Origin: an uncultured Bacteroidota bacterium
GTDB lineage: Bacteria > Bacteroidota > Bacteroidia > AKYH767-A > 2013-40CM-41-45
Assembly (NCBI GenBank): GCA_937871435.1
Contig: CALMQM010000020.1
Location: 1 to 46,781, forward strand
DNA length: 46,781 nt
Direction of reading: 5' to 3'
A program made the position numbers and the translations under genes. The notes beneath the pieces were generated by a model that worked only from the letters and a program-made list of their open reading frames with translations, was not told where the DNA came from and ran no database searches. Below, piece after piece: positions 1 through 46,781 of the stretch (positions are counted from its first letter, which is position 1; each line of letters starts with the position of its first letter).

Positions 1-1
1 G

Positions 2-55
2 TCATTGGATGACATCGTTGTAGGACAGCCAGTTGATCCAACAGCGAAACAATAA
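2..55 (+). CDS. possible 3' end of an upstream gene
   Basis: Reading frame 2 is open from the window edge and ends at TAA 53-55, giving the tail SLDDIVVGQPVDPTAKQ. It is followed after about 140 AT-rich bases by two hairpins that could end transcription. Seventeen codons are too few to name a family, and the frame could be open by chance. Confidence 0.3.
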   Translation, partial: SLDDIVVGQPVDPTAKQ

Positions 56-194
56 GCATGTCCCATAATGCAAATGTTGGGGTATTTTTCTGAATTCTCC
101 AAATTGCCCGGGAAAAATGTATTTATATAGTTAATAATCAGTGATATACAAAATACTCGAATATTGATTAGATAAGATACTTTAAAAAACACAA

Positions 195-214
195 AAAAGC
201 CTAAAAGGGCTTTT
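195..214. terminator. small bidirectional hairpin terminator
   Basis: The arms AAAAGCC (195-201) and GGCTTTT (208-214) pair perfectly around a six-base loop. T/A runs lie on both sides: on the minus strand the stem is followed by TTTTTTGTGTTTTTT, and on the plus strand by TTTTATT. It probably ends the gene that enters from the left. Confidence 0.5.
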
Positions 215-223
215 ATTCAAATT

Positions 224-271
224 AAATGGACATTTGCCATCCTCAACCAGATTGGGGATGGATGTCCATTT
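224..271. terminator. long two-part stem-loop, possible second terminator
   Basis: AAATGGACAT (224-233) pairs with ATGTCCATTT (262-271), and inside it CCATCC (237-242) pairs with GGATGG (256-261); the only interruption is a three-base bulge on the left arm. The right arm runs into T-rich sequence (TTTATTTTCATTTT). With the hairpin at 195-214 it could form a tandem terminator. A structured small RNA or a 5' leader element is an alternative. Confidence 0.5.
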
Positions 272-310
272 ATTTTCATTTTGTCCCTTTTTTTGGGATG
301 GCCGTGGGGG

Positions 311-318
311 TACTTTTG
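311..318 (+). promoter_or_regulatory. candidate -7 element for the receiver protein
   Basis: TACTTTTG matches the Bacteroidota -7 consensus TAnnTTTG and lies 35 bases before the ATG at 353. The nearest upstream TTTG (292-295) is only 15 bases away, which is short, so the match is only moderate. Confidence 0.35.
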
Positions 319-352
319 AGTCATTAATTTGAAACATAAACCAAGCACGACC

Positions 353-796
353 ATGAAAACCAACAGAGCCTACAAAGAAATTGCTTACAGTCACATTGCA
401 CCTGAACCAAGATTCAACAAAGTAATCGTAGTTGATTCCAGTCCGGTTGACTTATTTATCAGCGAAACCATCCTGAATGCATTACATGTTGCCCGCGAGG
501 TAAAAAAACAAATGCATCAGAGTGAAGTGATCAATTTTCTTCAAAATGTTACCCGTCTGAGCGATGTTCCTGAACTGATCTTCCTGAATCTTGACATGCC
601 ACAACAGGATGGATTCATCTTTCTTGAAGAATTTAACAAATTGTCTGATTTTATCAGAAACAAATGCAAAATCGTAGTTACCACTACGAACCTGGATCAG
701 GAAACAAAACATCAGGTGTTGATGAATCCAAGCGTAGTTCGCTACCTGGTTAAACCATTGGATGTTTTCCAATTGAAGGATTTTATCTACCACTAA
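353..796 (+). CDS. stand-alone response regulator receiver protein
   Basis: 147-residue CheY-like receiver with no output domain. Visible landmarks are the acidic position in VIVVD (Asp28), the phospho-acceptor Asp81 in LNLDMPQQDG, Thr110/111 at the end of beta-4 (VVTTT) and Lys134 in VKPL. Only one acidic residue is present where classical receivers have two. It probably relays phosphate or signals by protein contact; no kinase gene is adjacent, so its partner is unknown. I chose ATG 353; a TTG at 329 would add eight unremarkable residues. The gene stands alone between hairpins and the next small gene. Confidence 0.85.
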   Translation: MKTNRAYKEIAYSHIAPEPRFNKVIVVDSSPVDLFISETILNALHVAREVKKQMHQSEVINFLQNVTRLSDVPELIFLNLDMPQQDGFIFLEEFNKLSDFIRNKCKIVVTTTNLDQETKHQVLMNPSVVRYLVKPLDVFQLKDFIYH

Positions 797-846
797 GATC
801 CCATTTTAACACAACTCTCTCTTTTACAGTAATATACAATACATTT

Positions 847-1035
847 ATGGAAGTAATCTATAACCGAAATTCAAGCGAATCCGGACCTAAAAAACTGAAT
901 GTCATTTTAGGAGACCGAAAAGATTCTGCTATTCTGCCTGATCATGAGAAGTCATTATTAGAACAAATGAATCAGGTGATGTCCGTAATTCATGGTGGAG
1001 AATCCAAACGCCGCCGTCAACCAATATCGGCCTAA
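847..1035 (+). CDS. small protein of unknown function
   Basis: 62 residues, ATG start, starting 50 bases after the receiver gene and followed directly by a strong terminator, so it is probably the last gene of a two-gene unit. It has a charged, non-membrane sequence with a basic end (SKRRRQPISA). No signal peptide, cysteine motif or recognised domain. The position of the terminator is the best argument that it is transcribed; I do not recognise the family. Confidence 0.5.
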   Translation: MEVIYNRNSSESGPKKLNVILGDRKDSAILPDHEKSLLEQMNQVMSVIHGGESKRRRQPISA

Positions 1036-1050
1036 ACGTGCTTGGGCTGT

Positions 1051-1110
1051 TGTCCGATAGCAAGGCGTACTGCGAAGCGCCTTGCGAAGGACACCTTCAA
1101 TTGATTTTTT
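1051..1110 (+). terminator. intrinsic terminator after the small protein
   Basis: GCAAGGCG (1060-1067) pairs with CGCCTTGC (1078-1085), and outside it TGTCC (1051-1055) pairs with GGACA (1089-1093). A TTGATTTTTT tract follows at 1101-1110. The GC-rich stem is unusual for this AT-rich neighbourhood. Confidence 0.7.
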
Positions 1111-1137
1111 CAAACCCCACAAAACGAACCGCTTACT

Positions 1138-1227
1138 ATGATAATCCTGGAAAAATTCAAATACGCTATACTTGATCTTATCCTGGTGTTTATTTGTTCA
1201 CTTGCGGTGATCTTGTTTGTATTCTGA
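1138..1227 (+). CDS. possible 29-residue single-membrane-span peptide
   Basis: ATG 1138 to TGA 1225-1227 encodes a short charged head (MIILEKFKYA) followed by a continuous hydrophobic stretch (ILDLILVFICSLAVILFVF) long enough to cross the membrane once. It lies between a terminator and the next gene, in a stretch otherwise without genes. Small membrane peptides of this form are often real but unannotated; no homologue is known to me, and the ORF could be chance. Confidence 0.35.
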   Translation: MIILEKFKYAILDLILVFICSLAVILFVF

Positions 1228-1245
1228 GTCAATAGCTGATTGTAT

Positions 1246-1253
1246 TAATTTTG
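1246..1253 (+). promoter_or_regulatory. -7 element placing the start site at the ATG of 1260
   Basis: TAATTTTG matches TAnnTTTG. Only six bases separate it from ATG 1260, so a normally placed transcription start would fall on the start codon and give a leaderless mRNA. No well-spaced TTG is visible upstream (nearest TTTG 1216-1219, 26 bases away). Confidence 0.4.
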
Positions 1254-1259
1254 CCATCG

Positions 1260-2039
1260 ATGAAAGCCATCGATGTCGACCTTCTGAAAGAATTTCTGGA
1301 TGATAAAGTCAGGCTGTACAACCGTCCTGACTTTATTTCTTTGGATCCAATTAGCATTCCACACAGTTTTTCGAAAAAGGAAGACATTGAAATTTCAGGA
1401 TTCCTGGCTGCCACTATTGCCTGGGGACAAAGGCCTGTGATTCTGAGAAATGCTCGACTCCTGATGCAATTAATGGATGACGCCCCACATGATTTTATCA
1501 TGGGATTCAATAAAGCGGACCTGAAACGGTTTAATAAATTCAGGCATCGTACGTTTAATCACATTGACTGCATTTCCTTTTTGTATCACCTGAGTGATGT
1601 ATATCGGAATAAAGGTGGAATTGAAAAAATCTTTCTTGAGGGAATTAAAAAAGATCAAACGGATTTGTTACAAAGTATCACAACATGGAGAAAGATTTTT
1701 TGCTCTGGTTCTCATTCAAAAAGATCAGAAAAACATTTCTCTGATCCTTCCAGAGGATCAGCAGCTAAACGTCTCAATATGTTTCTTCGTTGGATGATTA
1801 GAAAAGATAAAGCAGGTGTCGATTTTGGAATCTGGAAATCCATTTCCCCTGCCCTGCTTTCATGTCCGCTTGATGTGCATTCAGGACGTGTAGCAAGAAA
1901 ACTGGGTTTGTTGAAACGAACCCAAGATGATTGGAAAGCAGTTGCTGAACTGACACAATCTCTGAGAAAACTTGATCCCAATGACCCGGTGAAATATGAC
2001 TTCGCCTTGTTTGGTTTAGGTGTTTCAGAGAAATTTTGA
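1260..2039 (+). CDS. TIGR02757 family protein (DUF2400)
   Basis: 259 residues from ATG 1260; a TTG at 1251 would add three residues. The sequence has the hallmarks I know for the TIGR02757/DUF2400 family, widespread in Bacteroidota: an early ATIAWGQRPVI segment, a middle RLNMFLRWMIRKDKAGVDFGIW segment and the C-terminal PLDVHSGRVARKLGLL followed by KLDPNDPVKYDFALFGLG. The latter part resembles helix-hairpin-helix DNA glycosylase folds, but the biochemical function is not established. The BatA-like gene follows after 18 bases yet has its own promoter element. Confidence 0.85.
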   Translation: MKAIDVDLLKEFLDDKVRLYNRPDFISLDPISIPHSFSKKEDIEISGFLAATIAWGQRPVILRNARLLMQLMDDAPHDFIMGFNKADLKRFNKFRHRTFNHIDCISFLYHLSDVYRNKGGIEKIFLEGIKKDQTDLLQSITTWRKIFCSGSHSKRSEKHFSDPSRGSAAKRLNMFLRWMIRKDKAGVDFGIWKSISPALLSCPLDVHSGRVARKLGLLKRTQDDWKAVAELTQSLRKLDPNDPVKYDFALFGLGVSEKF

Positions 2040-2044
2040 ATACG

Positions 2045-2052
2045 TATCTTTG
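2045..2052 (+). promoter_or_regulatory. -7 element giving a leaderless start for the BatA-type gene
   Basis: TATCTTTG matches TAnnTTTG exactly and is followed by only five bases (gacca) before ATG 2058. A start site about six bases downstream of the element coincides with the start codon. It sits in the 18-base gap between two genes, so the downstream operon can be transcribed on its own. Confidence 0.45.
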
Positions 2053-2057
2053 GACCA

Positions 2058-4121
2058 ATGCGTTTTATACACCCTGAATTTCTTTTTGCTCTTTTCGCTC
2101 TGGCGATTCCCATCATCATTCATCTTTTCAATTTCCGGAAATTCAAAAAAATCTTCTTTACCAATGTCCGCTTTCTCCGTGAAATTAAGCAAGATACCCA
2201 GTCCAAATCAAAATTAAAACACCTGCTCATTCTATTATCCAGACTCCTGGCTGTTGCTTTTTTGGTGCTGGCATTTGCTCAACCTTATATTCCTGCTGGC
2301 AATCAACAAAAAAGGAAGAGTACCCGTAAAATCAGCATTTTCATTGATAATTCCTTCAGTATGGATGCCGTCAGCAAAGAAGGTGCATTGCTGAAAGTTG
2401 CTCAGAAGAAAGCTCATGATATTGCAATGGCTTTTTCGCCGTCCGATCAATTTCAGTTGCTGACCAATGATTTTAAATCCACTCATCAACGATTGCTAAG
2501 CCGGGAAGAATTTTTGCTGGAAACAGACCAGGTTCAACAGGGTCCATCAGCAAAATCACTTTCAGAAATACTGACGCGTCAACACGATGCCCTCTTCACC
2601 GGAAACGCAGATGCTGAAAGCGATCACATTGTCTACATACTTTCAGATTTTCAAAAGAGTCAGATGAAACTGGAAAACCTGTCGACAGATTCGTCCATGA
2701 CCATCAATTTTATCCCGCTGCAAAGTGTACATCAGCAAAATCTTTATGTTGATACTTGCTTTCTGAATACTCCGTTTATTCAGCTCAATGCAAGCAATGA
2801 ATTAACTGTGAGAATAAAAAATAATGGTGAAGAAGCCATTGAAAATATCCCCTTGAAGCTTCTCATCAACGGTGAACAAAAATCACTCGCCAGTATTTCC
2901 TTAAATGGCAATTCAACTTCCGATGTAAAACTAAGTTTTACAGTTTCAAAACCGGGATGGCAAAAAGCGGAATTATCTATCACCGATTTCCCGGTAACTT
3001 TTGATGATACTTACTTTTTTTCGTTCAATGTGAGGCCCTCTGTTCAATTGCTTGCAATTAACGGAAAGACTGAAAGTCCTAACCTGAATGCTCTTTATCA
3101 AAGTGACCCTTATTTTATTTTAAAGAATGCAAATTCTGAGCAACTGGATTATTCTGCCTTCCGAAATTACCAGTTGATTCTGCTGAATGAGATATCAAAC
3201 CTCTCAAGCGGCCTGGTACAAGAGTTAAAAAGGTATGTGCAACAGGGAGGACAATTATTTATTATTCCCGCTCCCGATGCAAATCTCTCTACCTACAATG
3301 ACCTGATGACATCCATTGGTGGGCCGGATTATCTTCCTTTAAATACGATTGAGGAGAAGGTTAGTAAAATTGAAAATGATCACATTATTTTTAAGGATGT
3401 TTTTGAAAAAAAGAATAAGCTTCCTGAAAATCTGGATTTACCTCTCGTTCATTCCTATTATTCCTTTTCTAAAACGACTAAAAACAAGGAAGAACCCTTG
3501 ATGAAATTGCAGAATGGAAATACATTTTTGAGTACTGTTTCGTTCGGAAACGGCCAGGTGTATTTCTTAGCTGTTCCACTGGAAACTGAATTCAGCAACT
3601 TTGCAAGACATGCATTGTTTGTTCCGATTTTTATCAAATCAGCTCTCAATGGATCATCTGAGATTTCGTCACCGCTGATTATCGGAAAAAACAATGAAAT
3701 TTCTTACCGTGACAGTATTCTGCCAGGAGACAATGTTTTGCATTTGAAAAATGAAGCATTGAATTTTGATATTATCCCGGAAGTGAGAAAAATGGACAAC
3801 AGCATGATCCTATCTGTCCATGACCAGATATCTAATTCTGGAAGTTATCAGTTGTATGCCGACAAAACCCTTCTGTCGGAAATTTCATTTAATTTTGACA
3901 GAATTGAATCAGATCTCACTTGTTACACCACTGAAGAACTGGAAAAAACTATGAATGGCATCACTGGAATAAAATTTTCTGTCATTCAGGCTGAAGGAAA
4001 AGATCTTTCTCATACAATCAACCAATTGAACGAAGGAAAGCCATTGTGGAAAATCTGTATCACATTGGTACTACTCTTTCTGGCTGCTGAAATTCTTCTC
4101 ATTCGTTTCTTCCGTTCATGA
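2058..4121 (+). CDS. BatA-type membrane protein with VWA domain
   Basis: 687 residues. The N-terminus has the double-membrane-span BatA domain (about residues 6-26 and 56-77, with the RKFKKIFFTNVRFL link between them). A von Willebrand A-type domain begins near residue 92, and its metal-ion site DNSFS (97-101) is intact. A long periplasmic region follows, and a final membrane span lies at about 661-683 (ITLVLLFLAAEILLI). Related Bacteroidota proteins occur in aerotolerance (Bat) loci or stand alone; the exact role is unknown. The gene heads an apparent unit with the dihydroorotase homologue (18-base gap) and may be translated from a leaderless mRNA. Confidence 0.85.
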   Translation: MRFIHPEFLFALFALAIPIIIHLFNFRKFKKIFFTNVRFLREIKQDTQSKSKLKHLLILLSRLLAVAFLVLAFAQPYIPAGNQQKRKSTRKISIFIDNSFSMDAVSKEGALLKVAQKKAHDIAMAFSPSDQFQLLTNDFKSTHQRLLSREEFLLETDQVQQGPSAKSLSEILTRQHDALFTGNADAESDHIVYILSDFQKSQMKLENLSTDSSMTINFIPLQSVHQQNLYVDTCFLNTPFIQLNASNELTVRIKNNGEEAIENIPLKLLINGEQKSLASISLNGNSTSDVKLSFTVSKPGWQKAELSITDFPVTFDDTYFFSFNVRPSVQLLAINGKTESPNLNALYQSDPYFILKNANSEQLDYSAFRNYQLILLNEISNLSSGLVQELKRYVQQGGQLFIIPAPDANLSTYNDLMTSIGGPDYLPLNTIEEKVSKIENDHIIFKDVFEKKNKLPENLDLPLVHSYYSFSKTTKNKEEPLMKLQNGNTFLSTVSFGNGQVYFLAVPLETEFSNFARHALFVPIFIKSALNGSSEISSPLIIGKNNEISYRDSILPGDNVLHLKNEALNFDIIPEVRKMDNSMILSVHDQISNSGSYQLYADKTLLSEISFNFDRIESDLTCYTTEELEKTMNGITGIKFSVIQAEGKDLSHTINQLNEGKPLWKICITLVLLFLAAEILLIRFFRS

Positions 4122-4139
4122 ATTAAATACATCGTCATC

Positions 4140-5414
4140 ATGAAAATCCTTATCAAAGAAGTGACACTGATTAACACCGGAACAAATGAATCGGGAGCTG
4201 TGCGGGATGTACTCATTGACAATGGAATTATAAATAAAATTGCTCAGGCCGGTACTTTATCTGATCCATCAGCTACCACTATTGACGGGAAAAAGAAATT
4301 TCTGTCGCCCGGATGGTTTGATATGCATGTAAATTTCAGAGACCCTGGAGAAGAAATAAAAGAAGATTTAATGAGCGGTTGCGCGGCTGCAATGCAAGGT
4401 GGTTTTACCGGAGTTTTATGCATGCCGAGTACAACACCTCCAATTCATTCCAAAGCAGAAGTAGAATTTGTACTCAATAAAACCAAAAATGAACTTGTAG
4501 AGGTTCACGTCGCAGGGACTTTGTCACATGAACAAAAAGGAAAAGACCTGAGTGAGATGTATGATATGGCCTCTGCCGGAGCAATTGCTTTTACAGATGA
4601 CAAACATGCGGTACAGGATGCAGGATTGCTCACGAGGGCTTTATTGTATTCCAAAAATTTCGGTGGAAAAATTTTATCTTTTGCCGATGATAATTCTCTG
4701 TCATCAAAAGGACAAATGAATGAAGGAATTACAAGTACACATCTCGGCCTGAAAGGCATTCCGTCTCTTGCGGAATCGGTAATGATCAGCAGAGACCTGC
4801 AACTCGCAGAATATACAGGATCGCCCATTCATTTTTCTACAATCTCAACAAAAGAAAGTGTAGAACTTATCAGAAATGCAAAGAAGAAAGGCCTTGCAGT
4901 CACTGCTGATGTATGTGCATTGCATCTTTCACAGGATGATAGCGCACTTGAAAATTTTGACACATTACTCAAGATCAAACCACCACTCAGGAGCAGGGAA
5001 GATATTACTGCATTACATTCCGGTATTCTTGATGGAACCATCAGTGCAATTTCTTCTGATCATTCTCCAGAGGATACGGAAAACAAAGAAAAAGAATTTG
5101 ATTTAGCTGCCTTTGGAGCATCCGGATTAGAAACAACTTTTTCTCTTACCTATTCTTCTTTAATCAATAAATTAAAGATTGAAAAAATTGTCGATTTAAT
5201 AAGCAATAGTCCGCGTAGAATTTTAGGTTTAAAAGAAATCACCATCAAGGAGGGCGAGAATGCAAATCTCACATTATTTGACACTGAACAAGAATGGATA
5301 GTTGATGGATCTACACTAAAATCAAAATCAAAAAATAATCCATTTACAGGAAAAAAATTAAAAGGAAAAGCAATTGCTGTCATAAATAAGAATAAGTTTT
5401 TTCTTTGTTCCTAA
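4140..5414 (+). CDS. dihydroorotase homologue (PyrC-like), metal ligands lost
   Basis: 424 residues over the whole length of class I dihydroorotase, an amidohydrolase of pyrimidine synthesis. Conserved landmarks: DMHVNFRDPG (61-70), the GGFTGVLCMP stretch, GQMNEGITSTHLGLKGIP (191-208) and ISSDHSPED (catalytic Asp307 kept). Three zinc-ligand positions are changed: the second His of HxH is Asn65, the His of the usual HCED motif is Ser180, and the His of the usual CHVST motif is Thr234. It is therefore probably not an active hydrolase and may act like the PyrC' proteins that assemble with aspartate carbamoyltransferase. I believe this VNFxDPG form is common in Bacteroidota. Nine bases separate it from the phosphatase gene. 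Confidence 0.85.
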   Translation: MKILIKEVTLINTGTNESGAVRDVLIDNGIINKIAQAGTLSDPSATTIDGKKKFLSPGWFDMHVNFRDPGEEIKEDLMSGCAAAMQGGFTGVLCMPSTTPPIHSKAEVEFVLNKTKNELVEVHVAGTLSHEQKGKDLSEMYDMASAGAIAFTDDKHAVQDAGLLTRALLYSKNFGGKILSFADDNSLSSKGQMNEGITSTHLGLKGIPSLAESVMISRDLQLAEYTGSPIHFSTISTKESVELIRNAKKKGLAVTADVCALHLSQDDSALENFDTLLKIKPPLRSREDITALHSGILDGTISAISSDHSPEDTENKEKEFDLAAFGASGLETTFSLTYSSLINKLKIEKIVDLISNSPRRILGLKEITIKEGENANLTLFDTEQEWIVDGSTLKSKSKNNPFTGKKLKGKAIAVINKNKFFLCS

Positions 5415-5423
5415 ATTCCAGTT

Positions 5424-5885
5424 ATGAAAATTTTGATGGTATGCCTTGGAAATATTTGCAGATCACCAATGGCAGAAGGAATTCTCAGGAAAATGATCGA
5501 TGAGAAAAATCTATCAGTTCAGGTTGATTCCGCGGGCACAGGCAACTGGCACTCCGGAGAACGACCAGACAAGAGAGCCATTTCTACGGCAAAAAAATTT
5601 GGTGTTGATATTTCGAAATTGGTTGCCAGGCAAATTGAAGTTTCTGATTTTGAAAACTTCGATAAGATTTTCGTGATGGATAAATCCAATTACCGGACTG
5701 TTGTACAAATGGCGAGGTCCAAAGAAGATAGTTCAAAAGTTGAATTATTGATGAATCTCTGTTTTCCGGGAAGTGATACTGAAGTCCCGGATCCTTGGAG
5801 TGGCGATGAAGATGGATTTATTCCTGTTTTCAAAATGATGGAAAAGGCCTGCAGTAGTTTAATTGCATCCCTCAAAATATCATAA
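5424..5885 (+). CDS. low-molecular-weight protein-tyrosine phosphatase
   Basis: 153 residues, the usual length of the family. The P-loop CLGNICRS is at 7-14 with nucleophile Cys7 and Arg13, and the general acid is Asp123 in VPDPW. It hydrolyses phosphotyrosine (or similar phosphoesters) in the cytoplasm. ATG start nine bases after the dihydroorotase homologue, so probably the same transcript. In Bacteroidota this gene often stands beside an RsmI-like methyltransferase, as here. Whether it acts on capsule kinases is not shown; no such kinase is nearby. Confidence 0.92.
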   Translation: MKILMVCLGNICRSPMAEGILRKMIDEKNLSVQVDSAGTGNWHSGERPDKRAISTAKKFGVDISKLVARQIEVSDFENFDKIFVMDKSNYRTVVQMARSKEDSSKVELLMNLCFPGSDTEVPDPWSGDEDGFIPVFKMMEKACSSLIASLKIS

Positions 5886-5913
5886 GCTTGTTCAACTTAC
5901 TACGATAATTCAG

Positions 5914-6624
5914 ATGATGAAACCAGCAGGAACTCTGTATTTAATTCCTACATTTCTTTCAGAGGACAATGCAGATGTGCTTACAGCTTCCGGACTTAAA
6001 ATAGTTCATCAACTAAAGGAGTTCATTGTAGAAAATGAAAAAACTGCACGGAGATTTCTTAAATCCATTTCCAGTCCTTTTGCTCAGTCCGAATTTCAAT
6101 TTCAAACATTAAATGAACATACCTCAAAGGAAGAAATAAACAGCTTATTGCAGCCGTTGATAGAGGGTAGAAATATCGGACTGATGAGTGAAGCCGGAGC
6201 TCCCGGAGTAGCAGATCCCGGAAGCAATCTGGTCCAGCTTGCACACTCGAAAGGTATTCGTGTACATCCTTTGATCGGCCCTTCAAGTGTGCTATTGTCT
6301 TTGATGGCAAGTGGATTGAATGGGCAAAGTTTTTTATTTCATGGTTATTTACCGCGGGAAGCTTCACTCAGGAAACAAAAAATTAAAGAACTGGAAAAGG
6401 ATACATGGAAAAAAAACCAGACTCAAATTTTTATTGAAACACCTTATCGTAATCAGGCTTTGTTGGCAGACATTCTGGGTCAATGTACCGATGAAACTTT
6501 ATTATGCATTGCAGTTAATTTATCTTCGCCGACAGAATTAATAATGACTAAAAAAATTTCAGCCTGGAAAATAAAGTCTCCTGATCTGAATAAAAAACCT
6601 TGTATTTTTCTGTTAGGAAAATAA
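5914..6624 (+). CDS. RsmI-like SAM-dependent (tetrapyrrole-methylase fold) methyltransferase
   Basis: 236 residues from ATG 5914 (a second ATG follows at 5917; a TTG at 5863 overlapping the phosphatase is less likely). The N-terminus GTLYLIPTFL, the SEAGAPGVADPGSNLV loop, the GPSSVLLSLMASGLNGQSFLFHGYLP segment and the later IFIETPYRNQAL segment are those of the 16S rRNA 2'-O-cytidine methyltransferase family. It is shorter than true RsmI and is probably the Bacteroidota paralogue; the RNA target is unproven. It follows the phosphatase by 28 bases and ends the plus-strand unit. Confidence 0.85.
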   Translation: MMKPAGTLYLIPTFLSEDNADVLTASGLKIVHQLKEFIVENEKTARRFLKSISSPFAQSEFQFQTLNEHTSKEEINSLLQPLIEGRNIGLMSEAGAPGVADPGSNLVQLAHSKGIRVHPLIGPSSVLLSLMASGLNGQSFLFHGYLPREASLRKQKIKELEKDTWKKNQTQIFIETPYRNQALLADILGQCTDETLLCIAVNLSSPTELIMTKKISAWKIKSPDLNKKPCIFLLGK

Positions 6625-6708
6625 AAAATATTTCAGCGGAGCCCTTGACTTTCAGAATGATCAATTAATCGGTAGCGGAACTACGAAACAAAACAGAAAT
6701 TTACCGGA

Positions 6709-7635
6709 TCACTTTTTTGCTGTTTTCATCTGAACAGGCTGTGCATCTACAATTTGAATTTCAAATAACAAAGGCGCATATGAAGGTACAATGAAAGCTC
6801 CTGTGCGTGGATCTCTGAAACCATTTTCTCCGTAAGCCAATTCAGAAGGCAACAACAAATTAATTTCATCGCCAATTTTCAATTTTTTTATCGCTAACTC
6901 CCAGCCATAAATCACCTGTCGTTGCCCTAATACAAATCGATAAGGATGTTGCAGATGTTCATTGCTGTCGAACACTGTTCCTGTCAGAAATTTTCCTTTA
7001 TAGTTAACTGATATAATCATTGATGTATCGAGAGGAATTCCTGAGCCATGTTTAACGTACGTCATACAATATCCTGCACTATCTCTGAAAGCTTCCAGTT
7101 TATGTTCAGTGATATAATCCTCGAATATTTTTTTTCCGGCACGCTCCCTTTCACTTTTATCCATCATCATTTCCTGTTCTGCTTCTACTCTATCCTGAAT
7201 TTTAAGGAGTTTAATATCGAATTTCAGGAAAGTACCTTTTTTAAAACTCGTTTCTTCCTGACGAATTGTATTCCCTTTCTGAAGAAAATAATATTTGTAT
7301 AATGAATCTGCAGGCACATAAAAAGTTGCACTGTCTCCCGCACACAAATAGGTCAAACCATCCTCATAAGAACCTTTAAACGGAATTGATTCAAATGGAA
7401 ATCGCAACGGCTTTTTATTTATTTTGGAATCAAATAGAATGGAATCATTTGCATCGCGATAAACTAAATCAAGAGTGAGGTAATCCCCAATTTTAGGATT
7501 GGGACCTTTGGCTTCGGTATACAGGATGTATCTGAATCCATCATTCGTTGTCATCTCCTTCCCTTTCTTACAGGAAATAAAGGCTAATGTGAAACCAATG
7601 AGAAGATAAAAAATATTGTGTTGAACTACTTTCAT
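6709..7635 (-). CDS. lipoprotein with two FKBP-type peptidyl-prolyl isomerase domains
   Basis: 308 residues. A signal peptide ends in the lipobox FISC, with lipidated Cys22. The first FKBP-like domain (about 45-150) starts at GDYLTLDLVYRD but lacks most active-site aromatic residues. The second (about 205-300) is complete, with VNYKG, VFDS, VIYGWELAIKKLKIGDE and LPSELAYGENG. The protein probably folds or chaperones envelope proteins in the periplasm. Its ATG overlaps the stop of the upstream GldI-like gene as ATGA, implying coupled translation. It is the last gene of a three-gene operon. Confidence 0.88.
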   Translation of the reverse strand: MKVVQHNIFYLLIGFTLAFISCKKGKEMTTNDGFRYILYTEAKGPNPKIGDYLTLDLVYRDANDSILFDSKINKKPLRFPFESIPFKGSYEDGLTYLCAGDSATFYVPADSLYKYYFLQKGNTIRQEETSFKKGTFLKFDIKLLKIQDRVEAEQEMMMDKSERERAGKKIFEDYITEHKLEAFRDSAGYCMTYVKHGSGIPLDTSMIISVNYKGKFLTGTVFDSNEHLQHPYRFVLGQRQVIYGWELAIKKLKIGDEINLLLPSELAYGENGFRDPRTGAFIVPSYAPLLFEIQIVDAQPVQMKTAKK

Positions 7636-8153
7636 GATTTTATCTTTAATAAATGAAGCTCATAATACAAGGCATTTGCGCCGGGTATTTTATCGCCATC
7701 ACCTGTAATTCCAAAAGCGAGATGCGAAGGCACTATTAAGCGAGCTTTGGTTCCTTCTTTAAACGTGAATAAAGCATCTTCAAGTCCGCGCGGTTGCTGA
7801 CCTTCTCCAATCCTGAATCGAAGTGGCTGGTTAACTTTAGCTGAATAACACAAAGTTCCATCCAGCAGGTAAAGAGAGTATTCAAGTTCAATTTCATCAT
7901 GAAGATTTGGTTTCCTGCCCACACCACTATCGAGAACCTGGATATTCAAACCAGTACCATTCATGATCATCTTAAATTGATGACGGTTAATAAAATCTTC
8001 AATTTCCTTTCTTTCATCTTTTACCAATAATCGGTTCACTTCCGTTAATCTTTCTTTTACCTCAGCTTCATTAACCTGAGGTTTTTCCCCTGTTCTGCAA
8101 GAGACGAGAAAGAAAAACAGAATAAAGAATTTTGAATTCCTGGCTAAAACCAT
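7632..8153 (-). CDS. GldI-like FKBP-type peptidyl-prolyl isomerase lipoprotein
   Basis: 173 residues from ATG 8153, with lipobox LVSC (Cys19). A GTG at 8171 would overlap the upstream stop as GTGA and adds six residues, so both starts are possible. One FKBP domain fills the C-terminal half: HDEIELEYSLYLLDG, FRIGEGQQPRGLEDALFTFKEG and VPSHLAFGITGDGDKIPGANALYYELHLL. Size, lipoprotein signal and position next to a DHH phosphoesterase match what I recall of gldI, the gliding and type IX secretion accessory protein of flavobacteria. The assignment rests on that context; a general periplasmic isomerase is the alternative. Confidence 0.82.
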   Translation of the reverse strand: MVLARNSKFFILFFFLVSCRTGEKPQVNEAEVKERLTEVNRLLVKDERKEIEDFINRHQFKMIMNGTGLNIQVLDSGVGRKPNLHDEIELEYSLYLLDGTLCYSAKVNQPLRFRIGEGQQPRGLEDALFTFKEGTKARLIVPSHLAFGITGDGDKIPGANALYYELHLLKIKS

Positions 8154-8167
8154 TAAAAAAATGGCAT

Positions 8168-9196
8168 TCACGATGCCTGTAATTTTGATTTGTAAAATGG
8201 AAGAATTTCCAAAAATCGATTGACTGTTTCTTCTAATGGAAGTAAAGATCTTCCACCGGATGCATTTCGATGTCCGCCCCCTTCAAAATACTTTGATGAA
8301 AGTTCCTGAACAGAAAAATCATCTTTTGAACGAAAAGAGATTTTAATCATCCCGTCTCTTTCAGAAAAGAAAGCCGCCATTTTTATACCCTCAATACTCA
8401 AAGCATAATTCACGAGGCCTTCGGTATCGCCAGTTTTGAAATTAAACATCTTCAGCTCCGCTTCGGATAAACTAATATAAGCAGTTCTGTATTCGTTCAG
8501 CACGATCAATTTCTCTTTGAGAGAATATCCAAGCAGACGAAGACGGTTTTCGGTTGAATGGTCATACACCTGTTCGTGGATTCTGTAATTCACGGCACCG
8601 GCTTCCATTAATTTAGCTATTGTCCGGTGTGTGTCTGCAGTCATGGAAGCATAACGAAAAGAATTGGTGTCCGTCATGATTCCGCAGTACAAACATTCCG
8701 CAATCGATTTATCGATTAAGTGCTGATCTCCGGCTGCAGTAATAAAATCAAAAACAAGTTCACATGTTGAGCAGGCATCCGGGTAGGAAAATGTATAGTT
8801 GAAGACCGGTTCCGGATTTAAATGATGATCAATCAGAACTTTCATTGTATCTGATTCGCGAAGAACTGATTCAAGTCCTTCTACCCGACTCAACCAATTA
8901 AAATCAAGACAAAAAATTAAGTCTGCCGTTTCGATTTTTTTAAATGCAATAGTCGAATCTGCTTCAAAGTTCAACACAAATTCATGACCAGGTAACCAAT
9001 GCAAAAAGTCAGGATATTCACTGGGAGTGACAACATCCACTGTATGACCTTTTTTAATAAGATAATTATACAATCCCAATGATGATCCCATCGCGTCACC
9101 ATCCGGGCGATGGTGTGTTGTAATCAGGATTTTTCTGGGCAGTTCCAGAAATTTCCAAAGTGATTCAGTATCATGAATAGGAAATCGACTGTTCAT
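8168..9196 (-). CDS. DHH-family phosphoesterase (NrnA-like)
   Basis: 342 residues. DHH domain motifs: HHRPDGDAMGSS (28-39), FCLDFN, IDHHLNPE and the SCTCE-type region DACSTCELV. The DHHA1 motif GGGHRNASGG is near the C-terminus. Proteins of this type degrade short oligoribonucleotides and dephosphorylate pAp with manganese. It is the first gene of the operon with the two FKBP lipoproteins and has a -7 element 17 bases upstream of its ATG. A cyclic-dinucleotide phosphodiesterase is possible, but there are no membrane or GGDEF parts, which favours NrnA. Confidence 0.9.
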   Translation of the reverse strand: MNSRFPIHDTESLWKFLELPRKILITTHHRPDGDAMGSSLGLYNYLIKKGHTVDVVTPSEYPDFLHWLPGHEFVLNFEADSTIAFKKIETADLIFCLDFNWLSRVEGLESVLRESDTMKVLIDHHLNPEPVFNYTFSYPDACSTCELVFDFITAAGDQHLIDKSIAECLYCGIMTDTNSFRYASMTADTHRTIAKLMEAGAVNYRIHEQVYDHSTENRLRLLGYSLKEKLIVLNEYRTAYISLSEAELKMFNFKTGDTEGLVNYALSIEGIKMAAFFSERDGMIKISFRSKDDFSVQELSSKYFEGGGHRNASGGRSLLPLEETVNRFLEILPFYKSKLQAS

Positions 9197-9213
9197 CCGG
9201 GATATATTTCTTG

Positions 9214-9221
9214 CAAAAATA
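9214..9221 (-). promoter_or_regulatory. -7 element for the DHH-FKBP operon
   Basis: On the minus strand this reads TATTTTTG followed by CA, a full match to TAnnTTTG, 17 bases before ATG 9196, predicting a leader of about 11 bases. No good TTG lies 18-20 bases upstream. Confidence 0.4.
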
Positions 9222-9329
9222 CAAAAGGCTCCCGATTTCCATCAGGGTTTCTGAAGTTCACCAATCTATCTGTATTTCCGTGAAAATGCCATTCACTCTC
9301 AGCAGAGCAAAAATGAAATTGTGATATAC

Positions 9330-11480
9330 TTAATGCGAAACAATGATCTTCTGAATCGACAACAATTGATCCGTATTTTTCCATGAGAGGAAATACAGAC
9401 CATTGTTCAGATCACTTAAGTCCAAATGCATTCGCTTTGACATTACAGGAACTTTTAAAAGTACTTTTCCGGAAAGATCATACAAATACAACTCACCCTT
9501 TTCACCATTAAAGTCTCCAAGGTTTATTTCCAATTTTCCATTTGAGGGATTGGGATAAGAGTCGAAAGTCTGAGCCTGCAAGCTATTCACGTTCACTGGT
9601 CCACAATTGGTGAGAGTGGCAAATGCATCTGCTTTTCCGTAACCCCAAGCATTATTTGGAAATGGTCCCCAGGTAAATTGATCGTGTGCTGCACATCCTG
9701 TGATTGCGGTCTTTACATCAGACCAATCCGCAGAAGGATTCAATTGCAGATACAATGCCGCGATGCCGGCAACTACAGGTGCTGAAGCAGAAGTTCCACC
9801 ACCGGTGATGTGATATCCACCCAATGCTACTTTGTAAGGTTGGGTCGAAATCATTCCGGGAATCAGACTTAATACACCACAGGATAAAATATGATGTCCA
9901 GGAGCACAAATATCAGGTTTGATTCGACCGTCCCGTGTAGGTCCCCGGCTACTGTTGATTGCTAAATCTCTTGGCAAGTCCGTTGGAGTAATCTGCAGCG
10001 TTCCGTTTACGTCCACATGCCGGTCAGTGTTGAAATAGTTACCAACGACTATCACATTGTCCAGACATCCGATTCCAGTTATAATGGATTGCATAGTATC
10101 CGGAAGTATATAAGCTGACATGGGGGGATAATCAACAGCTGTCGGAAGGTTTTGAAACCCCCAGTCATAAGACCAGGAATCAAAATGGCCATTACCTGTG
10201 GTAGTGATACGCCAGTTGTAATCCACTGAATCAGGATGCACATAAATTTCCAGTGAATAAACGCCATTGTATTTTGTGAGATACGTTTGAATTACCCCGA
10301 GACGATTTCCTGCATTGGTAAGGTTACGAGTGAGCACAGTATTCAATGCTGCAGTAGCGGAAGTAAAACTGGTACCTCCACGATATTCATAATAAGGCGT
10401 CACTTTATCAGCGCCAACTGAATAACGCATCGAAGTGAATTGTGCAGAATCGGCAAAGAGCTGAATGTATGCGCCTGAAAATCCTGCATCATATCGGAAC
10501 CAGGTGAATGCTGTATCACCACTTACACTTGTTCTACCAAGGTGAATCGGGTAAGCAACACCGATATTTCCTGCAGAAGCTACCACTACTCTTCCACTTT
10601 GCTGATTAATCAGGTTTGAGATGTATTCAGATTCCAAATCAGTTCCGTCATGAGAACCAAAATAATCACCCAATGAAACGTTGATGACACAAGGTTTTCC
10701 CAATTGTTGCGCTTTAGTGAAAATGTATTCAATAGCATGAGAAAGATGAGGAATTGCATCGATAGAAAAATTAAAAGATACAGCAATGATATCGGATTTT
10801 GGAGCTACACCCTGAAAATGTCCGACTGCCAATCCATTCCCGGCGCCAATGCCTGCTACGTAGGTTCCGTGTCCATATTCCGCAGCGCCTGTATGTGCTT
10901 CTGCCAATGAATCATCGATGTCTTGCGCACTGAATTCCTGTCCGTAAGCGTAAGGTTGTGGAGTATTTGTATCATTTGGAAGATTCTGATCCCAGAGCCA
11001 TTGAATTCTCGAGTGTCCGAGAGAATCTTTAAAATCAGGATGACGGAAATCGATTCCGGAATCAATAAAACCAAGGACAACTCCTGTCCCATCATAACCT
11101 TGGGTTAATGGAGCAATCCCCTGATTCGCTTCGTTCACTCTGGAAAGCATACGCATTGTATCATTCATGACTTTATATTGACGGGGATAAGCTTCTATTC
11201 TTGTAATCGCGGAACTCTGAGACAACACAGCCAATCCGTGGAGTGAAATGGAAATGGATGCCAAATCTTTCATAGCACTTATTACTCTGCCCCCTTCTTG
11301 CGTAACGATTGATTCAATCATTGGTAAATTTCCTTTTACCATCACCGTCACTTTTTCAGTTTGGTTTTGCGACTTGGTCATTTTGTTATAAAGAAACAAA
11401 TTCATGGAGGCAACAGGTTCCTCAGCCTTTACAAAAAATAATGTTAAAAGTAGAATCGAGAGCGCTAAAATTTTTCTCAT
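9330..11480 (-). CDS. secreted subtilisin-like serine protease with T9SS sorting domain
   Basis: 716 residues from ATG 11480, chosen because MRKILALSILLLTLFFVKA is a clean signal peptide; the upstream in-frame extension is not signal-like. Peptidase S8 triad: Asp140 (VLGFIDSGID), His204 (EYGHGTYVAG) and Ser564 (GGGTSASAP), with oxyanion Asn305 in ASAGN. About 200 residues separate the oxyanion region from SSRGPTRDGRIKPD, holding an inserted beta-rich region. The C-terminal 80 residues are a type A type IX secretion signal (YPNPSNGKLEI, LYDLSGKVLL, LNNGLYFLSW). It is therefore predicted to be exported by T9SS and kept on the surface or released. It is probably transcribed alone. Confidence 0.93.
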   Translation of the reverse strand: MRKILALSILLLTLFFVKAEEPVASMNLFLYNKMTKSQNQTEKVTVMVKGNLPMIESIVTQEGGRVISAMKDLASISISLHGLAVLSQSSAITRIEAYPRQYKVMNDTMRMLSRVNEANQGIAPLTQGYDGTGVVLGFIDSGIDFRHPDFKDSLGHSRIQWLWDQNLPNDTNTPQPYAYGQEFSAQDIDDSLAEAHTGAAEYGHGTYVAGIGAGNGLAVGHFQGVAPKSDIIAVSFNFSIDAIPHLSHAIEYIFTKAQQLGKPCVINVSLGDYFGSHDGTDLESEYISNLINQQSGRVVVASAGNIGVAYPIHLGRTSVSGDTAFTWFRYDAGFSGAYIQLFADSAQFTSMRYSVGADKVTPYYEYRGGTSFTSATAALNTVLTRNLTNAGNRLGVIQTYLTKYNGVYSLEIYVHPDSVDYNWRITTTGNGHFDSWSYDWGFQNLPTAVDYPPMSAYILPDTMQSIITGIGCLDNVIVVGNYFNTDRHVDVNGTLQITPTDLPRDLAINSSRGPTRDGRIKPDICAPGHHILSCGVLSLIPGMISTQPYKVALGGYHITGGGTSASAPVVAGIAALYLQLNPSADWSDVKTAITGCAAHDQFTWGPFPNNAWGYGKADAFATLTNCGPVNVNSLQAQTFDSYPNPSNGKLEINLGDFNGEKGELYLYDLSGKVLLKVPVMSKRMHLDLSDLNNGLYFLSWKNTDQLLSIQKIIVSH

Positions 11481-11909
11481 GGTATATGAATATCTTGTAT
11501 GAATAGAGTTGCAATAAAATCTAAATCTTCCATTACCTGACTTTATGAACAAGTAATTTATCCAAATCTGAAGGCTGAAAACCGTCCATTTCAACATAAA
11601 ATTAATCATTTGATATTGAAATAGTAAGGATACAAGCTTTCAGAAAACATATTTTTCAACAACCAGGACATTTAGTTAAAGGCCTGAAAAATATGTATAT
11701 ATTTGTTGAGGGATCAAAATCTGCGATTCAATTTTTTTGGGGGAATGCCTGTACTTACAGGTTAGAAGCATTATTATTTATTAGTTAATACATCGTCTAC
11801 ACTCAAGTTTTGAGAGTGCAGTTTAACAGGCTATCTCTTATTTGCCTGTATCTGCGCTCACTTGTCTGCAATTCGCCATATCATACACTTAAACAAAAAC
11901 CATAAACAA
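11481..11909. other. 429-base intergenic region between divergent genes, rich in stem-loops
   Basis: No convincing ORF. The left part is the 5' side of the minus-strand subtilase, where I see no TAnnTTTG element. At 11648-11658 and 11685-11695 there is a perfect 11-base inverted repeat (CATATTTTTCA / TGAAAAATATG), directly followed by TATATTTG (11698-11705), a full -7 match facing the gene at 11910. Between that element and the gene lie three more hairpins (listed separately). The region therefore looks like a promoter plus a structured leader of about 200 bases. Confidence 0.45.
11748..11849 (+). promoter_or_regulatory. structured leader with three successive hairpins
   Basis: CCTGT/ACAGG pairs at 11748-11752 with 11757-11761. 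CTCAA/TTGAG pairs at 11802-11806 with 11810-11814. ACAGGC/GCCTGT pairs at 11826-11831 with 11844-11849. The heptamer GCCTGTA occurs twice (11747-11753 and 11844-11850) and its complement ACAGG also twice, so the first and third hairpins can exchange arms. That is compatible with a switching leader or with operator sites; no known riboswitch class is recognised. Confidence 0.35.
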
Positions 11910-12212
11910 ATGAGAACATCAGTATTTCAGTATCCCTACGAAAAAGTCTTCCTGCGCACACAAGGCGCATTGTCTCGATTCGGAATGAGAATAGTCAATT
12001 CAGACGCTATGCGTGGAAGTATCACAGCGGAAACCAATTTTTCCCTTAGTAAACCCGGGGTGAAAATGGATTTGGTAGTTGAAGAAATCGAAAATCATTT
12101 TACCAAAGTTACAGTGCGTGGTTTGCATTTAAGGAAATGGTTTTTTAAAAAACCCAAAAGTATTGAACTGAATGAAGCTGCTTTCCTGGAGGCATTGTCA
12201 ACAATTATCTGA
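11910..12212 (+). CDS. conserved-looking small protein, unknown function
   Basis: 100 residues from ATG 11910; a TTG at 11862 would add an unlikely N-terminus. The pattern YPYEKVFLRTQGALSRFGMRIVNSDAMRGSITAETNFS, followed by alternating strands and a terminal helix, looks like a small alpha/beta domain similar to proteins that assist or mimic DUF1499-type folds, but I cannot assign a family. No signal peptide or membrane span, so probably cytoplasmic. A long structured leader precedes it and an aminotransferase follows. Confidence 0.7.
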   Translation: MRTSVFQYPYEKVFLRTQGALSRFGMRIVNSDAMRGSITAETNFSLSKPGVKMDLVVEEIENHFTKVTVRGLHLRKWFFKKPKSIELNEAAFLEALSTII

Positions 12213-12217
12213 TATTT

Positions 12218-12245
12218 GCAATTCAATTAATTGAAATTGAATTGC
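12218..12245 (+). promoter_or_regulatory. perfect 10-base inverted repeat before the aminotransferase
   Basis: GCAATTCAAT (12218-12227) and ATTGAATTGC (12236-12245) pair exactly; the inner bases also form the palindrome TTCAATTAATTGAA. It ends three bases before ATG 12249 and overlaps the near -7 match GATATTTG (12211-12218). It could be an operator or a hairpin covering the translation start. No T-run follows, so it is not a terminator. Confidence 0.4.
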
Positions 12246-12248
12246 AGG

Positions 12249-13433
12249 ATGACAAGAGAAAGAACAAATTTTTATCAATATGTTGCTCAAACTTCTCCGG
12301 CACCTGTTGGGCTGGAAATTGAGTGGGCTGAAGGCGTATATCTGTTTGATACCTCTGGAAAAAAGTATTTGGATTTGATTTCCGGTATTGCTGTAAGCAA
12401 TCTTGGGCATCAGCATCCTATAGTGATCAGCGCAATAGAAAGCCAATTAAAAAAGCATATGCACCTGATGGTGTATGGCGAATTTATTCAGTCCCCTCAA
12501 ACTGAGCTCGCAGCAGCATTAAATTCTTATTTGCCAAAACAGCTCAATAATATTTATTTCACCAACTCAGGAGCAGAAGCAGTTGAAGGTGCAATGAAGC
12601 TTGCCAAGCGTTTCACCGGAAAAACTCAGTTTGTTTCATTTCGGAACGCCTACCACGGCAGCACTCAGGGAGCCTTGAGTATTTGTGGGAATGAAATGTT
12701 GAAAAATTCATTTCGTCCACTGCTTCCGGGATGCAGTATTCATGAATACAATTCCCTTTCTGAAATTGAGCACATAGACGAATCCTGTGCAGGAGTTATC
12801 GTGGAACCAATACAGGGTGAAGCCGGTGTAATTATTCCGGAAAAAGGATTTTTAGAAGCGCTAAGAAAACGTTGTGATGAGACCGGAGCATTATTAATTT
12901 TTGATGAAATTCAAACCGGTTTTGGACGAACAGGAAAGCTGTTTGCTTTTGAACACAGTGGAGTGATTCCAGACATTCTTTTACTTGGAAAATCTTTCGG
13001 AGGAGGTTTGCCCTTGGCTGCATTCATTTCATCAAAAGAAAAAATGTGCAGCCTCACTTATGATCCGGTACTCGGGCATATCAGTACATTTGGAGGGCAT
13101 CCACTTTCTTGTGCAGCTGCCTATGCCTCCCTAAATGTCATAGCAGATTCAGATTTATTAAAAAATGTCATCCGAAAAGGTGAGCTCTTTTGTTCCCTGT
13201 TGAAACATGATGACATTCGTTCTATTCGTGGATTGGGATTATTTATAGCTTTGGAGTTTGAAAATGAAAGGATCAATCAGGAAGTGATCAAACGGTGTCT
13301 GGATAAAGGCGTAATTACAGATTGGTTTTTGTTCGCTCCAAATTGTTTACGGATCGCTCCACCCTTGATCATTCGCGATGAAGAAATTACATTTGCCTGT
13401 TCAACAATTCTGGAAGCAATAAATTCTATATAA
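12249..13433 (+). CDS. class III (fold type I) PLP-dependent aminotransferase
   Basis: 394 residues from ATG 12249; a TTG 18 bases upstream lies inside the inverted repeat and is unlikely. Family landmarks: YFTNSGAEAVEGAMKLAK (103-120), FRNAYHGSTQGAL (131-143), VEPIQGEAG (185-193), FDEIQTGFGRTGK (218-230; Asp219 holds the PLP ring) and the PLP lysine Lys248 in LLLGKSFGGGLPLA. These fit the acetylornithine/ornithine/4-aminobutyrate group; the substrate cannot be told from sequence. No arginine or lysine pathway gene is adjacent; a two-component system follows 14 bases later. Confidence 0.9.
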   Translation: MTRERTNFYQYVAQTSPAPVGLEIEWAEGVYLFDTSGKKYLDLISGIAVSNLGHQHPIVISAIESQLKKHMHLMVYGEFIQSPQTELAAALNSYLPKQLNNIYFTNSGAEAVEGAMKLAKRFTGKTQFVSFRNAYHGSTQGALSICGNEMLKNSFRPLLPGCSIHEYNSLSEIEHIDESCAGVIVEPIQGEAGVIIPEKGFLEALRKRCDETGALLIFDEIQTGFGRTGKLFAFEHSGVIPDILLLGKSFGGGLPLAAFISSKEKMCSLTYDPVLGHISTFGGHPLSCAAAYASLNVIADSDLLKNVIRKGELFCSLLKHDDIRSIRGLGLFIALEFENERINQEVIKRCLDKGVITDWFLFAPNCLRIAPPLIIRDEEITFACSTILEAINSI

Positions 13434-13447
13434 TTCAATACACAATT

Positions 13448-14125
13448 ATGAATGTATTAATCGTTGAAGACGAAAGACAGTTGTCGCATGAAATTGAAAT
13501 TTTCCTGACGAAGCAGGGGTATCATTGTGATGTTGCATTCACCGGTAAAAGTGCCTCTGAAAAAGTCTTTGTGAATTCATATGATTTTGTGTTAATGGAT
13601 ATTGGTCTTCCTGACTACAACGGTTTTCAGTTGCTAAAAGAAGCAAAGGAAGCGGGACGGGATGCAGCTTTCATTGTATTGACTGCAAGAGGCTCCATTG
13701 ATGATAAAATAACAGGTCTGGATTTGGGTGCGGATGATTACCTCGCCAAACCCTTTTCATTGCTTGAACTCCAGGCCAGAATGCAGGCAATTTTGAGAAG
13801 AAAGCATGGGTTGAAAAACAATACCATACAAATTCATGATTTCATCATGGATATTCAGAACAGAACAGTTTCTTTTGAGAAGAACGTAATTAATCTGACA
13901 AAAAAAGAATTCGATATTCTCCATTATATGGCTTTGCATAAAAACAGGGTCATCACAAGAATTCAGTTAACTGAGCACATTTGGGGAGATGTTTTGGAGG
14001 AAGATTACGAATCGAATTATATTGATGTTCACATAAAAAATCTTCGAAAGAAACTGGCAGCTTTTGCCAATTCAGATTTCATAGAAACTGTCAGAGGCAT
14101 AGGCTATCGTCTCAATATGCCCTAA
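13448..14125 (+). CDS. OmpR/PhoB-family response regulator
   Basis: 225 residues. Receiver domain with the acidic pair in IVEDE, phospho-acceptor Asp51 (VLMDIGLPDYNG), Thr79 and Lys101 (LAKPF). The C-terminal winged helix carries LTKKEFDILHYMALHKNRVITR, the DNA-contacting region ESNYIDVHIKNLRKKL and the end ETVRGIGYRL. It acts as a DNA-binding regulator paired with the histidine kinase gene 46 bases downstream. Targets are not visible; the small secreted protein after the kinase is a candidate. Confidence 0.95.
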   Translation: MNVLIVEDERQLSHEIEIFLTKQGYHCDVAFTGKSASEKVFVNSYDFVLMDIGLPDYNGFQLLKEAKEAGRDAAFIVLTARGSIDDKITGLDLGADDYLAKPFSLLELQARMQAILRRKHGLKNNTIQIHDFIMDIQNRTVSFEKNVINLTKKEFDILHYMALHKNRVITRIQLTEHIWGDVLEEDYESNYIDVHIKNLRKKLAAFANSDFIETVRGIGYRLNMP

Positions 14126-14171
14126 TTAATTTCTCCCCTAATCATATAAAAATTTTCCGGAAAAATTTCTC

Positions 14172-15503
14172 TTGAAACTTCAGGTAAAACTGGCGCTTTA
14201 CAATGCAATTTCAAAAGCCATCATCATTGGAGCTTTTGGAGCAATTATTCCTGTCATTATTCAGGGAATCGTTTACAACCATATTGATAAACGCTTGTCG
14301 GCGCGCCTTGAGAAAATGATGCGAATGGTTCAAAAAGGCGGATTGAATGAAATCAGTCTTGACCAGGATTGCAGTTTTGACAGTTACAATGTTTTCAAAG
14401 AAGAGTACGTATCCATTTCACCTCTTCCCGGACTTCCCAAAGATTTCGGAAAAAGAACTGTAGAGAACACCGAGCGTTTAATTGAAAATGAAGTTTTAAA
14501 ACACAGGGTTCTGAGTCAGGCCTTCCTTTATGACAACCAATTGTACGAAATTGAAATTGGCGAAGGATTGAGTACCGTCGATCAGCTCAATGAAACGATA
14601 AAACGGTTTACCATTCAGATTCTTCTCGCGGTAATTCTGATTTCCATTTTTCTGGATCTTGGATTTGCCCGTGTTTTGTTATTGCCATTCAATAAAATTA
14701 TCAATAAGAAACTAAAGGATGTCCAACACCCTTCTTCATTCGATGCGACTCCGGTAAAAACATCTACCTATGAATTCGCTCATCTTGATCGATCGATCAA
14801 CGAAATGATGCAGAAAATCAGAGAAACATTTCAGGTTGAAAGGGAATTCATTACCAATGTGTCTCATGAATTGCTCACTCCTATTTCAATTTTACAGAAC
14901 AGGATTGAAAACATTCTCAACGAACCCGGCCTCTCCAATGAAGTGATGAGTCGGATGGTGGAAACACAGAAAACACTGTCCAGACTGACCCGAATAGTAA
15001 AAGCGCTACTGTATATTTCCAAGATAGAAAATGATCAATACAGCAAGAGTGATGAAGTTTCACTTGATGAACTGAGTTATGAAGTAACCGAAGAACTGGC
15101 AGAACGGATTGAAGAGAAAAATCTGCATGTAAATATTGATTTTGAACAGCCGTTTACTTTCTACCCTTGCAATCGTTCTCTTGTGCATACTATGTTATTC
15201 AATGTGGTTTCTAATGCTATCAAGTACTCAAAGAATGACGGGTCTTTGACTATCAAAGGAAACCGGGAGGGCGACATGTTTTCTGTATCTATCATTGATT
15301 CAGGAATTGGAATCCCTTCTGAAAACATCCCCTATATTTTTGATCGATTTAAAAGATTCCGGCCTGATGATGGAATGAGTTACGGACTCGGTTTACCCAT
15401 TGTGAAAAGTATCGCCTCCTTTCACAAAATTGAACTTCGGGTAGAAAGCGAACCGGACAAAGGGACTCACTTTACCATGCTTTTCCCTGTTCAGCTTTCC
15501 TGA
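14172..15503 (+). CDS. membrane sensor histidine kinase
   Basis: 443 residues. The start is TTG 14172: the reading frame is closed by TAA at 14139-14141 and no ATG or GTG lies between, while the first membrane span (about 8-35, starting LALYNAISKAIIIGAF) needs this N-terminus. A periplasmic sensor part of about 110 residues and a second span (147-171) follow. HisKA: phospho-acceptor His232 in FITNVSHELLTPI. ATPase boxes: LFNVVSNAIKYS (N), IDSGIGIPSENIPYIFDRF (G1/F) and SYGLGLPIVK (G2). It is the partner of the regulator just upstream. The HELLTP variant replaces the commoner HELRTP. Confidence 0.93.
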   Translation: MKLQVKLALYNAISKAIIIGAFGAIIPVIIQGIVYNHIDKRLSARLEKMMRMVQKGGLNEISLDQDCSFDSYNVFKEEYVSISPLPGLPKDFGKRTVENTERLIENEVLKHRVLSQAFLYDNQLYEIEIGEGLSTVDQLNETIKRFTIQILLAVILISIFLDLGFARVLLLPFNKIINKKLKDVQHPSSFDATPVKTSTYEFAHLDRSINEMMQKIRETFQVEREFITNVSHELLTPISILQNRIENILNEPGLSNEVMSRMVETQKTLSRLTRIVKALLYISKIENDQYSKSDEVSLDELSYEVTEELAERIEEKNLHVNIDFEQPFTFYPCNRSLVHTMLFNVVSNAIKYSKNDGSLTIKGNREGDMFSVSIIDSGIGIPSENIPYIFDRFKRFRPDDGMSYGLGLPIVKSIASFHKIELRVESEPDKGTHFTMLFPVQLS

Positions 15504-15562
15504 TTACGCTTCACTCTTCCTTCACCGAGAACTTGCACATTTGTAGCCTCAAGATTGTTCAA

Positions 15563-15781
15563 ATGAAATTGTATTCTCTTGTTATCGGGTTAATCCTGTT
15601 TACAAGTTATAGCCGGGCACAAGCTCCAGTAGTAAACAAAGCAAAGGCAAGCACAACGCCACACATCGTATTGGCTTCAAACAATCCACGTGTTCATCCG
15701 CTAGTAAGAAAAGTCAATAGCCAGAAGAAGAAAACATCCCATGTTCAAAAAACATCAGTATTAAAAGATAAAATTCATTAA
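15563..15781 (+). CDS. small basic secreted protein, unknown function
   Basis: 72 residues from ATG 15563 (a TTG at 15533 spoils the signal peptide). MKLYSLVIGLILFTSYSRAQA is a signal peptide with a probable cut after AQA. The mature part of about 50 residues is rich in Lys, Ser, Thr and His, with no cysteine or known motif. It follows the histidine kinase by 60 bases and is closed by a clear terminator, so it may share the two-component transcript or be its target. Not recognised otherwise. Confidence 0.55.
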   Translation: MKLYSLVIGLILFTSYSRAQAPVVNKAKASTTPHIVLASNNPRVHPLVRKVNSQKKKTSHVQKTSVLKDKIH

Positions 15782-15806
15782 AATCGTGTTTTGCGTTGAT
15801 TAGTAC

Positions 15807-15840
15807 AAAAAGCCATCGGTCTTTGCGCCGGTGGTTTTTT
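15807..15840 (+). terminator. intrinsic terminator
   Basis: AAAAAGCCATCGG pairs with CCGGTGGTTTTTT (one T-G wobble in the stem) around an eight-base loop. It ends the unit of the two-component genes and the small secreted protein. Confidence 0.75.
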
Positions 15841-15909
15841 GTTAAATTCTGAATCCGGTTATACAATCAGAAAGTGAATAAAATGCTGTTTTCTACTTTT
15901 TGGGAGGCA

Positions 15910-15939
15910 TTTGTAAGTAAAAAGATTATTTTATATTTG
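15910..15939 (+). promoter_or_regulatory. two-part Bacteroidota promoter for the PhyH gene
   Basis: TTTG (15910-15913), an 18-base spacer and TATATTTG (15932-15939) match both halves of the Bacteroidetes housekeeping promoter. The predicted start is near 15946, giving a leader of about 100 bases before ATG 16050. Confidence 0.65.
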
Positions 15940-16049
15940 TCGTTCAAAATTTACTGGAAACACAATTCTGATTTCACATCATCATTCAATTAAGCCAACG
16001 CATTGGTTTGATTTCCAATGTTGTTACCTTTTTATCAAATAGCTGAATA

Positions 16050-16859
16050 ATGAGTAAAGTCCAATATCAAAAATTCACGCTGGGTCAAAAACTCACCGAT
16101 GAACAAATTGCATTCTTCGACAAGAATGGCTTCATCCATTTTCAGGGTGTTGCCAGTCCTGAAGAAGTTAGCGCCATCCTCAAATCTACTGAAGAAATTC
16201 AGGAGAAATGGATCCATGATGACGTGAAAGTTATCAATGGAGTGCCTGTTAAATTTGGTGTTGACGAAAATGGCAAAAAGATCGTTCATCGTTTCCCTTT
16301 TACTTCTCAATTCAGCGAACCGGTTCACAATTTTGTGAACAGCGATCGTGTGAAATGCCTGACAGTTCTGCTTCCCCCAGGTTCCCGAATTGCGGAAAAT
16401 GAAAAGGATGGAGTTGTTTTTAATCACTATGTAAACACTCCTGATAGTAATTTCCGTCAAATGGGATGGCATACAGACAGTATGCGTGATATTTTCTATG
16501 GCAAGAAAGTTCTTCCCATGTTAAATGTGGGATTGTATTTTGACGATTCTTCTTCTGACAAGGGTGGATTGAGAATCATTCCTGGAACACACAAACAAAA
16601 CATGTTCAGTATGCTTTTCAAAAAAGCATATTTTCTGAATAATGATGAGGATAAAAACGAAATGTTGGTTGATGCCAAAGCGGGCGATATGGTTGTTCAC
16701 GATGGAAGAATCTGGCATCGTGTAGCAATGTCTCCGCACATGGGGGCAGCTAGTCGCAGGAGAGTAATGTATACACCTGTCATTCTCGGAAAATACATGC
16801 CGAAAAGCGATGATAGCTCTACTCCATTTTATCATCACTTCCAAAAAATGGTTCGTTAA
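16050..16859 (+). CDS. phytanoyl-CoA dioxygenase (PhyH) family protein
   Basis: 269 residues, single-domain Fe(II)/2-oxoglutarate oxygenase. The metal triad is visible as His141 and Asp143 (GWHTDSMRD) with His223 (DGRIWHRV); a basic cluster near 236-239 (SRRRVMY) can bind the 2-oxoglutarate carboxylate. PhyH relatives hydroxylate lipids, amino acids or secondary metabolites; no pathway genes lie beside it, so the substrate is unknown. It stands alone, with its own two-part promoter and its own terminator. Confidence 0.88.
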   Translation: MSKVQYQKFTLGQKLTDEQIAFFDKNGFIHFQGVASPEEVSAILKSTEEIQEKWIHDDVKVINGVPVKFGVDENGKKIVHRFPFTSQFSEPVHNFVNSDRVKCLTVLLPPGSRIAENEKDGVVFNHYVNTPDSNFRQMGWHTDSMRDIFYGKKVLPMLNVGLYFDDSSSDKGGLRIIPGTHKQNMFSMLFKKAYFLNNDEDKNEMLVDAKAGDMVVHDGRIWHRVAMSPHMGAASRRRVMYTPVILGKYMPKSDDSSTPFYHHFQKMVR

Positions 16860-16878
16860 ACTGAATCTTCTATAAAAT

Positions 16879-16911
16879 AAAATGGAATCAGAAAAAACTG
16901 GTTCCATTTTT
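16879..16911 (+). terminator. intrinsic terminator after the PhyH gene
   Basis: AAAATGGAATCAG (16879-16891) pairs with CTGGTTCCATTTT (16898-16910) around an A6 loop, with one T-G wobble and a T-run at the end. Confidence 0.8.
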
Positions 16912-16936
16912 CATTTCTACACCAACGATTTTCATT

Positions 16937-17713
16937 ATGGCATATGCGATCATCACAGGCGCCAGTAAAGGAATTGGCAAAGCGGTTTCCACTGAATTGG
17001 CCAAGCGAGGATTCAATCTTTTACTGATAGCGCGATCCGAAAATTTACTCGCTGAACTTTCTAAGAATTTAAATTCAAAATACCAGGTGAAAGTACTGAC
17101 GCTTGGAGTGGATCTAAGTCTTGATTCTTCAACGGATATTATTCTTCGTAAAATTGAAGAAGAACAAATGGATGTGCAGGTATTGATCAACAATGCCGGT
17201 TATGGTCTTTGGGGAAGATTTGATACGCTGACTTTGTCAGAACAGGAAGCAATGATGCGAATTAATACATTTACTATGGTACGGCTCACCTATTTGTTAT
17301 TGCCCTACCTTAAAAAGCAAGCAAAAGCCTACATACTCAATGTTTCCAGTACAGCTGCATATCAGGCTGTACCAACACTCGCAGTGTATGCTGCAAGTAA
17401 ATCTTTCGTCTTGCAGTTTACCCGCGGTCTCAGGTATGAATTGAAAGGAAACGGAATTTCAGTTTCTTGCCTGAGTCCCGGACCGACTGATACAAATTTT
17501 ATGGATGCTGCAGGAATGCACACACCTGAAATGAAGAAACGTGCTGCTAAGTTTAATATGAAAGCGGAAGATGTTGCAAGTATTGCTATGAACGGAATGT
17601 TCAACGGAAAAAGCGAAATCATTCCCGGGTTTGTGAATAAGTTCAGTACACTTCTCACCTACTTTGTTCCAAAATTCATTACAGAAAAAGTCGCCGCAGG
17701 ACTTTACGAATAG
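16937..17713 (+). CDS. short-chain dehydrogenase/reductase
   Basis: 258 residues, classical SDR. The NAD(P)-binding TGASKGIG is at 7-14, NNAG at 85-88, and the catalytic Ser137/138, Tyr151 and Lys155 are in NVSSTAAYQAVPTLAVYAASK. Arg33 after the second strand (LLIARSE) suggests NADPH. The C-terminus (MKAEDVASIAMNGMFNGKSEIIPGFVNK) is like the DltE/YqjQ group, often annotated as acyl or ketone reductases; the substrate is unknown. It converges on nth with only 13 bases between the stop codons. Confidence 0.9.
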   Translation: MAYAIITGASKGIGKAVSTELAKRGFNLLLIARSENLLAELSKNLNSKYQVKVLTLGVDLSLDSSTDIILRKIEEEQMDVQVLINNAGYGLWGRFDTLTLSEQEAMMRINTFTMVRLTYLLLPYLKKQAKAYILNVSSTAAYQAVPTLAVYAASKSFVLQFTRGLRYELKGNGISVSCLSPGPTDTNFMDAAGMHTPEMKKRAAKFNMKAEDVASIAMNGMFNGKSEIIPGFVNKFSTLLTYFVPKFITEKVAAGLYE

Positions 17714-17726
17714 AAGACCAATTAAA

Positions 17727-18377
17727 TTACCTGCTGGATTTTGAAAGTTTAGAATAGTATTTGCAATACTTCTTTAAGCCACATTCATTGCATTTGGGTG
17801 ATCTTGCCAAACAGGTATATCTCCCGTGTAAAATCAACCAGTGATGTGCCCGTGAAATCAATGCTTCAGGAATATATTTGACTAACTGCTTTTCGGTTTG
17901 TAAAGGATTCTTTGCCCCTGTGGTTAATCCGATTCTTGCAGAAACCCTGAATACATGTGTATCCACAGCCATGGTTGGCATATTGTAAACTACAGATGCA
18001 ATTACATTGGCTGTCTTTCTTCCAACACCGGGTAATTGCTGCAATTGCTCAACATCAGCAGGTACTACACCATGAAAGTCATTCACTAATTTTTTCGCCA
18101 TACCAACAAGATGTTTCGCTTTGTTGTTTGGATAACTGATACTTTTTATCAAAGGAAATACTTCTTCCGGTGAGCTTACTGCAAGTTGAACCGGATCAGG
18201 GAAAGCTTCAAAAAAAGCCGGGGTTGTTTGATTTACTCTTTTATCCGTGCACTGAGCAGACAGAATCACGGCTACCAACAGTTCATAGGGATTTGCAAAT
18301 TGCAGCTCTGTTTCAGCCACAGGGCGTTCAGACTGAAAATAATCCAGCACTTTTTCAAACCGTTCCTTTTTTTTCAT
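17727..18377 (-). CDS. nth: endonuclease III (DNA glycosylase/AP lyase)
   Basis: 216 residues, normal length. The helix-hairpin-helix LPGVGRKTANVIA carries catalytic Lys121, and Asp139 lies in MAVDTHVFRV. Four cysteines (189, 196, 199, 205; C-x6-C-x2-C-x5-C) bind the [4Fe-4S] cluster. It removes oxidised pyrimidines in base excision repair. A TATCTTTG element begins five bases before the ATG, predicting leaderless translation. No operon partner. Confidence 0.96.
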   Translation of the reverse strand: MKKKERFEKVLDYFQSERPVAETELQFANPYELLVAVILSAQCTDKRVNQTTPAFFEAFPDPVQLAVSSPEEVFPLIKSISYPNNKAKHLVGMAKKLVNDFHGVVPADVEQLQQLPGVGRKTANVIASVVYNMPTMAVDTHVFRVSARIGLTTGAKNPLQTEKQLVKYIPEALISRAHHWLILHGRYTCLARSPKCNECGLKKYCKYYSKLSKSSR

Positions 18378-18382
18378 TCATG

Positions 18383-18390
18383 CAAAGATA
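18383..18390 (-). promoter_or_regulatory. -7 element giving a leaderless start for nth
   Basis: On the minus strand this reads TATCTTTG, then five bases (CATGA), then the ATG at 18377. The expected transcription start coincides with the start codon. The same arrangement is seen before 1260 and 2058. Confidence 0.45.
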
Positions 18391-18559
18391 CTGGCAGATT
18401 GCATTCACCATGCGGGAGAAATTATTCACCCAGAAAGTTCAGAATTTGATCTAATAAAATTGGTTTCCGCTGAGGTCTGAAGTAGTTTGGATACATATTC
18501 AAAAACAATTCGCCTATGGTTGATTAAAAAAAACAAAAAGGTTAGAGAGAACAAATAAA

Positions 18560-18588
18560 AAAACAGCGGAAGAACATTCCGCTGTTTT
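18560..18588. terminator. strong bidirectional terminator after the sigma operon
   Basis: AAAACAGCGGAA (18560-18571) and TTCCGCTGTTTT (18577-18588) pair perfectly over 12 bases around a five-base loop. On the minus strand the stem is followed by TTTTTATTTG. It ends the minus-strand sigma-factor operon 14 bases after its last stop. Nothing else is seen in the 225 bases between nth and the operon. Confidence 0.8.
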
Positions 18589-18602
18589 AATTTTATCTGA
18601 CC

Positions 18603-18812
18603 TCAGGCTTTCGCCAGAATGTTAAGGATGCTCTTTTCAGAAGGTTCAAGGAAACCATCATTCAAAATGGAAGTGAGTTGATGTATTTCCTGAAAAGCTT
18701 CTTTTACCAAAGGATCTCCATCTATAGACCGTTGAATACGATCGCTGTCAGCGAGATCTGATTCGTTGTAAGCGTACTGAAGAAGATCAATTTGAGTAGT
18801 AGTTTTTATCAT
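18603..18812 (-). CDS. small acidic protein, possible cytoplasmic anti-sigma factor
   Basis: 69 residues from ATG 18812, acidic and helical (IDLLQYAYNESDLADSDRIQRSIDGDPLVKEAFQEIHQL), with no membrane span. Directly downstream of an ECF sigma gene and before a strong terminator, so the two are co-transcribed. The gene order and the pattern of short helices with LVKEAFQEI resemble the small proteins encoded after sigma factors in Bacteroidota, so a regulator of that sigma factor is the best guess, but no zinc anti-sigma motif (HxxxCxxC) is present. An upstream ATG at 18890 overlaps the sigma stop as ATGA and would add 26 poorly conserved-looking residues. Confidence 0.65.
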   Translation of the reverse strand: MIKTTTQIDLLQYAYNESDLADSDRIQRSIDGDPLVKEAFQEIHQLTSILNDGFLEPSEKSILNILAKA

Positions 18813-18886
18813 GCAAGTAGATTTAGGATGTATGAATAGGCTTATAACGGAAGAATGTCCGGAGATATTTTGAGGGAATGAATAAA

Positions 18887-19474
18887 TCATTCCCTCAGAT
18901 TAATATCTTGTTTCTGAACCATTTCACGCATTTTCAAAATGGCATAATGCATTCTGCCGAGTGCTGTATTTATATTGATATTCAGCATGTTGGATATCTC
19001 CTTAAAGGAAAGTCCTGCATAATGGCGCAAAATGACAATTTCTCTTTGTTCAAAAGGAAGTTGATCCAGCAAAGCTCTGACATGAGCTATTTTTTCATCA
19101 TAAATCATCTGCTCAGCCGCATTACGACTTTTTTGAGGCAATACATCAAATACAGAGAATTCTTCTGAATCATGCTGTAATGGCATCAGTTTATCCTTAC
19201 GGAAATGATCAATAACAAGGTTATGAGCAATCCGGAGAGCCCAGGGCAAAAATTTTCCCTGCTCACTATAATGCTTGTTTTTAAGGCTTGTCAGAATCTT
19301 AATGAAAGTGTCCTGAAAGAGATCTTCTGCCAGCTCCCGATTACGAACAAGAAAATAAATAGTGGAATAGATTCGCTGTTTGTAGCGAGATACTAATTCT
19401 GAAATTGCGCGCTGATCGCCTTTCTGATAAAGATTTACTAAATCCTTATCATCCATCAGATGAATGTGAGCCAT
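18887..19474 (-). CDS. RNA polymerase sigma factor, ECF-type sigma-70 family
   Basis: 195 residues. Region 2 (about 20-95) contains AISELVSRYKQRIYSTIYFLVRNRELAEDLFQDTFIKIL and the -10-reading LPWALRIAHNLVIDHFRK. Region 4 (about 130-185) contains LPFEQREIVILRHYAGLSFKEISNMLNININTALGRMHYAILKMRE. It selects promoters for a stress or envelope regulon that cannot be read from sequence. It has a two-part promoter about 130 bases upstream and is followed by a small possible anti-sigma gene. Confidence 0.93.
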   Translation of the reverse strand: MAHIHLMDDKDLVNLYQKGDQRAISELVSRYKQRIYSTIYFLVRNRELAEDLFQDTFIKILTSLKNKHYSEQGKFLPWALRIAHNLVIDHFRKDKLMPLQHDSEEFSVFDVLPQKSRNAAEQMIYDEKIAHVRALLDQLPFEQREIVILRHYAGLSFKEISNMLNININTALGRMHYAILKMREMVQKQDINLRE

Positions 19475-19604
19475 AGTTGTTTTCTGCTTTAATGTGTGAA
19501 TAAAAATTAAAGTAGAATTTTAGCTATGGGTCTCCTTTTTTTAGTTGGCGATTATGATATAAACTTTTACCCTTAAAAACTCTGATGGTTTCATTAGGAT
19601 AGAT

Positions 19605-19636
19605 CAAATATAACACATGATTTGAATGAAATCAAA
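19605..19636 (-). promoter_or_regulatory. two-part promoter for the sigma-factor operon
   Basis: On the minus strand TTTG (19636-19633), a 20-base spacer and TATATTTG (19612-19605) match both Bacteroidota elements. The predicted leader is about 125 bases. Because it is the housekeeping pattern, the sigma factor need not control itself. Confidence 0.6.
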
Positions 19637-19842
19637 CTAAACTTATGAAAAATCCAACATTTTATGAGAAATGATGAATTTAAGATGAAAATGGGCCCTT
19701 TCTAGCCGCATTCTGCCATTCACTGATTAATTGAATAAAAGCCTGATCGCTTTTGAAACTTGCAATAGAAAGTTGGCCTTGATACAAGCTGAACAGCATT
19801 AACAATAAAACAGAGATGATTCAGAATAATTTTCAGCCCTCC

Positions 19843-19862
19843 AATTGCGTATCTTCGCAATT
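19843..19862 (+). promoter_or_regulatory. palindrome enclosing a -7-like element before uvrA
   Basis: AATTGCG (19843-19849) and CGCAATT (19856-19862) are perfect inverted repeats around TATCTT. The centre reads TATCTTCG, one base from TAnnTTTG, 16 bases before ATG 19874. It could be promoter and operator in one; no LexA-type box of a known kind is recognised. Confidence 0.4.
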
Positions 19863-19873
19863 CACGAAAATTT

Positions 19874-22807
19874 ATGTCTGGAGTAGAAAAACTGGATCCG
19901 AAGCAACACATCATTATTAAAGGTGCCAGAGTACACAACCTGAAAAATATTGATGTTGCCATCCCAAGAAACAAATTTGTAGTCATCACCGGATTGAGTG
20001 GTTCCGGAAAATCGTCACTCGCTTTTGATACATTATATGCAGAAGGTCAACGTCGATATGTTGAAAGTTTGAGCTCGTATGCTCGTCAGTTCATCGGAAG
20101 AATGGACAAACCGGATGTGGATTACATCAAAGGAATTTCTCCGGCAGTCGCGATTGAACAAAAAGTGAATTCAAGAAATCCAAGATCTACTGTTGGTACC
20201 TCCACTGAGATTTATGATTACCTGAAACTATTGTTTGCAAGAATAGGAAAGACATATTCTCCGATTTCTGGTCAGGAAGTATTGAGACATACCGTGGATG
20301 ATGTGATTACTTCCCTGCAGAAATTTCCTTCCGGAAGCAAAGTTTTATTGTATACTCCGTTATTACTTCATCCCGGAAGATCGCTCACCGAAGAACTGAC
20401 CATTCTTCTTCAAAAAGGATTTATTCGAGTAAGAGTTGGAGAGACTGTTTATAAAATTGAAGATTTACTGAATAAAGAAAATGAAGCGCTGCTGAAAAAA
20501 ATCAGTGCTTCACTTGGTTTGAATCAGAGTGCTTCAAAAGGATCTAAAAAGAAGAAAACAGATCCTGAGAATACAACCATGCCCGCGGATAAAACTCCGG
20601 CAGTATATATCGTCGTGGATCGCTTTACTGTAAATCCTGAGGACGATGGAAACATTTCAAGAATTTCAGATTCTGTTCAAACTGCATTTTTCGAAGGACA
20701 TGGAGAATGCATGACAGAAATTATAACTTCATCCGGAAGTAAATTTTTCACTTTCTCAAACAGATTTGAACTGGATGGAATCAGTTTTGAAGAACCGAGT
20801 ACACAATTATTCAGCTTTAACAATCCATATGGTGCATGTAAAAAATGTGAAGGATTTGGTTCTGTGATCGGTATTGATGATGATCTGGTAATGCCAGATA
20901 AAAGTTTGTCCATTTATGAAGGAGCGATAGTATGTTGGAGAGGTGAAAAAATGAAAGAATGGAATGACAAACTGATCAAAAGCTCATACAAATTTGATTT
21001 TCCCATTCATCGCCCTGTATTTGAATTAACAAGTGACCAGAGGAAATTATTATGGACAGGCAATTCATACTTCAAAGGATTGAATGATTTTTTTCAATGG
21101 GTGGAAGCGCAGGCTTACAAAATTCAGTATCGAGTAATGCTGAGTCGTTACAGAGGCAGAACAATTTGTCCGGATTGTCGAGGCACACGTTTACGAATTG
21201 ATGCATCCTATGTTCTCATCCAACATAAATCAATCACGGACATAGTATTGATGCCTGTACAGGAAAGTCTGCGTTTCTTCAGGGAACTCACTTTGAATGA
21301 TTATCAGACAACGGTTGCCAGAAGAATTCTGATTGAAATTACCAGCAGGTTGCAGTTTTTATGTGATGTTGGTCTTGGGTATCTCACGTTAAACCGATTG
21401 TCCAACACACTCTCAGGTGGTGAATCTCAAAGAATCAATCTTGCAACATCTTTGGGAAGCAGCCTCGTTGGTTCCATGTATATTCTGGATGAGCCAAGTA
21501 TAGGACTCCATCCACGTGATACAGAAAGACTGATCAAGGTATTAAAATCTTTGCGTGATGTCGGGAATACACTGATTGTTGTTGAGCATGACGAAGAAAT
21601 TATGAAAGCTTCAGATGAACTGATTGACATCGGTCCTGATGCAGGAAGACTTGGTGGCGAATTAATTTTTCAGGGAAGCTACAATCAGATATTATCAGAC
21701 AAGAAGAGTTATACCGGACAATATCTGAGCAACTCTGACAGTATTCCACTTCCCTATCGCAGACGATCGTGGAATAGTTTTATTAAAATCGAAGGTGCCA
21801 GAGAAAACAATCTGAAGAATCTCACTGTTAAATTTCCTCTTGGAGTAATGACAGTAGTCACCGGTGTCAGCGGAAGTGGAAAAACAAGTCTGATAAAAAA
21901 AGTCCTCTATCCGGCATTGAAGAAAATTCATGGCGGATATGGCGAACAAAGCGGTGTCTTTGATAAAGTAAGCGGGGATTACAACAAACTCACCGCTATT
22001 GAATTTGTTGATCAGAATCCAATAGGAAAATCTTCCCGTTCCAATCCGGTCACATATATAAAAGCTTACGATGAGATAAGATCACTGTATGCAGATCTTC
22101 CTTTGTCCCGTTCCAGAAAATACAAACCGTCTCACTTCAGTTTCAATGTGGAAGGAGGACGCTGTGAAGTTTGTGAAGGAGAAGGTGAAGTAACGATTGA
22201 AATGCAATTCATGGCTGACATTCATCTGCTATGTGAAAATTGTCACGGAAAAAGATTCAAACAGGAAATTCTGGATGTGGAATACAAAGGGAAAAACATT
22301 GCAGACATTCTTGAAATGACAGTTGATGAAGCGATAGAATTTTTCAGTCCATCTGTACGCTCTTCTGGCAACGATCAAAAGATTGCATCAAAATTAAAAC
22401 CGCTTGCTGATACAGGGCTTGGCTACATCCGATTGGGTCAGTCTTCCAGTACCTTATCCGGCGGAGAAGCGCAACGTATAAAGCTGGCAAGTTTTCTTGG
22501 GAAGGGAAATTCTCACGAGCATTCATTGTTCATTTTTGATGAACCCACAACCGGTTTGCATTTCCATGATATCAAAAAATTATTGAAGGCATTTGATATG
22601 TTGATCGAGCAGGGAAACACGGTGTTGATTATTGAACACAATGTGGATGTGATCAAATGTGCAGATTGGGTAATTGACCTGGGTCCTGAAGGTGGTGATG
22701 CCGGGGGAAATCTGGTTTTCGAAGGGACTCCTGATGAGCTTGCTTCCTGTAAGGAATCCTACACCGGACAATTCATCCGGAGCAAATTAAAATTGGTTAC
22801 TCCCTGA
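19874..22807 (+). CDS. uvrA: UvrABC excinuclease subunit A
   Basis: 977 residues, two ABC ATPase modules. Walker A motifs GLSGSGKSS and GVSGSGKTS; signatures LSGGESQRI and LSGGEAQRI; Walker [15 protein letters not shown] and [14 protein letters not shown]. It recognises bulky DNA lesions and loads UvrB. Zinc-type cysteine pairs are present in [28 protein letters not shown] and CENCHGKRF. The first pair of the usual N-terminal zinc finger (CPxCG) is replaced by ELDG, which I recall as typical of Bacteroidota UvrA. A lysine-rich insert (about 219-230, KGSKKKKTD) is also present. Monocistronic. Confidence 0.97.
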
Positions 22808-22955
22808 TATTATCAACCAGGTTTCTCAATACGTAAATATTGATTTTGACTTTCCCGGTCATGCAAGCAGGAAAGAAAGTGATGCAATTTTGAATAAAAG
22901 TGGCAAATTTGCCTTTCTGCCTGATTTTCAGGCTGTCAAAAAGAGGTGGCTTGCC

Positions 22956-22984
22956 TTGTTCATTTGAATAATTTTCTATTTTTG
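22956..22984 (+). promoter_or_regulatory. two-part promoter for the PUR-domain gene
   Basis: TTG (22956-22958), an 18-base spacer and TATTTTTG (22977-22984). ATG 23020 is 35 bases downstream of the -7 element. The rest of the 212 bases after uvrA shows no gene. Confidence 0.55.
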
Positions 22985-23019
22985 TTGCGTATCCTACAAA
23001 CACAACAGAAAATTAATTT

Positions 23020-23367
23020 ATGTCAGATCACAACAGCCAACGTGAAGAAGTATTTTCTAAATCGGTCAGAGCAGGAAAGCGCACATACTTCTTCGATGTT
23101 AAGAGTACAAAGGCAAATGATTATTACCTGACCATTACAGAAAGCAAGAAACGTATAGGAGATGATGGCAATCCTTTCTTTGAGAAACATAAAATATTTC
23201 TGTACAGAGAAGATTTTCAAAAATTTGTTGATGGCCTGAATGAAGCGATTCAACATGTTGGTACACTCAAAGTTGACAATCCTGATCATTCACATGGTAA
23301 TTCGGGCGGACAAAGTGAATCACCCTCCCCGTTCAGTGATGTCAATTTTGATGACCTCGGAAAATAA
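23020..23367 (+). CDS. PUR-family (DUF3276) nucleic-acid-binding protein
   Basis: 115 residues. One PUR repeat-like domain covers residues 8-88: VFSKSVRAGKRTYFFDVKSTKANDYYLTITESKKR, then FEKHKIFLYREDFQKFVDGLNEAI. The tail is flexible and acidic/serine-rich. Bacterial PUR proteins resemble eukaryotic Pur-alpha and bind single-stranded RNA or DNA as dimers; the in vivo role in Bacteroidota is little known. It is usually abundant, in line with its own two-part promoter and strong terminator here. Confidence 0.9.
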   Translation: MSDHNSQREEVFSKSVRAGKRTYFFDVKSTKANDYYLTITESKKRIGDDGNPFFEKHKIFLYREDFQKFVDGLNEAIQHVGTLKVDNPDHSHGNSGGQSESPSPFSDVNFDDLGK

Positions 23368-23385
23368 TTCACAGACTCTTTCAGA

Positions 23386-23410
23386 CCCCCTTGAATCAAG
23401 GGGGTTTTTA
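23386..23410 (+). terminator. intrinsic terminator after the PUR gene
   Basis: CCCCCTTGA pairs with TCAAGGGGG around the central base, followed by TTTTTATTTTT. The GC-rich stem ends 14 bases before the next ATG, so the terminator sits in the leader of the M48 gene. Confidence 0.85.
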
Positions 23411-23423
23411 TTTTTCTGATTCA

Positions 23424-24497
23424 ATGCAGCCCCTTGTAGCATCCATTTACATTCGAAAAGCTGACGGTGTTCGTACAAGCATTCAAATTTCATTTGATGA
23501 AATTTCAGACGATCTGATATTATTATTTGAAAATGACACCAGAGAAAACTGGCCTTTGAAAAGAATCAAACTTCAAATTCGTCACACTCATACTTTGTGC
23601 ACTCTTGAGAATAACAAAGAAGCGGTTCTCGAAATACAAGACAATCAGTTTGCCGGATTCTTAAAAGACAAACAAAGAAAGAAAGGATACACAGGATTTA
23701 TTCCCTGGTTGAATCAGGCAGGCATTTGGGTTTACGGAGTCATTTTCGCGTGCTTCATTGGTTTTCTTCTACTCGCCTATTTTTTCATTTTACCATTTTT
23801 GGCAGAAATGGCTGTGAGTTTTATTCCATTGGCAATAGACGATAAAGTTGGTCAGCTGATTTTCGAATCCAACATTTCGATGTATGAAAACGATACTGCG
23901 CAAAGCAGAAGAGTTTCTGATTTTGCAAAGAACATCCACTTCGGTACTGAACGACCTTTGCGTTTTTATGTTTTACGCTCGCCGGAAGAAAATGCATTTG
24001 CAATTCCGGATGGGTCGATTGTAATCTATTCCAGCTTACTCCGAATTTTAAAATCAGAAAAGGAATTGGCCGCATTGATGGCACATGAAGCGACACATGT
24101 AAGTGAAAGACACACCATGAAACTGCTTTCGAAGAATGCTGCTGCTTATTTGTTGGTATCAGTCGCATTTGGAGATGCACAGGGAGTGATGTCGACACTG
24201 GCGAACAATGCAAACTCCTTAGGGAGCTTAAGTTTTTCCCGAAAATTTGAAGAAGAAGCTGATCTGAAAGGATTGGAAATTTTAAGACAAAACCGAATTG
24301 ACCAACAAGGAATGCTCGATTTGATGAATACTTTGCAGGAACACGATTCACTGAATTTCCCTGGTTTTCTGAGCACACATCCGATTACTGAAAAGCGGAT
24401 TGAATATGTCCGTAAGGCCATTGCTGATCAGCCAGGACAGATTCAACCTAATGAATCACTGAGAACCATTTTCCAGGAAATTTTGAAAGACGAATAA
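23424..24497 (+). CDS. M48-family membrane metalloprotease
   Basis: 357 residues from ATG 23424; a TTG at 23391 falls inside the terminator hairpin. Residues 1-95 form a soluble N-domain, a membrane span lies at about 101-124, then the peptidase domain. The zinc site is HEATH (221-225) and the third ligand is in EEEAD (276-280). DGSIVIYSSLLRILKSEKELAALMAHE and THPITEKRIEYVRK are typical of M48/Oma1-like enzymes, which degrade or quality-control membrane proteins. The single span and N-domain suggest attachment with the catalytic part outside the cytoplasm. Confidence 0.9.
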   Translation: MQPLVASIYIRKADGVRTSIQISFDEISDDLILLFENDTRENWPLKRIKLQIRHTHTLCTLENNKEAVLEIQDNQFAGFLKDKQRKKGYTGFIPWLNQAGIWVYGVIFACFIGFLLLAYFFILPFLAEMAVSFIPLAIDDKVGQLIFESNISMYENDTAQSRRVSDFAKNIHFGTERPLRFYVLRSPEENAFAIPDGSIVIYSSLLRILKSEKELAALMAHEATHVSERHTMKLLSKNAAAYLLVSVAFGDAQGVMSTLANNANSLGSLSFSRKFEEEADLKGLEILRQNRIDQQGMLDLMNTLQEHDSLNFPGFLSTHPITEKRIEYVRKAIADQPGQIQPNESLRTIFQEILKDE

Positions 24498-24737
24498 TTT
24501 ACCGACAATAAGTTTAAACTATCTCGACATATATTGTTGATAATAAGCTTTTTATTGTCATTGTTTGAATGTTTTTTTCTGCAACATTTTACTTTCTGTT
24601 TTAATTTTCAGACAATACTCTGAATCGATTGAAAATTGAATATTAATGAACATTTTTTTGTTACAACTTTTCGCTTACCAAGGCTGTGTATTTCATTCAT
24701 GTTGGTAACTTTAGAAAGTTAATGCCCTCTAAAAGCT

Positions 24738-24745
24738 TATTTTTG
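24738..24745 (+). promoter_or_regulatory. -7 element for the UPF0173 hydrolase
   Basis: TATTTTTG followed by CA, 15 bases before ATG 24761, predicting a leader of about ten bases. The 263-base gap before the gene otherwise holds a weak AT-only hairpin (GATAATAA / TTATTGTC near 24540-24559) and nothing else I can support. Confidence 0.4.
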
Positions 24746-24760
24746 CAACCAGTAAATTCT

Positions 24761-25441
24761 ATGCAAATAACGTATTTCGGACATTCCTGCTTCCTGGTCG
24801 AAATAAATGGGAAAAAGTTGCTTTTTGATCCATTTATTAAGCCTAATCCATTGGCGAAAGATATCAACACCAAAAGCATTGTTGCTGATTATATTCTCGT
24901 TTCACACGGGCATAATGATCATACTGCGGATTTGGTTGAATTGGCACTACAAACAAACGCGAAAGTTATATCCGCCTGGGAGATTCATGCCTGGTTACAA
25001 AACAAGGGTGTTTCCAATACACACCCGATGAATATCGGGGGGCACTGGATATTTGAATTTGGTAAAGTAAAATCTGTTCGTGCTGAACATTCCAGTAGTT
25101 TCCCGGATGGTACGTATGCCGGGAATCCGATGGGATTTCTGATTGAAACACCAAGTGGTAATTTCTATTATGCAGGTGATACGGCTTTGCACTATGACAT
25201 GAAACTGATTGGTGATTACAAACGGATGAATTTCGCTTTCCTTCCATTGGGAAATAATTTTACGATGGGGATTGACAATGCGGTGATCGCATCTGATTTC
25301 ATCCAATGTGATTCGATCATAGGAATGCACTACGATACATTCGACATGATTAAAATTGACCACGAAGAATCAAAGAAAAAATTTGATCTCGCCGGAAAAC
25401 AATTGACGTTGATGAAAATCGGAGAAACAATTGAAATATAA
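24761..25441 (+). CDS. UPF0173-type metal-dependent hydrolase (metallo-beta-lactamase fold)
   Basis: 226 residues from ATG 24761; the upstream in-frame extension from 24686 crosses the promoter element and is not homologous-looking. MQITYFGHSCFLV starts the fold, and the metal motif HGHNDH is at 49-54. Later ligand regions are VRAEHSSSFPDG, YYAGDTALHYDM and GMHYDTFD. Proteins of the YtkL/UPF0173 group are predicted zinc hydrolases without a confirmed substrate. Probably monocistronic; parA begins 70 bases later. Confidence 0.9.
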   Translation: MQITYFGHSCFLVEINGKKLLFDPFIKPNPLAKDINTKSIVADYILVSHGHNDHTADLVELALQTNAKVISAWEIHAWLQNKGVSNTHPMNIGGHWIFEFGKVKSVRAEHSSSFPDGTYAGNPMGFLIETPSGNFYYAGDTALHYDMKLIGDYKRMNFAFLPLGNNFTMGIDNAVIASDFIQCDSIIGMHYDTFDMIKIDHEESKKKFDLAGKQLTLMKIGETIEI

Positions 25442-25511
25442 AATGGCTAATGTCGTTGTGTAAAGATGATTCTTTCACAATGAATTTATAACGAAAAAAC
25501 CGGTTGACTAC

Positions 25512-26327
25512 ATGGGAAAAATAATTGCTATAGCGAACCAAAAAGGCGGAGTTGGTAAAACCACCACAGCCATGAATCTGGCTGCAAGTCTGGCTGTACT
25601 GGAATATAAAACCTTACTAATCGATAGTGATCCACAAGCCAACGCTACTTCCGGTGTAGGTTTTGATCCACGCACCATCAAGATGAGCATTTACGAATGC
25701 ATCATCAATGAAGCGGATCCAAAGGATATCATAATGAAAACAGAAACTCCGAATCTGTTTTTATTGCCTTCACATATTGATCTCGTTGGAGCTGAAATTG
25801 AAATGATCAACTTGCCGAACAGGGAACGAAAGATGAAGGATGTATTGGACAAACTTTCCGGCCAGTATGACTTTATTATTATTGACTGCTCGCCTTCGCT
25901 TGGACTAGTTACTATTAATGCGCTGACTGGCGCAAATTCAGTAATCATTCCGGTTCAATGTGAGTATTTCGCTTTGGAAGGATTGGGCAAATTGCTGAAT
26001 ACAATCAAAATCGTTCAAAGCAGATTGAATCCTGAACTGGAGATTGAAGGAATTCTACTGACTATGTACGATTCACGCCTGCGTTTGTCAAATCAGGTAG
26101 TAGAAGAAGTGAAAACACATTTCCAGCAAATGGTTTTTGATACCATCATCCAGCGGAATACCAAACTCGGTGAAGCTCCAAGTTTCGGGCAAACCATTAT
26201 CATGCATGATGCAAGCAGCAAAGGGTCTATCAATTACCTGAATCTGGCCCGTGAGATTTTGCAAAAGAATAACATGACCAAAATCAAAGAAGCTGACAAG
26301 AAAATTCCTGTAACTGATGAGCACTAA
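25512..26327 (+). CDS. parA: chromosome-partitioning ATPase ParA/Soj
   Basis: 271 residues. Deviant Walker A KGGVGKTT (11-18), the PQANATSG strand and [18 protein letters not shown] (Walker B) are complete. The length and lack of an N-terminal helix-turn-helix match chromosomal Soj. It moves ParB-parS complexes using ATP-driven DNA binding. Its end overlaps parB by 11 bases, a coupled pair. The locus order parA-parB-DUF5683-dapB-lepB is common in Bacteroidota. Confidence 0.95.
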
Positions 26328-27216
26328 GAAAAGCGCACTGGGCAAGGGCCTGAGTGCATTGTTGGAAAATGCTGACACCGATGTAACGAGCAAAACAGGT
26401 GTAGCCGGATCATCAGGGGTAGTTGGTTCGGTTGCTCAAATTCCTTTGGATCAGATTGAAGCTAATCCGTTTCAACCTCGGGTAGATTTTGATCAGGAAA
26501 TGCTTCAGGAGCTTTCCGATTCGATCAAACAACAGGGAATCATTCAGCCAATCACTGTAAGAAAACTTGGATATGATCGGTACCAGATTATTTCAGGTGA
26601 ACGTCGATTCAAGGCAAGTAAACTGGCCGGATTGACAGCCATACCTGCTTACATTCGAGTTGCCAATGATCAGGGAATGTTGGAAATGGCTTTGGTAGAA
26701 AACATCCAACGCCAGGATTTGAATGCACTTGAAGTTGCGATCAGTTACAAAAGATTGTTGGAAGAATGTGCTCTGACACAGGAAGAACTCAGTTCACGTG
26801 TTGGTAAAAACAGGAGTACGGTTACGAATTTCCTGCGTTTGCTGCGTTTGCCACCGGAAATTCAGGCTTCCATCAGAGATGGAAAATTAAGCATGGGACA
26901 TGCACGAGCCATCCTTGGCGTTGAAAATATAGATCGACAATTGGCTTTGTATCATGAAATCATGAACAAGCAACTGAGTGTTCGGGAAGTGGAGAATTTG
27001 GCCCGTGAACATGGAAATAAATCCACTCTGCGCAAAAAGGAAGAACAGAAGAAGAATCAGCTTTCGTTTGAATTTACTAAGATTCAAAATATTTTATCGA
27101 GTCATTTCGGAGCAAAAATTCAATTACAAAGAGCGCAGAATGGCAGTGGTAAGATTCAGATTCCTTTTGAAAATGACAGTGACCTGAACCGAATCCTCGA
27201 ATTATTAAATTACTGA
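26317..27216 (+). CDS. parB: chromosome-partitioning protein ParB/Spo0J
   Basis: 299 residues. The N-terminal start [12 protein letters not shown] matches the ParA-interacting segment. The ParB/Srx CTPase domain includes [23 protein letters not shown] and [14 protein letters not shown]. The helix-turn-helix part is [31 protein letters not shown] and the C-terminal dimer region is [18 protein letters not shown]. It loads at parS sites; I found no convincing parS in the window (only a poor CACGTG match near 26798). Confidence 0.95.
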
Positions 27217-27307
27217 TTCACGGAGTAATAATCCGGTGCAGATCCTATTTTCAATTACATCCGACTTGAAAAGCAGTAGAGTATTCCCAACGAGAAGAGT
27301 TGAGCAC

Positions 27308-27889
27308 ATGTATTGCAGGCAGGAGAACCTCCGACCTTTGCACATTGCTTTGAAAGTACTCTGCTTTTTATTTATAGCCTCCCTTCTATCTTCCGAATCA
27401 GTACGTGCTTCAGATACAGATTCGTTGACAGTACTTTCAAAAAAACGGGCGAACAGAACAGCACTTTCATCAGCAATTTTACCCGGACTTGGACAGGGAC
27501 TCAATAAAAAATACTGGAAAATCCCTGTCATCTACGCCGGTTTCGGTTCTTTGGTTTATTTCATTCAGTTCAATGAAGGGTACTACAAAAAATTTAAAAC
27601 CGCGTTTCTTTACAGGAATGATTCTGATCCTTCTACGGTAGATAATTATCCATTATTTTCCAATGATGATTTGCGTGTGAGAAAGGATTATTACAGAAGG
27701 AATCGTGACCTGTGTTATATTCTCACCGGAGTGTTGTATAGCATGAATATTATCGACGCCTATGTTGATGCACAACTAATGGATTTTGATGTGAGTGATA
27801 ATTTGAGCATTCATACAACTCCATCTATTGAATCAGCTCCGGGTATGGAAGCAATGGCAGGATTAAAAATAACATTCAACTTTAAATAA
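27308..27889 (+). CDS. DUF5683 domain protein
   Basis: 193 residues from ATG 27308; a GTG at 27236 would add 24 residues without signal features. A signal peptide or membrane anchor lies at about 12-33 (LHIALKVLCFLFIASLLSS). The DUF5683 core has ALSSAILPGLGQGLNKKYWKIPVIYAGFGSLVYFI, then a Tyr/Arg-rich region and DLCYILTGVLYSMNIIDAYVDAQL, with at least two membrane-prone helices. Function is unknown, but the gene is regularly found between parB and dapB in Bacteroidota. dapB starts five bases later. Confidence 0.85.
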   Translation: MYCRQENLRPLHIALKVLCFLFIASLLSSESVRASDTDSLTVLSKKRANRTALSSAILPGLGQGLNKKYWKIPVIYAGFGSLVYFIQFNEGYYKKFKTAFLYRNDSDPSTVDNYPLFSNDDLRVRKDYYRRNRDLCYILTGVLYSMNIIDAYVDAQLMDFDVSDNLSIHTTPSIESAPGMEAMAGLKITFNFK

Positions 27890-27894
27890 GTTTT

Positions 27895-28632
27895 ATGAAA
27901 ATTGCATTGATCGGATACGGGAAAATGGGGAAGGCTATTGAAGCTATTGCGAAGAAAAGAGGACATGAGATTGCATTGATTATCGATAGAAAAAACGCAG
28001 GCAATATAACAATTGAGCAACTTTCTGCTGCTGATGTCGCAATTGAGTTCAGTCAGCCAAAAGCTGTTGTAGATAACATCAAAATGTGCTTCTCTGCCGG
28101 CGTTCCTGTGGTTAGCGGGACAACCGGTTGGAATGAATTTCTTCAGGGTATAAAGGATGAATGTATCAGAGAGAAACAAACTTTATTCTTTGCTTCGAAT
28201 TTTAGCATTGGTGTCAATATTTTCTTTGAAATCAATAAGAAGCTCGCATCACTGATGAACTCACAGGCTCAGTATGACGAAGTGATGATCCACGAAATTC
28301 ATCATACAGAAAAACTGGATTCACCGAGCGGTACTGCAATAAGTTTAGCAGATCAGATTATTCAGTATCTGCCACGTATCAAATCCTGGAAAAACTATTC
28401 TGCCGATGAGTCAATGCCGGAAACTGACGATTCTGAATTGCCTGTTTTTTCTTCGCGGGAACCGGATGTTCCCGGTACGCATATTGTCAAGTACTTCTCA
28501 GACGACGATGAAATTGAAATTGTACATAAGGCATTGAGCAGACACGGATTTGCACTCGGAGCAATCACAGCTGCAGAATGGGTACATGATAAAAAAGGTG
28601 TCTATACCATGTCTGATTTATTAAAGTTCTGA
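27895..28632 (+). CDS. dapB: 4-hydroxy-tetrahydrodipicolinate reductase
   Basis: 245 residues. N-terminal NAD(P)-binding GYGKMGKAIE (7-16), SGTTGW, FASNFSIGVNIFFEINK, the substrate/catalytic HEIHHTEKLDSPSGTA and the C-terminal FALGAITAAEWVHDKKGVYTMSDLL. It makes tetrahydrodipicolinate for lysine and meso-diaminopimelate, hence for peptidoglycan. It lies between DUF5683 and the signal peptidase in the usual order. Confidence 0.95.
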   Translation: MKIALIGYGKMGKAIEAIAKKRGHEIALIIDRKNAGNITIEQLSAADVAIEFSQPKAVVDNIKMCFSAGVPVVSGTTGWNEFLQGIKDECIREKQTLFFASNFSIGVNIFFEINKKLASLMNSQAQYDEVMIHEIHHTEKLDSPSGTAISLADQIIQYLPRIKSWKNYSADESMPETDDSELPVFSSREPDVPGTHIVKYFSDDDEIEIVHKALSRHGFALGAITAAEWVHDKKGVYTMSDLLKF

Positions 28633-28723
28633 TGTGGATAATTAACGAGCTGTTAACCAATGCGGAAGCTTAGGAGAAGTAAATTCGCACAGGCTGTTGC
28701 ATTTACCCGTAAACAAAAAACGT

Positions 28724-29881
28724 ATGTCAAGATTCAGAATAAACTGGGACTTAATTAAAGATATTCTCTTTGGGATATTTACGCTGGGAGTTTGGTTTCT
28801 TCTCAAACCAAAACCAGGTCAACGTAAATCAGTTGTAAGAGAATGGGTGGATGCAATCATATTCGCTGTTATTGCAGCTACAATCATCCGAACTTTTTTT
28901 ATTGAAGCATACACCATCCCTACTCCATCAATGGAAAAATCCCTTCTTGTAGGTGATTTTCTATTCGTGAGCAAAGTAAGTTATGGCGCGCGAATCCCTA
29001 TGACACCGCTGTCTTTTCCTTTTGCTCATCATACTTTGCCTTTGGTTGGCGGTAAATCTTATCTCGAATGGATAAAGATTGGATATCACAGACTCCCCGG
29101 ATTTGGGAAAGTAAACAGAGGCGATTGTGTGGTGTTTAACTGGCCAGCAGAGAATCTCGGTCGCCCAGTTGATAAGAAAGAAAATTATATTAAACGTTGC
29201 ATCGGTTTACCGGGAGATACTATAGAACTGAAAGATCGCGATGTTTTTATCAATGGGAATCTGCTTCCTTTACCAACCAATTCTCAAACATCCTATCATG
29301 TACAAACCGATGGTTCCGGATTCAGTGAACAAGCGATAGATAAATTTGGTTTACGAGGAGGAGAAAGATTGTCACCATCGGAATTCAACTTTTACCTGAC
29401 ACGCAGTGCAGCTGAAAATCTAAAATCACTTGGGAATGTTCAGAAAGTAGAACCCAATATGGTTCCTCCAAGAATTTATCAGGATTTTATTTTCCCTTTC
29501 AATTCCAAATACGGTTGGAACGTCGACAATTTCGGACCTCTTTGGATTCCAAGAAAAGGTGAGACGATCAAAATCGATACCGGTAACATTGATTTTTACA
29601 GAAAAGTTATCGGTGAATATGAAGGCAACAAACTGGAAGAAAGAAACGACAAAATTTATGTGAACGGTTCAGAAATCACTCAGTACACATTTAAAATGAA
29701 TTACTATTTTATGATGGGTGACAACCGACACAATTCCGCTGATTCACGATTCTGGGGATTTGTTCCTGAGGACCATGTGGTTGGAAAAGCTGTATTTATC
29801 TGGATGAGTTGGGATACGAATGGAAATTTCCTTAACAAAATTCGCTGGGGAAGATTGTTTCATTTGATCCCGAACAACTGA
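28724..29881 (+). CDS. lepB: signal peptidase I
   Basis: 385 residues from ATG 28724; a TTG at 28697 is less likely. One or two N-terminal membrane segments are present (about 10-27 and 42-60). Catalytic Ser69 is in TIPTPSMEKSLLVGD and Lys157 in NYIKRCIGLPGD. Box D and E are represented by MMGDNRHNSADSRFWGFVPEDHVVGKAVFIW near the C-terminus. The long insert between them is typical for Bacteroidota enzymes. It removes signal peptides on the outer face of the inner membrane. A TAAATTCG element (28680-28687) before it may serve as a promoter. Confidence 0.94.
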   Translation: MSRFRINWDLIKDILFGIFTLGVWFLLKPKPGQRKSVVREWVDAIIFAVIAATIIRTFFIEAYTIPTPSMEKSLLVGDFLFVSKVSYGARIPMTPLSFPFAHHTLPLVGGKSYLEWIKIGYHRLPGFGKVNRGDCVVFNWPAENLGRPVDKKENYIKRCIGLPGDTIELKDRDVFINGNLLPLPTNSQTSYHVQTDGSGFSEQAIDKFGLRGGERLSPSEFNFYLTRSAAENLKSLGNVQKVEPNMVPPRIYQDFIFPFNSKYGWNVDNFGPLWIPRKGETIKIDTGNIDFYRKVIGEYEGNKLEERNDKIYVNGSEITQYTFKMNYYFMMGDNRHNSADSRFWGFVPEDHVVGKAVFIWMSWDTNGNFLNKIRWGRLFHLIPNN

Positions 29882-29935
29882 TCTTGTTCTGCCTGAAAAA
29901 TAGCACAGTAAAAATTTATTAGAATGTAGTGATGA

Positions 29936-29969
29936 AAAATAACCGGAAAACATCCGGTTATTTTTTTTT
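29936..29969. terminator. shared bidirectional terminator of lepB and the acyl-CoA reductase gene
   Basis: AAAATAACCGGA (29936-29947) and TCCGGTTATTTT (29953-29964) pair perfectly around a five-base loop, followed by T9. The stop codon of the minus-strand gene (29958-29960) lies inside the stem. Confidence 0.8.
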
Positions 29970-31043
29970 CATCTTTGAAAGAAAATCAATTGTATCTACT
30001 CCATCTGCATAATCTTCCAACTGCGGATCTTGCGCTTTGCCAAAATTCACACATATACTTTTCAATTCTCCTTTACAGATGAAACTGTCGGAAGCCGTGA
30101 CAATACACTGAATTTGATCTTTAGCTTCTATTAAGTGATGAGTTAAAAGGTCAGGATTACTGTAACGCTCATAATGAACAACCGCAATCGGAGAAGGAAT
30201 AGAAGCATCCTCCTTCACAATTAAAAATCCATTTTGTAAAAATGGAATGATCTTCAATAGATACACTGTATTGTTGTAATCAAAATTATTCATGTATTTA
30301 TTGTGCACCATAATATCCTGATACACCAACATCGCTTGAAAGAATTGATCAAAGTTGTACGACTCCGGCACATATAACTTCGAAACATTTCTACAGCCGA
30401 GTCCGAAATAACGGAAGATGTCATCACCCAATTTGATTAATTCTTCCCGGGATTCCTCTCCGTTCAAGATTGCTATTCCATTTCTGTTTTTACGAATGAT
30501 GTGAGGCACTCGGGCAAAATAATGTTCAAAATACCTGGAAGAATTATTGTTTCCGGTTGCAATAACAGCGTCAAATTCCGTGAGTGTGTTTACAAAGCGA
30601 ATTGAATCAGCCAATTCAGGAGTTAGCCTTTTCAGCAAGTTTACAATGTATGGAAGCAGCACAGAGTCATCACTTGCATTTTTACCGATATAAATATTAC
30701 CGCTGATAACCACTGACAACAAATCATGCAATCCAACCAGAGGGATGTTACCGGCATTCACGACACCAACTTTAAAAGACTGCACATCTTCAAATGAATA
30801 AGGAGCCATCCATTTGGATAAGTTTTGTTCTGTAAGGAGTTTCGCCCATTGACGAAAAGCGTGATTACAACTCTCCGAAGTAAACCAAGGATTCTGCGCC
30901 TTAGCTGTTTGAAGCATGAGTTTAAAATCCTGATCATCTGTATCTGGCTGTTTTACAACGCCTTCCAAATTATCAATTAGTTTACTCAAATGACTTCCGA
31001 GCAGTGAAAAAGCATGTATTCTCTCTTCAAGGTTTAGTTTCAT
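29958..31043 (-). CDS. acyl-CoA reductase (LuxC family)
   Basis: 361 residues. The likely catalytic Cys217 is in RYFGLGCRNVSKLYVP, in an aldehyde-dehydrogenase-like fold; VGVVNAGNIPLVGLHDLLSVVISGNIYIGK and AVIATGNNNSSRYFEHYF form the nucleotide-binding part. Such enzymes reduce acyl-CoA to aldehyde. No luciferase genes are present; in Bacteroidota this gene is regularly found divergent from a ferredoxin, as here, which may supply electrons or simply share control. Its native substrate is unknown. Confidence 0.88.
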   Translation of the reverse strand: MKLNLEERIHAFSLLGSHLSKLIDNLEGVVKQPDTDDQDFKLMLQTAKAQNPWFTSESCNHAFRQWAKLLTEQNLSKWMAPYSFEDVQSFKVGVVNAGNIPLVGLHDLLSVVISGNIYIGKNASDDSVLLPYIVNLLKRLTPELADSIRFVNTLTEFDAVIATGNNNSSRYFEHYFARVPHIIRKNRNGIAILNGEESREELIKLGDDIFRYFGLGCRNVSKLYVPESYNFDQFFQAMLVYQDIMVHNKYMNNFDYNNTVYLLKIIPFLQNGFLIVKEDASIPSPIAVVHYERYSNPDLLTHHLIEAKDQIQCIVTASDSFICKGELKSICVNFGKAQDPQLEDYADGVDTIDFLSKMKKK

Positions 31044-31102
31044 GTATCTGATCTGTTGAATAAATTACCTGTTCTTCACAGAGGTTAAATCCTCATTTCT
31101 GT

Positions 31103-31132
31103 TTTGAAATGTACTTTTTCTGGTTACTTTTG
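31103..31132 (+). promoter_or_regulatory. two-part promoter for the ferredoxin
   Basis: TTTG (31103-31106), an 18-base spacer and TACTTTTG (31125-31132) match both Bacteroidota elements; ATG 31172 follows 39 bases later. No TAnnTTTG element is seen for the divergent acyl-CoA reductase gene. Confidence 0.65.
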
Positions 31133-31171
31133 TTGCCATTATTGAACCTCAAAAGTAGAAAGGAATTTACT

Positions 31172-31519
31172 ATGGCTATCAAGATTACTGAAGAATGTAT
31201 CAATTGCGGAGCTTGCGAACCTGAATGTCCAAACAATGCGATTTATGAAGGCGGAGCTGAATGGCGTTTTGCTGATGGCACTACAGCGAAAGGCATGTTT
31301 AAGAGAATGGATGGATCTGAAATTGATTCTGATGCTGCTCAGGCGCCTGTTTCAATGGATATTTACTACATCGTTACGGATAAATGTACGGAATGTGTAG
31401 GTTTTCATGATGAACCACAATGCGCTTCAGTTTGTCCTGTTGATTGCTGCGTAGATGATCCTGATTTCCGTGAAAGCAAAGATGAATTACTTGCTAAAAA
31501 AGGTCGCTTACACGTTTAA
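31172..31519 (+). CDS. 2[4Fe-4S] ferredoxin
   Basis: 115 residues from ATG 31172; the longer frame from 31109 runs across the promoter. The first cluster motif is C9-x2-C12-x2-C15-x3-C19 (CINCGACEPECP). The second is C72-x2-C75, C84-x3-C88 (CTECVGFHDEPQCASVCPVDC), with an eight-residue insert between C75 and C84 and extra cysteines at 92-93, as in Alv/Fdx-type ferredoxins. It is a small cytoplasmic electron carrier, with the redox partner likely the divergent acyl-CoA reductase by context only. It has its own promoter and terminator. Confidence 0.93.
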   Translation: MAIKITEECINCGACEPECPNNAIYEGGAEWRFADGTTAKGMFKRMDGSEIDSDAAQAPVSMDIYYIVTDKCTECVGFHDEPQCASVCPVDCCVDDPDFRESKDELLAKKGRLHV

Positions 31520-31546
31520 TCTGAATAAAAATCTCAAGAATATATC

Positions 31547-31577
31547 AAACCGCAAACCGTTATAGTTTGCGGTTTTT
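31547..31577 (+). terminator. intrinsic terminator after the ferredoxin gene
   Basis: AAACCGCAAAC (31547-31557) pairs perfectly with GTTTGCGGTTT (31565-31575) and is followed by Ts. A TAATTTCG element (31578-31585) begins directly after it, three bases before ATG 31589. Confidence 0.85.
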
Positions 31578-31588
31578 TAATTTCGTCT

Positions 31589-32497
31589 ATGAAGTATAGC
31601 AGAATAGCATATGGTTCCCTTTTCCTATTGATGACGATCTATTTTTCATTCATTGAATTCAAATCAGCTTGCGCTCAGGATTCAATAAATACGATATCAT
31701 CAGGTTTGGATACATTGAAGAGTCCTGCGTTCAAAAAAATTATACACTCTATTCAAAGAGGAGAAAATGACTCCGTTCGCATAGCATCGAATAATGCACT
31801 TATTCATTTTCTGGATTCTCTGCTGTTGGTACCTTCTACTCTATCCGCAACTTTCGACAGTCTGCAAAACATTTCTGTGCTTGATGATCCCGATCAGAAT
31901 TTCAGAATTTACACATGGACATTGCCTCACTTTGATGGCAACCGCTATGATTATTTCGGATACATCCAAATCCGGGGAACAAAGCCTGATCAAATTCAGC
32001 TTTACAAATTGAAAGATTCCTCAGCTTATGTATTAAAGCCTGAATCGGAAAAACTAAACAGTGAAAAATGGTATGGAGCGGTTTATTATTCTATTCTTAA
32101 AAATACTTCAGGCAAAAGAACCTTCTATACACTCCTCGGATGGAAAGGACAAAATAATGTCTCTACACAGAAAGTGATCGAAATACTTTATTTCGATCGT
32201 TCTGCTCCTAAATTTGGATTTCCACTATTTAAAATGGATAAGGTATACAAGAATAGATTGGTCTTTACCTTTTCTTCCCAAGCCACTATGGCGCTTCGTT
32301 ATGACCCTTCAAAAAACATGATTGTTTACGACCACCTTTCAGGAAGTTCATCCGGTGATCAGGGTGATAATTCCATCATTCCTGGTGGACCTGATGGAAC
32401 ATATAATGGACTTCGGTTCAAGTCAGGAAAATGGAATTTAATGAAGGACATTGATGTCAGGACAAATTGGAAATCCAGGAAACCTGAAACCAGGTAA
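31589..32497 (+). CDS. secreted protein of unknown function
   Basis: 302 residues with a signal peptide of about 29 residues (MKYSRIAYGSLFLLMTIYFSF..ACAQ). The mature protein is mostly beta-rich: IYTWTLPHFDGNRYDYFGYIQIRG, KWYGAVYYSILKNTSGKRTFYTLLGWKGQNNVSTQKVIEILYFD, then a glycine-rich SGDQGDNSIIPGGPDGTYNGLRF near the end. I recall similar uncharacterised proteins in other Bacteroidota but no domain name. Periplasmic or surface location is likely. It lies between the ferredoxin terminator and a separate aminotransferase unit. Confidence 0.8.
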   Translation: MKYSRIAYGSLFLLMTIYFSFIEFKSACAQDSINTISSGLDTLKSPAFKKIIHSIQRGENDSVRIASNNALIHFLDSLLLVPSTLSATFDSLQNISVLDDPDQNFRIYTWTLPHFDGNRYDYFGYIQIRGTKPDQIQLYKLKDSSAYVLKPESEKLNSEKWYGAVYYSILKNTSGKRTFYTLLGWKGQNNVSTQKVIEILYFDRSAPKFGFPLFKMDKVYKNRLVFTFSSQATMALRYDPSKNMIVYDHLSGSSSGDQGDNSIIPGGPDGTYNGLRFKSGKWNLMKDIDVRTNWKSRKPETR

Positions 32498-32574
32498 GGT
32501 TACGGAATTCCTCTCTTTTTTCATTCCAATTTTAAGCACCTCATTTAACGGATTCTAATGTAGGCCGTTCTTAT

Positions 32575-32590
32575 TTCCTTTTAAAAGGAA
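32575..32590. repeat. 16-base perfect palindrome
   Basis: TTCCTTTTAAAAGGAA is perfectly self-complementary and extends imperfectly on both sides (CTTAT / ATGAG). No T-run follows. It may be an operator for the gene at 32686 or a weak terminator for the gene before it. Confidence 0.4.
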
Positions 32591-32659
32591 TGAGACATTT
32601 ACCTGTGAAATTTTAGAAATTCTCCGGCTAAAACAACCGGCAGCTTTGAGGGTTTTTTG

Positions 32660-32667
32660 TAGCTTCG
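32660..32667 (+). promoter_or_regulatory. -7-like element before the class V aminotransferase
   Basis: TAGCTTCG followed by CA, the same TAnnTTCG variant seen before uvrA, 18 bases before ATG 32686, predicting a leader of about 12 bases. Confidence 0.35.
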
Positions 32668-32685
32668 CATGCTGATTAAAAGGAA

Positions 32686-33762
32686 ATGGAAATCAAAAAA
32701 TTATTCATCCCCGGCCCTACTTATGTACATCCGGAAGTCCTGGCGAAAATGTCAACTCCCATGATTGGACACAGGACAAAGGAAGCTTCTGAATTACAGA
32801 GACGGATTACTCAGAAGTTACAGAGTCTGATGTTTACCAATAATAAAATTGTCCTCAGTACTTCATCAGGAACAGGTTTGATGGAAGGGGCTATCAGGAG
32901 TGTCACACTCAAGAAAGCGATAGTTTTTTCCGTAGGCGCTTTCGGAAAAAGATGGTATGAATTAGCGAAGCTCAACGGGCTGGATGCAGATTTGCACGAA
33001 GAAGAATCGGGGCAGCCTACGATGCCGGAAACTGTAGACAGCTACTTAAAAACCGGCAAATACGATACCGTTGCGATCACACACAATGAAACTTCCACTG
33101 GCATCATGAATCCGGTCGAATCAATTTCAACTGTCATGAAAAAGTATCCTGATGTAGTGTGGATGATTGATTGTGTGAGTTCATTGGGAGGAGCCAAAAT
33201 TGAAGTGGACAGATTGGGCGTGGACATTTGTATTTCATCCAGTCAGAAAGCACTCGCTCTACCTCCAGGTCTTGCATTGGCGTCTGTTTCGCAAAAGGCA
33301 ATTGATCGAATGGAAAAGATTGGTCCTCGAGGTTATTATCTTGATTTCAGTACCATGCTGAAATTTATAGACAAGAAAGATCACCAGTATCACTGTACTC
33401 CCTCACTGTCACACATGTTTGCTCTCGATTTTCAGCTTGATAGAATTGAAAAAGAAAAAGCTGAGAATCGGTTTGTCCGGCATATAGAAATGGCTGAATA
33501 CATGATCAATTGGGCGAATCATTTCTTTGAAGTTTATTGTGCTCCCGGTTTTGAATCACTTACTGTCACCTGCATCAAAAATACCCGGAACATTAATATT
33601 TCTGATTTGAATAAACAGTTAGCTGAAAAAGGAATGCTCATTTCCAACGGCTATGGAGAGTTGAAAGATAAAACATTCCGAATTGGACACATGGGTGATC
33701 TGATGCCGGAGGATATGGAAGAGCTAACATCAGAAATGGAAAAAATTTTAAAACTATCCTGA
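32686..33762 (+). CDS. class V PLP-dependent aminotransferase (AGXT/serine-pyruvate type)
   Basis: 358 residues. It begins with the family signature FIPGPTYVHPEVLAKM; MIGHRTKEASEL, STSSGTGLMEGAI (59-70), THNETSTGI (132-140), DCVSSLGGAKIEVD and the PLP lysine Lys188 in SSSQKALALPPG are intact. Relatives transaminate alanine-glyoxylate, serine-pyruvate or phosphoserine. The adjacent DUF1015 gene, often found with serine-pathway genes, suggests a role as alternative phosphoserine aminotransferase; this is inference. No phosphoglycerate dehydrogenase lies between them, as I would expect in many relatives. Confidence 0.9.
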   Translation: MEIKKLFIPGPTYVHPEVLAKMSTPMIGHRTKEASELQRRITQKLQSLMFTNNKIVLSTSSGTGLMEGAIRSVTLKKAIVFSVGAFGKRWYELAKLNGLDADLHEEESGQPTMPETVDSYLKTGKYDTVAITHNETSTGIMNPVESISTVMKKYPDVVWMIDCVSSLGGAKIEVDRLGVDICISSSQKALALPPGLALASVSQKAIDRMEKIGPRGYYLDFSTMLKFIDKKDHQYHCTPSLSHMFALDFQLDRIEKEKAENRFVRHIEMAEYMINWANHFFEVYCAPGFESLTVTCIKNTRNINISDLNKQLAEKGMLISNGYGELKDKTFRIGHMGDLMPEDMEELTSEMEKILKLS

Positions 33763-33805
33763 TATAATATTACGAATCCGGATCAATTCGAAAAAACTCA
33801 AATCA

Positions 33806-35053
33806 ATGGCCATTCTAAAACCCTTTAAAGGAATCAGACCGAAGAAAGAATTTGTTTCCAGAATTGCTTCAAAACCTTATGATGTTTTGAATGAAAAGGA
33901 AGCAAAATCGGAAGCTGAAGGAAATCCCTATTCCTTTTATCATGTGATCAAACCAGAAATAGATTTCCCGGATGATTTTGATCATTATTCGCCTGAGATC
34001 TACAACAAAGGAAAAGAGAACTTTGAAAAATTATTCCGCGAAGGAATCTTCTTTCAGGATTCTGAAGAATGCTATTACATTTATGCTCAAACGATGAATG
34101 GCAGAATTCAATATGGGATTGTCGGTGCCGCTTCGGTAGATGATTACTTGAATAATGTAATTAAGAAACATGAACTTACCCGACCTGACAAAGAAGAAGA
34201 CAGAAAAAATCATGTACGGATAAGCAGTCTCAACTACGAGCCGGTGTTCTTTGCTTATCCAAATGTTCCCGCCCTTGATGAAATAGTTGCAGGTATTGTA
34301 AAGAACAAACCAGAATATAGTTTTGTTACGGAAGACAAAATAGGTCATGATTTCTGGGTAGTGAGCGATAAAAACCTGATTAAAAAAATTACCAAAGAAT
34401 TTTCTGCCATCACGAGTACTTATGTTGCAGATGGACATCATCGTACTGCTGCCGCTGCATTAGTTGGAAAAGAAAGAAGGGAAAAAAATCCTAATCATAC
34501 GGGTAAAGAAGAATACAACTTTTTCCTTGCTGTGCATTTCCCGGATAATCAACTTGCTATTCTCGACTACAATCGTGTAGTGAAAGATCTCAATGGTCAT
34601 TCCATTGATTCCTTCCTGAAAGAGATTTCATCCAGTTTTGATATTGTAGAGAAAGGAAACACTGCTTATCGACCGGAACACCTGCATGAATTTGGAATGT
34701 ACCTTGATTCAAAATGGTATAAATTAACCGCGAAGAAAGGAACATACAATGATCAGGACCCGATTGAAGTTTTGGATGTAACGATTCTGAGCAAACAAAT
34801 CCTTGAGCCGGTTCTCAATATTAAAGATCTGCGGACTGATAAGCGAATTGATTTTGTAGGCGGGTTGAGAGGCTTAGGCGAATTGGAAAAGCGAGTGAAT
34901 TCGGGTGAAATGAAAGTTGCATTCTCCATGTATCCTGTGTCAATGAAACAGCTGATAGATATAGCTGATGGCGGACTTACAATGCCTCCTAAAGTAACCT
35001 GGTTTGAACCGAAATTGAGAAGTGGATTGATCCTGCACTCATTGAATGACTAA
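33806..35053 (+). CDS. DUF1015 family protein
   Basis: 415 residues, full length for the family. It begins MAILKPFKGIRPKKEFVSRIASKPYDVLNEKEA; other hallmarks are KHELTRPDKEEDR (121-133) and ADGHHRTAAA (208-217). The DGHHR motif and general layout recall ParB/Srx-like free-serine kinases, so an ATP- or ADP-dependent small-molecule kinase is possible, but this has not been shown for this protein. It lies 43 bases after the aminotransferase and seven before the DUF1569 gene; the first two are probably functionally linked to serine. Confidence 0.88.
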   Translation: MAILKPFKGIRPKKEFVSRIASKPYDVLNEKEAKSEAEGNPYSFYHVIKPEIDFPDDFDHYSPEIYNKGKENFEKLFREGIFFQDSEECYYIYAQTMNGRIQYGIVGAASVDDYLNNVIKKHELTRPDKEEDRKNHVRISSLNYEPVFFAYPNVPALDEIVAGIVKNKPEYSFVTEDKIGHDFWVVSDKNLIKKITKEFSAITSTYVADGHHRTAAAALVGKERREKNPNHTGKEEYNFFLAVHFPDNQLAILDYNRVVKDLNGHSIDSFLKEISSSFDIVEKGNTAYRPEHLHEFGMYLDSKWYKLTAKKGTYNDQDPIEVLDVTILSKQILEPVLNIKDLRTDKRIDFVGGLRGLGELEKRVNSGEMKVAFSMYPVSMKQLIDIADGGLTMPPKVTWFEPKLRSGLILHSLND

Positions 35054-35059
35054 TTCAAA

Positions 35060-35512
35060 ATGAAAAATATAGTACACGACCAGGATTATCGAGAAATTAC
35101 CTCCCGGATTGAACGATTGGATTCAAATTCAAAAGCACTGTGGGGAAACATGAACTGCAATCAGATGCTTTGTCATTGTGCTGATGTACTGAGAGAAGCA
35201 TTGGGAACAAGACCAACTAAAAATCTTGGAAATTTCTTTAGTCATACTTTTATGAAATGGTTTTCCTTTTATATACTTACTTCATGGCCTAAAGGAAAAC
35301 TTCCAACCAGCCCTTCTTACGATTCATTCAAAGGCGGTACACCTGTCAATAATTTAAAAGATGACAAAGATGTTTTGCTTAAATTACTTAGTAATGTACG
35401 CTCTGCAGATTCACTGAAGCCACACCCTTATTTCGGAAATCTGACGAAAAAAGAATGGGGAAGAATTACATATCTTCATTTGAATCACCATCTAAAACAA
35501 TTCGGGGTGTAA
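35060..35512 (+). CDS. DUF1569 (DinB-like) protein
   Basis: 150 residues. The sequence SKALWGNMNCNQMLCHCADVLREALG near the start and GRITYLHLNHHLKQFGV at the end are the DUF1569 pattern; His35 and the C-terminal HLNHHLKQ could form the DinB-like metal site of a four-helix bundle. Function unknown; DinB relatives are often thiol-dependent transferases. Seven bases after the DUF1015 gene, last in that unit and converging on the LolA-like gene. Confidence 0.85.
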   Translation: MKNIVHDQDYREITSRIERLDSNSKALWGNMNCNQMLCHCADVLREALGTRPTKNLGNFFSHTFMKWFSFYILTSWPKGKLPTSPSYDSFKGGTPVNNLKDDKDVLLKLLSNVRSADSLKPHPYFGNLTKKEWGRITYLHLNHHLKQFGV

Positions 35513-35524
35513 TTCCTTCACTGC

Positions 35525-35545
35525 AAAAATAATCTGCTTATTTTT
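35525..35545. terminator. A/T-only hairpin between convergent genes
   Basis: AAAAATAA (35525-35532) pairs with TTATTTTT (35538-35545) around TCTGC, in both directions. The minus-strand stop codon (35538-35540) is inside the stem. The stem has no G or C, so its strength is doubtful. Confidence 0.35.
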
Positions 35546-36233
35546 CTTTGAAGATACTATCAGGAATTCCCTTGTTTATTTTATAATTTGTAAATGCCAA
35601 CATGATCTTTCCTTTTTTAGATTGTTTGGAAGGATCCTTCGCGGAAGAATTGTAGTTGTTAATATCTGCGGCTACCGCTTTCGGAATCTTAAACTTCTTT
35701 GTGTCCACTGTCACAGTCATACTATCGGGAAGGCCAAATTGCTCATACTTACCATACACATATTCAGACAAGATAGTACCATTGGCTCTGGTAGTTATTT
35801 GTGATCGCAAAACAAGACTTTTTTGCGGATTGATCCAGAATTTTCCAAGTATCATATCACTGCTGTCTTCAATCGGAATTATAGATACTACACTAACCGG
35901 AATAGATCGGATAGCATCTTCTCCCTGGTAAATCGCGGTATAGGAAATTGTATCCGCCAGAGCCCTCAACAGATCATCAAAACCCTGCTTTGGCAGGATC
36001 GCTATTCCATTCGATTTCATTCTCATTTTATCCGGCTGTTTAAAATACAATGTTGCCGTCACAGGAAGCATTTTAATGAAAGGTATTTCAGTCTTAATCA
36101 CAACATCTGTCTGATAATTCTCTACCTGCCTGAATTTGCCATTCACCTTTGCAATCAAAGTCCGTGGATCCTGAGAGAAGCCGGTTGAGTGAATCAAAAA
36201 AACAGTCAAAAGAAAAACGATACTTTTTTTCAT
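35538..36233 (-). CDS. LolA-like outer-membrane lipoprotein-sorting family protein
   Basis: 231 residues, with a signal peptide ending near residue 21 (MKKSIVFLLTVFLIHSTGFSQ) and then a LolA/LolB-type beta fold: KVNGKFRQVENYQTDVVIKTEIPF, ATLYFKQPDKMRMKSNGIAILPK, GKFWINPQKSLVLRSQITTRANGTILSEYVYGKYEQFGLPDSMTV. Proteins of this kind occur in Bacteroidota as periplasmic hydrophobic-ligand carriers; whether it carries lipoproteins is uncertain. Its ATG overlaps the permease stop as ATGA, so it is coupled to the ABC transporter. Confidence 0.8.
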   Translation of the reverse strand: MKKSIVFLLTVFLIHSTGFSQDPRTLIAKVNGKFRQVENYQTDVVIKTEIPFIKMLPVTATLYFKQPDKMRMKSNGIAILPKQGFDDLLRALADTISYTAIYQGEDAIRSIPVSVVSIIPIEDSSDMILGKFWINPQKSLVLRSQITTRANGTILSEYVYGKYEQFGLPDSMTVTVDTKKFKIPKAVAADINNYNSSAKDPSKQSKKGKIMLAFTNYKINKGIPDSIFKEK

Positions 36234-37072
36234 GAGAGAATATCCTTTTTATTAAAGTACAGAAGTGAAATGCTCAGGAAAGCAACAATATGTCCGAATA
36301 GTATGAGTATAGAATTTCTGATCTGATCCACCGGAAGAGGATCTTCAAACAGATTTCTCCAAACAATCATGTGAGTAGTAAATAGAAAGGGTTTGACTTT
36401 GTCGAACAAAGGAACTTCCATTGTACCCACTATTGTAAATAATATAATGATCGCCATGGTAATGATGATAGGTCCGATTGAATTTTCCGTGAAACAAGAT
36501 AACATCATCGAGAGTGCACCAACCAAAGTTAAGGCAAGAAAAGCCAGGGAAAGGGCGGTTAAAAATCTCCACATAACATCAGAAGATTGGAGGATGACTA
36601 CTTCATCGGTTTTTAAAACTATCAAATCACCCGGGCCAAAGGCAACAAGGCTGACGAACAAAGCAAGAATACCTAACCATACCAACATGAGTAGTGTATA
36701 AAATGAACCAGCAAAGAATTTAGATAAAAGTATGTTCGTTCTGGAAACAGGCCTTGTAAGGAGTAATCGTATTGTACCATTTGCAGCTTCACCACTCACA
36801 AGGTCGCCGGTCACTAAGGCTATAAGCAATGGGATTTGTATTATTAAAGTTTGTAAAATGATGAAACATATTAAATTCCCATTCAGAATTTTTCCTTCAA
36901 ATAAAAAGGTTTGTTCAATATTCTGTGTCACAAAACCAATATAGGATGTCCCGTCAATCCACATTGCCAACTGAATCAGCAGGATTACCAATGTGATTGC
37001 AACAAAGCCGATATAACTTCTCGGTCGAACAGAAATTTTTTTTATTTCTAACCAGGTTAAACTTAACAGCAT
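36230..37072 (-). CDS. ABC-2 type transporter permease
   Basis: 280 residues with about six membrane spans, starting near residue 20 (YIGFVAITLVILLIQLAMWI) and ending FGHIVAFLSISLLYF. The GEAANGTIRLLLTRPVSRTNILLSKFFAGSFYTLLMLVWLGILALFVSLV segment is characteristic of ABC-2 permeases of the NatB/YhaP kind. It pairs with the ATPase 30 bases upstream and is coupled to the LolA-like gene downstream. Substrate unknown; export is likely. Confidence 0.88.
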   Translation of the reverse strand: MLLSLTWLEIKKISVRPRSYIGFVAITLVILLIQLAMWIDGTSYIGFVTQNIEQTFLFEGKILNGNLICFIILQTLIIQIPLLIALVTGDLVSGEAANGTIRLLLTRPVSRTNILLSKFFAGSFYTLLMLVWLGILALFVSLVAFGPGDLIVLKTDEVVILQSSDVMWRFLTALSLAFLALTLVGALSMMLSCFTENSIGPIIITMAIIILFTIVGTMEVPLFDKVKPFLFTTHMIVWRNLFEDPLPVDQIRNSILILFGHIVAFLSISLLYFNKKDILS

Positions 37073-37102
37073 TTTGTTTTATTCAATTTTCAAGGTGCAC
37101 TA

Positions 37103-38038
37103 TCAATTGGATGTAATTCGCAAAAAATAATCCTCCAATTTTCTTCTGGACTCAATTGATTTCACTCCAATATTTTGATTGCATAAATAGGCATTCAACT
37201 CAGAAATGTCTGTTTCACTGAAATGAAACACAATTTGATCTTCAGTATGCTCATGCAGAAAGTTATTCCATTTTGATTCACGGATCACTGTAAGCGCTTT
37301 GTTTATATTTATAAATCCAAATGACACTACCAACTCCTCACTGTTCAACAACGTTTTCACTTCCCCCTGCACAACTTCTTTCCCTTTATTGATGATTACC
37401 ATTCTGGTAGCAATCATTTCTATTTCGGACAATATGTGTGAAGAAAGAAAAACTGTTTTTCCAAGATCCTTTTGTAAATGAAGGATCAAATTCCTGATAT
37501 CAATAATGCCTTGCGGATCAAGCCCGGTTGTAGGTTCATCTAATACTATGAGTTCCGGATTGTGAATTAACGTTTGAGCGATGCCCAGACGCTGCTTCAT
37601 TCCATGAGAATATCCCTTTACTTTATCATTTTCTCTGCCTTTTAAACCTACCAGCTCCAGCACTTCATAAATTTTTGATTTATTGACGTTTGCTCCGGAC
37701 AATGATGCAAAATAAGCGAGGTTTTTTTCGGCACTCAGGTATTTATAAAAATCCGGTTTCTCAACAATGCACCCTATTTTACCAAGAATAAAATTTCTAT
37801 GCTGTTGTAGTTCTTTGCCGAACACCTTAATATTCCCTTCGGAAGGACTGATCAAAGAAAGCATCATACGGATAGTAGTGCTTTTACCGGCACCGTTTGG
37901 GCCCAGAAATCCGAAAACATCACCATAAAAAACATCGAGATTCAGGTGATCCACGGCCTTGAAAGATCCATAGCTCTTACTCAGATTTTGAAGTGAAAGT
38001 ATCGGAGATTGTTTATCGAAAAGATTCCCGCTTTTCAT
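37103..38038 (-). CDS. ABC transporter ATP-binding protein
   Basis: 311 residues. Walker A GPNGAGKST (46-54), signature YSHGMKQRL (143-151), Walker B LIVLDEP (163-169) and the H-loop in FLSSHILSEIE. A C-terminal extension of about 90 residues without ATPase motifs is typical of the NatA/CcmA-like DUF4162 type. It energises the neighbouring ABC-2 permease. It begins 18 bases downstream of the DUF429-like gene, possibly one transcript. Confidence 0.93.
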   Translation of the reverse strand: MKSGNLFDKQSPILSLQNLSKSYGSFKAVDHLNLDVFYGDVFGFLGPNGAGKSTTIRMMLSLISPSEGNIKVFGKELQQHRNFILGKIGCIVEKPDFYKYLSAEKNLAYFASLSGANVNKSKIYEVLELVGLKGRENDKVKGYSHGMKQRLGIAQTLIHNPELIVLDEPTTGLDPQGIIDIRNLILHLQKDLGKTVFLSSHILSEIEMIATRMVIINKGKEVVQGEVKTLLNSEELVVSFGFININKALTVIRESKWNNFLHEHTEDQIVFHFSETDISELNAYLCNQNIGVKSIESRRKLEDYFLRITSN

Positions 38039-38056
38039 ATACCTGTATTGTGATGT

Positions 38057-38647
38057 TTAATAGAAAATTATCCCTTCCGCGGGATTACCGGAAATTGAAT
38101 GTTGATTTTTTTCAACAGATATTCCGATGGCAAGAGCTATCAGTGCATCCACTTCATGCCAACTTCCCGGTTCGTGCAATAATGGCAATCCAATTTTGTC
38201 CGCTATCTCTTCAGAGAACTCTCCAATTAGTTCAGAATTGGATTTATACCCGCCGGACCTCTCACCCATTTTCGCTATAAATGCTGTTGGATACACTTCG
38301 ATACATTCGATTCCAATGTTTTTCCAGTGGTGGCATAATTTCATAGCTCTTGCAGTCAATCCTCCAAGAAACATAGGGGACATTGCTTTCAGCTCACGGT
38401 CACAGGCTCTATAAAAAAAATCCGCTTTCCCATTAATCCCTGAATATACTCCGGGTATTGAAAGTGGCGCATCGATAAATACTTTGTTTATTTTTTTCTC
38501 TTCGATAAGATGCATCAGGAATTCATCGGCATCCTGATTTTTTTTAGATGAGAAAATACGAATGGTTGTTTGACCGGCTACTGCTACTGCGGTAGTTCCT
38601 GCCAGTTTGCTTCCAAAATCAATTCCTGCCAATATCGGGGTATTCAT
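38057..38647 (-). CDS. DUF429-like predicted RNase H-fold nuclease
   Basis: 196 residues from ATG 38647; the longer frame starting 10 codons earlier is unlikely. The first strand ILAGIDFGSKLAGTTAVAV carries Asp10; KVFIDAPLSIPG gives the second acidic site; EVYPTAFIAKMG and HEVDALIALAIGI close the fold. This layout fits DUF429/RNase H-like proteins (COG4923 type). Activity is untested and the acidic sites are only predicted to bind metal. It is downstream of a glutathione peroxidase gene and upstream of the ABC ATPase. Confidence 0.75.
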   Translation of the reverse strand: MNTPILAGIDFGSKLAGTTAVAVAGQTTIRIFSSKKNQDADEFLMHLIEEKKINKVFIDAPLSIPGVYSGINGKADFFYRACDRELKAMSPMFLGGLTARAMKLCHHWKNIGIECIEVYPTAFIAKMGERSGGYKSNSELIGEFSEEIADKIGLPLLHEPGSWHEVDALIALAIGISVEKNQHSISGNPAEGIIFY

Positions 38648-38697
38648 GAAATAGAATAAAAAGGTAAAACACCACACCTAACGGATTTCCATCACTT

Positions 38698-39273
38698 TCA
38701 TTTTAATTTAGACAATATACTTTCATCCATTGGAGAAACTCTGGAAGGATAAAATCCTATCAATTCACCAGTCGGACCAACCAGGTATTTGCAAAAATTC
38801 CAAGTTGGCTCCTGATCGTTCCATCCATTTTGAGATTTATCACTCAACCAAGAGTATAATGATGCCTTTGATTTTCCTTTTACATGAATTTTATCAAACA
38901 ACTGAAATGTGACACTATAATTTTTCGTGCAAAACTCCCGGATCTCTTCCCTGCTCCCGGGTTCTTGCCCGGCAAAATCATTACTTGGAAAACCAAGAAC
39001 CACCACCTTGTCCTTATATTCTTCACTCAGTTTCTGTAATTCTTTATATTGATGTGTGTAGCCACAGTGACTTGCAGTATTCACCAATAAAAGATTTTTC
39101 CCTTGGTATTGTTTAAAATCAATTTCATTTCCTGATAAATCCTTCATCTTGAATGAGTAGATGGATACTGCATCCGGAGATGGATGTGCTGTTGCCGGTC
39201 TTTCTGCAGGCCTTGAACAGGAACCAATCCATGCAGCAAATGGAATACTTATGTACTTCAGGAATTTTTTCAC
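38698..39273 (-). CDS. glutathione peroxidase-family lipoprotein
   Basis: 191 residues. The start is GTG 39273: no ATG lies between it and the upstream in-frame TAA (39283-39285), and it produces a lipoprotein signal with lipobox IGSC (Cys19). The enzyme core shows peroxidatic Cys70 (NTASHCGYT), Gln103 (FPSNDFAGQEPGS) and Trp158-Asn159 (WNF). Cys115 is a candidate resolving cysteine as in thioredoxin-dependent forms. It would reduce peroxides at the cell envelope. Many bacterial relatives are cytoplasmic, so the lipid anchor is a difference worth noting. Confidence 0.9.
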   Translation of the reverse strand: MKKFLKYISIPFAAWIGSCSRPAERPATAHPSPDAVSIYSFKMKDLSGNEIDFKQYQGKNLLLVNTASHCGYTHQYKELQKLSEEYKDKVVVLGFPSNDFAGQEPGSREEIREFCTKNYSVTFQLFDKIHVKGKSKASLYSWLSDKSQNGWNDQEPTWNFCKYLVGPTGELIGFYPSRVSPMDESILSKLK

Positions 39274-39354
39274 AGGTGCAAGTTACCCTATATCGTTTAC
39301 TAAAACCAAACTTAAAAGGAAATGTTTAGGTCCAGGTAATAAAAATGAATCTAT

Positions 39355-40104
39355 GTGAATCCGAGTTTATTGCCTTTCAGGAGTTCTGTAAAAAAGCTTG
39401 TAGAATTGCCAGCTACAGGTTTACTTTACAAAGTGGATTTTGACAGAAAAAAGGTAGACCAGATCCGAAAGGACCTTCAGGAATACAAAGCCAAACTTGT
39501 TGCTGTTAGTAAAACAAAGAGCGTTACAAGTATTCAGGCTCTGTATGACTACGGACAAAAAGCTTTCGGAGAAAATTATGTTCAGGAACTAGTCGACAAA
39601 AAATCCCAATTGCCTGATGATGTGGAATGGCATTTTATCGGTCACTTACAAAGCAATAAAGTTAAACTGATCTCACCTTTTGTCTCGCTTATCCACGGAG
39701 TTGATAGCATAAAATTGTTGCAGGAGATCGATAAGCAGTCTGCAAAATCCGGCAAAGTGCAATCCTGCCTGCTTCAAATTTTTATCGCATCTGAAGAAAC
39801 CAAATTTGGATTATCGATGGATGAAGCAGATGAATTATTAAATCATCCGGTATTAAGTTCCTTGAATCATGTTAGTATTTCAGGGTTTATGGGAATGGCA
39901 ACTTTTACAGAAGATACCACTAAAATCCGTTCAGAGTTCCGTTCGCTCAAAATGTTTTTTGATGCACAGAAAAAGAAATCATTTTGTCAAAATGTACAAT
40001 TGCAGGAATTGTCAATGGGTATGACAAGCGATTATTTAATAGCCCTTGAAGAAGGAAGTACCATGGTGAGAATCGGTTCTGCCATCTTTGGTGAAAGAAA
40101 TTAA
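39355..40104 (+). CDS. YggS/PROSC-family PLP homeostasis protein
   Basis: 249 residues if the start is GTG 39355. The family core begins VDFDRKKVDQIRKDLQEYKAKLVAVSKTKS, with the PLP lysine in AVSKTK; FGENYVQELVDKK, WHFIGHLQSNKVK and LSMGMTSDYLIALEEGSTMVRIGSAIFG are diagnostic. It binds pyridoxal phosphate and helps vitamin B6 and amino-acid homeostasis. No ATG precedes the core; GTG 39433 would give the more usual 223 residues. A TGA at 39346-39348 closes the frame upstream, so the start must be GTG or TTG. The EamA gene follows after nine bases. Confidence 0.88.
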   Translation: MNPSLLPFRSSVKKLVELPATGLLYKVDFDRKKVDQIRKDLQEYKAKLVAVSKTKSVTSIQALYDYGQKAFGENYVQELVDKKSQLPDDVEWHFIGHLQSNKVKLISPFVSLIHGVDSIKLLQEIDKQSAKSGKVQSCLLQIFIASEETKFGLSMDEADELLNHPVLSSLNHVSISGFMGMATFTEDTTKIRSEFRSLKMFFDAQKKKSFCQNVQLQELSMGMTSDYLIALEEGSTMVRIGSAIFGERN

Positions 40105-40113
40105 GCTTAACCA

Positions 40114-41070
40114 ATGGAGTACACGGGTCTCATCTTCGCTTTGTTCGCCACCATTTCATGGTCACTGGGTATCTTTCCATTCACACAAGGTGCCCGAAGA
40201 TTGGGAGTAAATGAGCTCAATCATTTTCGATTATTACTTGCAACAATTGTTATTGGAATTGTTTCATTCATCGTTGCACCGGAATCATTTGTAGAATTGT
40301 TCAGTTCAGATTATCTGACTGCATGGATATGGCTTGGACTATCCGGATTAATCGGTCTTTCCATTGGTGATCATTTTGGGTTTGCGATGTATGCTATTTT
40401 AGGCCCTAGATTGGGCAGTGTATTAACCACCTTTGCACCAGCTGCTGCCCTGTTGCTTGGTTCACTTTTATTAAGCGAAAACATTTCAATGCTTGGAATA
40501 ATCGGGATGTCAATTACTATCATCGGTGTGATTACCATTAGTCTTGGAAAGAGTGAACGCGATCTTATACCTGACCACGGACATGGAAGTATCGCTAAAG
40601 GTGTACTGTTTGGTATTCTTGCCGCTTTATGTCAGGGTGCCGGTTTGGTACTCGCCAAAAAAGGAATGCTCAGCGAATACATGTTTCACCATTCAGTGCA
40701 CCCGGTGCATGCTACATTCATTCGACTGCTCACAGGAACCTTAATACTTCATATTCTTACACTCATAAGAGGAAAAATAGTGCCTGTATATACCCCTGTA
40801 TTAAAGAATCAGAACAACGGAATCCGATATGCTATGTTAGGAACTTTTTTCGGTCCTGTTTTCGGAGTAACAATGTCTATCTATGCCGTTGCCAGAATCG
40901 ATGCTTCGGTTGCTCAAACAATTTTTTCCCTTGTACCTGTAGCTGCCATTATTCTTACCTATTTCCGTCATCATGAAAAAATCAGTCTCAAATCCATGAC
41001 TGGTGTATTGGTTGCACTTTTAGGAGTATTTATCCTGATTTGGAGAGACAAATTAATTCAATTATTTTAG
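40114..41070 (+). CDS. EamA/DMT-family membrane transporter
   Basis: 318 residues with about ten membrane spans arranged as two EamA repeats (first about 1-150, second about 165-315). It begins MEYTGLIFALFATISWSLGIFPF and its second repeat holds GVLFGILAALCQGAGLVLAKKG. Transport of small metabolites is likely, but the substrate is not deducible. It lies between yggS (nine-base gap) and the DUF2723 gene (four-base gap), so the three may form an operon. Confidence 0.9.
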   Translation: MEYTGLIFALFATISWSLGIFPFTQGARRLGVNELNHFRLLLATIVIGIVSFIVAPESFVELFSSDYLTAWIWLGLSGLIGLSIGDHFGFAMYAILGPRLGSVLTTFAPAAALLLGSLLLSENISMLGIIGMSITIIGVITISLGKSERDLIPDHGHGSIAKGVLFGILAALCQGAGLVLAKKGMLSEYMFHHSVHPVHATFIRLLTGTLILHILTLIRGKIVPVYTPVLKNQNNGIRYAMLGTFFGPVFGVTMSIYAVARIDASVAQTIFSLVPVAAIILTYFRHHEKISLKSMTGVLVALLGVFILIWRDKLIQLF

Positions 41071-41074
41071 TTCG

Positions 41075-43036
41075 ATGAACAAACTGAATAATCAATCTTT
41101 GTCAGGCGTAGAATGGGTGTCTGCCCTACTTAGTTTCATCGTTCCGCTTTGCCTTTATTTTTTCACCAGCTCAGATGCTTTGATGTTTGATGACTCAGCT
41201 GAATTCGCTTTAGTAATTAAATTAGGAAGTATCGCGCACCCACCCGGAACCCCTGCTTACTTACTGATGGGAATTTTATGGGAGAAAATTACTTCTCTTG
41301 CCGGTATACCCGCTATCGTTTCGCTCACACTCTTCTCATCGCTTTGTATATCCATTGCATCTCTTTTACTCTATTTTAGTTGCAGAAGAATATTGTTAAG
41401 CATACGAAAAGAGAATGATTCCGAATACGGAATTTCTGTCATTTCTTTTTTCACGGCAATGAGTTTTGCGAGCGGCGCTACTGCATGGGCATGGGCCAAC
41501 ACAGTAGAAGTATACGCCTTTCAGGTACTTTCATTTTCAATAACACTTTTTGGTCTGATTCATTACCACTTCAACCCTTCCCGAAAATATGTATTTCTGG
41601 GCGCATTGGGTATTGGAATGGGTCTAGCGAATCATCATCTCACGATGATCTTATTTCTGCCATTCACTCCCTTATTCTTTTCATCCAACTTAATAAAGAA
41701 TAATGAGGTGAATTTTGACAAAAACAAAAACAAAAAGAAAACAACAGCTTCTTCTCCCGGTCTGATTACAGATTATTTTTCTTCACTTCAGCAACGAAAT
41801 TTTTTATTACTCACAGGAATCACCACAGGCATTACGCTTTTATTTTATACCTGGATGTTTATCCGCGCCCAACAGGAATATCCGTTCATGTTCGGTAAGC
41901 CTGATACTTTAAGCGGAATGATCTATCACATGAGCGGTGGTTCTTATTCAAAAAATATTTCCAACACGAGTAAGGCAATCATCGCTAACCGAATCCCCTT
42001 TTTTTTAAAACTTACCGCTATGCAGTTGTTTTTATTTCTCCCCTTTTTTCTTTTGGGGTTGGTAAGGCTATGGAAAAGAAAAAATTTCCGATTCTTCAGT
42101 ATAATTCTTTTGTTTTTCCTGTTCCTGTTCGTTTATCAGTTAAATAACAATCAGTGGGCAAGTACAGACGCATACATGTTACTTCCCTTTTTCATGTTGA
42201 GCTTCGGAGTACTATATGGTTTGATGGAATTCTACGATAAATTTAAACTGGCTTTTGTATTACCCTTGTTATTAATTGGTCAGATTATTTTCAATTATTC
42301 CGATCACAACCGAAAGACATATCCAGTGAGTAGAGACCTGATGCATTTACTCGATGTATCAAGTCCTAAAAACAGTATTGTACTTATTTCGGATTGGTCA
42401 ACTGTTATCCAATATTATTATTATCGAATCGTCGAGAACTTCAGGACTGATCTTGTCGTTTTAAATTATGATTTAAAATTTACTCATTACAGAATTTTAC
42501 CAGTATTGTATCCTGAATTTTACAAAAAAGTACAACCTGAATACGACGCTTTCATTGATGAATTGAAAAAGGAACATCCGGAACAAATTGCCAATACTGG
42601 TTGTGATTTAAGCTCAACTGAATTACTCAATGCTTTTAAAGCAGTTTTGGTAAAAATGCAGGCTGTAGCTGCTGATGAGAAAGTCGCATTTCTGACAGAT
42701 CCTAAGACACATTATTTTTATACAACCCAGAAATTGTATGATCCAAAGAGGTTTGTTTCCGGTTGCTTCTCTTCTTCCATGCCCGGTGATTCTCTCAGTG
42801 CGGCTGAGTTCTTAAGAATGGATTTTCCTTTCATCAAATCTGACTTATTGATGCAGGATGCAGGCGCCATTGACAAAATGGTAGATTTTCAGGCAATGCT
42901 CGATCAACATATTTCTTTCTATGAAGTCAATAAAGATACACTCCGACTCAATCAGGCATTGGCTGCGCGTGATGTTGTATTCGGTCTTCAAAAAAATATC
43001 AAGAAATCGATGTCCTTTGCTTTTAAAGTGAAATGA
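41075..43036 (+). CDS. DUF2723 membrane protein (glycosyltransferase family 117 type)
   Basis: 653 residues. An N-terminal multi-span half contains the DUF2723 hallmark DDSAEFALVIKLGSIAHPPGTPAYLLMG near residues 36-64, then WAWANTVEVYAFQVLSFSITLFGL. More spans run to about residue 420, followed by a soluble C-terminal region of about 230 residues. In Bacteroidota such proteins are predicted inner-membrane transferases that glycosylate periplasmic or secreted proteins from lipid-linked sugars. The conserved acidic pair in FDDSAEF is the likely catalytic site. Confidence 0.88.
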   Translation: MNKLNNQSLSGVEWVSALLSFIVPLCLYFFTSSDALMFDDSAEFALVIKLGSIAHPPGTPAYLLMGILWEKITSLAGIPAIVSLTLFSSLCISIASLLLYFSCRRILLSIRKENDSEYGISVISFFTAMSFASGATAWAWANTVEVYAFQVLSFSITLFGLIHYHFNPSRKYVFLGALGIGMGLANHHLTMILFLPFTPLFFSSNLIKNNEVNFDKNKNKKKTTASSPGLITDYFSSLQQRNFLLLTGITTGITLLFYTWMFIRAQQEYPFMFGKPDTLSGMIYHMSGGSYSKNISNTSKAIIANRIPFFLKLTAMQLFLFLPFFLLGLVRLWKRKNFRFFSIILLFFLFLFVYQLNNNQWASTDAYMLLPFFMLSFGVLYGLMEFYDKFKLAFVLPLLLIGQIIFNYSDHNRKTYPVSRDLMHLLDVSSPKNSIVLISDWSTVIQYYYYRIVENFRTDLVVLNYDLKFTHYRILPVLYPEFYKKVQPEYDAFIDELKKEHPEQIANTGCDLSSTELLNAFKAVLVKMQAVAADEKVAFLTDPKTHYFYTTQKLYDPKRFVSGCFSSSMPGDSLSAAEFLRMDFPFIKSDLLMQDAGAIDKMVDFQAMLDQHISFYEVNKDTLRLNQALAARDVVFGLQKNIKKSMSFAFKVK

Positions 43037-43053
43037 TCAGAAAATCTATTTCA

Positions 43054-43476
43054 TCATTTGGAGTGTACAAAAGCTTCAATAGCCAATCTGTATGAGTCCA
43101 GACCAAATCCGGCGATTACACCTTTACAGTTTTTTGCCATGAGGGAAACATGGCGGTATTCTTCTCTTGCATAAACATTTGAAATATGAACTTCAATAAC
43201 CGGAGTTCGTATAGCTGCCACCGCATCAGCTACTGCAACAGATGTGTGTGTATACCCACCTGCGTTTAAAATGATTCCATCTGTATTGAATCCATGAAGA
43301 TGTAACTGATCTATCAGTTCACCTTCGATATTACTTTGAAAATAATTGAGTGTATGACCCGGAAAATCTTTTTTCAGGATAGAAAAAAAATCTTCAAAAG
43401 TTCCTGAGCCGTATATACTTGTTTCTCGTTGGCCCAGAAGATTCAAATTGGGTCCGTTGATGATGATAATATTCAT
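43054..43476 (-). CDS. aroQ: type II 3-dehydroquinate dehydratase
   Basis: 140 residues. Signatures NGPNLNLLGQRE (8-19), the catalytic Tyr22 in SIYG, FQSNIEGELID (46-56), LNAGGYTHTSVA with Asn71, and EVHISNVYAREEYRH with His97. It dehydrates 3-dehydroquinate in the shikimate pathway. It is divergent from xerD, a neighbour pair common in Bacteroidota, and the two share an intergenic stretch of about 130 bases with a TATTTTCG element. Confidence 0.96.
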   Translation of the reverse strand: MNIIIINGPNLNLLGQRETSIYGSGTFEDFFSILKKDFPGHTLNYFQSNIEGELIDQLHLHGFNTDGIILNAGGYTHTSVAVADAVAAIRTPVIEVHISNVYAREEYRHVSLMAKNCKGVIAGFGLDSYRLAIEAFVHSK

Positions 43477-43497
43477 GATTGTGGCATTCTAATGCCT

Positions 43498-43505
43498 CGA
43501 AAATA
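43498..43505 (-). promoter_or_regulatory. -7-like element for aroQ
   Basis: On the minus strand TATTTTCG, 21 bases before ATG 43476. A small hairpin, GGCAT/ATGCC (43483-43496), lies between it and the start codon. Confidence 0.35.
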
Positions 43506-43605
43506 CTCACAATTATCCAGAAGAACATGTGGAAAAGTTTTTCGCTGAATTCAGGATTCAAGCCTATGAATTATCAACTTTGACTTAGGTCGAAAACTTC
43601 ATTTT

Positions 43606-44505
43606 CTGAGCTGGAAATCATACATAAACGGGTTCAAATCCTATCTAAAGCTGGAACGTTCTCTATCAGAGAACTCTGTTGAAGCTTATATGCATGACAT
43701 TGCATTGTTAGATCAGTACTTGCAACTCAACACGTTAAGTTATAGTCCGGCCGATTTAAAGCTCGAGCATCTTCAGAATTTCATCAAATGGATTAACGAA
43801 ATGGGATTGAGTGCAAGATCTCAGGCCCGGATCATTTCAGGCATAAAAGGATTTTTCAAATACTGCCTGATGGAAAATCTGATTACGAATGATCCATCCC
43901 AACTTCTGGAAACACCAAAGCTTGGAAGGAAATTACCGGATACTCTAAGTGTTGAAGATATAAACAACCTGGTAGCCGCTATTGACCTGAGCCGTCCGGA
44001 AGGCGTCAGAAATAAAGCGATTCTGGAAACTCTTTATAGTTGCGGATTGCGTGTAAGTGAATTGGTAAATCTCAAAATCTCCAACCTGCACCTTGAAATT
44101 GGCTTCATAAAGGTTACCGGAAAAGGAGACAAAGAACGACTTGTTCCAATCGGTAGTGTGGCCATTAAACACATTAAAATTTACATGGATGAAATTCGTT
44201 GTCACCTCAGTATAAAGTCAGGTTCAGAAGATATCATCTTCCTGAATCAAAGAGGTGGAAAATTGTCAAGAGTAATGATCTTTACTATCATTAAACAACT
44301 GGCAGAAAAAATTAATTTGAAAAAAAGTATTAGTCCACATACTTTTCGCCATTCCTTCGCTACACATTTAATCGAAGGTGGAGCAGATTTAAGAGCCGTT
44401 CAGGAAATGCTTGGACACGAATCTATCACCACCACTGAAATTTATACTCACTTAGACAGGGATTTCCTTCGTCAATCGATCATTAAACATCATCCACGCG
44501 CATGA
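43606..44505 (+). CDS. xerD: XerD-type tyrosine recombinase, apparent CTG start
   Basis: 299 residues if it starts at CTG 43606. The N-terminal SAM-like domain SWKSYINGFKSYLKLERSLS directly follows that CTG and is the conserved XerC/XerD beginning, yet there is no ATG, GTG or TTG in frame between the TGA at 43567-43569 and ATG 43690. Catalytic residues are complete (counted from the CTG): Arg149, Lys173, His245, Arg248, His271, Tyr280. It resolves chromosome dimers at dif with a partner recombinase. If translation began at 43690, 28 conserved residues would be lost. The GH16-like gene overlaps its stop. Confidence 0.9.
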   Translation: MSWKSYINGFKSYLKLERSLSENSVEAYMHDIALLDQYLQLNTLSYSPADLKLEHLQNFIKWINEMGLSARSQARIISGIKGFFKYCLMENLITNDPSQLLETPKLGRKLPDTLSVEDINNLVAAIDLSRPEGVRNKAILETLYSCGLRVSELVNLKISNLHLEIGFIKVTGKGDKERLVPIGSVAIKHIKIYMDEIRCHLSIKSGSEDIIFLNQRGGKLSRVMIFTIIKQLAEKINLKKSISPHTFRHSFATHLIEGGADLRAVQEMLGHESITTTEIYTHLDRDFLRQSIIKHHPRA

Positions 44506-45395
44506 AGTGCTTGTCTGTGTTCTCCCCTTACCCGACATGGTATGCGAATTCGATTCCGTCTTTTAAACGATCGGTTGTTATTCATGGTATATTTAATTCA
44601 ACTTTTATTTTGTTTCTCCTGCTTATGACAGCAGTTCTCCCTGTCAAGGAAGTTTCCGCGGAAACTAATTATTATGGTGGCGACACCATTGAATTTTCCG
44701 GTTATCGCTGGCAGGTAAAAGAATCTTTTGATAAACATACAGGACCAGGTCGAAATTATTTCTCCGCTACAAGAGAGAATGTATGGATTGATGAAAATGG
44801 AAAATTGCATTTAAAGATCAGATACAAAGATGACAAATGGTATTGCTCAGAAGTGAGAATGCTCAAAAGTCTTGGCTATGGAAAATATGTTTTTTACATA
44901 GATCATTTACCACAACCACTGGACAAAGACGTTGTCATTGGTTTATTCATGTATGATCATTCAGACACGAGCAACTTTCATAAAGAAATAGATATAGAGT
45001 TTTCAAAATGGGGAAAAGATACCGCCATGAATTCTCAATATGTGATTCAACCTTTTGAAGAAAAAGCTTTTCGGTTCAACACTGATTTAAAGAGGCCTAC
45101 CCGACATGAATTTACGGTCCGTAAAAAGAGAATTTCTTTCAATTCTCGCTATGAACATGGTATCAACCCTGACAGTATCAGTTCGCAATATCAGGTATGG
45201 AAGTACAATCCGGATCAGGCCTACAAAACCAGTGATGAAAAAGTAAGTATCAACTTGTGGCTTTACAAAGCTTCTGAACCTTCTAATCTGAAGGAAATGG
45301 AAGTTGTGATATCCAGGTTTGAATTTACTCCTTATAAATTAGAGAAAGTACTTCCTGTTCTTCCCAAATTGAAAAAGAGTAAAAAGACCAATTGA
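44502..45395 (+). CDS. secreted glycoside-hydrolase-16-like protein
   Basis: 297 residues. A long basic N-region and hydrophobic core (about 25-46) act as signal peptide or anchor. The mature part shows the beta-jelly-roll pattern of GH16 and keeps the catalytic signature EIDIE (Glu162, Asp164, Glu166), preceded by VVIGLFMYDHSD. It may cut beta-1,3/1,4 glucans or related sugars, but the sequence is too divergent to name a substrate. Its ATG overlaps the xerD stop as ATGA, an unusual pairing. No SusC/SusD or other polysaccharide-use genes are nearby. Confidence 0.78.
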   Translation: MKCLSVFSPYPTWYANSIPSFKRSVVIHGIFNSTFILFLLLMTAVLPVKEVSAETNYYGGDTIEFSGYRWQVKESFDKHTGPGRNYFSATRENVWIDENGKLHLKIRYKDDKWYCSEVRMLKSLGYGKYVFYIDHLPQPLDKDVVIGLFMYDHSDTSNFHKEIDIEFSKWGKDTAMNSQYVIQPFEEKAFRFNTDLKRPTRHEFTVRKKRISFNSRYEHGINPDSISSQYQVWKYNPDQAYKTSDEKVSINLWLYKASEPSNLKEMEVVISRFEFTPYKLEKVLPVLPKLKKSKKTN

Positions 45396-45401
45396 TATAT
45401 T

Positions 45402-45773
45402 GTGAAAGGAATTCTCTCAATTTCACTGCTTGTAGTAGCCAATTTCTTCATGACTTTTGCCTGGTATGGGCACCTTCAATTTAAAAAATGGAGCATACTT
45501 CAGGATAGCAGTCTGTTAAGCATTATTCTCATCAGCTGGTTCATTGCATTGTTCGAATATCTTTTTCAGGTACCCGGAAATCGCATTGGTCATGAATCCA
45601 ATGGAGGTCCTTTCAACCTGTTTCAACTGAAAGTGATTCAGGAAGTGATCACACTGTTTGTTTTCACTATCTGTACAGTTTTTATATTCAAGACTGATAA
45701 ATTGCAGTGGAATTACTTTGTCGGTTTTTTCTTTTTGATGCTTGCGGTATTTTTCGTTTTCAAAAAATGGTGA
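45402..45773 (+). CDS. DUF486 small membrane protein (DMT superfamily)
   Basis: 123 residues starting at GTG 45402; a TGA at 45393-45395 closes the frame and no ATG is available. Four hydrophobic spans, and the conserved ALFEYLFQVPGNRIGHESNGGPFNLFQLKVIQEVITLFVF core of DUF486. Related to small multidrug resistance/EamA transporters; the role is unknown. Six bases after the GH16-like gene. Confidence 0.9.
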   Translation: MKGILSISLLVVANFFMTFAWYGHLQFKKWSILQDSSLLSIILISWFIALFEYLFQVPGNRIGHESNGGPFNLFQLKVIQEVITLFVFTICTVFIFKTDKLQWNYFVGFFFLMLAVFFVFKKW

Positions 45774-45851
45774 TGTTGATATTTCCTTGCATCTGTTAAA
45801 AAGTAAATAGCTCTCCTCGGGCACAGTCCCTCTATCGTTTGCCTTTTCTCC

Positions 45852-45859
45852 TATCTTTG
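45852..45859 (+). promoter_or_regulatory. -7 element for the carboxylase gene
   Basis: TATCTTTG, a full match to TAnnTTTG, 22 bases before ATG 45882. No well-spaced TTG is seen upstream (TTTG 45838-45841 is only ten bases away). Confidence 0.4.
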
Positions 45860-45881
45860 AGGCGCTAATTTCAGCTATCGT

Positions 45882-46781
45882 ATGACTGATTTTGAATTCA
45901 ATAAAAATGAAGATGGAATGCGTTTGCTCGTTGATCAGTTAAAATCAAAACTGATTAAAGTGTATGTAGGCGGAGGTAAAAAAAATGCCGACAAACAACA
46001 TGAGCAGGGTAAATTGCTTGCCCGGGAACGCATTGATTACCTGATAGACAAAGGCAGCTCTTTTATCGAAATCGGAGCATTTGCCGCTGAAGGTATGTAT
46101 GAAGAATATGGAGGATGTCCTGCTGCCGGTGTCGTTACAGGCATCGGTTATGTATCCAAAAAACAATGTGTAATTGTTGCGAACGATGCGACAGTAAAAG
46201 CCGGAGCATGGTTCCCGATGACAGGAAAGAAAAATCTTCGCGCACAGGAAATTGCCATTGAAAATCGATTACCGATCATTTATCTCGTGGATAGTGCCGG
46301 AGTTTTCCTTCCGATGCAGGATGAAATATTTCCTGATAAAGAGCATTTCGGTCGAATGTTTCGCAACAATGCCAGGCTCTCAAGTATGGGAATTCCACAG
46401 ATTGCCGCGATCATGGGTGCCTGTGTTGCTGGGGGAGCCTATTTGCCGATTATGTCCGATGAGGCCCTGATTGTTGAAAAAACTGGGTCTGTCTTCCTGG
46501 CCGGACCGTACTTGGTAAAGGCGGCTATCGGAGAAAATGCCGACAAGGAAACCCTGGGCGGCGCGGCAACGCACTCGGAAATCTCCGGCGTGACCGACTA
46601 CAAAATGCCCGATGATCCAACCTGCCTGGATACCATCAAAGATTTGATCGATAAGATGGGCCGTTTTGAGACAGCCGGCTTCGATCGAGTCGCGCCTGCG
46701 CCGCCCCTGGGAGCAGTCAGACAAGTATCGTGCCATTCGAGATCTTCACGCGTGAGAATATCTGAGGAGAAGGGTCATTCC
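45882..46781 (+). CDS. acyl-CoA carboxylase beta subunit, 5' part, running off the window
   Basis: 300 codons are open to the window edge without a stop. The carboxyltransferase N-domain is clear: KQHEQGKLLARERIDYLID, GGCPAAGVVTGIGYVS, YLVDSAGVFLPMQDEIFPD, GRMFRNNARLSSMGIPQIAAIMGACVAGGAYLP and SGSVF-like TGSVFLAGPYLVKAAIGE. The full protein is usually about 540 residues, so nearly half is missing. It carboxylates acyl-CoA (propionyl-, methylcrotonyl- or related) with a biotin subunit. Base composition shifts to GC-rich from about 46430, and after residue 270 (about 46695) the sequence no longer fits the family; see findings. Confidence 0.85.
   Translation, partial: MTDFEFNKNEDGMRLLVDQLKSKLIKVYVGGGKKNADKQHEQGKLLARERIDYLIDKGSSFIEIGAFAAEGMYEEYGGCPAAGVVTGIGYVSKKQCVIVANDATVKAGAWFPMTGKKNLRAQEIAIENRLPIIYLVDSAGVFLPMQDEIFPDKEHFGRMFRNNARLSSMGIPQIAAIMGACVAGGAYLPIMSDEALIVEKTGSVFLAGPYLVKAAIGENADKETLGGAATHSEISGVTDYKMPDDPTCLDTIKDLIDKMGRFETAGFDRVAPAPPLGAVRQVSCHSRSSRVRISEEKGHS

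Follow-up and report, generated by a model that had tools for sequence, protein, structure and literature searches.

A degenerate type I dihydroorotase conserved in Bacteroidia is a probable structural partner of aspartate carbamoyltransferase

The window, a stretch of 46,781 nucleotides from an uncultured Bacteroidota bacterium, carries a gene for a protein of 424 amino acids with the fold of type I dihydroorotases (DHOs), directly behind a gene for a BatA-domain protein. The initial annotation had placed the homologue at 4317-5066; this interval covers the ligand-bearing part, and the whole gene extends from 4140 to 5414. Both genes and the codons of the active-site positions discussed below are the following:

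2058..4121, + strand, gene for a BatA-domain protein, directly upstream (Pfam PF07584, 73 bits)
4140..5414, + strand, pseudo-dihydroorotase gene (pyrC'-like), 424 aa, type I DHO fold
4326..4328, + strand, His63, first His of the HxH motif and alpha-site ligand, retained (alignment, codon)
4332..4334, + strand, Asn65 in place of the second His of HxH, an alpha-site ligand (alignment, codon)
4428..4430, + strand, Ser97 in place of the conserved Asn of the CMPNT motif (alignment, codon)
4596..4598, + strand, Asp153, alpha-site ligand column, retained (alignment, codon)
4680..4682, + strand, Phe181 in place of the His of HCED, beta-site (alignment, codon)
4839..4841, + strand, Thr234 in place of the His of HVST, beta-site (alignment, codon)
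5058..5060, + strand, Asp307, equivalent of Aquifex Asp305, retained (alignment, codon)
5070..5072, + strand, Glu311 in place of the last His of DHAPH (alignment, codon)

Assignment to the type I DHO family follows from the score against the NCBIfam model TIGR00857 (363.9 bits, curated cut-off 279.05) and from the matching fold. The top relatives by sequence in the PDB are the DHO chains of Aquifex, with an E value of about 4e-81. An AlphaFold2 model built from 37 aligned sequences (pLDDT 94.1, pTM 0.93) is closest in fold to bacterial type I DHOs, in agreement with Foldseek, and superimposes on the Aquifex DHO structures 4bjh (Z 58.8, rmsd 1.8 over 419 residues) and 3d6n (Z 58.2, rmsd 1.7 over 419 residues). 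The Thermus DHO 2z00 follows at a short distance (Z 57.5). Since this DHO, which stands alone, matches about as well as the Aquifex DHO bound to aspartate carbamoyltransferase (ATCase), the fold match is silent on ATCase binding and was dropped as evidence for it. Two genes downstream, at 5424-5885 and 5863-6624, encode a low-molecular-weight phosphatase and a tetrapyrrole methylase-like protein. Each of them is found downstream in only 7 of 158 degenerate loci, and they are thus not conserved neighbours.

The ligand columns were read from alignments with the Aquifex DHO and with intact DHOs of Bacteroidota, and the codons were confirmed in the DNA of the window. The canonical ligands H, H, D, H, H and D correspond to His63, Asn65, Asp153, Phe181, Thr234 and Asp307, so that three of the six columns are changed in both alignments. 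The loss of three zinc ligands that the initial annotation had read from this protein is thereby borne out, as are Asn65, Thr234 and the retained Asp307; the residue aligned with the His of HCED is Phe181, however, and not Ser180, which aligns one residue earlier. Beyond the ligands, two conserved columns are replaced as well (Ser97 and Glu311) and Arg67 is retained. We take these three columns to be substrate-binding positions.

The alpha site of the Aquifex DHO is described as His61, His63 and Asp153, and a His180Ala/His232Ala double mutant of that enzyme is described as losing only about a fifth of its Vmax (PMC3880350). Phe181 and Thr234 alone are thus no proof of inactivity, because by this account the Aquifex enzyme works without its beta-site histidines. 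Inactivity is nevertheless likely in view of Asn65 together with Ser97 and Glu311. The earlier expectation that the protein is unlikely to hydrolyse dihydroorotate therefore stands by virtue of Asn65 and the further replacements; it would not have followed from the missing counterparts of His180 and His232 alone.

The degeneration extends through most of the class, for which the name Bacteroidia rests on named relatives. After removal of four duplicates the sample comprised 176 different type I DHO sequences, 159 from the class of the window and 17 from other classes of the phylum. Of the former, 158 are degenerate, that is, they keep at most four of the six ligands and have no gaps at the ligand columns. 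Because nearly every sampled sequence of the class is affected, the loss of the active site is neither chance nor sequencing error. All 37 type I DHOs from other classes (the 17 and 20 more) are intact; they represent 37 of the 172 genomes outside the class in which a match was obtained. The replacements are variable: in the 158 degenerate sequences the first His of HxH is most often Arg (38) or Gln (35), followed by His (20) and Lys (15), and at the second position Asn occurs 72 times and His 23 times. Among 80 named loci 68 are degenerate, including those of Mucilaginibacter, Chitinophaga, Sphingobacterium, Parapedobacter, Taibaiella and Cesiribacter, and 12 are intact, including Melioribacter and other Ignavibacteria, Kapabacteria, KSB1, Omnitrophota and Clostridia. 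One degenerate locus labelled Saccharospirillaceae (L301) perhaps represents a mis-binned contig. The sole intact copy of the class (L137 of genome G112) lies directly behind pyrB, in a genome without a match to the NF006688 model that is discussed below. Three pseudo-DHOs are extremely divergent (L442, L443 and L445 of G344, G388 and G317); they share 24-30% identity with the window protein and have lost the ligand motifs, but retain HPPLRS- and PRRWLGL-like stretches. No report of a pseudo-DHO in Bacteroidota was found among the matches listed in the open-licence PMC literature.

Despite the loss of the active site the gene is under purifying selection, as judged from its substitution pattern, and is not a relic. 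More than 75% identity is shared by 26 pairs, 25 of which were listed, 22 of them with a finite dS; in these 22 close pairs dN/dS ranges from 0.023 to 0.092, with the larger dS values saturated, and in the seven pairs with a dS under 1 it ranges from 0.026 to 0.080. When a non-redundant set of 198 degenerate sequences is set against 35 intact ones, the ancestral residue is retained on average in 31% at nine active-site columns chosen by hand, versus 83% at 54 other columns that are invariant in intact DHOs (one-sided p 7e-5). Columns 155 and 309, which lie beside active-site motifs, were lost even more than the nine. A single branch sets the degenerate copies apart with an SH-aLRT of 99 (44 versus 26 rows), and the same branch is recovered after removal of 35 active-site columns with an SH-aLRT of 96 (40 versus 26 rows), both in quick trees of hand-picked rows without bootstraps, the second of which omits four long-branched rows.

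A search of the own genome for a second pyrC and for pyrB, which the initial annotation had proposed, found both: a second DHO (L010) at C44:5959-7284 and a single pyrB on contig C90, apart from the pseudo-DHO gene on contig C20. The second DHO belongs to the family NF006688, members of which were found at E<=1e-120 in 142 of the 148 genomes surveyed in the class. Of 130 genomes with a degenerate DHO, 128 also have an NF006688 DHO, the two without a match being G303 and G351; at E<=1e-100 none of 38 genomes with an intact type I DHO gave a match. We presume that this clade is akin to the solved Porphyromonas protein 2gwn. L010 itself has Gln for the first His of HxH (DDQVHF), a motif that recurs in 38 of the 45 genomes used for the mirror-tree analysis below, three others having His at that position; the NF006688-type DHOs apparently work despite the altered first ligand. 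In genome G398 (C12:96097-100446, L374) pyrB lies about 2 kb from an NF006688 DHO.

The genomic relation of the type I DHO to pyrB differs with the state of its active site. In other classes, 8 of 20 loci have pyrB immediately in front of the intact DHO gene, and among the named loci PyrB is encoded within the locus in 9 of 12 intact versus none of 68 degenerate cases. Only one of the 158 degenerate loci contains PyrB at all, 2.9 kb off and on the opposite strand (G362; flanks were at least 1.4 kb in 145). Long frames around the DHOs of G113, G175 and G326 were considered as PyrB fusions but look like spurious overlaps, and there is no PyrB in these loci.

The presence of the regulatory chain PyrI was surveyed together with PyrB and DHO in 148 class genomes with a completeness of at least 95%. 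PyrI scored above the cut-off in seven of them, and the degenerate DHO is absent from all seven. A match in G069 (25.8 bits, below the cut-off, with five stops) was not counted. Type I DHO was found in 131 genomes at E<=1e-50, including the intact copy of G112, which left 17 absences. Thirteen of these were searched again with looser settings, the others (G278, G383, G385 and G403) being PyrI genomes, and very divergent copies turned up in G306, G317 (a partial frame of 208 aa), G344 and G388. The first scoring was therefore too strict, and 13 absences remain. PyrI is thus present in none of 135 genomes with a type I DHO versus 7 of 13 without (p 6e-9; 7e-8 with the first scoring), a p value computed on related genomes that are not independent. 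As the seven PyrI genomes come from three families, the exclusion represents few independent events.

The other six genomes without a type I DHO are G314, G342, G355, G052, G332 and G367. No pyrB was found in G314 and G342, and the PyrB of G355 falls into the PyrI-type clade, though PyrI was not found. G052, G332 and G367 have pyrB, the degenerate DHO was not found in them, and they are exceptions to the link with PyrB; the best match obtained in G367 was an intact DHO, closer to NF006688. Conversely, G393 and G301 keep a degenerate copy and pyrB was not detected. In a PyrB tree of 44 rows, in which 20 of the 22 sequences from genomes with a degenerate DHO were among the best-scoring matches, a PyrI-type clade (100/100) contains the PyrB of the seven PyrI genomes, that of G355 and the second copy from G396. 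The PyrB proteins of the 22 genomes lie on the opposite side of the tree, together with those of intact pyrB-DHO pairs, and four long-branched PyrB sequences (G052, G344, G306 and G332) are also on the DHO side. G396 has a degenerate DHO and two pyrB genes (C52:8232-9116 and C66:25848-26735) without PyrI; its copy in the PyrI-type clade may be a recent gain or contamination.

Taken together, the degenerate type I DHO has probably been retained as a structural subunit of PyrB in a complex resembling class A2 ATCases, and the best reading of the comparative data is that such a complex is widespread in Bacteroidia. The initial annotation had suggested a PyrC'-like partner of ATCase, and this idea gains comparative support from the exclusion of PyrI, the PyrB clade, the second DHO and the linkage of pyrB to intact DHO genes. 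We assume an ancestor in which the gene for an intact DHO was a neighbour of pyrB, an arrangement that many bacteria of other classes still have. In the lineage of Bacteroidia, a second DHO of the NF006688 type would have taken over catalysis, after which the old DHO may have lost its active site and yet was kept, presumably because PyrB needs it for assembly or stability. Physical binding to PyrB, a dodecameric arrangement, the need of PyrB for the degenerate subunit and the order of these events are what we infer from gene content and phylogeny.

The conserved gene order offers a different partner. The initial annotation had hinted at another role from the position of the gene, and the pseudo-DHO could serve the BatA-type protein of the preceding gene, for instance as an adaptor in the cytosol that takes part in envelope or stress physiology. 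The linkage is real: among 154 degenerate loci whose upstream flank spans 400 bases or more, 129 have a BatA-type gene ahead of the DHO gene and in the same orientation, versus none of 18 intact loci. The two genes are also side by side in G306. On a small plasmid of Rufibacter tibetensis (plasmid 2, NZ_CP012645.1, 12.5 kb) a degenerate copy that is annotated as dihydroorotase and lacks HxH (GWFDLSAFTGEPG; L351) follows a BatA-like gene and precedes DUF4199 and glycosyltransferase genes, so that the gene pair is present on a plasmid. A mirror-tree analysis did not single out PyrB: in 45 genomes the distances of the degenerate DHO gave a partial r of 0.43 with those of PyrB when the second DHO was controlled for, and of 0.47 with those of the second DHO when PyrB was controlled for, and with BatA included (41 genomes) the values were 0.27 for PyrB, 0.34 for the second DHO and 0.52 for BatA. 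The distances thus track all three proteins, BatA most, and a role for BatA stays among the alternatives because this analysis does not favour PyrB.

The gene-loss pattern, however, points away from it. In 40 chosen genomes searched with the BatA protein of the window, five keep BatA but have no DHO-type PyrB (G355, G385, G405, G314 and G342), and the degenerate DHO is gone from all five. No BatA match was found in G042, G047 and G052, all with a PyrB on the DHO side (placed in the tree for G047, judged from the score alone for G042), and the first two of these keep the degenerate DHO. G052 is the exception, as it has no degenerate DHO and its PyrB is very divergent with a very long branch. 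G052 apart, the pattern favours PyrB over BatA as the partner, and a role for BatA would also leave the exclusion of PyrI and the link to the PyrB type unexplained. BatA is probably a conserved neighbour and not a functional partner, and we consider service to BatA unlikely as the reason for retention. That the subunit additionally links pyrimidine synthesis to the BatA-type protein, so that ATCase stability would answer to the state of the envelope, is a speculative extension which we regard as rather improbable.

The dead pocket might instead act as a sensor of a nucleotide or of carbamoyl aspartate and regulate PyrB or another enzyme. Such a role would fit the occurrence of the degenerate DHO where PyrI is absent, and some pocket residues are indeed retained (Asp153 in 89% and His308 in 99%). 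But the pocket residues vary between lineages, and nucleotide inhibition in Pseudomonas is interpreted, in the discussion cited here, as lost stability of the complex and not as allostery (PMC7053772), which makes a sensor quite improbable. Residual catalysis, with metal held by His63, Asn65 and Asp153 and with dihydroorotate or another cyclic amide as substrate, is very unlikely: the window protein does retain His63, Asp153, Asp307 and Arg67, and the beta-site histidines appear dispensable in Aquifex (PMC3880350), but the alpha-site histidines vary throughout the class (the first kept in 20 and the second in 23 of 158) while the gene is under purifying selection, the equivalents of Asn97 and His311 are lost, and a second DHO exists alongside. 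That the gene is a functionless relic in decay, as the degenerate active site and the very divergent forms in G306, G344 and G388 might suggest, is hardly tenable given dN/dS values of 0.02-0.09, mostly full-length open frames and the 83% retention at other invariant columns.

The gene is present in about nine tenths of the 148 sampled class genomes and matches models that carry the name dihydroorotase. Its product is very probably not a dihydroorotase, and the label would mislead metabolic models and lists of drug targets. If PyrB is held together by the degenerate DHO, a pseudoenzyme would serve as a subunit in a central pathway of a large bacterial class. Across the phylum one seems to see the successive steps, from an intact DHO beside pyrB through a second enzyme and the loss of the active site to retention, and absence where PyrI occurs, which would make the origin of pseudoenzyme subunits testable.

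In Pseudomonas, pyrB and pyrC' are adjacent. Like the class A2 ATCase of these bacteria, the own genome of the window combines a DHO homologue without zinc ligands with another DHO, and has PyrB without a match to PyrI. In contrast to Pseudomonas, the gene is here unlinked to pyrB and usually lies behind a BatA-type gene (adjacency is no strict feature of class A2), the gene is widespread in a class, its replacements vary between lineages, and the complex is a proposed one. For Pseudomonas aeruginosa it is described that the inactive DHO is necessary for ATCase activity and that the catalytic chain alone is monomeric (PMC7053772). A pseudo-DHO domain in CAD-like proteins of fungi is likewise described as lacking zinc ligands and being kept with ATCase; this domain is part of one long chain, whereas the window protein is encoded by a separate gene (PMC7053772). 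Closest in sequence and fold is the DHO of the class A1 ATCase-DHO complex of Aquifex aeolicus (3d6n, 4bjh). That DHO is described as active within the complex (PMC3880350), whereas in the window protein one alpha-site His and two further active-site residues are replaced in addition to the beta-site histidines.
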